DNA from: Amanita rubescens
Lineage: Eukaryota; Basidiomycota; Agaricomycetes; Agaricales; Amanitaceae
DNA length: 64,000 nt
Direction: 5' to 3'
Assembly: GCA_015039365.1 (NCBI GenBank)
Contig: WION01000021.1
Location: forward strand, 1-64,000
Shown here: positions 1-64,000 of the stretch, piece after piece
Layout: every line of letters begins with the position of its first letter
Position numbering within the stretch: the first letter of the stretch is position 1
Translations under genes and position numbers: made by a program
Notes under the pieces: model-generated
What the model saw: only the letters and a program-made list of their open reading frames with translations
Database searches by the model: none
What the model was told of the DNA's origin: nothing

Positions 1-1478
1 TTTGCAATACATTAGTAAAAAAGGGTCATTCGTATAGGGCTTGTAGGGATTCCAACCCGTTCCAACTCCTTGCAGGAGATTGCAGCCGTTGCAACCTCAT
101 CCAATATTTAGACTTGTTTGTTGATGGCCATCATTCCCACTGGTGTCGATGGGAAAGAGGAAGCCGTTATTGCGCCAGTCTATTTCTCCACTGACTGGGT
201 TCTTCAGGCCTGCCTTTGTACATTGCGTCTTCTACATTTGTTCGCCACACTCTAAAGGCACTATGTTGAAACCGACAAATTTCAAGTTGTCGTCCAGACG
301 CGTGGTTCAAGTGTCCTCCACCCGGTTTCTTCACCGGATCTACAGATGGACATGATTTTCCCACCGTGCTGGCATATCCGAGCCGCGAATAGGGCAGCTC
401 AATTCTTAGTTCGCGAGTTCACAGTGCGCGAGGCCCAACCATCACCTACATTCCCGTAGCAGCACCTGGAGATCCCTTCTAAGCAAAACTCGTCCGCGGT
501 TTCGTTACTCATATCAGATATTTCAATGACGGCCTGTATATCGTGAATAACCCCCTTGTTCCGGCTCTTCAATCCACTGAACCTTTTGTTTTTTTTGCCT
601 CTTCTTCCTACATGACGTACGAGCCTTCCGCTCCAAGATGGGCTTAAGTTTTTCCATTTCACCATATAGTTATGTTTCTGGACCAAGGCGGCAAGGTATT
701 GTCATGGACAGCAAGTGGGACGGTGTCGGACATTGAAAGCGCGCCTGTTCCACATAATACACCGTGTCATACGATTCTCTGCACTCACATGGAACTGGGC
801 GATGGATAGTATTTAAACAAGAGGCGAGCCATCGGATTTCGAATGTGTGTGCTAACTACTTATGTATTGAATCAACACGTCGAAACGGCATACAGGAGCT
901 TCGAAAGGACGTCGTCTCGCGGTTTCGCCCAAAGGTGCTTTGTCAGTTGCTTTTGTCCCTTCCTATGGTTAATTTTATCTATGCAACGCGCTAGGGGATT
1001 TAGATGGATATGGCTGCCCGTCGTCTCACCTTTTTCTGTATATGTAGGTCACCTTACTCAGGGTCGTCTGCAGTACAGGAGCTTACATTGCACAATAGAA
1101 ATCCAGTTTGTTTGGGCTCAAGTTTACCGCTTGGTAGAAGGCCTGGTAGATTATCGAGGGTCAATACTGTGAGTTATGTTGGTCCAAACTGTCCCTGGTT
1201 GATAATTCCGAAGAACGACATTTGACGAAGAGCGATTTCACCAGACGATTAGTGGATGTTTGATGCATGGACCCGGAAATTAATCTCGTCCCCCTAACCC
1301 TGGTGATGCTAGATTCTAACGTGATTTGCAGAATGCCTAGCCAAAGCAACATAAAGAGCATTTGATTGTTCCGTTGTCATGCTCGCTATTTCTCCGTGTA
1401 CGTATACCATAAATTGCTAAGAAAATTTATTGTTCATAATTCATAGGCGATCCAAAAAGCGCAAGTCGGATTCAATAC
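1..1478. other. Left edge, no assignable gene
   Basis: I see no protein I can name here. Several short open stretches exist on both strands. On the minus strand between about 370 and 80 there are protein-like pieces broken by stops and possible splice sites (for example DNLKFVGFNIVPLECG around 240-290 and GEIDWRNNGFLFPIDTSG around 130-185). They could be the end of a gene that begins or continues outside the window, but I cannot join them. The stretch 700-1478 looks like ordinary intergenic sequence downstream of the peroxidase gene. Confidence 0.4.
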
Positions 1479-3267
1479 TTAAGAAGCTATCGTCCCCTTC
1501 AAGGCGGCCAAAGACGGAGCGAAGAAGTATTCTCCACCGCGTGGGACGACCCAATTTATGGGCAAGTTTAGCTCTAATGTAGGATCATCCGGGTTGGTAC
1601 CGGATAGCTGCCGGTTGGCCCCCTGGCCGATTATAGCGTCGAAGCTACAACAAGAAATTCAGCCGACGTCATCCACGCACAAAATTATACTTGCCCTGGA
1701 ACCTGTTTCGTGGTTTGGGTGAATGGGAATGTAATGTTATTCGCCCAATCTAGACGACCGATCAGATCAACTGCGATCTTTTTATAAACGGCACGCACTT
1801 ATTTGAAGGAACCGGAATCCATTCAAGATACTGCTCTGATAGCTTTGGAATAGCAGTCCACGATTATTAATGGTCTTCTGTTCCTTTTTCTCTTCGGGCG
1901 TAACCTCCGGACCGAACTGAATCCCGCGACGCATGATCCTATGAGTTTGAACTTGGTTATTCAGGTCGGAACGCGGGTTCGTCTTGCGAGTATGGGCAGC
2001 GAATGGGCAAATCTTCTGGGTTCCAAGCTCTGCAGCATAGCTGAAATCGTTGTTCCTGTTCATGAGATGGTGAGCGCTGTGCGGAAACGAACGAGCCATG
2101 CGACGTACAGATCTATGTTTGTAGCCAAGAATGCATCGTCGTCGAAAGGCCTCAAGTCAATTGGGGCACCTGCACAACACATCAGCTGTACCGCTCCCAT
2201 GTTCAATCTCCACGGTATTTACCACTCTTCCATCGGCCTATGAGACGAGCGCCCAGAAGGTCACTCCCTTGTTGCGGCGTCAAGCCTTGCACCTTGAGGG
2301 CATTTGAATCCAAGAACTTATTGAACTCTGGCACAAGTTGGAGAAGGAATCGGAACGCCAAGAAACTTCCGTCTACCATCCAGGGGTCGCGAGCCTTTTG
2401 ATTCGCATCCCCTTCCCTACCGACCAAGATAACGCCTGGCAGCACGGGAGGTGGCCCTGGGGGAGGATTCTTATCAAATCCGATAACTGCGGGGTTCGAT
2501 ATTCCATCCTTAAACCCGAAACTACCAAATAGAGTAAGCATATATCACACAGGTATTAATACGTCTTTTGCTTACTGTTCGTGACCGGATTCGTTTCCTG
2601 GCCTTACGTCACCTGTGACGCGGAAGACTTCTGCAACCGACGAGGCGGGCGTCCCGAATCCAAATATATTCAAGACTTGTGCCACCTTGGTGTTAACAGT
2701 TGCGTGACTTTCCCCCGAGAAGATAATCAAGCCATGTATTTGCTGTTTGAATTGGGGCAGCCAGTCCGGCACAAATGTTGGTCCTGCTCCCGTGCCACTG
2801 TCGCCAAGGGACTGTGCATCGGCCTCTTGTCCGCCAAGGAAGGCTGAGTCAATCAAGTTTTTGTCGCTGATCCCAAGCTAAAGCAGCATCTCAATTCATC
2901 GCAATCTGCAAAAACTCATCAGATAGTGCGTTACCTTGACAAATCCAAAGTGCGAAAACGAGATGTTAACTCCCCAAAGCGGAATCAATTCAGGTTTCGG
3001 GTAAGGCTTCTTCTTGTGCTTGTCAATCGCATCTTGGTCCTTCAATACTTGTGTCACAGTTGTGATGAGCGGAATAACTTTTTGAAGCTGTTTCCTGAAG
3101 TTCGGGACATTTAAGATCTGGAAGAAGAACTTGGTCTCTGTCTTCTTGGGTAGCCCACCACTAAGAACACGGAATCAGTGCGGGCACTACTTTGGAGATG
3201 GATGCAAGACAGACAGGATATCTCCCTGAATATTATCCAAGTTCAGCGGTTGAGGCGGTTGAGTCAT
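1479..3267 (-). CDS. DyP-type heme peroxidase
   Basis: Dye-decolorizing peroxidases are heme enzymes that use H2O2 to oxidise dyes, aromatic compounds and lignin-related substrates; the fungal ones are often secreted. The minus strand codes, over several short introns, for the whole family layout. It starts MTQPPQPLNLDNIQGDIL; the first intron (donor gtctgt) leads into GGLPKKTETKFFFQ. Next come the distal-side motif FGFKDGISNPAV (GXXDG, catalytic Asp), the segment PGVILVGREGD, and PFAAHTRKTNPR with the proximal heme-ligand His. HRIMRRGIQFGPEVTPEE follows with the conserved Arg, then RGLLFQSYQSSILNGF and WANNITFPFTQ. It ends VVPRGGEYFFAPSLAALKG and a TAA at 1479-1481. All key residues are present and I see no break, so it is probably functional. 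No obvious signal peptide is visible at the chosen start, so export is uncertain. Confidence 0.88.
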
Positions 3268-3840
3268 GCTTTGTTATGTTCAGGGCTCGTTCTGCTGTTG
3301 CGTAGACCAACCTTATATACAAAGTATGCGTCCCATGTTTGCACCCTCTTACGGTTCCACGTTTGAGGTACACGATGACTCCATTCAGCGCTGATTTGAA
3401 CGCACAGCACCAAGAACGTCGATGTTGGTGCCGTCTAACACCCTTGTAAAATGGAACGCCTAATTTATCCCATCGCCCTAACGTCATCTAAGCTTTCGGA
3501 CCTACAAATAATCCGTAGGGAACCCGCCCAACAAGTCTGATGTTCTTTCCTGACGGGCACAGCGCCGTAATATTACTTTTAGCAAAACGCCAGCGCCACC
3601 TAGCGGAGTATCATGACCATGGAGTTAATCAATACTAGTCATAACGTTTGTTCTATATTTTTGGCATGCAGTACCCACATCTGCGTTCGGCAAGTACGCA
3701 AGTAGGCGTAGATGACTATCCGTAGTTTCTCCGGTCCTAAATGAATGAACAGCCTTGCGCTGGTAGCAATCGAAATACCAAAACTAAGGTTCAATGAACA
3801 AGTCTGAACACAGTATTCTGCGGCCACGTCTAAGTTATGA
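3268..3840. other. Intergenic, between peroxidase and permease
   Basis: This stretch lies between the peroxidase start and the permease stop. Apart from the TATA-like element I see no gene or repeat in it. Confidence 0.4.
3312..3319 (-). promoter_or_regulatory. Probable TATA box of the DyP peroxidase gene
   Basis: The minus strand reads TATATAAG about 45 bp upstream of the chosen ATG (3267). Spacing and orientation fit a core promoter for the peroxidase and support that start. Position is seen; function is inferred. Confidence 0.5.
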
Positions 3841-6619
3841 TCACAAAACTGCTTCTTCAAATTTCTCGGCGTTCCCAGGATCTATCACATCAATCCCCAT
3901 AGCCTCCGCTGTCATACAATGGCAAGTCAGACAGGCATGCATAGGATAACATCTAAGTACTTTACCTTTTATCTGTCTTACGGGACCAGTGAACCACTTC
4001 CTTGCGCTTAGGATCCAGAACCCAATGCAATATGCCACGACAATTCCGACGGCGACCACTGCATAATTAAGCGTTTGAGAATTAACGGGCTATATGTAAC
4101 AAGGCAGGAAATCGACTTCAGATCATTTAGCCTTTTGTGATCGTGATGACGTACGTTTATTTGGGGTAATATGAAAACGATGGTAATAAATGCTATCCAC
4201 GCTACCGCAGTAACGGCCACAGGAATCGAAAAAACGCCCAAGTGGAAAGGTCCCTTTTCGAAGTCCTGTCTGTTCATGATACGCAACAAAATCGGTATGC
4301 CTACCGTCCAGGTCTAAGATAGGATCACTTATCACGGTAAAACATCGAAACGTACCATATGATATGTATAATCCTATGGTCGCGATCGATGTCGCTGCTG
4401 CAAATGCGACAGAACTGCCAAGACTAGGGAGACCAAGTATGAAGCTGAGGGTACACGCAAGCCAGACTTGTGTTTGCCATGAGTAAGAGATTCCGAATCG
4501 TAGCGGGTATCAAACCTGTTCTTATCGGCGATCTCCACTGTTTGCTGACCTTGTTGAAGAAAGTATGCCCTGGTATCCCGCCATCACGGGCAAATGCGTA
4601 CATCATTCGGGAATTTGATGTCACGGAGAACGTGCTTCAAATGACAATGGATCAAAGTTAGACGTTAGACGGTAAGCTGCTAATTTTGATGTGCTTACCC
4701 GCAGAAATACATGGCACCAATAATAATAACCTATTGATTAATGAACCAGGCATGAGGTTTGTGTCTAATATTTCCCGAGAGCCTAATGTGACGTACCATA
4801 AGCACTATAGCACCGTCTTCTCCAACAGTATCAAGGAAAATCTGAGTGACAGGCTGGCCTGTCGGAGAAGCTATCGTCCCTTCTAAATCCTGAATGGAGA
4901 AAAGCAGACCGAGCAGCAAATACCATCCTAGGATAGCGGAAATTCCAATGCCCATGACAATACCGATGCTGCCTGACATGGCCGCATTTCGAGTCTCTTC
5001 TGTCATCTGTCTTTCGTCAAGCGCAAAACACAAGTAGTACGACGGAGGCTCACATGGGCGCTCGCATCGAATCTTCGTTATTTACGAGATTACACTTGTC
5101 AGTAACTTGCCATCTTTGGTAGTTCCGGTCAAACCCACCCGTTAGCGTGTACTGCATACAAATCCAAGTTACTCCGTCTACCATCAAGTGGTGTTAATTC
5201 TTACCTGCGACATCAATATCTAGAGATCGTACACCACGTTATCACAGATGCGTCGAGTACGGAGCCTGCTCTTACCCCAATTATGGCAACGTATGCAGGA
5301 GATGCCCGTGATCCCCACCCCCTCACCATCTACCCGGTCCCGTCGCGGAATGTCCTGAATACGAAGTCCCCTGACTGATGATGAGGTGCCTTGGCCAAAA
5401 TAGCAATTACTAGAACAAATGTTCCGACTGCATGCCACCAGATGGAGACGTTGTTCAGGTGGTGCAATAACCGAACGCCAAATGTATTTGTAAAGACCTG
5501 TGGATGTATCAGGCAAGGTATTGAAGCTATATCATTTCGACCTTGTGAAATTAGGACTGCCGCGTAGATACCTAGTGAGGATTAGCGACAGCGCCCCCGT
5601 CTAGTCTAGATTCATGGACTTTACCGATTGTGGTTCCCGGTGTCGGGGAAAAGCTTGATTTCAAAGTGCATACGGTAGAGATGAAGGTTGCACATGCGAA
5701 GCTGCAAACAAGGACATTAGGAGCAACAACTTGGGTAAGAATTGGGTCGCACCTTATGCCAGTGGTAATAGCGACCTGACCAAGAAGGTTAAACCAACCT
5801 ACTCTTATGTCACTCGGAGTTAGAAAGGGGATGGAAATTCGTTTCAATACCCGTGATCCATGATGCCAGTGGTGCCCATTTCCGTTTTGACAGCATAGCC
5901 GCCCAAAAATACGGTCCCCCAGACGTTGGATGAGCGCTAATGGAAATTGTAATCTTATCATGATAGATTACCACCAAGACACACCTGCAAATTTCTTGCG
6001 GTGCGGGATAGTCATTGATACCAAAGATGGCCATGATGGGGCGTACCTGCCATGGCGAGTCCGACTGACATGGTGAAACATGCTCCAGATTCCAAACACA
6101 TAAATGCATGAAGGGGAACGCCAACATATGAAACTTACAAACAATAACCCAACTCCATGTCATAACGGCAGGACCACCAGTATTCTTCAAATGGTACGTG
6201 AGCTTATCGAACAACAGAGGTTACTGGTTCAACTGACCAAACCATACAAAAACAACGATGGCATGCCTGTAAGGATTGAGATAATGGAGAACGACATCTA
6301 TCACAACAATTCAGATAGGCATCGGTTCGTGGATGAATCCGTCAAAGTGACGTACGCCAAAGTTCTGGTTGAGAAGACGACCAATACGTTAGAAAGGGTA
6401 AGTCTGGGCAAATTCAGGGTCAGAAGCGCACCTGCAAAAGTCCCAAATCCCGTCTAGTGATAGGCTTAGAGAATTGACCTCGATCGAAGCGGTCCAGACT
6501 TACTTCAATTCCTGTTTGTAGCCCATACGAGCCAGTTCAGCCTCGTCCCCTTCTAACTTGTCTGTAGGAGTGGACCCCCCATGTTCCACCATCGATGCAC
6601 TGTTGTCTTCGGTTGACAT
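3841..6619 (-). CDS. Amino-acid/GABA permease (APC superfamily)
   Basis: A plasma- or vacuolar-membrane transporter of amino acids, choline or GABA in the fungal APC (amino-acid permease) family, normally about 500-540 residues with 12 membrane helices. The start MSTEDNSASMVEHGG (ATG at 6617-6619) runs into DEAELARMGYKQELK, the typical cytosolic N-terminus. Further exons give NTGGPAVMTWSWVIVC, SAHPTSGGPYFWAAMLSK, then YYLCFALDERQMTEETRNA, the helix pair around GIVMGIGISAILGWYLLLGL, TSNSRMMYAFARDGGIPGH, and GPFHLGVFSIPVAVTAVAW. The tail AEAMGIDVIDPGNAEKFEEAVL ends in TGA at 3841-3843. The coding sequence is cut into many short exons, and not every junction between 5000 and 6400 could be settled, so a broken exon cannot be excluded. 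Substrate cannot be told from sequence. Confidence 0.82.
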
Positions 6620-6983
6620 GCTTTCTGAAGCGTTGAAAGAGGAAGTTGTGCGGAATACCCTATCAGGTGAAGTGGGGAAGGTCAACCGAGAAGAAAAGAG
6701 CCGGGAACCCCGGCGCCACCTTATCTTCGACACCCCCGGTTGTTTATCCCATGCGTATCCCTGACACCGCAAGTGTAAGCCTCGTTCACACCAATTGAAT
6801 GCACAAGACAGCATCACGATCGTACCGCTCACACCAGTTTCCCTTATCAGATCAAATGAACCACGCCCGCGCGCCGCTGCCAGCTTTCAGGTGTCGAATA
6901 ATACAAAAATATCATTCAGCCTGATGTAATCAGGTCACTATCTTTACAAGCAGCATGTGGGCCGTCAAAAAAGATGAATTCAA

Positions 6984-8812
6984 TTAAAAGCAGTACACGT
7001 GCAACCCCACGATTTCCTCCTTATTTGCAGGGTTGACCTGAAGTGAACAGAGTTGGCAATATGCTGAGAATGAGACATCGACAGCACGAACCTTCAAAGC
7101 AACTATTCTCTCCTCATCGATCATGAATGCTCCATACTCCTCATTAACCATACGGACTTGAGCTTGATAAGGAAGACTTGTAATCAGGGGTTCTCTGAAA
7201 AGTGAAGCGGCGACCATTGTAGAGGTATTATTTCGACTCGACCTCCGAGTCTCTTCGTGTTGTCCCGGAAGAACGTTAAAATCCCAAACTTCCAATGCGT
7301 TATGGCCATCATGGGACTCGGGGGGCTGGACTACGCGTTCACCTTGAACATAACTAGAGAAAGGAAATGATGAGGAGGATGTACAGGATGAAATAACGAT
7401 GATGGGTACCGTAGCCAATGAGTTGGAGAACGGACGGTGCTAAACCGGGTGTTTCCGGGGCCCCATTCATGCCACGGAACCTCAGTCGCATGGGACATTT
7501 GATTTCGGCCTTTGCCAAGACTTCCATCAATTCTTCCGTAGTCTTTGATATATGTTTCGAGTGACCTATTGTGGACATAGAAGAAGCCGAAATGGAGGGG
7601 GCTCCCGATGGGCATATTCTCATTACGGTATCCAACAGAAAGGGTCTGAACCCGAGAATCTGGCCCCGTTGTGAATTCTGTCCCGTGGGGAGGCTTGGCT
7701 AAAAACGGCCCGGAATGGGATGACAAAAATAGCAAAGAACGGTCATCCAGCAGAGGTGGCATACGTAATGTCACCACATGGACGGGAATAGGATCGTCCG
7801 CGCAGGAGAACTTGTAAAGCAAGATAGCCCCGTCGTCATCGATGGTGGTGATCATGAAAGCACGAGGGCTAATGAGCGCGAAATCCCAAGAAATAGGTGG
7901 TATGGGGTATTGATTTTCATCGGAATCCTGATTGATGTATGCATCGATGAGAAAGGTCAAAACGGTTTAGTAATCGTGACACATACGCTAAGAAGCTGGT
8001 CAGCTTCCCAGTTCCACAAGATCAAGCGAGTTTGGAACCCCAATGTCAAAAACACGGCCAATACATCTGAGGCTATCTGCACAAAGGCGGTATTAATGCG
8101 GTGGCGAATGCTAAAGCGCAGCTCAGGCTCTTGAGCTTTCGGGTGACGCCCCATGGTAGACATGGTCCGCAGATGTAATCGCATATTTCTCGATAAATCC
8201 TCCTGAAAGACACTAAGTTGATGATTAAGCGACGGCTAGCGCAAAGGAGGAAAATAGTCGCGTACGTGTCATCTTCTTCCAACAGTACTATCAGATCCTG
8301 TGTAGGATCTATGGCAAAATCTCGCAAGTCCATCTTGATGTCTTCATGGTAGACGGTATATCCTGGGCTCTTCGCACTTGGTAACCAAGCAAGGAACATG
8401 TCTTCGCCGTTCGTTTTCGCGAACACGCCGCCCACTAATTCGTAGGCCGTACAATACCCCTGTACGTCCACATTGACATTGGACTTCCACTCCAAATCTC
8501 GCCATGCCTGTTGACTGTCTCTTAAAGCGCACAGGCGTTCGGCGTGGGAGGTTATTGCATCGCCGCAATCAACCATTTTATGCTTGAACAATTCGATGAT
8601 ATAGAGCAATTCGGAATCGCATTCGATAATTCTGTTCAGAGAACTGCAAACCTATGGACAGGAATGAGGAAAAGGCTTGGTTTCATCACGGTACGCACCA
8701 AACGACATTTGAGTAACTCTTCACAGCTCGAATGCCTAAGAATTTCGTGAAGTATCTCGCCTGGAAGCGACAAAAAGCCCGAGCGAGAGTTCATCTGTTG
8801 TGAATAACGCAT
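6984..8812 (-). CDS. F-box-like protein with C-terminal propeller-like region
   Basis: F-box proteins recruit targets to SCF ubiquitin ligases; basidiomycetes carry large lineage-specific sets. The N-terminus MRYSQQMNSRSGF is followed by SLPGEILHEILRHSSCEELL, a clear F-box helix pair. An intron (donor gtgcgt, acceptor ..catag) joins KCRL to VCSSLNRIIECDSELL. The middle holds LFKHKMVDCG and the hydrophobic strand-like repeats usual in this family, such as ISICGD-type segments and FQTRLILWNWEADQLL. That WNW..G pattern resembles a WD-like blade. The C-terminal part continues through ISWDFALISPRAFMITTID and ends EEIVGLHVYCF. The stop is at 6984. The target is unknown. Reading frames stay open across plausible introns, so it is likely a real gene. 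Confidence 0.75.
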
Positions 8813-8905
8813 GGTGGAGGTGTTGAGTCAAGATTCAGCGGAGAAAAGATGCACTCCATCAGATGACTGAACAGATTTTGAATGAAATGAGATAGCATGT
8901 GGTGT

Positions 8906-8976
8906 GCATTGATGGTGTAGCGGTAACATTGGGTCTTCCCATGGCCTAGCTCCGGGTTCGACTCCCGGTCAATGCA
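8906..8976 (+). tRNA. tRNA-Gly (anticodon CCC)
   Basis: The 71-nt sequence folds as a full cloverleaf. The acceptor GCATTGA pairs with TCAATGC; the D arm is GTGT/ACAT. The anticodon stem GGGTC/GGCCT (with G-T pairs) encloses loop TTCCCAT with anticodon CCC. The T arm is CCGGG/CCCGG around TTCGACT, and the discriminator base is A. There is no intron. It reads GGG glycine codons. Confidence 0.95.
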
Positions 8977-8979
8977 ATA

Positions 8980-8986
8980 TTTTTTT
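8980..8986 (+). terminator. RNA polymerase III terminator of tRNA-Gly
   Basis: A run of seven T on the sense strand begins four bases after the tRNA, the usual Pol III stop signal. Confidence 0.85.
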
Positions 8987-9096
8987 CTTCCCAATAGCGA
9001 AACATCGTCAAACTACGCTACATAAAGTATGCACAAATTAGCTTAGAGATACAATAACATTATACGCGATATTCAATGCCCTTATATACTTGCATA

Positions 9097-11158
9097 TTAA
9101 ACCAATGCTCGAATCTCCTTTAAGTGCTGAATGGTGATGGTGTCACGAACTGTAATATAGGTTAGAGGTGTCGAGGGCGAACAACTGTGTTCTTACTTTG
9201 GTCCAGTAAAAGTCCCGTTGCATGCGTATCCTGCCGAAAGGAACCGTTAAATGGAAATAACTTTGATTTTGACTTGAACCTACGACAGCGGATGTAGAAT
9301 AGCAAAGAAAACGGCGCTCAACAGGTGATAGCCTCTTCTACAGGGAATTGAGTCAAAACATAGGATAACCTCAATGAGTAAACGTCGCACCTGATACCCC
9401 TTGAACTTGGCAATGAAAACTATGCAAAGGTGACTTAGGCGTGATAGTACAAGGAATGAAAATATTATCGTACACTCGGTAACTTCTTCCACGTTATTCA
9501 CGCCTGTATAGTTGGCGATGTAGTCCGTAACCCGTGCGCCGGATTCCAACGTCTTTTTCAGAAGATCCGTCTAATGGTACAACATCAGCCAGCAGCAGCC
9601 GCGACACCGTATATAATGACGCACTTTGTTGAAGAATAGTATCAACTCTGCATTCCCCAGGATTTTATTAGAGCATATTTCTTTCCATAGTTTTGTACTG
9701 TCCTCCTGATAAAGATTCAGGCGGAACCCGCAGGACGAGGAACAAACTCTTACAAGTCGATTAATGGTGGAATCTTCTTCCAGGTACTGGTTAAATGCCA
9801 GTGGTGCCAAAAATATGATAGCTTGAACTAAAAATGATTATGAGAACGACATCGTTATAACCACGAGACATAATAATACCATCATCAAAAAAAGACGCCC
9901 AGGTAGCGCGCTATACCGATATCAGCACACGAAAATCCAGACACGTTTCGCCTAACCGAGTACTTGCTACCGCCCACATCTGTTATGTAGTAGAAAGATC
10001 CAGCTTGGGATCCTACCCATCGTCAGTCATTGTAGACAATTCTCACAAGGTTTGGTTACCTGTTTCAAGATGAAAGATGTGTTCTTCTGCACCAATTGTC
10101 CTGATGCGAGCACGGATGATGTCCTCTATTATCTGGGTGAATTACGAGCTCAAATGATCTTTGCTACTACTTACGATCAGTTGGCTCATAATTAAGAGCC
10201 GTTATACGATCAATATCATCTAGAAATCTGACTGAAGGTAAATCATTGGCCACGATTCGTAGCGGTGATGAAGTAGCTCACGAGGTGCCGACCCCGCCCA
10301 TGTGCAATTTGGAATATTGATCCATAAGAGTCTTGACGTTCGGCTGCTGCCACAGCTCGTTGACCGTGTCTTTCGAGGCTGCCAACACGATCGAGGGGTC
10401 CAACTCCGAACGTCGCCTGTATTCCGGAGTGGAGCTTTTCAGAATATTTCGTAATCGGTCTTGCCAACCAGTGCTGGCACGAACACAAGTGTCTCTTACA
10501 CCAATATCAGGACAGATCAGCTCGATAAGCCGTGTTTCGATAAAGAGAAGAGGCGAGAACTTGAGACGAAAATTTTTTATACGTTGATAATTAGCAATTT
10601 CAGCTGAATCAATGTTCGGCAGCCGTTCTATATGCTTCAACTCCAGGATATCGAGAATCGTCCGGATTTGACTACCAGCGTATATTGGTCAGAAAGGGGA
10701 CAAGCTCTTAGGGTGAAGGAAACGCACCTTAGGACGTTTAGGTGTATAACGAGCCTCCACATGGACCTATCGGTGTTGAATTGTTTTGGGGCAAACGCGA
10801 GCTGAAAATCTGTGTCCATGTAAGCAATAGCACCAGATGACCAAGAAAAGGAGCGGGCATACTCTTCAATACGGAGCTCTGGGCAATAACTTTGTATTAA
10901 GGCAAGACTGACGTGTCAAGGGGATATATTGCGAACCTTTCCGGACTCCGATTGACCTGCATGCAGAACCGATGAACACGTCGAGTAAGATATATCACGG
11001 ATAGACAGACCTAGAAGCAGCAATCGCGTTGCCTTTTTCTTTTGTTCCAAAGCTTTCTTCGACTCGGATAAAAGAGTGGTTATACTTGCAGAGTCTTGTG
11101 TAACCGTGTCATCTTGATTGCCGGCATTACGGTTGATACAAGGATTAGGGAAAAACAT
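9097..11158 (-). CDS. Atypical heterotrimeric G-protein alpha subunit
   Basis: G-alpha subunits couple membrane receptors to cAMP or MAPK signalling. About ten tiny introns split the gene. The Walker A loop is formed across an intron: ATRLLLLG joins QSESGK. Then come FQLAFAPKQF and RSMWRLVIHLNVLR, the helical domain YQRIKNFRLKF, and FLDDIDRITALNYEPTD. Next are DIIRARIRTIGAEEHIFHL (switch I), DVGGSKYS then RATWASFFDD (switch II), AIIFLAPLAFNQYLEED, EDSTKLWKEICSNKILGNAE, and LILFFNKV (NKxD region). Near the end, IAKFKGYQ and VRDTITIQHLKEIRALV lead to a TAA at 9097-9099. Two things are odd. The switch II Gln of DVGGQ is Ser, which should impair GTP hydrolysis, and there is no N-terminal MGxxxS myristoylation signal. 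Both traits recur in an Agaricomycete-expanded G-alpha class. The start is uncertain: 11158 is the first in-frame ATG. Confidence 0.83.
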
Positions 11159-12519
11159 CTCCAAGTTGGTTTCAAGTTGGATGAGGTACCACGCGGTGAC
11201 CCGTAACGAGCAACGGGAGGGGATGGAGATGGTGGAACTAGACAGCCGCGGGATTATTTAAAAGGTCAAAAAAAAATGGAGATGGCATCCGAACAAAGTG
11301 CTGTTTTTGTTCAGGGATAACTTGCAAGGGTCCGTCAAGGTACTAGTCTGTTGCGCTTGTTTGATTACTGATTGTGACCGTATTAGGCTAAAGCTTACGT
11401 ATAGCATACGGTGGCCGCAACCGGCTATCTATCATAAATAAGTATTGCACCGAGTCGTGTGTCCTTTGTGGGTGTCGATCTCAAAATAAGTACCGTCATG
11501 GATATTTGACTATCGACTCATGGCTACGCGCCCAAGACCACATCTTTATTGGAATTGACGCTGCGAAGTTTTGCTCATATATGGCAAGTTACGGCACTGG
11601 AGATGGATCTTAAAAATATTCTCATGTTAGGGTTGAATGACTTATCAAAATCTGACATGTCCATATTTGGTCATCCAAGTAAAGCAGTTGCACGGCCCCC
11701 GGCGCAATAAGTTATTGAGTACGGTGAAACCGAAAAGAATACCGAAGACGAAACGAGCTTCGAATCACCCCGTGACTCGCCGCAATACTATTGGGGACAT
11801 AACTGCCTTTTGGCTCGGCCGCTAGCCAGGAAAAAAACTTCGGCAGCTTTTGCGTATTGTTAATATGGCATTTTAATCAATGGCCGGTTATTGCAACGGC
11901 CTACATCGAGGCGTCCTTCAACGCGTGGTGGACCCTAGTAGGTCCTAGTCGGGCCAATAAGAATGACTGCAAAGACATCGTTCATTCCAAAAGCTACGTC
12001 ACTCACCCGAGATCGGTATAGCTTCCAATCGCTAGCCACAACCTCCATGATAGTTACAACACGAGGAACTGAAACCTGGCAACAGAGTTATCCCAATGGA
12101 GAATACTATAACCTCGGAACTTCGGCAGGTAAGAAGTTGACCATTGTCTACGGTGCCCGGATATTAATCGCGTTGCATGACAGAAAGGGTCAGCGGCTCC
12201 AGTGTATGAGACGCGTTGGCAATAAAGAAGTCATCGCATAGGTACTTTGCATATAAAATACGGTCTCGGAATGCAAAGTTCCGAGATTGATATCCGATGC
12301 CTTCAATATACGCGCCGAGCAAAAATCAAGCATGTCATGGGTCGTTATGGACACTGATCAAACATACCCAATATGAATCAGGGAAGTGTCAGTGAAGCAT
12401 AGACGGAAACCCTGGGTAGACCGATAGTTTGGTCTGAAACTCCTATATTTTAGATAACGAGCAATTAGATATATCGAACATAAGCACAAGGCCAAAAAAA
12501 GAAGTAGGGATATCACATT
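11159..12519. other. Gap with no assignable gene
   Basis: About 1.4 kb between the G-alpha start and the PMS1 stop. A 92-codon plus-strand frame at 11963-12241 begins with ATG but matches nothing I recognise. Plus-strand open pieces at 11500-11820 are broken by stops. Possibly a decayed gene; equally well just intergenic DNA. Confidence 0.35.
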
Positions 12520-15500
12520 TCACATCCCTTCCAACGACGACCAAATGACCGTCCGTGGCTTTCGCCTCGGGTCATCCTGGCACAAGTCAAAGAGATGCCG
12601 CATGGTTGGCCGTCCATGAGGACAGTTCCAAGGTTGCTCTATTGTGCCCATGTGCTGAACCACGGTGGTCATCTGACTCTTATTCAGCGGCATTCCTATC
12701 ATTACGCTCTTCCGGCAAGCCCTCATTGCGAACATCGCACGGGCTTTAGAGCATCTCACTACGTTACCAGACGGCTGGTCCCTCATCAAGTTCAGAAGTT
12801 CTTCCAAATCTGTCAAACGTCAGCCACTGTCACCCCGAAAATGAACGGTGGCTTGCCTGCCATCCCAAACTCGGTACTTTTGCTGACAGGGAAGGCGGTA
12901 ACTTTAAGCTTGGAACCCTGACCCACAGCTGCTGTTTCATCCACCGCCAGCTCAAACCCGTTCTGCTGCAACATGTGCATGTTTTCAATTGCAATGAGCT
13001 CATCTGCCGCCGTCAGCTCTAATGGGCGGGGTCTGTGCGTCCCAGTCAGCGTCGCCTGATATATGCCAGATGTACACACCTAAAAAGCTTCTGAGACTGG
13101 ATTCTTGTCGTTTGCTGCAACGTCTCAAAGTTGTACTTCTCATCAGAAGCATGCTGGTCTACGATGAAGAGGTCATCCATCTGATCTCTTTCCCCGCCGT
13201 CATCACACGCCGCCGCCTTTTGCCTTCGTACAATGATAAAACCAAGGTTGAACTGCCCGATAATGTCCATATTTGCAAAATCGGCCTTGTCAAGAACCCG
13301 CGCCAGAGCACGCGTTGCACTCTCATTATCTTCCGTATTTGCCACGCCAGCATCAGCTGAAACCTTGCTTGATACACACGGAGCATCTTCGGCACCGACT
13401 ACTTGATTCCGTAACCGGGTCCACGCGGAAGTTAATCGTTCGATATCAAACCGTAATGTCACGTTTCCAGATGCTGTGTCTGAGCCACGAATAATTTCAG
13501 GACGCAGACCCGATTGTTTCGTCGACGTTTCAGATGCCAAATCCTGTTCATCATCCATCTCGATAACTTTGGATGCCGGGTGGCGTTCGGGTGGTGCAGT
13601 CGTGGAACTCATTGATGGAATGGCATCCTCCATGACAGTATCACTGTCGGACCTTGCCCGTGTCTTGTCTACGCCGCCTACAGGTCGTTGCTCCTCGCGT
13701 AATACGATAGTTTTGATCCTGGGGCCGATAATCTCAAAGCTGGGTCTTCTATCTCGTCCTTTCCGTACGTCCTTGCCAGGTGTCCTGACTTTTTCAACGC
13801 CTTCCATGTCTTCCGCGTCCATCTCTTCGTCCCTAGCAGGTGGTTCCTTTTTCGACGACGCCAGCAGGCCACCTCTGGCAAACCCGGCCAGCCGATTACG
13901 CAGGCTATCCAGAGAGGTCATACCCGCCCCGCTCTTACTGGGAGGCTTGCGGGCAGGCTTGCTCGCGCTGGTACTGGCGTCAGTTTGCGCGTCCTCCACC
14001 TCCACCCTCCTCTTCTTCGTCGCTGGTTCCTCAGAAGCACCGCCGGGTTCTGGAAGATCATCAGACTCCTTTTCGGGAACGGGTGCTGTTTTTTTTCGGC
14101 CCCAAGCAGCTTGCGTCGTATCCAGCACGACGGGTTTCTCTATCTGTTTTTCCTTGCTCCTCTCGGGGCGCTCTCCCTCGTCAACGTCCATATGGTCCAG
14201 CTTCTCCATAGGACGAGATTTATCGCCAGCGTCCGTGTCCTCAGCTGGTTTTCTCGCTTCTCCTTCGGTCTCAGCCTTGTCCATTCTAGACTTTTCGGGG
14301 CCAGCGGGAGAAGCTTGCGCTGCGTCGACTTCATTTGGTACAGGGAGCGGTTTAGGTCGAGACAACTTTTCGCCAGCTGTTCTCTCCGGCTCTGGCAGCT
14401 TTTCATTATCCTCGGAAGTTGCCGGAATAGGTAACAATTGCGACTTGTCGTTAGCTGGTGTTCTCCTTTCCTCCTGGGTATCGGCCTCTTCTGTTATGGC
14501 GACGGCGGGAGCTGCTTGCGCTCCACCAACTTCATCTGCAACTGGCTCAGGGAGAAATAATGGTTCGCCTGCTACACTTCCTGGCGGTGGAGCCTTTTCC
14601 TTATCCTTGGAACTTGTCGGTGTAGGTAACGACTGTGACTTGATCAAACCAGAGCCTGCCTTGAGATTCAGCCGTTTCGAAAAAGGACTATCGAACGTCG
14701 TTTGCGTGAGAGCTCGCTGGGACATCGGCGTCGGATTGAGATCAAAAGTAGACCGATGCGATGAAAATTCAGTTTCGAGAGCAACCTAGAAACATGAGTT
14801 TGTTATACGTATTAAAGTAACCGTTGCGCTTACCTTGAGAGCATCAATCAGCTTTCCTTCACTCTGGAGAAAGATGGTACGCTTATCAGGGCTGACGTTG
14901 ATGTCGCAACATTCTAGAGGAATCTTAGATTGTTTCGCTCTGATAGGCGGTTAAATGACCCACCGGTTGGGACAATAAAGTCTGCCAAAACAAACGGTGC
15001 CTGGTTGGCATTGAACGTTCTATAAACCTCATTGAATCCCTTCTGCACTTTGGTTAAATTGCACGGCCGCCCGTTGACATAGAAGAACTGTCTATCCGTC
15101 CCTGTTCGGCCCGCCCCAACGGAGAACTTAGAAATTAGACCCTTTACTTGAATAGGAATGGTGTCATCATTATTGTCATCATCGCATGGCCCCTGAGTTT
15201 GGGAACCTGGCTCAGCATGTCTGTCTCTGATCCGCCTCAAAGCTGATTTCTCCTGCTGGAAACGGAAGCTCAGGTTCAGCTCGACCATGTTTTCCATCGC
15301 TTTGGGACCCCAGAGAGCTGTTAGAGATGCCTTGAACGACGACGTGCCGTTGGTTTTGATTTGGTCGATTTTCTTTCTTAAAGTGATGAGCCTTGGTGGA
15401 TAGTTGGTCGGAAATAGGGCACCTCTTACCCATTTTCTTGTTGGTTGCTGACCGTAAGCCTCGTCCCGCGTCCTGAGCCATCCATGCCTGCACAAGGACC

Positions 15501-16259
15501 CAAAGCATATGCGTTTAACAGGCCAAGGGCTTTGCCGAACTCTCGTTTCATGTTCCTTTGCAATTCCTTCCTGCGGACGGGCAGTTGAGCGAATAACCCT
15601 GTGAATTGTACAGTTGTTCCTCGCTACAATATGATATTGTCAACTTTGTTTTATGGGGAGATGCCACTGGCCCAAGCTTACTTGTCTAGCTACTTTCGTC
15701 TTCTTTGCTACCTTTCCACTGTGCTCCAAGTCCAGCTGGATACCCATGGGGCCGCTCGTCGCCGTAATGACGGTAACGTTATCGCACAAAGCGCAAAGGG
15801 AGGAAAGAGCCTCTCCCCGAAAACCGAAACTGCGGACAGTAGAGAGGTCGTCAAAGGTAGCTAGTTTAGAGGTGTAATACTTCAAGCCTGCAATCAAAAC
15901 ACTAGTAATCGACAAGGGAATTGCCCAAGACGCGCCGAAGACGTACCGACACTCTCCCAATCTTTCTCGGCAATACCACATCCATTGTCAATGACTTCAA
16001 CGCTTGTTACACCATACTGCTTGAAGCGCACCTCTGAATGACGCGCGAAACCAAAGATGAGTGCTCAAACACGAAAAAGCACGTCCAACCGTGACGGACC
16101 TATGCTTGTCGCGCCTGCATCCAAGCTGTTCTCCACGAGTTCCTTGACAGCCGTCTGAAGATCTATCACGACCTGACCAGACGATATCCTGTGTATGGAT
16201 GCCTTGTCGAGCGCTTTGATTCTGGAAGTATCTTCAGTTGTTGACTCGGAATTTTCCAT
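12520..16259 (-). CDS. PMS1: DNA mismatch-repair endonuclease PMS1 (MutL homologue)
   Basis: PMS1 pairs with MLH1 as MutL-alpha and nicks the new strand during nuclear mismatch repair. The N-terminal GHKL ATPase is visible: [43 protein letters not shown], then [20 protein letters not shown] (motif III) and [21 protein letters not shown] transducer domain follows ([19 protein letters not shown] and [15 protein letters not shown]). A long acidic, Pro/Glu/Lys-rich linker fills most of the 559-codon exon 13046-14725. The C-terminal domain has [17 protein letters not shown], the endonuclease motif [12 protein letters not shown], an [12 protein letters not shown] segment and [11 protein letters not shown]. 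All catalytic motifs are present. The start ATG at 16257-16259 opens [20 protein letters not shown]. Part of exon 1-2 recurs at 19.0-19.4 kb (see separate entry). Confidence 0.93.
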
Positions 16260-16713
16260 GATTGCAAGTGCCGAACGCAAATGAAGTTTACTACTTAGTA
16301 TTTTGTGTCGCGCACCAAGTAAGAGTCATCACAACAAACCCCAACTTCCCGGCAACGTCCGGCGCCGATGTGAGCGGCAGATGTCGGCGAGGCGGGCCGG
16401 TGGTGACATGTCATCCCCAGAACAAGAATGTCAGTAAGCGCCGGCGCCAGAGATTGGGGAGCAGAAGTATCTTCGACCCCTATCGCCGCTACCATCTTCT
16501 AGGGTGCGACATTTGAATTTTGTAGCCAGGCACAAGCGAAATGACGGGGACAGAACGAGTCTTTGCAATGGCATCATACTACCGCTGCAGTCCAAGGTAG
16601 GATGAAGCGATGACAGGACGTCATGCGGTCTTGATGTCGGACTTTCCACGGCGATGGCAGTTGTAGATACTTAATAGATATGAAGGGCATCAAAAGTTGA
16701 TCTTTGGCTTGCC

Positions 16714-18756
16714 ATGTCATTCTATCCAGCTGATTACAGGTCTCAGATTTATGCGGGAACTCTTCCGACTTCTCGCAGGCAGGGACAGAGGCAACAACGT
16801 GACTTTTCCAATCCAAGAGAGCCAATCGCAAATGACCAGCCCCAACAGCAAGAGCCTCCGCATCCGAGCTGGCACATGCCGCTGGCGTTCCCAGGGAACT
16901 ACTTCGATCCTTTCACGGCCGACCCTATCCTGACCACTGCCAATGACATCGACGGCCTCGTCCGCGCATTCACCGCGGTGCCTCGCTTCCTGTACTTCTC
17001 AGTACTCCTGTTTCTACCTTTCTTCTATCACACACGTGTTCATCAAATATTCAATGGTGTACATTTGACGGAGAATGAAATCGCTTCTCATTACGTAGGC
17101 GGCCCTCCAGCCGGTTCTTGGAGGCCCAAACACTGGGACGAAGTAAAACTTTCCTGGACTGACTTCATCGATTCCACACTGAAAGAGTGGAGCACTCTCA
17201 ACATCGTATCAGTGTTGCTCCTTTCGTGAGTCTAAGAAGTTCGTGAAAATCTCTGAAGACTGACCAAATTCGAGGGCCATTTATAACCTCCTCCAGTTGG
17301 GCGGATCAGGGAGCCATTTCATACAATGCACAGCACTCATGTCACTCTTCAGCGCCCTCACGAGTCTTGTCTTCGGCTGCTTGTATGTCATCAGATTTGA
17401 AACGATGCGCAGACCCCATAAAGCAATGCAGTGGGCCCAGGTCAAAGGCGGTCCTCATTGACGTCATAATGAACCTTTCTTCTAACATTATTCTTAGAAC
17501 GCGCTTCATTCTTCCCGTAACACCTTGTGGAACGTTTTTGTTCTACTTTCCCTTCCCTTCGTCTGGCTCGCGTGGTATCGCCCCTATTTTTCTATGTATA
17601 CTTGACCTTACAACGCCTTCCAGGTCCATCATTCTCTTTATCATATGTCTCATGTCTGTCATTTGGCAAACGTCAGGCCAACCCACCAACACTCACAGCC
17701 TTACCCCCCTCCCCTTGGATGTCAAAATCATTACATCCGCTTTCCTCTTCATCGGTTTACTCCATCTTTGCCTCATCCTAGTAACTTTTTCGCAGTATGG
17801 TGACATTGACGAGGCCTGGAGCAAGCGATTCAAACATCTTGTCCAGGGGGCAGCGCTGGTAAATGGACCTGTGGCACGAGGCCCTTCTACAGCATGGCCT
17901 ACCGCAGCAGGAGTAACAGCTCTGCCACGGATGTCACCACCGCAGGTGAATCCATATAGTCATACCAACGGGCCACATCGAGCTTCTCGTATGTCATCAA
18001 TACCGATTTTTCCCATTCGTGGAGCTTCATCGTCCGTTAGCCAGTTATGCCTCACCACCTGGCTACCTTAATCATGATAATTGGTACATGTTACCCTACG
18101 AAGCCCCAACACAGACCCCACAACCAGTGGTGATATACGCCGGTTCGGAGGAAACATCCGAAACTCGCCACTCCCCAGCGCCTTACAGGCAAGGACGACG
18201 TGGCCCCCACAGGCGAGAACGACACCGGCATCGCTATTCGGAGGATTCCAGCGAAGAAAGCGAACCACATCCCTCAGCTTCTCATCACAGGAATGAACCA
18301 ACACAAGCTCGGTATCACCGCTCTGAAGATTCGAGCGAAGACACGTTGCAAATTCCCTCACCTGAGCGTCGGGGGATCCAATCGCGGCGAAGACGACGAC
18401 GACGACGACGACGATCACGAGGTTCCGTAGAGTCAACTCATCGTCCTTCCCGCCCGGTTGTACAATTTGCCACAACGCCATCTTCGCGTACCACTGACCG
18501 GATGCCGGCCCCCTCTGGGTCGTCTACAGCCCTTCAGCATAATCAAACACAGAGGCAAGTGGAACTGGTCAGGGACGCACCCCTGCATGCCGACAACACG
18601 AGCTTGTACAGCAGCGGTGGTGATGGAAATCAAAATGATCCGGAGTTACGTCAGTCCGTTGCACCTCGGTCGCGACGCGGTACGTCGGACAACTTATCCT
18701 TGTCGGGCGTGAACAACACGCCGCAGCCTGAACCTTCCCAGAATAGGGGTGCGTGA
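16714..18756 (+). CDS. Uncharacterised fungal multi-pass membrane protein with Arg/Ser-rich tail
   Basis: I recognise the architecture from other Agaricomycetes but know no function. Exon 1 (to about 17226) starts MSFYPADYRSQIYAG and holds the first hydrophobic segment FLYFSVLLFLPFFYH. After an intron come TLNIVSVLLLS-AIYNLLQLGG and SALTSLVFGCLYVIRFE. A third exon gives NTLWNVFVLLSLPFVWLAW, and a fourth SIILFIICLMSVIW and IITSAFLFIGLLHLCLIL. A final intron (gtatgtcatc..ccgttag, near 17989-18040) joins RAS to PSYASPPGYLNHDN and restores frame. The C-terminal 240 residues are disordered, rich in Arg, Ser, Glu and His, with a run of about ten Arg from a GAC/CGA microsatellite near 18390. I count four to five membrane helices, with the tail probably cytosolic. 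Confidence 0.7.
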
Positions 18757-19018
18757 GTGTTTGAGCTTCTGTGGACTCCGATTTCCTTTCTATTGCGTGA
18801 ATATAACATATGCATAAACTGAGTGACTTGATATTTGTAAATACCTTTATGACCGCGCCCCGAATGAGATTCCCCAGTCGTCACTTTGTACGTCTAACTT
18901 TTTTTCGCTGCTGTGCCACTCGGATTTCGAAAAATTCTGTTCGGAACCGGAGCAAAATGAGTTCATCTGAGTCGAGTCAGAGTAAGACTTTCGAATTGAC
19001 CATAATGACCGACACTTT

Positions 19019-19382
19019 CCCGGCAATACCACATCCATTGTCGATGACTTCAACGCCTGTTACACCATAATGCTTGAAGCGCACCCACATCCATTGTCAA
19101 TGACTTCAACGCTTGTTACACCATACTGCGAAGCGTACCTCTGAATGACGCGTGGAACCGAAGATGAGTGCTCAAACACGAAAAGGCAGGTCCAACCGTG
19201 ACGGACCTATGCTTGTCGCACCTGCATCCAAGCTGTTCTCCACGAGTTCTTTGACAGCCGTCTGAAGATCTATCACGACCTGACCAGACGATATCCTGTG
19301 TATAGATACCTTGTCGAGCGCTTTGATTCTGGAAGTATCTTCAGTCGTTGACTCGGAATTTTCCATGATTGCAAGTGCCGAG
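19019..19382 (-). pseudogene. Partial duplicate of the PMS1 5' end
   Basis: The stretch repeats PMS1 exon 1 and the start of exon 2 (original about 15964-16272) with only scattered differences. It includes the start codon and the residues up to [12 protein letters not shown]; the copy has KALDKVS where PMS1 has KALDKAS. A further 50-odd bp of exon 2 is itself doubled within the copy (about 19029-19084 and 19085-19140). No downstream PMS1 exons follow, so it cannot make a MutL protein. It lies in the same orientation as the parent, on the far side of the membrane-protein gene. Confidence 0.88.
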
Positions 19383-19600
19383 GTTTTTCGCGGGCATCGC
19401 AGCACACGAGAATCATAACCAAGATAGGTAGATACTAATTTTAATGCCTTCAACATTTGCTGTTAAGGACAAATCTCCGTTGTTCTTCTTTTCTTGTGTC
19501 GTTTAGTTGCATGGATACTCAGCCAGTCCGCGAATACACTTTTAAGGTGGCCTAGGCCATGACAATTGTTTTCAAATTATTTCTTACACCTGAAGCCGGT

Positions 19601-19628
19601 CCGAACCTGAACCGAACCGAACCGAACC
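19601..19628. repeat. Short CCGAA repeat tract
   Basis: Five consecutive variants of a CCGAA-C unit lie here, with related CGAAC words scattered over 19590-19720. It may be the decayed end of a transposon or a simple repeat upstream of the heme-lyase gene. Confidence 0.5.
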
Positions 19629-19792
19629 TACAGGTTCTACTAGCTAGTTCGAGTTTGAGAGGCACCCGAACTTGGATCTCGGCCCAAAAGTAGTCGAACT
19701 TGAACCGAACCAGACTTCGGCCAGATGTGAGTACACGGTCGTCGCGATTTAATCTTGTCTTCTTGGGATTGGAGACCAGAATTACGCCCTTC

Positions 19793-20879
19793 ATGATCAA
19801 TAAATTCACCACCCCATACGGTCGACCGCTAAGGGACCCTACAGTCCCCAAGAACGGTGATTCTTCCCCCAACTCCCATCCGCTCTTCCATCGCGGACGT
19901 AGGTCAATACCCGACGAGTACCGTCCCAAATGCACCGTCGTGTCCGATGCGCAAAGCTCCTTCGATTATCAATCCTTCAAATAACATGCCCAATCTTCCA
20001 CAAACGATGGCCTCAAACCAGCTCAAACCTCTCCCTACGAACCGAGTAACATCGACCATCCCTCGCCCACCGGATGCAACTTATGGGGCACAGCAAACAT
20101 CATCTTCAGGTTAGTTACGATTCCGTTCATAGTGTCGAAGTGATGAATGTCGACTCGTGATGCCCCAAGTGGGAATATCCTTCACCCCAGCAATTCTCGC
20201 CAGAAGAGTATGTTGAAGCGATGGTCCTTCTTCACAATCGCCTGAACGAGGATGCTTGGGCGGAAATCTTGAGATGGGAGATGCGCTTTGGCGGGTGAGT
20301 GATACCAGGGTACTGTTATCTCATCGGTTCTCTCACCTTTGGACTAGTGTTTGTGAGGCAGAAAACCTCGAGCTCGTTGAATTTGCGGGCATCCATCGTT
20401 GTGTGACATACAAAGCCCAAATCTATCAGCAGTTGAGGCGAAACTTTCCGTCGTTTTTCATGTAAGGACTTCCTTCTCTTGGGCTTGAGGTTTAATCTTA
20501 TTGAAACTTCAGTTTTGACCTTCCGTTTGATCGCCATGACTGGATCGTGCAGCGACCGCGCAAAGGAAAAAAGATCCGCTATGTTATTGAATACTATAGC
20601 ATACGCAAGAGCAAGTTCCACGAACCCGAATTCTATCTGGATGTGCGTCCTGCATCTGATAGCATTGGGAATATTGTCATGAAAATCCAGCATGCTGTGG
20701 AGCGGTTTGTGGTACAGCTCACTCGGGAGAAGCTGATCACTCATTACCATCTTCTTCGCGCTTCTTGCGTTATCAGTCATAGTAACCCAGCTTGTTTTTT
20801 GATACCAATAACAGTGTTTAACACATGTCCTGTATCTCCGCTGCCATCTGGTACATACATCGACTATTTCATCCGGTAA
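19793..20879 (+). CDS. Cytochrome c heme lyase-like protein (diverged)
   Basis: Holocytochrome c synthase (CCHL) attaches heme to cytochrome c in the mitochondrial intermembrane space. Family signatures are present: a heme-regulatory-like CPM in [38 protein letters not shown], then [15 protein letters not shown] with the conserved heme-contact His, and later [15 protein letters not shown] and IRYVIEYY with [11 protein letters not shown]. The N-terminal exon is inferred: [12 protein letters not shown] to PKN, joined by a 47-nt intron to [10 protein letters not shown]. Oddities: the conserved stretch normally between PQQF and the glutamate-rich helix (about a dozen residues) is missing, the middle exon is poorly conserved, and the C-terminus after 20720 is unlike the family. 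It may be a diverged paralogue or a decaying gene. Confidence 0.62.
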
Positions 20880-20892
20880 GTGATCCCTACAA

Positions 20893-21815
20893 CTATACAT
20901 CGAAAATGCTTGGCAATCCTGATGAGAAGATAAGATCAAGCAAAATTCGAAGGAGAGAAATTTGCTTACGAAGTCCAAAGTATGCCAGACCCATGTTCAC
21001 GAGTGGAAGAAAGAGGACGGATGAACATGCCATAACCGTACAGGCCCACACAGCTACCGGCTGAGTTTCGATGGCTAGACAGACGATCGATGCCATAAAG
21101 CTCAAGATGCCAAAGAGCATAGAAGCTCCTGCGGCATCTCCAACTACACGAATGCTGTCGATCTCGCTGCAGTATTTGACAACCTGTGATCCATTCGCAT
21201 CGGGGTTAAAGTCGATCGCAGACAGGTTTTCGTACTCTCCTCCAACGGTTTGCCGCCCTTCTAGTCGTTTCAATAAGGGTCGAGCTATGTCCCGTAGCAT
21301 TGAATGGACAAATCTCGTATCTCGTCCACTGCCACTCCCCATACTCCCAAGAAACCTCGTCAATTGATCACTGTTTAGCTTTGCAGTATTGCTAAGAATA
21401 CGGTCTATGACAGACACTCGGGTCTGCATGACAGTTGATGAGAGCAGCGCGAGGAGGGCCGCGATCACGTCAAACATAATGCCCACGAATCCGAATGCAT
21501 TGGTGGCAACGCCAGTGGGAGATGAGTTGTTCGTGTAGGATATCGCGATGATCTGGGCCTGTACTGCTGCGAGGAACGTTGCCTGATGAACAATCATCCA
21601 TGAAAACCCCCAGAAAGAGCGTAAAAGGAGCGTACGATCGTGGCTTCAGACTTCAAGTTGTTAATCCATACTTTGATATCATCCCATTGCACTGGTGTAC
21701 CGGCAGCCGCGCTTACAGCTTGTATAACCCCAATAATAGACTTCAAGGTAGGGAGGGGAACAAGATCGACGGTCGCGTAGAGAGCACGTAGGGTCTCTTT
21801 ATGCACCGAATTCAT
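20893..21815 (-). CDS. Uncharacterised fungal membrane protein
   Basis: The product starts MNSVHKETLRALYATVDLV (first ATG at 21813-21815). A 53-nt intron then joins NNLKSEATI to ATFLAAVQAQIIAISY. The second exon has a hydrophobic pair around AFGFVGIMFDVIAALLALL and, after a soluble stretch with SNTAKLNSDQLTRFLGSM, a second hairpin FGILSFMASIVCLAIE then WACTVMACSSVLFLPLV. That gives about four helices. Similar proteins are common and unnamed in Agaricomycetes; I know no function. It is convergent with the heme-lyase gene, with only about 13 bp between the stops. Confidence 0.65.
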
Positions 21816-22358
21816 GGTAGTATCGATGAACAGTGAAGCGTCGGCGTGTGTACTAGAACGGGGCGGGACGCGAGTGACACTGATCAACAGAAAGGCTGAG
21901 ATCTTGGATGGTCTTGCAAGGGCCGCAATTCCCACAAGCCCTATACGAATGACTTGCCTTGCAATCTCACATCTTGCATGGCATTGTGTTGGGCACGGTC
22001 GGAGATAAGCGAGCTGAGCGTATACGAGTGGGGATAGATAATGATGAGTCACACGATGAATAAGGGCGAGAGCAGCCCGGATAGTTATAGTTATTTGTGT
22101 ACGCTGGTCTAGACCTGGTGCACCCAGACTTTAAGCTTCGGTCGTTCTGGTTTTCTGGGAGGGTGTCCCATATGTGTTACATGGGACGGATTGTGCTGCG
22201 TGCAATGGACTTGAATAAATTTGGACCGATGTGGAAAGAAGTTGTATTTGCAATGCAGCCAATGCTACAGAGGAAGCAGAGGGGGACAGATGCTCGGACG
22301 ACGGAGCAGAAGTGATCCAATCCTGCTTCCAACTGCCAACAGTGGATGTTACACCGAA

Positions 22359-23407
22359 TCAGCCACATCGCCTGGAACAACGTGGTCTGAACACTTCGTC
22401 GAACCATTGCAAACGCTTCTCAGCATTCTGAATGTCTCTCGCCTTCCGTTCCCCGCAACCTTCTGGGAACTCTAAATAGATAATCACTCCAACTTTCATG
22501 GCGTCTACGACATAATCTTTAAGATCAGCGTCAAGGTTCGCCGTAAAGGCATTCCAGAACGAAGTTGCAACCATCGTAGACCCGGGCTCGTCAGGATAGT
22601 CGACTCGGTCTCGGTTGATCACAGACATGTAGCGGATCTGAGCGCCATCGATACCGAAAGGAAGATACCTCGAGAGGTCCCAGTCCAATATTCCGATCAG
22701 TCGAGGTGGTCCCTGACTCGCAATGAGCATCTGAAGTTCTGGTTCAGGCAGTGATGACGGGTTCATAAAGGTCTGCTCACGTTCGTCGCATTGAGATCCA
22801 CATGGGAAAGAGAAAGAGGGAGTTTCTTGAGATTAGGAGCGATCGAGATGAGTTCTTCGACGCTTCGACGCAGTGCAAGTCGGTCTGATGGAATGTTTTC
22901 GCGTAACACAGTTTGAAGGCGCGGGATGATGTAAGATTCAACGACCTCCGAGGAGTCTGGGCCAACGATACAACGAGATAACGCCTCTCCAAGTTGGCCA
23001 GCGATTGTAGCGTCGTCATCCCAGGCTCCCAGGGCTGAATTCCACATTGATCCGTCGATGTAGTTCATGATGTATACATGAGTGGAAACAGAGATATCTG
23101 TGCTCTTCTTCTCGATAGTTGGAACCAGGGTTCCCAATTTCTCTGCAGACACGCTCAGGGGACAAGTGCATATTCTAGCGAAGAAAGACGTACGGCGTGC
23201 TAACTCGTAGAGGGACAAATCCAGTGGAGTGTCTCGAAACTGGACGATGACGTTAGACTGGTCTTCTAGTTTCACGATGTAGGTCTTGCTAAAATAGCCT
23301 TGCTCGTCGTGCAGGCGGCAAGATACACTTGGAATATTACAATGAGCGTGGGCTATTGTTTCTGCAAGATCGATGAAGTTCGGTTCTGAACTGGATGGAG
23401 CAGACAT
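22359..23407 (-). CDS. Aminoglycoside phosphotransferase (APH)-like kinase
   Basis: This family has the protein-kinase-like fold; fungal members usually act on unknown small molecules rather than on antibiotics. The start MSAPSSSEPNFIDLAETIA (ATG at 23405-23407) is the first in-frame ATG. The N-lobe holds YFSKTYIVKLEDQSNVIVQF, with the ATP-binding Lys region. The catalytic loop LSLSHVDLNATNV is Brenner's HxDxxxxN motif, and IGILDWDLSRYLPFGID carries the metal-binding Asp. An intron near 22735-22785 separates loop and DWD. The exon end at 22359 is taken from the open frame. The family is greatly expanded in Agaricomycetes. Its start lies about 195 bp from that of the oppositely transcribed next gene, so they may share a promoter region. 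Confidence 0.78.
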
Positions 23408-23601
23408 GATGGAGGTGCCGTTAATAAGACCATGGCCTCCAGGCCCCGGAACCTCGACCTTCACTTCGTTTCGGCCTCAGAACTAAGTTATACTAGAATG
23501 TCATACTTACAATAATAACATTGCCTGTTACCGTCGTTGTCGGAACTGCGGAGTGTGAATTTCGTGTCTTTTATCTCCTTTCAACCACCAGATCAATATC
23601 A

Positions 23602-25030
23602 ATGCCCACCCCATCCTTGGTCTCCGACTGCCACAGTAGTGCGTCGGTTTCATTGTTTTGCAAAAGGGTTGCAAAGTCACCCTTTCGGTTTAGTGCCTGG
23701 ATGCTTCACGCGAAAATTTCCAAGATCATGGTCCCCCCGGCAAACGTTACAGACCACTTTGATAGGCTGTATCAGTTAGAAGAAGTGCCCAGCGCTCTGG
23801 TTCAGGTTAGTATCCCCTGCCTACATATCTATCACTCATAACTTCTAAGTAGAGCCCCTTACCAACACCATTTTTAGACGTCGATCGCGGATTCCAGCTT
23901 ACCGTGCGTAAATGGGCCTCGAAACTTACCCCTGTAGAAGGAGACGAGTATGGAATCCTACCCGCTCTTCCCACTCTCGCCTTCGCTTACAGTCATGTTC
24001 GCAAAACGTCAAATAATCTCTCCAAAGAACATACTCAGCGTCGTAGTATTGACGACATTATCGAATTAGCTTTTAGTGCGAAGGTTGATTGTCATTGTGA
24101 CTTCAAGTACGTTTTCTCCCCTCGGGCTTTCGCATATATCTCCTATAACCTTGCCATTAGAACTGAAGAAAGCTATCGCCTTGTGGCGTCGGCTGGCAAC
24201 CCAGATGCGCGGTCCGACGCCTTGGTGACAATTCCTTCAGTGACTACCGGTGATAAAATACTAGCGGCACGGTTTTCCTTTCAAGGCGAGCCAATGATTT
24301 ACCGAGAACTGTATTGGTCCACGGGTGGGGAGAGAGACGGCTTCTCAATCATCGGGTTCGCTGGAGAATTTAAGAAGGATGATAACGGGTGCAATGAAAA
24401 CCAGCTAATCATGGTGCTTGCCACTGCACAGGCGCAGCGGAAAGCTCTCTCACTCAAATCATCTATCATCATGGGGGCTACTGCCTGTCGTGGCTGCGTG
24501 CGAATTTTCTCTTCGTACTGGAATGACGACTCGGTATGTTCATAGTTATGTAACAGTTGCCAAAAACTCAGACTTTCTTAGGTCCTTCACATCTATGAGC
24601 ACCAGCAACAGTTTAATCTCTCCGACCCTATTCAGGTAATACGCCTATACGTTTTTTGTTCAAAACTCGAGAGGCATTTCCAGGGTGTCCTCGCCTCGGA
24701 GCTTAAGACATGGAATGCTCCAACTGAAATAGCATTCCAGAGTCACAAGTGGCGTAGTCCTGACCATAGTAGAAATGACCATAGTAGGAAGCGTCGTCGG
24801 ACAGAAGCCGGGGAAGCGTTAACGAGAGCAACGGAGGCAGAGGTGGCAATAATGGTCTCGTGGAAGCGGATGGATTCGATGGTGACCGGTATATGAATAT
24901 TATGAAATGGCGCGATGAGGTTGTCAAGGACAGCAAGGAAGGCAAGGTTGTTTCTGATGAAGACAATATTCTGGATGCGGCCTCAGGCTGGCTACAATTT
25001 GAAGGGAGAGCTATCGTTCCTTTGTCATAA
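23602..25030 (+). CDS. Uncharacterised Agaricomycete protein (possible frame break near 3' end)
   Basis: Exon 1 starts MPTPSLVSDCHSSASV and ends near DRLYQLEEVPSALVQ. Exon 2 (from about 23879) has VRKWASKLTPVEGDEYG, IIGFAGEFKKDDNG, NQLIMVLATAQAQRKAL and IFSSYWNDDS. A small exon encodes VLHIYEHQQQFNLSDPIQ. I recall this set of motifs (GEFK..NQLIM..AQAQRKAL..SSYW) from many unnamed Agaricomycete proteins; an Asp-Glu-Lys pattern like this might be nuclease-like, but I cannot show it. After 24684 the frame giving GVLASELKTWNAP ends at 24896. A different frame carries the plausible continuation MKWRDEVVKDSKEGKV to the stop at 25030. No convincing intron links them, so the 3' end may be frameshifted. 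Confidence 0.55.
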
Positions 25031-25693
25031 GCTGACCGTTTAGGAGTTCCTGGGAGTCGCTGTCAAGTCCTGGGGCATATATCCCACCCATCCATGCCTG
25101 CTTTCGTCCACGTCCACCTGTCCGTCCGTTGTCCGTCGTTAGGCTCCCATGTTCCTGTTTTGGGCCATGCGTCCATCCTCCTTCTGTTCCACGTCTGCTG
25201 GCCTTTCATTTTTGTGCCCAGTTCCCCCTTGCCTTCTAGTTTTAGTCCATGTTCATCCTCGTTCGGTTCCGCAGTGTGTCCACCCCGTGTTCCAGTTTGG
25301 GCGCATTGGACTTTCGGACCCATGTCAACGTTCACGTAGGTGCTTTGCCTCGCAATAGACATCTTAGAGATCAGAAAAGCGGTGGCACATTTTGAGTATA
25401 TCTAGGCATTGAGAATGAATAGAATAAGAATAAAAAATGTATTCGCCTGCCGGATGGCTGTTGGGTGCTGAGAATTCCGCGCTGATCCATACCATCATCG
25501 ATATGCCAAGAACCAAGAGTGACCGATAACAATCCTGTTGGAGGCATTCCCATCGATATTCGGAGAGTAAGAGGTGCGTCTTTCAAACATGAACTCGTCT
25601 GAACCTGAACCTGGATCCCTTCCATACGGTCTGACTTAGGCTACCAGAGCAAAATAAGTAAAATTGACAAGGTTCATAACACACTTCGAATCC
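25031..25693. other. Intergenic with compositionally skewed stretch
   Basis: At 25063-25362 the sequence is rich in CCATG/GTCC/TTCC words and stays open on both strands, which points to compositional bias rather than a gene. The rest, up to the esterase stop, shows nothing I can name. Confidence 0.4.
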
Positions 25694-26838
25694 TCATGAT
25701 AACCTTAATGCCAATTTCTCAATGATCAACGCTTTCATCCACTTCACCACGGCATCTGCCCATTCCTCTCCCTGCCCTGACCCAGGCGAAAGATGGATAC
25801 TAATATGATTGTGCCCTTTAGCCACGAGCCTAGTCGTGAGGCCTAGCTTCACTTCAGGCAAGGTAGTACCCGAAGCGGACTCCACGGTTTTCACCACCTC
25901 TTTCTTCCTCGTCCTCGCCGACAACTTTTTCTGAAAGTCTTCTGCACCCACTTCGAGCCAATACGGCTCCTTCTCCGCATCTACCATCAATATCTCCGGT
26001 AACCAAGCAACCATATCCTCCGGTGCGCTCTCCAACAGCGGCTGCGGTGCATTCCTCTTGGTCGCCTCGAACGTGCCCCAATACTGAGCCAAAACGCCTG
26101 CGACGGGATCGTCCGGTGGCAGTGCACGCGTGTTGTACATCCCAGAAACGAGGACGACACCCGCTATTCGGTCTTTCGTCTCCGGATCACCGGATAACAA
26201 GCCAGGCATCAGCAATGCGGTAGTCAAATGTACCGAACCCGATGCATGACCCATCAATAAGACCGAGTCAAAGTTGAGCTCGTACGGTACGTCGCCCTCG
26301 TCTGCAATCTTTTCCTTGTTCTCGATCGCCCAAGCGACGGCTTGGTATACGTCGTCGGCAGGACTTGGAAATTGGACTTGGGGTACAAGTCGGTAGTCAG
26401 GGATGATGGTCACGAACCCTTTTTGGGAGAAGAACCAGCCTATGTTGGAGTACACGAGGTCGTATGGTTTAGGCAACGTTCTGAAGCCGGTGGAGAATCC
26501 GCCGCCGTAGAAAAAGAAAAGAACGGGGACTGGTGTGTTTTCGGGGACGTTTGCGGGTTCGGGGTAGTAGATGTCCATCTGTATTTTGTGTTAGGTTGCG
26601 TTTAGGGATGGAAGCGAGAGGCGACGAACCATATGTCGTGGTGTCCGCCCATATTGGACTGTCGACTTGTTCGTATCGAGTAGCTGGGCCCGGCGCTGTT
26701 CTAGTATAGGTATAAACGCATTAAACGCTGCATGTAGCCAATCAGTGAAACGTGTTTGGCTAGACTAGCGGTCGAGGACTCACTGGGTACTAGAATTTTG
26801 CCGATTTCCGCATTGTCAAAGTTGGCTATTGTTTCCAT
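25694..26838 (-). CDS. Alpha/beta-hydrolase (carboxylesterase/lipase-like)
   Basis: A serine hydrolase of the esterase/lipase (HSL/BD-FAE-like) group, probably cytosolic. Two small exons give METIANFDNAEIGKILVP and TAPGPATRYEQVDSPIWAD; the main exon starts MDIYYPEP. The oxyanion motif is FFFYGGG where the family usually has HGGG. The nucleophile elbow is LLMGHASGSVH (GxSxG, Ser in GHASG), and the acid/base part is near MVDAEKEPYWLE and the His in VAKGHNHISIHL. Length, about 330 residues, is normal. The substrate is unknown. The first exon-exon junction needs a weak donor (gtcctc) or a slightly different border, so the N-terminus is the least certain part. Confidence 0.8.
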
Positions 26839-27531
26839 TCGGATGGTTATTTTATCGTCTAGCGACCTATAAAAGAGTTAGAAGGAGTATTCGCTCTCAT
26901 CGACGAAACGTACTTGAGAAATAGAAGCAGAGTGTAGTTGTATCGGCGCCATTATTGGACGTGACAAGTATAAGCACAACTTAAAGTTAAAACGCAGACG
27001 TCACCGCGTTACCCGAGAGCACAGCTTCCTTCAACGCCGGCGCCCGTCATCTTCACAGTTCTTCAACTACAGTAAGAACTTCACATTCCCCCACGATGAT
27101 GCAATGCCCCTGGGGCCTGAATATGAACACTATTTATGTATCGCCATCAAGGTCTAGCCTTTGAGTCCGAATCTCACTGTGCCAGAACCCTGACAGAACC
27201 TTTTTGAATCGCTCAAGCATCTCAATCCGAACACTACGAGGCACTACATACGTCAAGGCTCGACGTCGCTCGTGCCTTGTGGCTTTGACTCGAGTGACAG
27301 CTTGGCGATGCATGTGCAGCCCGAGTCGGAGGATGATCGATGATCGATGAGGTTCAATGACCCCTAAGATGAAATAGTCGACGCTCGAAGTCTATTTATT
27401 TACGCTTTAGGTTCTTGATATTCCTGTTACGTATTATGATAAGCACATTGCCGATATCTGCGCGCTGCACAGCTCAGGCACAGCCCAGTGTGTCTTTCTT
27501 TACAAGTTCCTTATTCGTCTTGCATTCAATA
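26839..27531. other. Intergenic, no gene seen
   Basis: About 690 bp between the esterase start and the MDP-1 stop. A short GATGATCGATGATCGATGA repeat lies near 27330; I see nothing else of note. Confidence 0.4.
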
Positions 27532-28419
27532 TCACATCTCCGACTCCGCTGAATGTCTCTTCCTCCACTCTGCGAGCCCTTTCTCAAAGGAAGAATGATT
27601 GACACCATTTCTCACAAGGTGAAAGGTGATACCTTGAAAACATCATCTGAGAGGAAGCAGTAGGCAAGATGATTGCGTTCTTACCCAATTCTTCCACCTC
27701 CTTGTTGCGTATTTCATCATCGAAAAAGAGCTAATACAAGGCCTCAGTTTTGGCAACGACCCTGGTGGAAAAACGGCGACTTGCCATTTGTGAATAGGGT
27801 ATGCCCGTCTTCTTGTGAATCTGTTTGAAATGGGCGAGTTTGGAGCCTGGATGTCGTGGTATGGATTGAGTTCTTTTGCACGTTGTGACGTGATAACACG
27901 TACCAGGGTATATCTCTAGTTGGTCAAAGAACTCTACAGCAGGCTGCGCGTCGGCGTCGTCATCCGCAGACTGAGATGGTATCAAAAGCAAACTCAAGGC
28001 TTGGCGCGCGCTGTCAAAGAGCGAAAATATCAAACAATATGAAAATGATACAGATGAAATAGAAGTTACAGTGCAGGGGCGGATGTACGTGAACACGCCG
28101 CGACTTTGACGCGTGCTTTCCGCAGGCGTTGTAGGATTTCTGGCACGTCTTTATATAGCTCTATGGGTCTATTGTACGTATCGAGGACTTGGCTTGTTGT
28201 TCTGTCTCTATGCAAAGGCCCTAAACGTGGAGCGGGGTGGGGTGAGACGTAGGAACCGGGAGGCGGCGGCGAGATAACACCCACCGATAACGTGAGTATC
28301 GACCCAGAGGTCCCACAAGGTATAGCTGCGGAGAGAGAAAAAAATCAATAAATTAATCGGCTAACGCGAAAAGCGCACTCCAAATCGAAAGCAATGAGCT
28401 TTGGCAATTGGTTGGACAT
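27532..28419 (-). CDS. Magnesium-dependent phosphatase 1 (MDP-1), HAD family
   Basis: MDP-1 enzymes are small HAD phosphatases proposed to act on protein tyrosine phosphate and on glycated substrates. The start MSNQLPKLIAFDL (ATG 28417-28419) meets the next exon to form FDLDYTLWDLWVDTHV, which carries the DxDxT nucleophile motif. An intron (gtgggtg..caagccaag) leads to VLDTYNRPIELYKDVPEIL and KVAACSRTSAPA, the motif with the phosphate-binding Ser/Thr. Further exons give EFFDQLEIYPGSKLAHFKQI, KKTGIPYSQM and LFFDDEIRNKEVEELG (the DD metal motif). The end is ITFHLVRNGVNHSSFEKGL and then WRKRHSAESEM with TGA at 27532-27534. The intron after QM has a GC donor (gcaagt). It is divergent from the mannosyltransferase gene, with about 260 bp between starts. 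Confidence 0.85.
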
Positions 28420-28678
28420 TTGCTGCGGTAAGGGTTCTCAACCGTGTCGCGGTCTTGGCAGTGGTTGTACTATAAAAACGACATTGATGATCAATTACAT
28501 AATCAGTTTGCGATGGGTTTCTCGGGCATGTGGGAACAACGATACGGCGCGGTGACGAAAGGCGGAGCCTCTTACCCGTCAATTCGTCTTCTTCGGTCGC
28601 CACGTTGAACTTGGCCTTTTTCTCTTACAACTAACTATACAGACTATTGGTTGATTACCGCCCGGCGACGTTACTAGG

Positions 28679-30387
28679 ATGAACACGTCGGCGCGGTATA
28701 TACTTCTTGTTCTTGCTTTGCTTGTGAGTGACTTAGTGACGTTGTACTGGTCTAGACGTTGACGATCATAATGCAGATCAGTCTTCATTGGATACTTCGT
28801 CTCACTCACGATGGATATGGCAGGGCCACATCGTTGCAGTATATCACTTCTCATTTGACGGGTGATACTCGTCAACCCGACCGGTACAATCTCGAGGATT
28901 ATTACAAGGCAGAGAATTCGACGCACTTGGTTGTTAATAGAAGAGCGAATGCGAGTTTTGTTATTCTTGCGAGGAATAGCGACCTTGATGGGACGGTGAG
29001 GAGCATTAGGGAGATAGAGGATAGGTTCAACAAGTATCATGGTTATCCGTATGTTTTGTTGAACGAAGAACAGTTTACGGACGAGTTTAAAACGTAAGTT
29101 GGGTTTCTCTTCAACCTGTGCTCTTGGGTGTTAGACTGTCGTTTTAGACGTGTCTCGGTATTGACAAATTCGAAGATGGAGTTTGGTCAGATCCCTCGCG
29201 ATCATTGGTACCAACCAACTTGGATAGACGAAGAGAAGGCCAAAGAAGGAAGGAAACAGATGGAGGACGATAATATAATATATGGAGGTGGGCTTACCCT
29301 TATCGTTCCTTGCAAGAGAGAATTGACTTGTTCCAGGTTCCGTGTCGTGGGTATATTTAGCATAGCAAAATGATTGAGCTCACTGGGATTCAGGTATCGC
29401 AACATGTGTCGGTTCAATTCCGGGGTAAGAAGTCCGCTTTCCGATGTCAAAAGCGTCTTGCTCATCGATTATTACAGTTTTTCTTCCGACATGAACTGTT
29501 ACAGAAATACAGATGGTATTGGAGAATAGAGTAAGTTTCTCATTTTTGAGGAAACAATAGCTCACCCAGTTCCAGGCCAGATGTCCATTTCCACTGCGAT
29601 ATTAGTTTCGACCCTTTCTTATTCATGGAGGATAATAACAAGATATACTGTGAGCAAACCTAACATCGATTTAGCCTTTTGATCTAACTATCCTGTTTCA
29701 GCATTTACGATTACGATGTTTGAGTTTGAAAAGACTATCCCTACACTTTGGCATCATGTAAAAGGTTTGTATTATTCGTGCCTTCTCTTTTCCATGCATG
29801 CAGCTGACTTGCGATTAGAATTCGCGGATCATCATCCGCAGTATATAGCGGATGGGAATTCGATGGGCTTCCTTTCTGATGATGCCGGGAACAAGTACAA
29901 CTTGTGTCATTGTAAGCTTTTGATTTTGGCCGGCCGCCGTCGCTAACTTGCGATCCTAGTCTGGAGCAACTTTGAAATAGCAGATATGGACTTTTGGCGC
30001 GGTCCCGCGTATACGGATTTCTTTAATTATCTAGATGGTACAGGCGGGTTTTACTACGAGGTGGGTGCTATGTTGGAGTATCGAACTGCTAGATGAGTTA
30101 ATGCGTCTTCAGCGTTGGGGTGACGCACCCGTACATAGCATCGCAGCTGCGTTATTCGCCAAAAAGGAGCAGATACATTTCTGGGACGAGATCGGGTACG
30201 AGCATAACCCGTACACGCATTGCCCCCAAAAAGAGGAGGCCTGGAAGCAAGGGAAGTGTTCGTGCAGCCAGCAGAGGAGTTTTGGTAAGCATCCTCGTGG
30301 AATCTAGTAGAGCTGGCTGATCCTGTGACTACAGATTATGATGGGTACTCATGTATGAGACGCTGGGATCAGTTGATGGCGAAATAG
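28679..30387 (+). CDS. Alpha-1,2-mannosyltransferase, GT15 (KRE2/MNT1/KTR family)
   Basis: Golgi type II membrane enzyme that transfers mannose from GDP-mannose to O- and N-glycans of secreted proteins and cell-wall mannoproteins. The N-terminus MNTSARYILLVLALL-ISLHW spans an intron and forms a signal anchor. The stem is followed by ANASFVILARNSDLDGTVRS, NKYHGYPYVLLNEEQFTDEF, FGQIPRDHWYQPTWIDEEKA and YRNMCRFNSG. Next are YRWYWRIEPDVHFHCDISF (donor/metal region with EPD), NSMGFLSDDAGNKYNLCHF, WSNFEIADMDFWRGPAY, and GGFYYE-RWGDAPVHSIA across an intron. It ends with YEHNPYTHCP and a C-terminal CSCSQQRSF..CMRRWDQLMAK. All GT15 landmarks are there, and small introns explain every frame change. Length is a little over 400 residues, as expected. 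Confidence 0.92.
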
Positions 30388-30504
30388 TAAATGATATGTA
30401 TCCGTAGTTATGTCGTGAAGAAAGTGGGCAAACTAGATCTAAAAAGTCACGTGATCTCGAATGACAGTTCGTCATCGCGCACTGCAACTTAGTGCTCGCA
30501 AGTC

Positions 30505-33500
30505 ATGAGTTCGCTAGCGTTTCTCGTGACGGAGCTTCAGGCTGGTTTGGTTTCTATTTCACATATCTTGCAACCCTGACACGTCCGTGTACAGTCGCTC
30601 GCCAGCGAAACTCGTCGCAAGCATCCCGAAATTCGTGAGGTGTTTGTTTTTCCGCGTGCGTTGCGTAACATAATACGTGACTGATGGAGGATTTACTAGG
30701 CTGCTGAGAAATCGCTGGCGATTCTGAGGGCATCTCCTGAGCAGGCAACGGCTAAACTTGCTTCTGGTGCGTTTCGTGGCTGATTTTGGGCTTAGTACGG
30801 ACTAACATCATTGTTGACGCAGATGGACCCCAGTCGAGCGACTTGTTACGGCCAGTGTTTATGGGATGCGCGACGAAGAATCCGAAAGTGGTGGCGATAT
30901 CCTTGGGCTCGTTGCAGCGCTTAATAGCGCTCAAAGCCGTGCCTCGTTCCGCTGTCCCGCTTATTATCAACACGATGAGGGATGCCATGTCCCAAGGCGT
31001 CGATATTCAACTCCGTATACTGCAGACCCTCGTATCCCTGATCACAAACTTTACTGCCATTCATGACGAGTTGTTGGGCGAGGTGCGAAATCTTCCATAG
31101 TTACCAGAGCGTATGCCTGACGTTCATACCTAGGCGCTTCTTCTCTGCTTCAAATTGCAAGAATCGAAGATTGCGGTTGTGTCTTCCACGGCTGCCGCCA
31201 CGTTGAGACAGCTCGTGATGTTTGTGGTGGACAGGATGGTGATTGAAGACAAGCAGGACGATGTCAGGGTTGAAGATTTAACAGAAGTGACGCTCCCGGA
31301 CGAGACGAAGAAGAAACTAGGTCCTTCTTCGAAAGATGCGTATTCGGTGCTGGAAGACCTTTGCCTGCTAGCCAACTCGGAAAAACCTTATTTTTTGAAG
31401 CTTGACTTTCTTCACAAGACGTTTGCGCTAGAGTTGATCGAGAGCGTGTTGACGAACTATCATGAGCTATTTCGAAAGGCGAGTCACGCTACCGTTTATA
31501 ACCTAGTCTTACTCACGCCCCTCTCTTGGGTATATAGCACAATGAATTTTTACTTTTGCTACGGCATCATCTATGTCCGCTCCTACTCAAAGCCTTATCA
31601 GACCGACCATTATTCCCGTTGACCTTGAGATGCACTCGCGTCGTGTTTCTGCTCCTCAAGCAATTTTCATTCGAACTCGAAACTGAAGCAGAAGTTTTTC
31701 TCATGCTACTGATCAAGATTGTTGGTGAAGATGCAGACGTTGTGGACAACAGCTCGTATCCCAATAGGCCGCAATGGATGCGCGTCTTAGCTATGGAAAT
31801 CCTTAGAGGGTATATCTTCACCTGCTTCTTTTATCTTCTAACTGATTGAGTATTCCCAGGCTTTGCAACGACGCTGAGCTCATACGGATCATTTGGGATC
31901 GATATGACGCCAAGGACAATGGATCAAAAGTTTTTACTTCTCTGGTGGCTGCTCTGAAGCGTCTGGTGACCGAAAAACCGGCATTGTTGGGAGTAGCAAC
32001 GCAAATGAGTGGTGTTGGCATCGGTGGGGACGGGACCATGATGGGCCATACACTTGACGTCAGTACAGTGGCCGGAAGAGTGGCCACGGCAGCAAGCGCA
32101 ACGGTATCTGGCGTTGTTGGTATGATGGGACCAACCTCAGGATTGAGTGTACAAGGATCCTCTATGAAGCTTCAATGGTGCGCTTTTTAGGTTGATTATG
32201 TCTATCTACCCCTCTAACGTGTCATCAGCATAGATCAACTCGATAAAGCAGATGCGCCCCCAATTCCCGAATCATACATCTATCTTCTGGCGGTTCATGC
32301 TATCGCGGCCTTGTGTGAAGGTTTCGCAGGATTCACAGGACCACTGTATGATTCACTCGTCGTACGAAGACCACGGGTTCCTGGAGACGCGTTAATCCGC
32401 GCTCCTCCAGCTCTTGACCTACCTTCTCTTCCGTCTGAAGAACAATCAACGAGACACCTCTACATGGTCCGGGATATCATCGAGAGCGGTTGGCCAGCTC
32501 TTTTGGCCGCTCTTTCCTTCATCATTGGGACCAACCTGTCCGATGAGCTTTTCGTGGAAGTTCTCACGAGCTATGAAGCCATGCTCAACGTTGCTGGGAT
32601 GTTGGGTCTCACAACCCCGAGAGACGCGTTTTTCACGAGTCTCGCAAAATTGGCAGTTCCATCGCGTGTCGTGTCCAGCCTTGACTCTTATACCGATGCC
32701 CAAATGCCTCGCATCATGAGCCCATCGATAACAGAAAATCTGGGTCTGGCCGCGCCATCTCAACATGCTCCCGGCTTGTCGGAGAGGAATATGGCGTGTT
32801 TGAAAGTATTCGTTTCCAGCGCGTTGTCTCTAGCGGGTAGTCTCGGAGAGAGCTGGTACCAGATTTTAGAGGCTTTGCAAAATGCAGACTATGTCTTGAC
32901 GTTCAAAGGGACGAATACGGGGCCTAGCAAACGAGGCACGCTCAGTCCAACTTTGCCTAGCAGTCGATCAGCATCTGTATCAAGTCAATCATCAGTTCCA
33001 ACGGCGGCGGCGCAAGCATTGAAGCCTCCGATCTTGTCAGATCTGGACTCGGAGACGCTTCAAGCCGCCATTCAGCGTTTATTCGATGCGTCAAAGAATC
33101 TAGAGGATACTGCGTTCAAGGATTTCATCAATGCGCTGTGTAGACTGAGCTTCGAGATGATAAGCATGCAATCCGAATCTGGTGGGTTCGGGTTCGGTTT
33201 GGTACCAGAAGACGAGAGCTTGGATGATACTGCGAGTCTGAGTTCCGCGGTGTTGACTCCGAAGAAGGATGCGGCGCATAGGAGGAGGGTTAGTGGCATT
33301 TATGTTCCACGAACGCTGGTTAGTTCCCTGTCTGTGGTTCCTCGATTTCTTCTGATCGTTAATAGAGAACAGGGGACTTTGGATTGACGAAATTGGGAGG
33401 CGTTGCGATGCTCAACATACATAGGTTGATATATCGCTCGCCTGACATTGCATGGTACACGACGACAATGCATCTGCTCTCTGTGATCCGGTTGTCCTCT

Positions 33501-36500
33501 GCTCCGCAAGCCGTTCGCGTCCAGGCAGCGCGGGTATTGGATGAGGTACTCTTGGTTGTTCCTCGAAACTTGACGAGCACTGGGGATCTTCAAGCTCAAG
33601 TTCAAAGAAGGGTGCTCGATGTTTTAGCTCAGCAGGTGGTGCCGGAAATCTCGGTTTCTGCGGCGAGTTCAAATACAAGTATTGAGCTACGCAGAATGGG
33701 ACTGGAAACACTCCACCAGATCTTGCAGTCTTCAGGACACACACTTGTAGTTGGGTGGGAGACCATATTCCACATGCTAGAGAGCGTCTGCAGACCTACT
33801 CTCCCCCTCCGTTCGGTTTCTACTGATTCAGTATCAGCCCTCAGTCAGCCTCCCGATTCACCGGTCAGCAGATTGAAACCACTACCTTCAGGACTAGGCT
33901 ACGGTGCGCCCAGTGACAAGGGACACAACTCGCTCGTCAAGATTGCATTCCTCTCATTAACGCTTGTATGCGATTCCGTGTCCTCACTTTCCCCTGAACA
34001 CCTGCGGCTCTGCATCAGTACCCTTGGGCAGTTTGGTCGACAGTCTGATACAAATATTGCTCTCACTGCCGCTGCAAGTTTACTTTGGAGCGTGTCGGAC
34101 GCTATTCAGGCGAAGCGAAAAAATGCAGAGCAGGAACCACAGTACAGCGAGCTGTGGTTGTTTCTGCTTTCAGAGGAACTGGGATTGTGTACCGACGTGC
34201 GACCTGAAGTTCGTGACGGGGCTACCCAGACGCTCTTCCGGACGATCCAGCTCTATGGGTCTACGCTCAGCACGGAGATGTGGGATCAATGCATTTGGAG
34301 AGTCACTTTCCCATTGCTTGATGCGCTGACGACCGAGATTCGGCAGCAAGCCTCTGCAGGTGATGCTGACCTGTCGGGGGAAACGTCATGGGACGAGTCG
34401 AAGATTCTCGCACTGCAATCCATTGGGGCCATCTTCCATGAATTCCTCGTGTCTAGGATTATGACCCTCGAATCGTTCCAAACCGCCTGGGAGACGTTCG
34501 TCCGTCACATCCAGGATTCCGTTCTGTTGGACAACCGATCTATCAGTGCCCCTGCTCTGAGGTGTCTCGAAAAGGCGATTAAAGCTTCTTCAGCGGCTCG
34601 GGATGAACGAAAGGCACGCATTGAAGGTGTCCATGCCCAAGTTTGGCGCCTGATCGATACGCTAGGCGATGCGGTTTTGAGCCGAGTTGAAGCGCGGTCA
34701 CCTTCGGAGATGACGCCCAATTCGCCGTTTACGCAGGAGTCTCTCGTTGCATTTGTGAATGTCATTCAGTGCACAAGGAGCGTTAGCCGTTTAGTGGAGG
34801 GTGGAGAGTGGCAGCTAGACCGGTTGACGCGATTGATGGCTATTCTAAAAGGTATGATCTCAAACCAAGATGGCCGTACCGAGGCTAACAAATTACAGGT
34901 GTATTAACGTACCCCAATTCTCCTGACTATAGATCTGACATTGATGCGTTGTCCCCATTGCAGGTATGTTCAACGCATAGTTGTCACCAGCAATATCGCT
35001 CATAATGATGATAGTCAGTCATCATGGACACTGTTCTCGATATCAACCTCTCAAGTCCCGGTACACCATCACTTGTCATCCGGGATATGTCGGAATACGC
35101 AACCTTTCCATTTCTCGCATCATTTGATTTACAAAATCAAAACTCGAAAACAGCCCCGAGTAAGGTCACTTATGTCGCTTTGTCAAAAAAGGCGATGCCA
35201 CTGCTCGTCGATTTGTACCTGAGGTTCAAGGACAACATAGATCTATACATGGACCGGTCGATGGAGGCATTACTGTCTGCATACTCGATACCCATCAAGA
35301 TGAAGCATGATTGCCCTCCGTCATCCAAATTTGGCAACGATCCGCCACTATGGAAGACGGCTACAGAATGTTTCCTTCGTATTGTAAAGGATTGCGCGGT
35401 CCAGATGAAGCACCTAGACGAAAGTTAGTATATATCATATGTGCTTACCGGTGTTTAGGTTGACGTTGATCTTACACAGAGCTTACTAATGAGCAGATAG
35501 AAGTCATCTGGAGACAGATACTAGACGTCTTTCGTGGTGGAATCCTCGTGGATCGGTATGTACATACATATATGCAACATGTACCGCTCTTGACACGATC
35601 CTAGGTCACAAGCAGAGTCATTCCCGCTCGAAGTACAAGAGGAAGAAGAGACCTTTGACCTATCTCTCATCAGTGCACTGGAAATTGACGTTGTTCCTTA
35701 CCTTGGAGATACTCGAATCCCGGATTATCTTGTTTCGCAACTGGGTTCCATTCTATACCAAGGAAGTCAGCTACGTAAGACCATTGAGCGACCGAATGGA
35801 AATGTACTACAAGCGAATGGTTTTCCGGCTATAGAAAAGATCGAAATGAACAAACATAACGAAAAGGGGACGACAGAAATGGGCTTGGCACTGCCTCGCG
35901 AGCGATTCTCCTACTGGTGCTTTGATCTTTTGTTTCTTGTATGTTCAAACACTACCAAGGGTACGTCAAGAATCTCTTCATTAGACTTCCACTGACAACT
36001 TGTCATGTAGAGAATGAACTGTCTCGACGACGCCTGGCGACGCTTACCCTTCCCTCTTTGCTAAACCGTTGTCGTGCGGCATTAGTGGATTACGTTGCAG
36101 ACGAATGTTTGCGAGGAAATGTTCCATTCCCCCGGGCTGTGGAAGAAGAGCTGCTTTACGTGCTGCGTAAGCTACTGGAGCTGCAGCTCTGGCCTGGAAC
36201 GCTCTGGGCTGCTCTGTCGTATAACCCTACACAAAATTCAATTCAACAGCCGATCATGGCTTCAGCGGATGCGACACCTTCGCTACTAGTAGCCGACGCC
36301 GTAAAACGCTCTTCTGTTGCCCACTTGTTCCATTTCTACTCAGTGTTGGTTGAAATTGCTTCTAAACCCCGGCGGACGCCAGCTCTGCCCGTGGTTGTGA
36401 AGAATAGCAGGGCACCATTGTTGCCTATGAGATCGCAGCAGAAGACACCTGAGCAACCAAGCGCGGTGGAGGTGGATGCTCGAGATCTAGCGCGCAATTG

Positions 36501-36540
36501 CCTCAAGGAGATTGGAAGAGAAATGGGTATTCCGTACTGA
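30505..36540 (+). CDS. MON2: Mon2 homologue, Golgi/endosome trafficking scaffold
   Basis: Mon2 (yeast Mon2/Ysl2) is a large peripheral Golgi protein related to the BIG/GBF Arf exchange factors but without a Sec7 domain. It acts with Dop1 and the flippase Neo1 in endosome-Golgi traffic. The start MSSLAFLVTELQAGL joins SLASETRRKHPEIRE and AAEKSLAILRASPEQATAKL, the dimerisation/cyclophilin-binding (DCB) domain. SSDLLRPVFMGCATKNPKV and ALKAVPRSAVPLIINTMRDA follow. The HUS-like middle (HHELIPLLRHHLCPLLLKAL; RPQWMRVLAMEILRG) is followed by long alpha-helical HDS-type regions in the large exons 32311-33300 and 33384-34907. The C-terminus ends NCLKEIGREMGIPY. Total coding length, about 1,700 residues, fits fungal Mon2. 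Roughly a dozen short introns interrupt it and none leaves a frame break that I could find. Confidence 0.9.
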
Positions 36541-37836
36541 TGGATTGACTTGCGTTCGATGAGTAGGGTACGATATATTTAATCATTTTGTATCATATGG
36601 GAAATCTACAGATCAATGTTTGAGCTGCCTGCTAACCCGAATTTGAGGCAAGGGAAAATCTCCTGCAAGGCCACCTTTTCCTCAAAGCGGAAGGGATAAC
36701 TATTGTCAATTTAGCGCGGCTGCTGGTAGGTTTCACCGCATCTTACCGGTGCTATCTGAAGAACGGGGGATCACGCTGGTTATGTACCGTGATTGCCTGT
36801 CGACCCTGAAATTCTGGTATCGGGGGATCATCTGTCCAACGATGTGATCTGGTCACCTTGTAAAGCCATTCAACAGTAATTCTGGGTGGTGCGGAGTCGC
36901 CTGCGTATGACCCTAGAGCCGACATCGCAAACACTGGCTCGTCGTGTACTGCTGAACCTGTTAATCAAGAGTCGGAAACGAAACGAACAAGGATAAGTGA
37001 TAGTATCTAGTTTTTTTTCCGTTAGCAATGAATACATGGTTTGTGAGGCGAACTCACCGGGCTTCTTCATATCTTCATTCAATACCGGGAGATGCTTAAG
37101 TTCTACCCCCGCCCTGTAGCCCACCAGCAATCCTCCGCATCTCGACACCTTTTCCCTTCTGTATACCAATTCTGTGCCAGGGAACACCTCCAGAAGCTCA
37201 CGGAGGAAATTTTAAGTCGCTCTCGTGGCCTTGGGAAACGTCGTAATAAACATTTTCAAAAGAATCGCCGGATCATCCGTACTGCAAAACACTCTGCAAG
37301 ACTCAAGTGCATCAGAGGCGATATCTGCAGCGATTTTCCTCTTATTTTTTAGACGATTTGCTGGACGGTCTTGCTATCATGGTAACGATGGAGTATATAT
37401 TGTCAAGCGTTGATGGAACAATATCTTGCATATACGCATTGTCTCGTTGGTCACTTTGATATATCTACGCCCGGGACAAAGGTGGAAAAGATGATATCGA
37501 TCAGTCCAGACTCCGAGTCCTAGCCATTTCAACCAAACACGGACTTGCCTACGCACATTCTCGCTATTTCACTAGCTCCGAACTTGCTGAGAGTTAACTT
37601 TTCGACGTCGAGAGGGTCGCGTGAATGTTGGCCTGAAAGGAGGTTGAACGATCCCGACGGCCCAATTAGAATTCGTAGCTTACGGTGATGGGCAGGTTCC
37701 CGGGGTCCGTGCAACACTTCCGAACGCCGCCGCCAGCCTTTTCACACGGCATTCCTACCACGCACTTCATAGCAGCATTACAACAAGCCCACCATCCAGC
37801 TGCACCCTTGCCTCTTTTCTAGCAGAATTATTATTA
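36541..37836. other. Gap with an unresolved minus-strand protein-like segment
   Basis: Between Mon2 and the GTPase, the minus strand carries protein-like pieces. KIAADIASDALESCRV with FCSTDDPAILLKMF lies at about 37240-37345, and FPGTELVYRREKVSRC with GLLVGYRAGVEL at about 37080-37190. They sit in different frames and could be exons of one gene, but I cannot join them convincingly or name a family. The remainder, 36541-36850 and 37400-37836, shows nothing. Confidence 0.35.
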
Positions 37837-37877
37837 ATGACAGACATTGCTCATGCACATGCTTCTGGTATGTCATA

Positions 37878-40800
37878 ATGTCAAAGGTTTACATGGCAGA
37901 CTCAGACTTGGATGTAGATGTTCAAGAAGAAATTGCTGTGCGCAGGCAGCAATTCAGATGCCCCTGTTTTCGTATTCTTGTCATAGGAAGGGCTAATGCT
38001 GGCAAGACTACAATCCTTGAGAAGGTTTGTGGGGTAGCAAAAGGAACAAAGCCAATCATTGTGTACAATGAGAAGAGTAAGTTTGACACCAAAACCCAAT
38101 CTACTTAAATTCCTTAGAAATTGTCAGATAACAAACTAATGCCTGATGATACACATGCAACCCCATCAATTGATGTAAGTTAAATCATTCAGTAAAGATG
38201 TACTTAGCATGACACATGTAACAAGAGAGGCATTCATGATATTGAACATCAGATTACATATGAAGGGAGCAACTTTATCTTCCATGACTCTCAAGATTTT
38301 GAGTCTGGTGCAAGGGAGGAGTTAGATGTTGTTTGGGATTTCATCAAAAAGAGGTCTGCTGCAGCTGAGCTCAAAGATCAGTTACATGCAATTTGGTATT
38401 CATGTCTTTATTTTGATAAATGACTAACCTACATAGATCCAAACAGGTACTGTATACCTATGGACAGTGCTCGCCCATTGTTGCCTTCAGAACTGGACTT
38501 CTTTGATAAAGGGACAGGAAGGGGTAAATGAATCAAATTAATATTTTGGCTGTGCTGGAAATTAACCATTATTTCCACAGTTCCTTTGGTTGTTGTATTC
38601 ACCAAATTTGATGGTCAAATCATCCAAGAATCTGGAAAATTGAATGACATTGAGGATGATGGAGCTAAGTGGGACATGGCCAGGAAGAATGCTGAGATCA
38701 CTTTTCAGACTACTTATCTTCCTAAAGTCATGAATGTTCAATATCCACCAAAAGCCTATGTGAGACTGGAAGGTAAGAATGAAGCTCTTCCTGCTTTAAC
38801 AGATACATATCATATTTTATTAGATATGGATATGCCAGAAAATGACTGTCCTGAATTGAGTGAGAAGACAGCCTTTGCAATTGATGATGCCAGTCTACAA
38901 GAACTGTTTGTCTCAACACAAATGAACAATCTTGACCTTTGTGTTAAATCTGGACTTCAGTGAGTATCAAACTAACTTGTTTTGCTTTTAATGAAATGTT
39001 GAGTGTCCAGACATGTCTTGAAACGAGAGGAAACCTCATTGGAGGATGCCTTTCTCATTGTACTCAGCAAATTTCCACATTACTGGGTACTTACAAAACA
39101 AGGCTCATATGGGTATAAGAAAACTAAGTAAAAATCAGGTTGCCAGAGAAGTAAGTATGTTTTACAAAGATGTGAAATGCCAGTGATTGTGCAAACTCAA
39201 GGTCAATGTAAGTATCACAATTTACCTTCTTTCATGATTGCCCCAACCAACAAATAAGGATGATGTATGTTGACATAAATTCACCCATCCAAATATTTAA
39301 TCATTTCTGAAACAACATTATATTAAGAAACACAATGACATTGATGTGAGTATCACACAAATGTTCTTGCCATAAATCTGATGCCTTTGACAACAGTGGG
39401 CAAGTGATTTCAAATGATAAAGATCTTTGATCAGTATTGATCTCATGATAAATAGTTTGTGAGTGATGCTACTCATATATCAAGGAAATATTAAATGGGC
39501 AATAGCAAGTAAGTGATAATGGACATTTTTGTGATAATTTCATTATATGCAATCTGATAAACAGGAAGTAATTTAAACTTGTCTCTGAGGCAATTAAATT
39601 GTATCTCATCCCATAATCAGGCAGTGAGTGATAATTCTATTTGGTCAGGAAGTCACATGTCATGCATCTCCTGTGATACAGATTGTAAGTGATGGAATAT
39701 TCCTCAATTGCAAGAAGTGTCACCATGTTTTTGACTAATAGAAAGTAAGTGATATTGTGGTTTTGCATCTCAAATCATCAGATGGCTTACAGGCTGTGAG
39801 CAACATCACTGAGCTAAGGAGTTTTATTTGGTCTCAACCTGTGACCAACAGGCTGTAAGTTGCACTGTATCATTTTTGTGGAGTAGCATCTCTCAAGATA
39901 CACAGGGAGTGAGTGAAATTGCATAGAAATCTGCAATAACTGTCTCAGTATTATCCTGGGAGATTGTGAGTGCAAGTGCAAGTCCCTCAATTACAGTCCA
40001 TCAATGATGAACAGGAAGTAAGTGATATTGCACCTCTGTTTTCAGAATAATATCCCAATATATACAAAACTACAAAGAGTGAGCAATTTCATTATGTATT
40101 GGACTATATCAAATTTCATCATCTTAACAGGAAGTTTGTGTTGCTGCCTTTTAGCTAATCAACCTGATTAATGCATTTCTGGTCAAATAGTGAGTGCATG
40201 GTGAAACACTTGGTGCAGCTCAACATGCAGCTTACATCTCATACAGGTAGTGAGCCCACTGCATTGTTTTCATTGTGTTGTTGCATTTTATCCCATGACC
40301 AACAGTATGTGAGTGATACTGCATTTCTTTCTTTACCATACAGTCTCATTGCATTTCATCCCATAACCAACAGTATGTGAGTGGCACTGTATTTCTTTCT
40401 TTACCATGCAGTCTCATTGCATTTCATCCCATGACCAACAGGAAGTGAGTGACACTGCATTTTCTTTTTTACCATGCAGTCTCATTGCATTTCATCCTAC
40501 TATGGCCAACAGGGAGTGAGCACACAGCATATGGTCATGTGACAGTCTCATTACATTTCCTGTGACCAACAGAGAGTGAGTGACCATGAATTGTTTCTTC
40601 ATCTCATTGCATTTTATCCCACAACAAACAGGAAGCAAGTCACATTGCATGTTTTTTCTTAACCATGCAGTCTCATTGCATTTCATCCCATGGACAACAG
40701 GGAGTGAGCTCTTTCTTTGCCATGTAGTCTTATTGGACTTCCTTTGACCAACAGAGAGTGAGTGATACTGCATTGTTTTCTTTGTGTCATTGCATTTCAT

Positions 40801-42787
40801 CCCATGACAAACAGGAAGCAAGTGACACTGCCTTTTTTTCTTAACCATGCAGTCTCATTGCATTTCATCCCATGGCCAACAGGGAGTGAGCACAATGCAT
40901 TTCTTCCTTTATCATGCAGTCTCATTGCATTTCATCTCATGACCAACAGATTGTGAGTGACACTGCATTTTTTCTATACCATGCAGTTTCATTGCATTTC
41001 ATTCCACTGTGGTCAACAGGGAGTGAGTGACACTGAATTTTTTCTCTGTCATGCAGCCTCATTGTATTTCATCCCATGATCAACAGGCAGTGAGCACACT
41101 GCATTGTTTTCTTTACCATGCAGTCTCATTGGTTTTATCTGATGACCAACAGATAGTGAGTGACTGCATTTTTTCCTCTTACAATGGAGTCTCACTTTGC
41201 ATTTCATCCTGTGGCCAACAGGGAGTGAGTGATACTGCACTTTTCTTTATCATCATTCAAGAACTTGTTGCATTTTATGACCAATAGGCAGTGAGTGACA
41301 TTGCATTTTGTCTCATTCCATTTCATCCCATGATCAAAGTATGTGAGTGACAGACACTGCATTTCTTTCTTCACCATGCAATTCTCATTGCATTTAATCC
41401 CATGACCAACAGGAAGTGAGTGACACTGCAATTTTTTACCATGCAGTCTCATTGCATTTCATCCCATGGCCAATAGGGAGTGAGCATGTGACTGCATCTC
41501 TTTCTTTACTATGCAGTCTCATCACAATTCATCCCATAACTAACAGATTGTGAGTCACATTGCATTTTTTTCTTTACTATGCATTTCATCCCATGGCCAA
41601 CAGGGAGTGAGTGCCACTGCATTTTCTTCTGCCACATTCTCAGTCAGAATCTCATTGCATTTCATCCCATGACCAACAGCTGGTGAGTGATACTTTCTTT
41701 TTCCCTTTATCATGCTGTCTCATTTCATTTTATTTTATGGCTAACAGAAAGTGAGCAATGTTATTCCTTTCTCCACTTGAACATCTAAGCAAGCCCAATT
41801 CTCAATCAACAGGAAGTAAGACTTATGTCCAAAACCAAACTATCATAATTAAAACTTCCCTTAAACAACAGAGAGTGACCCTTTACATTCTCTTTGTGAA
41901 CACTTGACAAGTTATATCTGACATCATGTGTCACAGGATGTAAGTGATTTAGCAATTTATTACAATAGATGGTTGCAACAAATGTTATCTTATATGTATA
42001 ACAAATAGAAAGTGAGCAGAATCTTATATTCAATTAACCAATCATATTTATAACTAACAGAGAGTGAGTGTCACCATTGCATTGGGTGGCCTTATCTTAA
42101 CACATCCCACAACCAATAGCAAGTGAGTTTACCACTGCTGTGGCACTGCCTTTATGGTCAGGAACTTTATCTCATCACATTTCATGAGCAACAGCAAGTG
42201 AGTAACACAATCATTTTTAAACTCACATGTCTCATGCACCTCTTATGGTCAATAGTTTGTAAGTTTGGACAATGCTTCTTCCAGTTCTATCTCATTATTA
42301 TAATTAGGTTGTGTGTGACACCAGGCCTTGCTGCCACCTATATCACTTGACAATAGCATTTGTTTTTTATTATTATCAACAACAGAAAGTGAGGGCAGTA
42401 CTCTTTTCCTTTTGCATGGTATTTCACTCATGATTGTAGAGAGTAAGTGAAATTGAAATTCCATCCAGAATGTTGCCTTTGATATATTTTGATAGAAAGT
42501 AAATGAAAATCTATTCCTCTGCTCCATACATTGACAATTATCCTTGTATTTATAGATTGTAATATTATATACCTTCAATTGTTCCAAGTACCTTTCTCTA
42601 ATGGTTCCTTCTTGCTAGGTGAGAAATACCACAAAATATCAACAACCTTGCTAACCTAGCATTAGATTGTATGTGCACCACCATACTGCACTTGAGGTTT
42701 CATTCTTCCTCTGATCAGCCTGAACTCCTTTCATTGTTTGGAGTCTCAGCAACTGTAGGACACATTCTTGCAAATCTGTATGCATAG
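37878..42787 (+). CDS. AIG1/OBG-like P-loop GTPase with a C-terminal array of single-codon microexons
   Basis: The N-terminal G domain resembles a GTPase family common in Agaricomycetes. Exon 1 starts MSKVYMADSDLDVD (an upstream ATG at 37837 would need a 32-nt intron). FRILVIGRANAGKTTILEK is G1; FIFHDSQDFESG is the G3 position but reads DSQD, so the invariant Gly of DxxG is Asp. WYCIPMDSARPL and VPLVVVFTKFD (G4, TKFD) follow. Ordinary exons run to 39086 (SLEDAFLIVLSKFPHYW). Exons then shrink: 12 nt (39139-39150), 6 nt (39202-39207), 6 nt (39259-39264), 18 nt (39328-39345). About fifty exons of exactly 3 nt follow (separate entry). The last exon, 42719-42787, encodes PELLSLFGVSATVGH and ILANLYA with stop TAG. 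GTP turnover may be abnormal and the role is unknown. The G-domain part is well supported; the microexon part is read from splice signals only. Confidence 0.78.
39397..42668 (+). repeat. Tandem array of 51 three-nucleotide microexons, each flanked by a full set of splice signals
   Basis: Each unit is acceptor AG, three bases, donor (mostly GTGAGT, GTAAGT or GTGAGC), then a 47-75 nt intron. The central introns carry a T-rich tract, a CTCAT branch-point-like word and an AACAG acceptor. Triplets with first base: TGG 39397, TTT 39456, CAA 39506, GAA 39565, GCA 39621, ATT 39682, AAA 39742, GCT 39793, GCT 39852, GGA 39906, ATT 39963, GAA 40015; GAA 40131; GTA 40247, TAT 40306, TAT 40374, GAA 40442, GGA 40513, AGA 40573, GAA 40632, GGA 40701, AGA 40755, GAA 40815, GGA 40883, ATT 40950, GGA 41020, GCA 41087, ATA 41153, GGA 41222, GCA 41288, TAT 41340, GAA 41413, GGA 41477, ATT 41547, GGA 41604, CTG 41680, AAA 41748, GAA 41813, AGA 41872, GAT 41937, AAA 42009, AGA 42061, CAA 42120, CAA 42195, TTT 42256, GTT 42308, AAA 42386, AGA 42440, AAA 42496, ATT 42556; ATT 42666. 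No stop codon occurs. As codons: Glu 8, Gly 8, Ile 7, Ala 5, Lys 5, Arg 5, Tyr 3, Gln 3, Phe 2, Val 2, Trp, Leu and Asp 1 each. Units near 40077 and 40190 lack the three-base spacing, and at 42618/42619 AG meets GT directly. The splice pattern is seen; its use is inferred. Confidence 0.85.
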
Positions 42788-42810
42788 CTAATGTGCTGCT
42801 CTTCATTTAG

Positions 42811-42992
42811 TTTGTAGGTCCACCACCAAGTAGAATTTGGTAGCTTCATGTTTCCATCGTCAGCCTCAACTTCACTCCTTGTTTGGAAAATCACAAAAGT
42901 TCTCAGCAAATGTAAGACCCCTCCCTCCTGATGTGATATTGCAATTGTCAATTGATGCTCTTGTGATCAGGCTACTTCTTGCCAAATCTTAG
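42811..42992 (+). other. Candidate alternative last microexon and terminal exon
   Basis: Just after the first stop codon the sequence repeats the preceding layout in diverged form. Acceptor ATTTAG is followed by TTT (42811-42813), donor gtaggt and a 50-nt intron ending gtcag. A 129-nt exon (42864-42992) then opens PQLHSLFG, parallel to PELLSLFG of the first terminal exon. It stays open for 42 codons to a TAG and ends with a hydrophobic stretch LSIDALVIRLLLAKS. Skipping the first terminal exon would need a 142-nt intron (42669-42810). It could give a second C-terminus or be a relic of duplication. Confidence 0.6.
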
Positions 42993-43046
42993 CTGGTAGT
43001 GCATACCTTTTCATTTAAATCTCAGAGGGATTGACATTTTTAAGCA

Positions 43047-43298
43047 ATGAATGTCATTGCAAAACTCTCATTTTGGAGAGTAAAGCCAGCTAAGGAATCA
43101 CCAGCTAAGACCTCAATCATGTCTAAGCTGCTATTTCAGAAGGTCCAGCCATTTGATCAATTAATCATGGATGGCTTGGATCAGTTCAAAAGGGAAGGCT
43201 ATGTAGATAAACTGAAAGCTTGCATTACCTCAGTGTCTTTGCCTGCTAATCATCAAGATCTATGTGGATTCATTTATGATCTGATAGCACAAATCTGA
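43047..43298 (+). CDS. Hypothetical small protein or exon in the CG-poor island
   Basis: An 83-codon frame starts MNVIAKLSFWRVKPAKE, continues MSKLLFQKVQPFDQLIMD and GLDQFKREGYVDKLKAC, and ends FIYDLIAQI. Its amino-acid texture is protein-like, not the low-complexity output of the nearby array. A splice acceptor (aaatctcag) lies just upstream at about 43024, so it may be a further 3' exon of the GTPase locus rather than a separate gene. No family is recognised. Confidence 0.4.
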   Translation: MNVIAKLSFWRVKPAKESPAKTSIMSKLLFQKVQPFDQLIMDGLDQFKREGYVDKLKACITSVSLPANHQDLCGFIYDLIAQI

Positions 43299-43319
43299 TA
43301 ATGGTATGTGGTTCAGCAA

Positions 43320-43757
43320 CTTATTTTATGTCTATGTTCCATGAAGCTTAAAGTTCTGTAGGAAAGATCATACACAACATCCATTTCTAGGAGTTTTCAG
43401 ACAGCACCTAGCACATGTCAACATATGCCATGGCACCTCCCCCTAGTGTACACTACTCAAGCTCCTCATCTCTCATTTTTACATACATTCCATGCAGAGC
43501 TATTCCTACTTACATATGAAAGTCCCATTCATTATTTTATGTCTATATTCCATGCAGCTCAAGTTTCCATAGGACACAGTGACATCCATTCCTAACAGTT
43601 TGCAGACAGCACCTAGCACATGTGGACATATGTATGCCATGGTCCTTTTTCTTCATGCCTTCCCCCAGTGTACATTACATGGCAAGCTCCTTCTGCCTGA
43701 TTAATCTCATTTTCCATCCAGGGACCAGAGCTATTCCAATAAGTTATGAGAGTCCAA
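43320..43757. repeat. Imperfect tandem duplication of about 210 bp
   Basis: Two copies begin TTATTTTATGTCTAT (43321 and 43532). They share CAGACAGCACCTAGCACATG, a CCATGG word, CTAGTGTACA/CCAGTGTACA, and end near GAGCTATTCC. They differ by many substitutions and small gaps, so the duplication is old. The function is unknown. Confidence 0.75.
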
Positions 43758-44340
43758 TTGATTTTTTTGTTTGTAATAGAAGTCATTATTAAAACCTCAT
43801 GCATTGACACAAAAATTGGCACAATGTCATCAGCCAATCTATGGCATAATACCACAACATACCTTGTGATCACCACCCATCCTCAAACTTCTAAACCACA
43901 TAGCAGTGATTACCCTCTACAGCTGTCTTGGACCAATAGCCACATCCAGTACCTCAACTACCACTACTAGTAGCTTGGGGAGTGCTATCAACATTGCTGC
44001 ATGGCCAAACAGCACAGAAACCTTGTTCACACCATTTAGTGTGGGAGTAGCAAAAGCAACCTTTACCCATCTCCACAAAACCTAACTTAACTTCAACTTC
44101 AACAAACCTTTACTAATTACGCAGCATATCCATATGTTGTTCCCACCTCCTACTGCAGGGGAGGACAACAGCAATGACAATGAGGGCAAAACAACATCCT
44201 TGATGAGCAAACAAGGCTTCTGTAACCTGGACACCTTCAATCCTTATCTGCCAACAGATCAGCATCAACACCACCGAGAGTCCTAACCTTGGCAGCTCCG
44301 ACATCTCAACCTGCACCTACTGTCACACTCAACTCCAAAA

Positions 44341-45802
44341 CCTCCTCAATAAATGACAAAAAGAAACATACATGCGAAAGGTGGAGAGCGGTGATGATGC
44401 GGGAGGAGGTCATTGACTTCCTAAAATAGTAAAATAAAACCTCATGTGACCAGTTTCTCACGAACCCGTTTCTGACATTAGAGCTATAGGCTACTTCCGC
44501 GTTCTCGCCCCCGACGACCTATTTGACCCGCAAGCCTACAGCGATTACTCTCGCTTTTTCCTTCTTCAACCTCTGCCATTCACAAAGTTCGCCCTATCCA
44601 CCTCTGACCTCAGACGGAGCCTAGCGCAGACGATGTATGTCATGTGCACCATCAGGATCGCCCACAAAGCATCCCGCGGACCCGCGCCCCTGATCTGAAA
44701 ACTAGCGTGTCTTCAGGACCTCACCCCCTCCATGATCGTTGCAGCCCAATACTGTCACTCCACCTAATTTGGCCACCCTGCTTCTTTATACGTGGCGCAT
44801 AGTCATCCATTCTGACGTCGCAAAACGGCTCGCGGCGATCGAAAAGGCTGAAAGAACCGGTCGTAGGGGTTGTCTGGTAGTATGGAAGCAGGCGAGGTAC
44901 CAACTCTGGGAACGATGGGCTCACGAAGTTGGTATAGTACACGTTGTTCGGCGCAGCCCAGCATAGAAACGAATAAACCAAATCTTGAACAGGTCTCCTA
45001 CTTCTCACGCATCAGAAGGCGATTCAGGGGCCCTCTGTTTTCCGCTCCTCATCCTGCATTGGGCCTTCGCACATTGAAATGTCTAAGCACTCCCAGAGCC
45101 ATCGTTCATATCATTATGGGTTGGTCTCACGAAAGCATCAACGGATAAAGCCAACAGATAACTTTAAAATCACAACTTTAAACCTCCCGAGTCGATCATT
45201 GCTTCTGTCAAGTTCGTTCCTTATCTTCAAACCAGAAACGGTACAAGGACCCGCAGCGCACGAGCCTCGTCAGCCGTTGGGTACCATAATAATACCTAGC
45301 TCAGGATGTAAATTTCTCAGAAGAGTCGATTACTACGAGTCGTGCCATGATCGATGATCGGTCGTGTTCGGCCAGGCACTCGGTCTCTCACCGCGAGCAT
45401 AGCCTGCGAGGTTTATATTCGACTCGTGACTGACGACCTGAGACGGAACCGGCTTCTGCGAATGCCGGCCTGTATTGAATGTGAGGAACTTCTCACATCC
45501 CTCCGTCGTCAACTTGAAATGGGCCATCTACTTAGAAGGAGCCTAGGCGTTCAACATCCCCATTGTAGAGACAATAACGGCCTAAACTATCCCCCGTATG
45601 GGCGCTGGGAAGGCACCAACCACTCGGCGAGGTAACAGATCCGGGCGATGCACGACGGTGGACAACGCATACGACTACTTTACTTCCTGCTCGGGCATCC
45701 AATCCCGAAGGTCAGTGCTATTTAAACCCGGCAAGCTTCTACATCTCGTTTCTCTATCCCCAGCATCTTCGAGTTTTCACTAGTCGTTTACTATACTCAA
45801 CT
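44341..45802. other. Gap after the CG-poor island, no firm gene
   Basis: Composition is normal again from about 44350. A plus-strand frame near 44470-44700 reads protein-like for about 75 residues (for example IGYFRVLAPDDLFDP and YSRFFLLQPLPF) but has no clear start or neighbours. The rest shows only short open frames. Confidence 0.35.
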
Positions 45803-46428
45803 ATGGCCACCCTTCCTGAATCGCACCATTGCAAAACCATTCCCATCAAGAACTTGAAAACTGGTTTCCTCTTGACGGCAGCTGTCGACAGCAGTGGTGA
45901 GTTGGCATTGCGCCGCTACACCATTTTCTATTTGTACTGAAAACCTCTCAGTCTCAGCACACCCAGAGGGCTTTGTAGGTGTCGCCAACACTGTAAGACT
46001 CCATCCTCATTCTCTGATACGACTCACATTGAACTATGATGATCAGTGGAAGCTAGATCGGGGGGAGCATGATAAATGGGCGATTCGCTCCAGCGGTATC
46101 GGCAGCATTCCGGGCCTTCCCATCGAAGGCTACTATCTTGCTGCCAACGGCCCGCCCGGAACCAGTTCCCTTAAAGTACAGGAGGAGCCTTTTCACTGGC
46201 ATATTGTGCTTGACGAGAGTCGCACTGACTTCCTGTGCGTTCTTCACGAGGCGCGAACTGTTTACCCTCATTTCTGACGAGCTCTATTTTCACAGGATCA
46301 AATCACTTGTTCCCAGTACTCCTGATGGCATCGTCGTCACCCAAGTATCAGAAACTGGAGTGGATATCCAACCTTATGATCGCAAAGCTAATAGCCCGTA
46401 CCAGAGGTGGATCTTTAATCTGGCCTGA
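45803..46428 (+). CDS. Small secretory-independent protein, possibly a beta-trefoil inhibitor or lectin
   Basis: The start MATLPESHHCKTIPIKNLKT (ATG 45803-45805) is followed by an intron that joins AAVDSS to VSAHPEGFVGVANT. Later parts are EHDKWAIRSSGIGSIPGLPI, EGYYLAANGPPGTSS, LKVQEEPFHWHIVLDESRTD and, after an intron, RIKSLVPSTPDGIVVTQV, ending SPYQRWIFNLA. Length is about 150 residues. Three strand-rich blocks ending in W-h-h (WHIVLD, RWIFNL) resemble mushroom beta-trefoil proteins such as I66 protease inhibitors or ricin-B-like lectins. There is no signal peptide, as is usual for those. This is a resemblance only; I would not name it further. Confidence 0.5.
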
Positions 46429-46723
46429 GTGGAAATGAGGTGCTTGAGATGACGAGCGTTGAAATGGACCTGTCGCTTTTTGTACCGAATTATAGAAATT
46501 CCATTGCTTCTGTTCGTTAGCAATTGATCTTGGATTTTGATAAGTGTGATACTATCAATGTCTCGACTCTCGCCAGGTATACATCCGTACACTTCTCCAA
46601 TTCTACGAATATATGTATGAAGAGATGAATATGGTGTTGAATCTTGATGGCCCATCCGAACGTATTTATACAGCGTGACCCGACCGTAGACGGGTCACAA
46701 TCTTATACCGTAACAGCATTAGT

Positions 46724-48037
46724 ATGACTACCCTGCCATCTCTTGACACATGCGGACTCCAGGGAACAGGGCTCAGCATTTGGCGTTTCTTATTGCAGGC
46801 CGAGATTACCGCCCACGCGACCCCCCGCACCAATGCCAGATACAACGACCCTCTCGTTGGAATTCGTCTCTTGGGTTTCTTTCTAAAGGACTTCTGGGAC
46901 CATGCTCATGATTGGTACCTAGGATCTACTCCGTATTCTCGTATGGTTTTGGAGATCGCCTCGTGCCTCGACAAAGGGGATGACAAAGCCATATACGACA
47001 CCCTCGTTCAGCTGGGTCTCAGGTATCGCAATTACCTCTTACGAGTATGTGAGATGCACGATTATCTTCCACGGTATTCTAAATGCACTAAAAAAAACGC
47101 CAGTTCGTTCCAACACAAGAGGTAGACCCACGCCATCGCGACACGAGTCTCGGCCATCTTTTGAAGTTGTAAAGGGCCGAGTCTTGGAAGAACTAGACAA
47201 AGCTCCCCAGACCAAATCGAATGTCAGAAAACAGGTATATTTCTTAGGCATCTATGTCGAACATCAACTCATCTTCAGGCGTTGCTACGCGATGGATACA
47301 AATGTGCCATCAGCGGCGTCTATGATAGGCAGTCTTGCCTCGACATTGAAGAGGTCAATGCTGCTCGCATGGCCCTAGATAATCCCAAGTTCATCGGTAC
47401 AGAGGTAGCCCACATCTTTTCAGAGAGCGCTCAAGACGGTGACAAGGTTAGTGCTTTATCGCACTGATAGGGCTCATCCCACTGATAATTCCACAGAATT
47501 ATGCTGCAGCAGTCTTCGAAATACTCGAGCTGTTTGGTCTTGGGAAGAAAGCGGAAGCCCTGTATGGCGGCAAAGTTAACGGCCTTCATAATGTGATAAT
47601 CATGGCGACGGACTTGCACGACGCGTTTGAGTCATTTGATCTGTGGCTTGAACCGGTACGAGGACAAGTATGTCGCATTGTTTACTCCGTTATTCTCCAT
47701 CCAAGCTGAATGGTGTATTCAGGAAAACACTTATAACGTTTGCGGGAAACAACTTAGCGGGTACTTGGTGCCCATACCATCATACGTCACGTTCAAGGTG
47801 GAGCCCTCTGCCGCAGCCGCCGCTGAGGCCATGAATAAGAGATTGATGTTGCCCGATCAAGACCTGATCGCTATTCGTGCCGCATGTGCTCGGGTCGCCA
47901 ATTTATCTGGAGCTGCTGAGCAAGCGAATCAAATCATCAGAGATATGGAAGATACTACAGTCCTAACGGATGATGGGAGTATGGCTGAGATTTTTTCTTT
48001 ACGCCTGTCGATGCTGATATCCCGACAACATTCATGA
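46724..48037 (+). CDS. HNH-endonuclease-domain protein (Agaricomycete type)
   Basis: Proteins of this type are numerous in mushroom genomes; their biological role is not known. The start MTTLPSLDTCGLQGTGLS leads to IRLLGFFLKDFWDHAHDWYL, an N-terminal helical region. After introns at about 47045 and 47235 comes the HNH_2-like core: LLRDGYKCAISGVYDRQS, then GTEVAHIFSES (first His), and after another intron LYGGKVNGLHNVIIMATDLH with the Asn and second His, continuing FESFDLWLEP. The C-terminus ends SLRLSMLISRQHS. The residues expected of an HNH nuclease are present, but whether it cuts DNA is untested. Confidence 0.72.
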
Positions 48038-48582
48038 AATAAATTAAATTAGAACTCAAGCAATAAAAAAACTCGAATACTTGGAGCTTGTTCTCTCGAT
48101 TTCGATTTCCGCCGCATTCGTGACTCAAGCGCGAAAGAAAGTGGCTGCCAAATCAACATCAGTGAAGAACAATTCATGGAAAGACACTTCGTCCTGCCAT
48201 CCGCAGTCTTCAAAGCCTTCAAGGCCCTTCATGGGAGCCCCACTTTGTTGGACTTGTTGTGACGAGCCACTAGCGCATAGTGCCTGAGGGATTTTCACCG
48301 AGGTTGTAAATGCCTATAAGATCGCAGCCCGGGTACCACCAAAGTTGTTCTGCACAGGCCCTAGTACTGTTTATGTCAATGCCTATCGATTCATCCGCTG
48401 TGATTGCCGCTCTAGTGAACATTATTAGATCTCAATTTAATAAGAACGCGTCTAAAAACATTTGTCCGCTCGAACACGTGCCACCTTTAGTCATTCCAGG
48501 CCGCCGCCGACGGGCTTGAACTGCTTCCCGCATGTCCAGATAATAGTACCTTTCCCCCCACCGCCACCCAGATTCCAAAGCA
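48038..48582. other. Intergenic, no gene seen
   Basis: About 545 bp between the HNH gene and the ankyrin gene. Only short open frames of no recognisable family are present. Confidence 0.4.
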
Positions 48583-49133
48583 ATGGCTACTCAAAATGAC
48601 ACCACACGGCCACCTGTCACACAGCTCCCATCCGACACAGTCGAATTTGCACACCGCATGTTCGACGCCGCGAGAACCGGTGATTCAGCGCTTCTTCTCG
48701 CAGCAGTAGACGCTGGGCTCCCAGTAAACCTGACAAACGCTCAAGGTTTTTCCGAATTTTGAATGCCCCGTGCTGACCAGGCTGACTCTCGGCGTACTCC
48801 AATACAGGAAATTCTCTCCTTATGCTCGCTTCCTACGCAGGGCACGCACAGCTTGTGCAAGACCTGCTCTCACGCGGTGCGGATCCAAACAGACTGAACG
48901 ACCTCGGTCAGTCTATGGTAGCTGGTGCTGTATTCAAAGGGCACGATGATGTGGTGGGAGTCTTGATGCGAAATGGTGCTAATCCAAGAATAGGGAGGCC
49001 AACGGCGATTGAGACGGCGGCAGTGTTCGGAAAAGGGAAAGAAACGATGGATGTCCTGGGTGCTAAGGAAGGGGATGTTGGTAAGGATGTGCCGTTACCG
49101 CCTGCAGCAGTCAACGCCAGTAAAAACGCGTAA
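48583..49133 (+). CDS. Small ankyrin-repeat protein
   Basis: Ankyrin repeats are protein-binding helical modules. The start MATQNDTTRPPVTQLPSD is followed by ARTGDSALLLAAVDAGLPVN. A 60-70 nt intron (donor gtttttccg, acceptor ccaatacag) joins NAQ to GNSLLMLASYAGHAQLV, then LLSRGADPNRLNDLGQSMVA and DVVGVLMRNGANPRIGRPTA. That makes about four repeats in about 160 residues, with no other domain. It resembles the small stand-alone ankyrin proteins found across fungi. The partner is unknown. Confidence 0.82.
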
Positions 49134-49193
49134 TATCATCGTTGAACGTTGAAAGTTAATGTAATAATGCAATGTAGTCAATCTATGCGGGGT

Positions 49194-50444
49194 CTAAACA
49201 CCATACACCTTCCGTGCATTCTCTCTAGCTTCCCTCATTACCCTTTCCGCATCCCAACCTGGCCCTGCAACGTTCGCGACGAATTCCGCTGTCCAAGGTA
49301 TCATCGCTGAATGACATAGCGGGAGTTTAGCCCCTTTAAGAGGTGGCAGGGAGTCATAGAGTGTTGCAGGGACCATGTAAGGTGCATCTGTTTCTAATAG
49401 GATTCGCAGATTTGTTGTTCCAGAAGAAGAGGGGCCATCCGTAGAATTTAAAGGTGATACAGATTCTGTGAGCCGTCTTACGACGGTGGAAGTGTCCTTA
49501 TTCGACGAGTACGATATCACGCCTGTTATCCCGATGTAGAGATTTGGGAAATGGTCTAAAAGTCGTTGTGCGAAATCGGGGGAATCGGTAAAGCAGTGTA
49601 TATGAATCTATGCGATGTCAGCAAAAAAAGAGTTGAATGGGATAGCCGAGATGAGGTACGGACCTTGTGATCCTTTGGCACATGTTCTTTCAAAATCCGC
49701 TCTGTATCGTCATCTGCCTCTCGGGTGTGTATTGTTAAAGGTTTTCCGAGCTTCACCGCTTGCTTTAGCTGCCGTATGAAGACTCTTTGTTGAACATCCC
49801 TAGGCGAGTTGTCGTAGTGATAATCCAGACCCATTTCTCCCCAACCCACGCATCGAGGGTGTGCCATTGCTTCGATACTGGACAAAAGTTAAGATTCAGA
49901 GAAGGGAGGACGATCTTGGAGGGCATACATTTCCTTTTCAATATCATCGGTGTAAAGTCTTGCTTCGTGCCTAATCTCAAGTCGGTGCCGAGACGAGGAA
50001 CGTTCAAAGTGTGCTTACGGATGGACACCTACGATGACAGTCAGTTCTACTGCGATACAAAACGCGGGACAACGCACCCATCACAAACCAATATTCAATC
50101 CCGCCCCATTTCGTTTCTCTATCCTCCTTCGTCACCGCAGAGTCTGCAAACTCTTTCCACATCCTCTGAACTGGAGCTTCACACCACACATCTACGATTG
50201 CTTGGATGTTTTTCCCCGCATAGAGCCCACGCATGAAATCAAACACGTTCTCATATAGGCCTGTTTTGTACCGCGAACGGTACGCAGCAAAAGTGGACGC
50301 GAGATGGGTATGAGTGTCAACGATGGGCGCGTTTGGAGCTTTTGAGTGCGCTGGGAGGAGAAGGAAGCTTTCTGGAGGAGTTGTTGACCGTTTTTTGCCC
50401 ATGCTGAGGAATCTGCGGAAGAGTAGGGGTCTGACTAAGGTCAT
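49194..50444 (-). CDS. TatD-family metal-dependent deoxyribonuclease
   Basis: TatD enzymes are amidohydrolase-fold nucleases (3'-5' exonuclease/AP-endonuclease activity) linked to DNA repair and apoptotic DNA breakdown. The start is MTLVRPLLFRRFLSMGKK. Metal ligands are visible in order: PIVDTHTHLAS, VGWGEMGLDYHY (Glu), LTIHTREADDD (His), IHIHCFTDSPDFAQ (His, just after an intron) and ILLETDAPYMVP (Asp). The end is REARENARKVYGV with TAG at 49194-49196. Compared with bacterial TatD there is an insertion after THTHLAS (YRSRYKTGLYENVFDF) and another before LLETDAP, as in other fungal members. It lies about 130 bp downstream of the FAD gene, on the same strand. Confidence 0.9.
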
Positions 50445-50576
50445 GTCACACTAAACACTTGAATGAGCAAATTGAAATTGAAATCTATGCAATGGTACAC
50501 TACAATAACAACAAAGGTGAAAACATTATTGAGAACATAAGTTTAGAAATCTCCGTGCCATGATTATGATCTGCGG

Positions 50577-52577
50577 TCAGGCGTTGATCGACAGTTCTTT
50601 CTGACCAACAATCTCGGAACCGTGTTCAGACCACCACTCTTCCACCGCCTCGTCTGCGTCATAAGCCATCAACGCGTCCTTCTTGGCCTTATCGACCCAC
50701 GCGTTCGGGTTCTTGCCAAATGCATCCTTGGGTATCGCTTCCCCACGCGCCTCCTTCAACACAACTTCCATAGCCTTAATCATCGCCGCGTCACGCTCGC
50801 GCTGCTCAGGTCCATCAGGGTGATGGAAGACCTTCTGTAGGGATAGAGCCATCAACTGGGTGCCAGTTGCGCGATCGTAGCGGAGCGTTTCGCAGGCTTT
50901 GAGAAGGGCGGGAATCTGAGATTTCGAGGTTATACGCGAGAAGAGGTTGCCGAGGACTGCTGCATCTTCAATCTAAACTCAATTAGAATGAATAGAGAGG
51001 GCATGGTGAGGGGGACTTACGGCCATTGAAGCACCCTGGGCGCGGTACGGCTAGAAAGTGCAATGAACATTCCATTCGCATACTGTGCTCCGGACTCGAG
51101 ACTCACCAACATGGGATGGCACGAATCGCCAATAAGCGCAACTCTTCCTCCAGAATGGGTCCAGGTCTTCAACGGAAGCCGAACCATTAGGCGAGACGTC
51201 AAAACCGACGTCACCATCGCTTGCAACTTTCGCAGACTAGCGATCGCATTAGAAAATCTTATTTCAGAGACAAGCGAAAAAAAAAGACAATTACCGCGGG
51301 TCCCAACCTTCGTAGGCCTTAAACATTTCGTTGACGTCACCAGGGCTAGACCACGACTCGGTCGCCTCATCATCAGGATGCAACATGACGAGATTGTACT
51401 CCTTTTTCCCTCGCTAGTGACCCAGATCAACTCTTGAACACGCCATTATAACAAACTCGGAGACGTACCACACAATACCCAACCACATGCATGTCCGGTC
51501 CCATCCACATGGTCGACTCGGGGTTATCTACGAACGACCTCAACTCAGGGTCTTTCAATAGACCCTCAGTGCTGATCGTCGCTCTGTATGCCGAATCTCC
51601 CGTAGGAGTCGGGGCATCGGGGCCTTGAACCATACACGTCCGAATGATGCTCTTTACTCCATCCGCACCGATGATCATGTCGCCATAAACGACCTCTCCG
51701 GACGAGAGGACCACATGCGGAGAGGGTGGATCGGGTGAGACGGAGACGACGCGAGAGTTCACGCGGAGGTTTATGTAAGGCGTCGCAAGGTCACACAAAA
51801 TTTTGTGAACATCGGCTCGCTGGATAACGGATGTCAACTTCCAGACATGTGAAACGGGAAATGTGTCAAAAAACTTACGTGGGCGTGGTAATAAGGTGCT
51901 CCATATTCTTTCGTCATCTTATCTCCAAAGATGTCGAACCCGACGCGTTCGCCATTATCGACTGCGAAGCGGCCGCGAGTGAGTAAAGTTTTTTGCTCGG
52001 AAAATTTGTTAAAAAAAACATACATCTGCGGAAGGAAATAGACTCTGGCATGACCGCATCCGTATCCAATCTTTCTTTAACGCCCCACCGGATGAGAAGC
52101 CGGCTTACGTCTGCCAAGACCAGTCAGTCCCCTGTTCTCCGAGGATGTCCGAGTTACGTACTGGGTCCAAGCTGGATACCCGCCCCAATTTCGCCCAGCG
52201 CCGGGGCGGATTCGAGAAGGGTCACTTTGTGCCCGGCTTTGCCTAAAGTGTACCCTGCAGCGAGACCGGCCAAGCCGCATCCAACGATGATGATGTCGAG
52301 TTTGACTGGTGCTTCGCCGGCCGGAGTCTATATGTGGATATTAGTATCCCTGAATCTTGATCGTAGCTATGGGCGACATGAAGGCACTTACGGGATGTGG
52401 TTTTGTCGACTTTTCCGCCGCTGGGCCATGTTCTATTGCGGGTGGGCGTGCCTGGAAGAAGTAGACTACCCATGCTTGAATGAGCGATAAGAGTCTTGAA
52501 AAGACTGCAATCTAATGACATCGTCGTATGCTTGCTTAGAGTCCATAAGCTTAAGCATAACGGAGTCGGCTTACCAT
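50577..52577 (-). CDS. FAD-dependent monooxygenase (salicylate-hydroxylase-like)
   Basis: Class A flavin monooxygenases use NAD(P)H and O2 to hydroxylate aromatic or other ring compounds. The FAD-binding Rossmann motif is LDIIIVGCGLAGLAAGYTLG with ESAPALGEIGAGIQL after it. Then come GVKERLDTDAVMPESISF, HAHVIQRADVHKILCDLA, the DG motif MIIGADGVKSIIRTC, and the GD motif GRVALIGDSCHPML, joined over an intron to PYRAQGASMA and IEDAAVLGNLFSRI. The end is GSEIVGQKELSINA. The ATG at 52575-52577 is itself followed at once by an intron (gtaagccg..cttccag), so the second codon lies in the next exon, which opens ARPPAIEHGPAAEK. No leader peptide is seen, so it is probably cytosolic. The substrate is unknown. 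Confidence 0.87.
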
Positions 52578-55500
52578 TTTTTGATAAAGTATTAAGGCTG
52601 TGGAGTATTGTGCAGTTGACCACGACTAAAGAAGGGGGCGGTAATGCAGTTGAAGGTGGATTATGTGCACGACTTATAGCGCTAGCTTTCCCGGTATGAT
52701 TCCTTTCGGAAACAAAATGGAGAGAAGGGTATCGCACTTAAGATAGAACAGATCGAATGGGTTTAACTGGCCTAGATGAACACGACGTCTTTTTTTGGAA
52801 TGTATATGGTCTGGCGTGTTTTGAACATCGAAGCAATGGTCATGTAGCATAAACATGTGCCCGATTCGAACGCACGAGGCCGGCGCGTGTCATTTCCGGA
52901 CCGCGGCCGAAACTACTTGATAGTAAAATCCCCAGGTAATGATAAAACCTCACTGGAGAAAATTGGCAACGTACAGAGGATGTTTATTGTGCGAAGGGTA
53001 GTTTTTTTACCGTGGTCTCGAAGGTCAACCGGGGAATGGACCTTGCAGGATATGTCAAGCGAGATGATTGGCGATGAGAATTCATCTGAAGGGATTGGAG
53101 CTGTCACCGCAAGCTGCGTTGCGTTCTGCTCGCAGTTAGCTGACAAACCAAGCAGTGCGAACTGTGCCTTGTGGGAAACGTCAAGTAAGGTTACTTAAGT
53201 AATAAGATATGACTGGATATGGTCTGCGTGCAGACTCAAAGCATCGATCATTGATAGATTGATATACGAACGCCAGATTATTGTTGATCATTTCCATTTT
53301 GGTGTATTGGCACATGTATGCGCAGCGGAAAATAGGGCGCGGCCGCTATCGCTCCGCAACCATGCGGTAGATTTTGGTAGACCGTGAAGGAGAATGCCGC
53401 GATGCCAAGATCTGGTTCGGAGGTTCGATATCGCGCTTGTTACATATCTATACTACTTACCACAGCATTAGTCAGTGCCAGACATAACCTCTATGCCAAG
53501 GCCACCTGGATATGCAACGCCTTGACGAATGGTGTTATACTTCTTGGTCATACTTTCTCCCGGTGCATTTACACAAGGCTGTACGAAGACAAATTGAATA
53601 CTCTGACGGAGCGACGAGTATTAATATTTTGCTACAGTTGCCCACTTGAGTGGTGGACGGTATTAGAGCCTCTGCTTTCCTCATGGACTTGACTCACCAA
53701 TAGAAAACAAACCCAGTACCGTCGGAGACGGTAGTAGACATGTGCTTTGTTTGTTCTTGTTTGCTTAATTGGCCTCGTTCCGTATCATTCCGAGTTACAC
53801 ATATCCAAAAGGCTTAACGGTTATTGTTTTCTCCTCTCGTATGAAATTGTGGCGGAAATTGACAGAACGGAGATGATGCTTAGAGGTATAAGGTCAGCAC
53901 TTAGTTCGGAACTGAACGTTGAACGATATTCCGTTGGCCGCCTGACGTCGACGTTATCTATCGGCGATTGCACTCCCAAATGAATATTCGATTTCTGTTG
54001 TTCGCTTTTGGGCCTTGGCAATAAGGCCGTGTCGCATTGGTACGTGCAGCAGATTGGAATGCTCGCCACGTCCAAGTCAATAGCATCTGTATTCCAGGAC
54101 ACTGATAGTCGTTTAGGTTAGACATCACACGTCGTCCCAACTACAGCTTCTACGCTTATACCTTTACCTTTACCTTGTTTTATAGTAGATATTTCTTTTG
54201 GAATATCTCGGTATACAAATGGAAGCCAAAAGATAAAGTGTGCCTGCAAACAATTTGATTGTTTCCGGTAGCGGGAAGAGTGCAAGACGAGAGCCGGTGA
54301 GGGCGCGTGAGGCAAGGGTCTGAGTCGGATCGGCTTAGAGGCAATCGATGACCAGTGGCGTGGATCAGGGGCTCAAGCAGAGTTTGATCGACATGACTAG
54401 ATGAGCGTCGGCTTGCGCCGATGTTCTCTTGAACGTGTGTTCACTCAAACATAAATTATCGTTCGCTACACACAACACGACACGGTCGATAAATACGTGG
54501 AATACGACATATTTTTGTAGTACAAGCGTACCACTCATCATACGCAGCATTGATTAGTGCAACTTAAGGAAGGACTTGTGCTGAAGTTCGATGATAAGAC
54601 GGGCAGAAGAAGAGTAGAGTTGGGTGGAGTAAAAGAGAGAGATAAGATAACCAACAGTTCCCACGATTCCGATCAGGACATGATTACATAACGAAGTAAT
54701 CCTCTTGAACAAGAAAGAAGTTGTACTACATCGCGACGCGCGCAGTGTATTATGCCTTCTTAAGCAGGAGAACCGTCAACCCACTCAAATCATCACTGAA
54801 AAAACTGCTGCTGCTGCTCTCGACAAGTCCTCGCCATCGCTACCATTGTAATCTCCCAAACTCAAGAGATTAATCTATGGATCCAAGCTGCCTTTCACTA
54901 CCCAATAGCTCAACGCATGTCACCCTTCTAGCTCGAATCACCTGATACTTCCTCCAGCCCAAATCCCTGATGCTGACACTTCTTTTCCGGAGTCAAAATC
55001 GACGAAATGAGAGATTATTTTCTTCCTCCGTCCTCCCCAGCATCAAGTCCATCGTGCCTGAACGCCAGGCTACTACCGACGTCTCACTTTTCATTCCGGA
55101 AAAGTCTGCATTTTCATCCCTCTTACTGTTACCCTGGATTTTCTTTGATGCCGTGCTTCACTCTTGCGCCGTCAACGAGTCTCTGGCCCAATTTGATCCA
55201 ATATGGTATCCCCGTTCGTCCTGAGATGTGCGTAGGTTGTTCCCCGACGATCCAGCCTCAATTAATCTTAACCGAGTGACAACTCTGCATCGCTGCTTAA
55301 CGTTGTGCCGCCAGTTATTGAAGAATGGGATAAACTAGATCCCGGACATGCTGTGCAGGACTGCCACTCGGAAAGTAGCGTATTGATCGGGTAGTTTCGC
55401 TCCTCCAGTGGTGAATGTGATGTCATTTTAAACTGTTCTGGCGCCTCTCTGTTAGGGCCAGAATTCGACTATTGGAATGAACATCAAAATGATTCTTGCA

Positions 55501-55672
55501 TGTATTATTGTAGTTTACAGGCAGACGAGTTGATTATACACATAATTCATCCGATCATCTCGTACGACGGAGAAAAAAAAGGTGCATATTAAATAAATTA
55601 AAAGTCAACGTGAAAACTGTGGTTGCATGAGCGTGGAGAGCGTTCCGCAAGTGATAAATGCTCACTTTGAGT
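52578..55672. other. 3.1-kb gap with no gene I can support
   Basis: Open frames up to 113 codons occur, none protein-like enough to name. Sequence near 52857-52910 contains a TTCGAA-type word but no tRNA fold. I see no tandem repeats or transposon ends. It may hold non-coding RNA or the regulatory DNA of the FAD gene and the Tyr/Gly-rich gene. Confidence 0.4.
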
Positions 55673-56146
55673 TTAATCATGGTGCCGCTTGTGTCGCCTT
55701 GAACTTCTGATGATCACCGTTTGCGGGATCGACGGATAGGATTGATACCGATAGTACGGAGATTGACGTGGATCCACACCGGTATTGTAGGGTACACCCA
55801 TGACGCCGAGTTGGTTGTTAGGGTATCCGGGTGACATGATTAACATTCCGGTACCCGGATCCGCTGAAGTCATGTACGGGCTGTTATATGCTTGCGTGCC
55901 AAAGTATGGTGATACTGGCGTGCCCCATGGACCCGGAAACTGTTGTGCCAGTGAGGTGTACCCTGGGGCATATCCCGGTGCGTATCCTGTTGTTCCATAT
56001 TGGGGAAATGTGGACCCATAAGAGGTACCGTAACGGTACCTCCCAGGGGAGGAAGTGTATGTGCAACTTGAAGAACGCCCGCCGTACAGGCTCAGAGGCA
56101 TCATTTCACTGCCGTAGTATGTTATCGTGCTGGGTGCTAGTTGCAT
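55673..56146 (-). CDS. Small Tyr/Gly/Pro/Ser-rich low-complexity protein
   Basis: A single-exon frame of 157 codons from MQLAPSTITYYGSEMMPLSL to a basic end RSSRRHKRHHD. The middle is aromatic and flexible: SPGRYRYGTSYGSTFPQYG, then repeats of GYAPGYAPGYTS, and blocks such as GPWGTPVSPYFG and QSPYYRYQSYPSIP. There is no signal peptide or membrane helix. The composition suggests an intrinsically disordered, possibly phase-separating protein. Similar proteins with a His/Arg-rich tail occur in Agaricomycetes without known function. The intact frame and codon-like texture support a real gene. Confidence 0.6.
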   Translation of the reverse strand: MQLAPSTITYYGSEMMPLSLYGGRSSSCTYTSSPGRYRYGTSYGSTFPQYGTTGYAPGYAPGYTSLAQQFPGPWGTPVSPYFGTQAYNSPYMTSADPGTGMLIMSPGYPNNQLGVMGVPYNTGVDPRQSPYYRYQSYPSIPQTVIIRSSRRHKRHHD

Positions 56147-56454
56147 GGTGATGTCGGCTTTGGACCCGGATGGAGAGCTTTATATGGCAAAATGCTTGCA
56201 CACCCTTTCACAGCAAGGAGGTGGTGCTGTTGACGTCAATGAATTGTTTTGGATATGAGCCACAGCAAAGTCTGCGATAGGTCATGATAAAGATAGAGAT
56301 AGTTAAGTTGCCAGGTCCAGGCGGTGCCAGTGCGGGGAACTTCGGATGCACCGGTCCGATGGGCGGGCACACATGACGCTGACGTAAGAGTTACTTTAGG
56401 GCCGGTACAGGCGCGTCCTGGACGCGGGTCGCGTCATACAAAGTCAGCGCAACC

Positions 56455-59775
<3,321 letters not shown>

Positions 59776-60171
59776 GGATTTGTTAGATATACATACATAT
59801 ATCCTTGTCAATAAATCAGTAATAATAGGGACTTGCAGTGAGACAAAACATTGAAAGCATCATTGGTAGCCAGATGTTACTACATACATATCAATTCCTT
59901 GCTCATCCATGCTCATCTAGCCCACCCTCAACAATTGCCTCAATTTTGTTGAAACATGCAACTGAGAGTGAGAGCACAAGAATAATGAGAACACAATGGA
60001 TATTGTTCTATGCAGGGAATGGCAGGGGTATACCCTTGACGATCCCTAAGTCCGCTAGGACAACTTCTATGCAAATAACTGGTTGCAACTAGTGCTTCCA
60101 GGTCTGGTCCAGTCAGGTTTTTTCAACTTTTTTGCCAAAATTTTGGAAAACCATGACCACGACCTCTTGGT

Positions 60172-61313
60172 TAGTGATGTGCCTGGCCTGGCTTGGCCTG
60201 AAGCCTGGGGCTTGGGCTTGGCCAAGGGTGGCTTGGGCCTGTAAAAAATACAGGCCGAGCTATGAGCCCAAGCCTGGCCTGGCTCAGGCCATGGCTCAGT
60301 GTCAGCATGCAGAACAAACATGCACAAAGAGATTGTAAAGAGAGAATAAATACATACAAAGAGAGTATAAGAGAGGCACTGGGAGTCGTGCTGACATCAC
60401 GAATGTGATTTGGATGCTTGTGGCCAGATGGCCTGGATTGTGATTCCGAATTGATGCGAATCACCTCAATATCTTTCAATAATCCGCTCTCGTCGAGTAC
60501 ATCAGGCGTGATCACATCTGAGCCTTTTTGATTATCTGATTAAACTGGAGTTAGTCGAGCAGAAGTGAAAGGATAGACCTGTTACTTACTTTTAGTTGTT
60601 GAAGTCAGTGATGTTGCATTGTCTACAGCCTCTGAGTCCACACATGGGTGTTTCTGAGTTGTAGAGATTGTCTTAAATAAATATCAACTTCCTGGATCAG
60701 ATAGTAGATTACTCACATTTGTGCATCATTCCAGCAAGCAACTCGAATCCAACATCATCATCATCTGTTGTAGCCCCAAGGCTGGCACTAGTAGTTGACG
60801 CTGCTGTTGGAGAGCATGGGAGTGGGAGTAGAGGAGTCCTTGATCTACTGACTGACAGGTCATTTGGTATTGTGCTGGTGGCAGCGGCAGGAGGGCCTGT
60901 GAGAGTAAGAGATGGGCCTTTGGCTAGTGCTGCTGGGCTTTCCGAATGGGTTGTGCCAGCTTGAGCGGCAGGGTGAGAAGATAAGGCAGGCACAGCTGCA
61001 TTATCTGCGCTTCTCACCTTCCCTGATGGCATACCAACCTGTTTGGGTCATGCTGTCAATCCAGGATTCTCAACATGTTCGTTGGACAGCACAGGAGTGG
61101 ATGAGGCCATGGTAGTAAGCAATATATTGATTATCACAATTAAGATCATAACAGTTACTCCAGCGAGGCTGAAAAACTATGTAGTAGATGTTCAGCAGCT
61201 GCCAGTGCTGAAGCCAGGGGCTCACAGCCTGTGTAGGGCCTACAACCCCAAGGGCCAGGCCTGGCTCGGCTCATGCAGCTCACGGCTTTGAGCTGAGGCT
61301 GGGCACATCACTA
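60172..61313. mobile_element. Non-autonomous hAT-like DNA transposon
   Basis: The element begins TAGTGATGTGCC and ends with the inverted form GGGCACATCACTA. It is flanked by 8-bp direct repeats CTCTTGGT (60164-60171) and CTCTTGGA (61314-61321), seven of eight bases equal. An 8-bp duplication and TAGnGnTG-type ends are typical of hAT elements. Subterminal GCCTGGCCT/GGCTTGGGC words occur near both ends. On the minus strand, starting near 61112, a degenerate frame opens MASSTPVLSNEHVENPG and goes on to GKVRSADNAAVPALSSH, perhaps the broken N-terminus of a transposase. At about 1.1 kb it is too short to be autonomous. Confidence 0.75.
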
Positions 61314-62451
61314 CTCTTGGACCTTGGTCCAGTCTTGGTTTTTTTTGGTCCTTCAACTGGATCTTAAAACCTAGTGGTACAAGAGCATTCATGCCATCAA
61401 ATCACTGGGTTTTAACAGGAACATTCCCATAGTATGAGCTTGCCAGCATAAGACTGAAGCCTTCATTTCATTTAGCCTTGGAATAGGGGGAAAGGGATTC
61501 AGTGTGCATATTGTTGCATTTTACATCAATTATTGTTGAGAAGACACAGTGTAGTACTATGTGCCTTCTGAATATGTCATACCTGCAGATTCTAATTCTG
61601 ATGGCTGAAAATTTTCATTCACATGGGTTTAATTGGGAATTTGGGATTGATGCCACTCAAATTACAAGAATCAAGATACAGATGAAGCTAAGGCTAGACT
61701 GCATATGTATACTGCTCTTAACTTTTAAGTTCTGTACATCAAGACTCAAACAAAAAAACAAACCTGAATTTGATGATGAGAATACCCCTCATTGAGGAGA
61801 GAATATCTTGTTTGATTTATTAAGCAATGAGTTTTGATCAGAATCACAAGATTTTTAGATTGGTAGGTAGCCAACATATAGTAATATGTCATATGATTTA
61901 TTCAGACTTTTTGCTTATGCCATTGTCTCACACCATTCCAATCTTTCCAAAACAGGCAAACATTGGGGCAGTTTTTTTACCCACTGTACATACTCTCACA
62001 AGAGTCAATTGTGCCTTTCTATACATTCTCCCATATGAATCTGACATTAGGTGCTACATTCCTACATGCAGTTGGCCTGCCCCTATTGCAAAAGGGGAAT
62101 TTCTATTCCATATTTTTATTTCCTTTGCAATATAATTTATATATGTAGATATATAGACTACTTACAGTTTGAGTGAAAAATAAAATAATTATAATCTATA
62201 ATAGCAATATACATAATTCTCTTATTAAATTATTATCTCTTTTTTAAGTTCAAGTAGAACACTATTGATCTTAATGCTTGTAGGTCATGAAACTTTCTGC
62301 AATGAAGTATCTCAAATCCTGGGTGCCACTGCAACAGACAATGACATTGGACCTGAATGATACCACTGAGACATTGTCTGATGAACACCATCATGGGTCC
62401 TGCACCCCCTCAATGGCTTGTACAATTCATGAGTGCTGCCCCACCTCAGTG

Positions 62452-62909
62452 TGTTACAACACGGTACAGACTCCCGCATTATGCTTACATGACATGTCGA
62501 ACATGTTTATTTTCTTTATGACTACCTTACTTGTCGTCTCCCTTATGCTCAACTCATACGGACAAGCTTGTTTCCTTTTATACCACTTCCTTATTCCACA
62601 TATGTATGACGCCATCCTTATACTGACTTCTGTACTTACCTTTATACATTAATTAGTACATCTCATTATACTTGCTAGTATAAAGACCACCTGTATTTTA
62701 GAGTCGAACCCTAAGTTTGACTTAGCTGTTTATTGTTGTCTGGCAATATAACTTTACTCTTAACTCATCAACCACAATCATCCTCAGATACTAAGTTAAG
62801 TCGTTAACTTAGTATTGAACTTGTAATCTTAATCAACATTTGACTTAGACTTGTAATCGTGACTAGAGTTGCTGTTGCAACTTAGGTTGAGATTAACGAG
62901 TTTGTAACA
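62452..62909. mobile_element. Solo LTR of an LTR retrotransposon (Copia-like ends)
   Basis: The 458-bp unit begins TGTTACAAC and ends TTTGTAACA, giving an 8-bp terminal inverted repeat. It is flanked by a perfect 5-bp duplication CAGTG (62447-62451 and 62910-62914). A TATAAAG word lies near 62680. There is no internal coding region, so it is a solo LTR left after recombination between the two LTRs. Orientation is not certain. Confidence 0.85.
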
Positions 62910-63347
62910 CAGTGGCTCATACAATTCATTGGCAATGTTGATCAGATGGAGGGAAACATCATGCAGGCCACAAACTCCAACCAGATGCATGCAGATACCA
63001 ATCAAATGTGAGCAGAGATGTGGGTGGGCTCTGCATGCATTGAGGTGGGACAAGCAAATGTGGGGGTTTCAAGATTGAATAGGTTGGAGATGAACAGCAA
63101 CACCAGTCACATTGCATATTGAGCAAAGCAAAAGTGGTGAGTCAGCATTTTCCAACACTAGATCATTGGAACTCATCCTCCAGATTGCCAGAGATGGTAT
63201 TGCACTTGCCAATGACCTCCTAATCCCAGGCATTTCTCCTTTAGTGGCTTTACAAGCAGTTCCCATGGTTAGGACTCCCACTGAGCCATAATCAATCTTA
63301 ATGGTCTAACACACCAAGGTATTCTACCACTGATTAAATTCTATAGC

Positions 63348-63989
63348 TGTCATATCCCGTTCTGGACTCCACCCAAACTCCATGACCTCGGACCCCGATG
63401 GACTCCCAACTATACCCATGACCACTTTCCACCCATGTCGCATCTCATATCAAGCCTATGCCAAAACTCCGAAAACTCCGTCACAACTCCGTGCATATTC
63501 GCTAAGTTCCTTTCTACGTATTTTCCATACTTGTTTCACCTCTTGTTTCATCTCGGGTATCACTGGTATCATTATCCCTTCGTACCATATGCTCTACTCC
63601 ACTTCCTGTTCCATATCTCCATAGTTTCCTGTTCTCATCAGAACACGGCCATAACTCCCCTTGTCGGACTACGTATATAAGGCCTCACTTGTATTCATAC
63701 AGTAGTCTGAATATCGACTTGGATTGTGCCCCAACTCGTATTGACTCCCTGTCTTTCATCGTCTAAGACCTCATCCAGACTGCTCGCCCTTCGGACTCCA
63801 GTCCCGGACTCCATCCCGGACTCCAGAGCGTTCTCCAGAAGTTTAGGCAAGACGTACGTTAGCACGGCACAGCTTGCACGCTGAAGCCTAGCCTTTCCCC
63901 ACTACGTCCCGGACTCCATTATACTCCGTCCTTCCCCGTCCGTGACTTAGTTCCCAGGCTCCATCCCAATTAGGATCACCATCCTTACA
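63348..63989 (+). mobile_element. Solo LTR of a second LTR retrotransposon
   Basis: The 642-bp unit begins TGTCATATCCCG and ends CCATCCTTACA. It is flanked by a perfect 5-bp duplication ATAGC (63343-63347 and 63990-63994). Within it, TATATAA at 63674-63680 with GGCCTC after it fits an LTR promoter on the plus strand. It is CG-rich compared with the surrounding island and looks recent. No gag or pol follows within the window. Confidence 0.85.
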
Positions 63990-64000
63990 ATAGCTATGAT

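Follow-up and report, generated by a model that had tools for sequence, protein, structure and literature searches.

A P-loop GTPase gene family of Amanita rubescens with a linker probably built from an array of one-codon exons

We analyzed a 64,000-nucleotide stretch of the Amanita rubescens genome (the window; assembly GCA_015039365.1, contig WION01000021.1) and found that the gene at 37878-43298 on the + strand is a fungal P-loop GTPase with ~63 introns within 1.4 kb of coding sequence (Table 1). It very probably represents a large Amanita family in which about 50 linker residues each have their own 3-nt exon and are spliced into one continuous linker; the order and frame of the residues come from the sequence, while their full inclusion is inferred from relatives. 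Since the linker is interrupted by a phase-0 intron at every codon, each residue would be a separate exon.

The GTPase part (37878..39086) contains the Walker A motif GRANAGKTT, and its seven exons end with FPHYW in phase 0. A homologue from Amanita rubescens, P0001, matches at 100% across 88% of the query length, and among 1476 relatives PF01926 is present in some. G-x-ANAGKTT and other G-domain columns are invariant across 16 aligned relatives. A Pfam scan of the 313-aa GTPase part gave Arf as the sole match, below threshold (16 bits versus a cut-off of 22.3), with NACHT and ankyrin repeats absent, and a search of solved structures with P0004 matched nothing at E 0.1. The short-exon region that follows (39139..39345) aligned to VIREEDDKHNEID of P0004.

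Table 1. Modelled features of the gene, in window coordinates
Feature	Position	Strand	Basis or remark
GTPase exons 1-3	37878-38076, 38128-38174, 38226-38395	+	
GTPase exons 4-7	38447-38523, 38581-38772, 38824-38959, 39011-39086	+	
Four short exons, 12/6/6/18 nt	39139-39150, 39202-39207, 39259-39264, 39328-39345	+	peptide VARE.VN.DD.KHNDID
Array, 50 single-codon exons and introns	39397..42668	+	splice-chain model; peptide WFQEAIKAAGEEVYYEGREGREGIGAIGAYEGIGLKERDKRQQFVKRKII
Two decayed units in 113-nt introns	40070..40200	+	sequence inspection; long introns
Satellite-like array core	40281..41630	+	periods of 67-70 nt and multiples; codons mostly G/E/R/I/A/Y
Exon after array, PELLSLFGVSAT	42719-42754	+	weak donor GTAGGA; conserved in sister loci
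Extra one-codon exon TTT	42811-42813	+	splice-chain model
Duplicate exon PQLHSLFGKSQKFSAN	42864-42911	+	splice-chain model
Exon ATSCQILA + 1 nt	42971-42995	+	donor GTAGTG weak
Last coding exon, conserved C-terminal block ending DLIAQI + TGA	43045-43298	+	tblastn with P0004 and P0009 C-termini

The preliminary description had counted 51 units with three bases between acceptor and donor, 47-75 nt apart and free of stop triplets, and most of this stood. A strict pattern (AG-NNN-GTRNG or GCAAG) gave 47 sites in 39000-42800, with 46 inside 39397-42668 and the 47th, at 39150, marking the end of the 12-nt exon. When weaker donors were admitted in a splice-chain model, 50 three-nt exons were placed in 39397-42668 and another at 42811-42813, while the 51st unit, an ATT at 39963 that would bring the total to 51, has the poor acceptor GGGAG. 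The length of 47-75 nt held for 45 of the 49 array introns; the remaining four measure 106, 113, 113, and 107 nt. The 106-nt intron contains the ATT unit, and each 113-nt intron contains one decayed unit: at 40076, a single base separates AG from GTGAGC, and at 40190, AG shares bases with GTGAGT or else TGA precedes a poor donor. Stops are absent among the accepted triplets, but the model forbids them by construction; with stops permitted, it took a single one in the window, where the 12-nt exon ends. Run with stricter thresholds, the same model ended at this exon because some donors are weak, as are the acceptors of the three short exons that follow (6, 6, and 18 nt), each of which ends in AAG. 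Both the splice-chain model and the alignment to P0004 agree with the earlier view that the array runs in frame after GTPase exons of 76, 12, 6, 6, and 18 nt.

The array core is a tandem repeat of ~68 nt, as would be seen if a non-coding satellite in a long intron had kept AG-NNN-GT by chance. We rejected this highly improbable explanation on tests of stops, spacing, and order: stops are depleted, the codon order matches proteins, and the AG-NNN-GT spacing is still exact in the diverged outer units. With a free start, the chain model linked 48 exons on the array, whereas the remainder of the window (13 four-kb tiles from 0-36 and 44-60 kb, on either strand) gave no more than 1 exon, the array's reverse strand gave 2, and 100 dinucleotide shuffles gave 2 at most. 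Across the genome, there are 3803 occurrences of AACAG-NNN-GTGAGT versus 31 for its reversed-pattern control, while the 4-nt version of the spacing occurs 48 times versus 41. The stop triplets TRA were found 2 times compared to 735 for CRA (reversed-pattern controls, 2 and 0), a test touched by a competing-donor effect, and TAG was found 0 times compared to 40 for VAG (controls, 1 and 0), a test free of that effect. De-duplicated AA[CT]AG-NNN-GTRAGT units from the window and the sister loci L009-L028 (n=327) comprise 35 codon kinds and 0 stops, with an AG-to-GT spacing of 3 nt in 327 sites and 0 nt in 1 site. Together with the order of the codons, stop depletion and the exact spacing in outer units support selection on the array units for splicing and coding, and so bear out the proposal that they are one-codon exons.

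When the array codons were aligned in order to the tails of P0004, P0077, and P0017, 0 of 2000 codon shuffles matched the score in each of 16 tests (16/16). The spliced 467-aa conceptual protein is identical to P0004 at 291 of 478 positions (61%, full length), with 5% gaps. In P0004, P0009, P0010, and P0042, the C-terminal block is reached beside an Amanita-like linker that is long and continuous, which is the outcome that codon inclusion would give. These intronless JGI entries are probably cDNA of relatives, because open frames fill 75-97% of their contigs (1.5-1.7 kb). FPHxW is present in 11 of the 16 JGI entries, and 5 of these 11 have the C-terminal block; P0016, P0017, P0023, P0024, P0077, and P0098 have other ends, 19-90 residues past FPHxW, and these ends might reflect intron retention, mis-assembly, or different isoforms. 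A comparison independent of the GCA_015039365.1 assembly, that of P0009 with P0010, gave 279/292 identical residues before the linker, 85/90 after it, and 36/60 within it, with 21 gap positions. A protein query with the tail of P0004 (residues 318-478) returned P0004 alone from 423 candidates, so the linker is not traceable by that search. Of the NCBI Amanita proteins fetched, 0/29 have the C-terminal block and 23/29 stop 0-52 residues past FPHxW, at the array or immediately ahead of it; the one-codon array escapes annotation.

These relatives also bear on the idea, put forward in the preliminary description, that any subset of units can be spliced in. Skipping and inclusion of the one-codon exons in many combinations would yield very many linker peptides per gene, and the phase, 0 throughout, would let the frame survive skipping of any unit. 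An open frame requires that the window's two decayed units be skipped, and the truffle precedent is described as alternative splicing of codon-sized microexons. Moreover, of 1099 modelled introns, just 79 would introduce neither a stop nor a frameshift if retained, so skipping would be a tolerated splicing error. However, the linker order of P0004 parallels the window codons end to end, and this, with the continuous linkers of the four JGI tails, makes combinatorial use possible but unlikely. The visible diversity is in DNA, among sister genes and units, and not in isoforms.

The array had also been expected to supply C-terminal peptides and to run into a 69-nt last exon with a stop, and both points had to be abandoned. 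The conserved exon is 42719-42754, also present in L009, L013, L014, and L029, and the supposed last exon was this one read on past its donor; the reading frame continues via 42971-42995 and 43045-43298. The array would thus encode an internal linker, with the G domain on one side and the conserved C-terminal block on the other. The exons at 42811-42813 and 42864-42911 are modelled and could be an alternative to 42719-42754, in series with it, or unused beside it.

A GTPase was found upstream on the same strand in 20/20 array loci first sampled, in partial form for L010 and L011 (residues 204-300), L012 (165-300), and L019 (clipped by the stretch end), and also in 3/3 additional array sites whose flanks were long enough (L030, L031, and L033); at L032, the contig end leaves 446 bp. 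The family has at least dozens of array-bearing members in one genome, and the longest modelled array, L020, has up to 87 three-nt exons. Several of the loci duplicate one another and so lack independence (the window and L009 are identical; L019-L021 and L022/L023 are near-copies), and some longer exons modelled in L012-L014, L026, and L028 are possibly wrong. An apparent orphan at C3:126545-135640, with no GTPase within 2.6 kb, was rejected as such when a GTPase with the array codons W.F.E.E.G.K.K.K.T.D.R was found at C3:115.1-116.4 kb; an insertion of ~10 kb probably lies between the halves of this locus. At C1:764.5 kb, there were just 2 chained units, and a GTPase was absent from the 4 kb examined. 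Processed retrocopies would have served as natural cDNA, and the four loci with long open frames (L034-L037) all retain introns and one-codon exons (11, 12, 34, and 29 in the chain model, only thinly spread in L034 and L035); none of the four is a retrocopy.

Across 11 sister arrays, considering 62-nt introns only, intron pi is 0.004-0.041 and codon pi is 0.32-0.65. In the younger arrays, introns are near-identical while codon differences are 12-78 times more, which suggests that units probably recombine. We consider it reasonably likely that intron-plus-codon units recombine in a hypervariable linker, as judged from the sister arrays; the window's own older array is without such signal, and near-identical introns, found in FPHFW-subfamily arrays, are absent from its outer units. 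L019 and L020 differ by an indel of one whole unit (65 nt), and an internal duplication in L020 has 11/57 codon nt changed versus 4/1181 intron nt. The oldest pair tested, L013/L014, shows equal divergence (codons 35/153 versus introns 682/3338), and the near-copies L019/L020 and L020/L021 show codon changes of 0/258 and 0/186 with intron changes of 1/5253 and 7/3792, respectively. Codon changes between near-identical arrays could partly be due to polishing of the repeat with mis-mapped reads.

The excess of codon changes might instead arise if the three bases between acceptor and donor were a mutation hotspot, for example at repeat-unit junctions formed by end joining, with selection keeping in-frame, non-stop results. 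In L026, 5/48 slots are not 3 nt versus 1 indel event per 2976 intron nt, and in L028, 17/48 slots are not 3 nt versus 19 indel events and 44 substitutions in 2976 intron nt, a per-nt rate in slots ~18 times the intron rate. Furthermore, 71 of 124 codon changes hit 2-3 nt together (8 compared pairs, overlapping), and the codon/intron ratio is 20-41 in four young pairs. On the other hand, just 1/345 slots in 9 other arrays is not 3 nt, and slots of 4 nt are at genome-wide background, though selection predicts the same. L028 has the most indel-rich introns of the 11 arrays, so it may be decaying; polishing artefacts would resemble targeted mutation; and conversion between units accounts equally well for whole-codon swaps. 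We therefore regard a hotspot as rather unlikely.

The near-identity of introns within and between young arrays would also fit a burst of introner-like insertions that split a formerly intronless linker at each codon, and such elements are known in fungi (PMC4457414). This improbable origin was rejected since its target-duplication trace is not convincing: identical neighbor codons are at most slightly above permutation, with 26 to 1791 of 2000 permutations reaching the observed count in 10 arrays. In addition, insertion in one phase at exact 3-nt steps is unexpected, and the examined arrays are confined to one gene family.

Under our preferred reading, the spliceosome would join the one-codon exons into one continuous linker. 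As a 3-nt exon hardly fits donor and acceptor factors together, the introns would probably be removed successively, with each step passing the next donor to the growing exon. The evolutionary unit would be an intron plus a codon, and near-identical introns would act as homology arms for unequal exchange and conversion, through which whole codons may be gained, lost, or swapped with the frame untouched, while selection would remove stops and wrong lengths and maintain codon diversity. The product may, speculatively, be a receptor-like recognition or signalling protein, a GTPase whose linker is hypervariable codon by codon. The array would be a natural splicing extreme, its exons too short for ordinary exon recognition, and may allow one-amino-acid linker changes without frame loss. 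Evolution may thereby have used introns as arms for in-frame recombination that alters a protein residue by residue. It is conceivable, but doubtful, that this amounts to somatic or population-level diversification, with identical introns as recombination arms and slots as a hotspot for writing, swapping, or inserting whole codons, having arisen independently of truffle nank; if so, it would provide an open-ended receptor repertoire with single amino acids as its alphabet, filtered by splicing and by selection for an intact frame free of stops.

Schistosome MEG and aphid bicycle genes, previously named as the nearest analogues, likewise have many symmetric microexons in one gene, but these are longer and encode secreted animal proteins (MEG proteins have a signal peptide and microexons of 6-36 nt, compared to 3 nt modelled in Amanita), and we know of no intron repeats in them; the codon-sized microexons of truffle nank genes are closer. 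At Drosophila recursive splice sites, or zero-length exons, adjoining acceptor and donor force stepwise splicing and leave nothing in the mRNA, whereas each Amanita step would leave one codon; a zero-length AG|GT was found at only the single 0-nt site noted above. Introner-like elements are dispersed across many genes, unlike the Amanita introns, which are tandem and in one family as far as examined. The two share near-identical spliceosomal introns (PMC4457414). Functional microexons, down to one codon, are also shared with Drosophila homothorax, which has a single 3-bp micro-exon (PMC7392893), and with the microexon switch of Trichoderma Xlr2, whose authors state that functional microexons were previously undescribed in filamentous fungi (PMC11121469); as described, these have one switch-regulated microexon per gene and no array. 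In fungal NLRs, WD, ANK, and TPR repeats undergo concerted evolution and diversifying selection (PMC4986451) and resemble the Amanita arrays in shuffling within and between genes, in a conserved body with hypervariable positions, and in repeat-number polymorphism, but their repeat is a protein motif, whereas the Amanita repeat body is an intron and its variable part one codon.

In the open-access literature, we found no paper joining Amanita with microexons, none joining microexons, basidiomycete, and GTPase, and, apart from the truffle genes and the single microexons named above, nothing comparable. Amanita rubescens is ectomycorrhizal. So is the truffle Tuber melanosporum (PMC3689799), whose nank (NACHT-ankyrin) genes are the closest precedent, with tens of codon-sized (3-bp) microexons according to passages in three papers (PMC4986451, PMC3689799, and PMC10197012; citing Iotti et al. 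2012). Both systems place tens of 3-bp exons in an expanded fungal family with a nucleotide-binding domain. However, on these accounts, nank proteins are ascomycete NLRs with ankyrin repeats and their diversity is ascribed to alternative splicing, while the Amanita protein is a basidiomycete P-loop GTPase of an unrelated family and its diversity is seen between genes and units. Similarity among the nank introns goes unmentioned in these passages. With the Amanita array, fungal nucleotide-binding protein families offer two unrelated examples of codon-sized microexon arrays, which hints at convergent receptor diversification.

The array of one-codon exons that the preliminary description had proposed within the GTPase gene, at 39397-42668, was borne out. 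A strict pattern (AG-NNN-GTRNG/GCAAG) found 46 sites across this interval, and a splice-chain model, in which donors and acceptors had generic, hand-set weights, placed 50 exons of 3 nt there and one more at 42811, with 45 of 49 array introns measuring 47-75 nt; under stricter thresholds, the chain ended at a 12-nt exon. A free-start version of the model recovered 48 exons on the array. When it was run on both strands of 13 four-kb tiles from the rest of the window, no tile gave more than one; the array's own reverse strand gave two, and none of 100 dinucleotide shuffles exceeded two. The observation therefore stands on the strict count, the chain model and the tile, reverse-strand and shuffle controls. 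As described earlier, the outer units (each an intron plus a one-codon exon) retain the AG-3-GT spacing with diverged introns.

A protein search revealed that the first 313 residues of the gene match the A. rubescens protein F5887DRAFT_1282804 at 100% identity. Since intronless open frames fill most (75-97%) of the short contigs of 1.5-1.7 kb behind the related JGI entries P0004 (478 aa, contig of 1486 bp), P0009, P0010 and P0042, we infer that these entries are cDNA. In P0004, the FPHYW that ends the GTPase part is followed by VIREEDDKHNEIDWFESADDAAGKEREYYDDGIHSGGYGYYGGKKISEKERDHRRDFVEREILPGLLSLF, and the chain model reads the window, with dots between exons and a single residue to each dot within the array, as VARE.VN.DD.KHNDID.W.F.Q.E.A.I.K.A.A.G.E.E.V.Y.Y.E.G...L.K.E.R.D.K.R.Q.Q.F.V.K.R.K.I.I.PELLSLFG. 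When the order of the 3-nt codons alone was tested in loci of this genome (L numbers mark fetched loci; six against P0004, five against P0077 and P0017), none of 2000 codon shuffles reached the observed score in any of 16 tests, which are not independent proofs since the loci have common ancestry. The weakest was L012, whose score of 64 compares with 56 for the best of its shuffles, and the match to P0077 and P0017 was limited to their first 15-30 residues. The conceptual protein of 64 exons and 467 aa is identical to P0004 at 291 of 478 positions, with 5% gaps. FPHxW occurs in 11 of the 16 JGI entries fetched, five of which (P0004, P0009, P0010, P0042 and P0093) also carry the conserved C-terminal block; P0110 has the block with FPNFW instead. 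P0091 was rejected as a carrier, its pattern match being false. Counting against this simple picture, P0016, P0017, P0023, P0024, P0077 and P0098 have different ends 19-90 residues past FPHxW, for which intron retention or mis-assembly may be responsible. Among 29 NCBI Amanita proteins fetched, the block turned up in none. NCBI Amanita gene models of the family stop close to the microexon start.

At the 3' end, the 69-nt last exon with a stop that had been proposed gave way to a conserved exon, PELLSLFG..SAT, which had been read past its donor, and coding continues beyond it.

Exons following the array in the GTPase gene
Exon	Position	Strand	Remark
PQLHSLFG..	42864-42911	+	duplicate of the PELLSLFG.. 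exon (42719-42754), one-codon exon between
ATSCQILA	42971-42995	+	continues frame
AMNVIAKLSFW...DLIAQI*	43045-43298	+	last coding exon; tblastn with P0004 and P0009 C-termini

The same tblastn placed the C-terminal block in the window as well as in 16 of the 20 loci, the exceptions being L010, L011, L012 and L021. Donors at 42755 (GTAGGA) and 42996 (GTAGTG) are weak. The tandem PELLSLFG../PQLHSLFG.. pair recurs in L013, L014 and L024 and could represent mutually exclusive exons; the second may replace the first, be spliced in behind it or stay unused.

De-duplicated by context, the window and 20 fetched loci hold 327 units of the form AA[CT]AG-NNN-GTRAGT, compared to 7, 6 and 7 with spacings of 2, 4 and 30 nt, and the 327 triplets comprise 35 kinds with no stop. 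Across the assembly (75.7 Mb, 786 contigs), exact counts with the reversed pattern as control gave 3803 AACAG-NNN-GTGAGT sites (control 31) and 48 AACAG-NNNN-GTGAGT sites (control 41), at least 5 of these 48 falling in L026 and L028. TAA or TGA filled the triplet twice (control 2), compared to 735 times for CAA or CGA (control 0). Since TRA followed by GTGAGT creates a second donor, GTRAGT, we also tested TAG, which is free of that effect: 0 sites (control 1) versus 40 for AAG, CAG or GAG (control 0). With stops allowed and 3-nt exons only, the chain model returned 12 stops among 565 units in 15 sequences, all scoring 2.0 or less; 10 lie in L026 and L028, in which slots of 1, 2 or 4 nt create a false TGA. 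Of 744 one-codon exons (15 sequences), 677 have A or T as third base, and many residues have one main codon, which perhaps keeps G off the donor.

Array-core DNA matches at least 129 places in the genome, and one GTPase exon at least 150 (150 of 224 candidates scored, haplotype copies counted). All 20 loci fetched from the array-core match list have a GTPase upstream on the same strand, with tblastn recovering only residues 204-300 in L010 and L011 and 165-300 in L012, and with that of L019 truncated by the end of the fetched stretch. Among four extra array sites selected as having no listed GTPase alongside (L030-L033), we found one in L030, L031 and L033, while L032 stops at a contig end. 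Listed-GTPase loci L029, L034, L035, L036, L037 and L040 have 47, 11, 12, 34, 29 and 12 one-codon exons in the chain model. Identical or near-identical copies of the window array lie on small contigs (L009, C410; L010, C482; L011, C274). Modelling of the window together with 19 loci, near-copies among them, gave 1051 one-codon exons, 593 of which have the perfect motif; scaled to the 3803 sites, this suggests, as a rough extrapolation, about 6700 in the assembly. In L040 (C3:115000-120500), the array ends after W.F.E.E.G.K.K.K.T.D.R, and an array without a GTPase (L039, C3:123900-127200) starts about 10 kb beyond; this second array, at C3:126545-135640, appears to have been parted from its GTPase by an insertion. 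Repeat-like sequence stands at the start of this putative insertion. At C1:764.5 kb (L038, C1:764400-768400), two chained units with no GTPase in 4 kb may be a relic or a different kind of gene.

In the FPHFW subfamily (L015-L023, L026-L028), the core introns, most of them 62 nt long, are near-identical within and between arrays, and the codon slot, the bases between acceptor AG and donor GT, is variable. Across 11 arrays, pi was 0.004-0.041 for introns and 0.32-0.65 for codons (ratio 12-78). Ten pairs were aligned, with ratios and tests for five.

Nucleotide changes between aligned arrays (strict orthology of aligned units is not assured for the last four pairs)
Pair	Codon	Intron
L016/L022	9/156	9/3340
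L022/L023	4/162	4/3338
L018/L027	56/144	29/2899
L016/L018	58/141	34/3126
L016/L027	43/135	28/2911
L015/L017	41/120	21/2495

The codon excess was absent in the older pair L013/L014, which lies close to the window gene in sequence (codon 35/153, intron 682/3338), and in the near-copies L019/L020 (0/258, 1/5253) and L020/L021 (0/186, 7/3792); the window and L009 showed zero differences. In eight overlapping pairs, 6 of 124 codon changes were synonymous and 71 altered 2-3 nt at once, and one whole 65-nt unit was gained or lost between L019 and L020. Since P0009 and P0010 come from another data set, linker variability as such is independent of repeat assembly: their linkers, the part that the array encodes in the window gene, are identical at 36 of 60 positions with 21 gap positions, and the flanks at 279/292 and 85/90.

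This divergence pattern fits a process in which units would be exchanged and converted through their introns while selection would maintain codon diversity, frame and the absence of stops; neutral concerted evolution would have homogenised the codons along with the introns. Alternatively, mutation may be aimed at the codon slot, as 5 of 48 slots in L026 depart from 3 nt where its 2976 intron nt show 1 indel event; in L028, 17 of 48 slots depart, alongside 19 intron indel events, and in the nine other arrays 1 of 345. L028 (C749:1-9900) and L026 (C13:577500-587400) hold slots of 0, 1, 2 and 4 nt amid similar introns, and these may reflect relaxed arrays, slot-targeted indels or a polishing artefact; the last could mimic the slot/intron contrast, since introns are correctable from many copies and slots are not.

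The protein combines a conserved G domain and C-terminal block with a variable linker. Fungal NLR repeats, which are under diversifying selection, offer an analogy, and from it our guess is that the family may act in recognition. The nank family of Tuber melanosporum is described, in passages of PMC4986451, PMC3689799 and PMC10197012 citing Iotti et al. 2012, as diversifying because its codon-sized (3-bp) microexons are alternatively spliced, and one passage puts their number at "tens"; going by these passages, numerous codon-sized microexons are therefore of an already known kind. In the A. rubescens case, the GTPase host, the basidiomycete setting, the homogenised introns and the scale are new as far as the literature searched shows.
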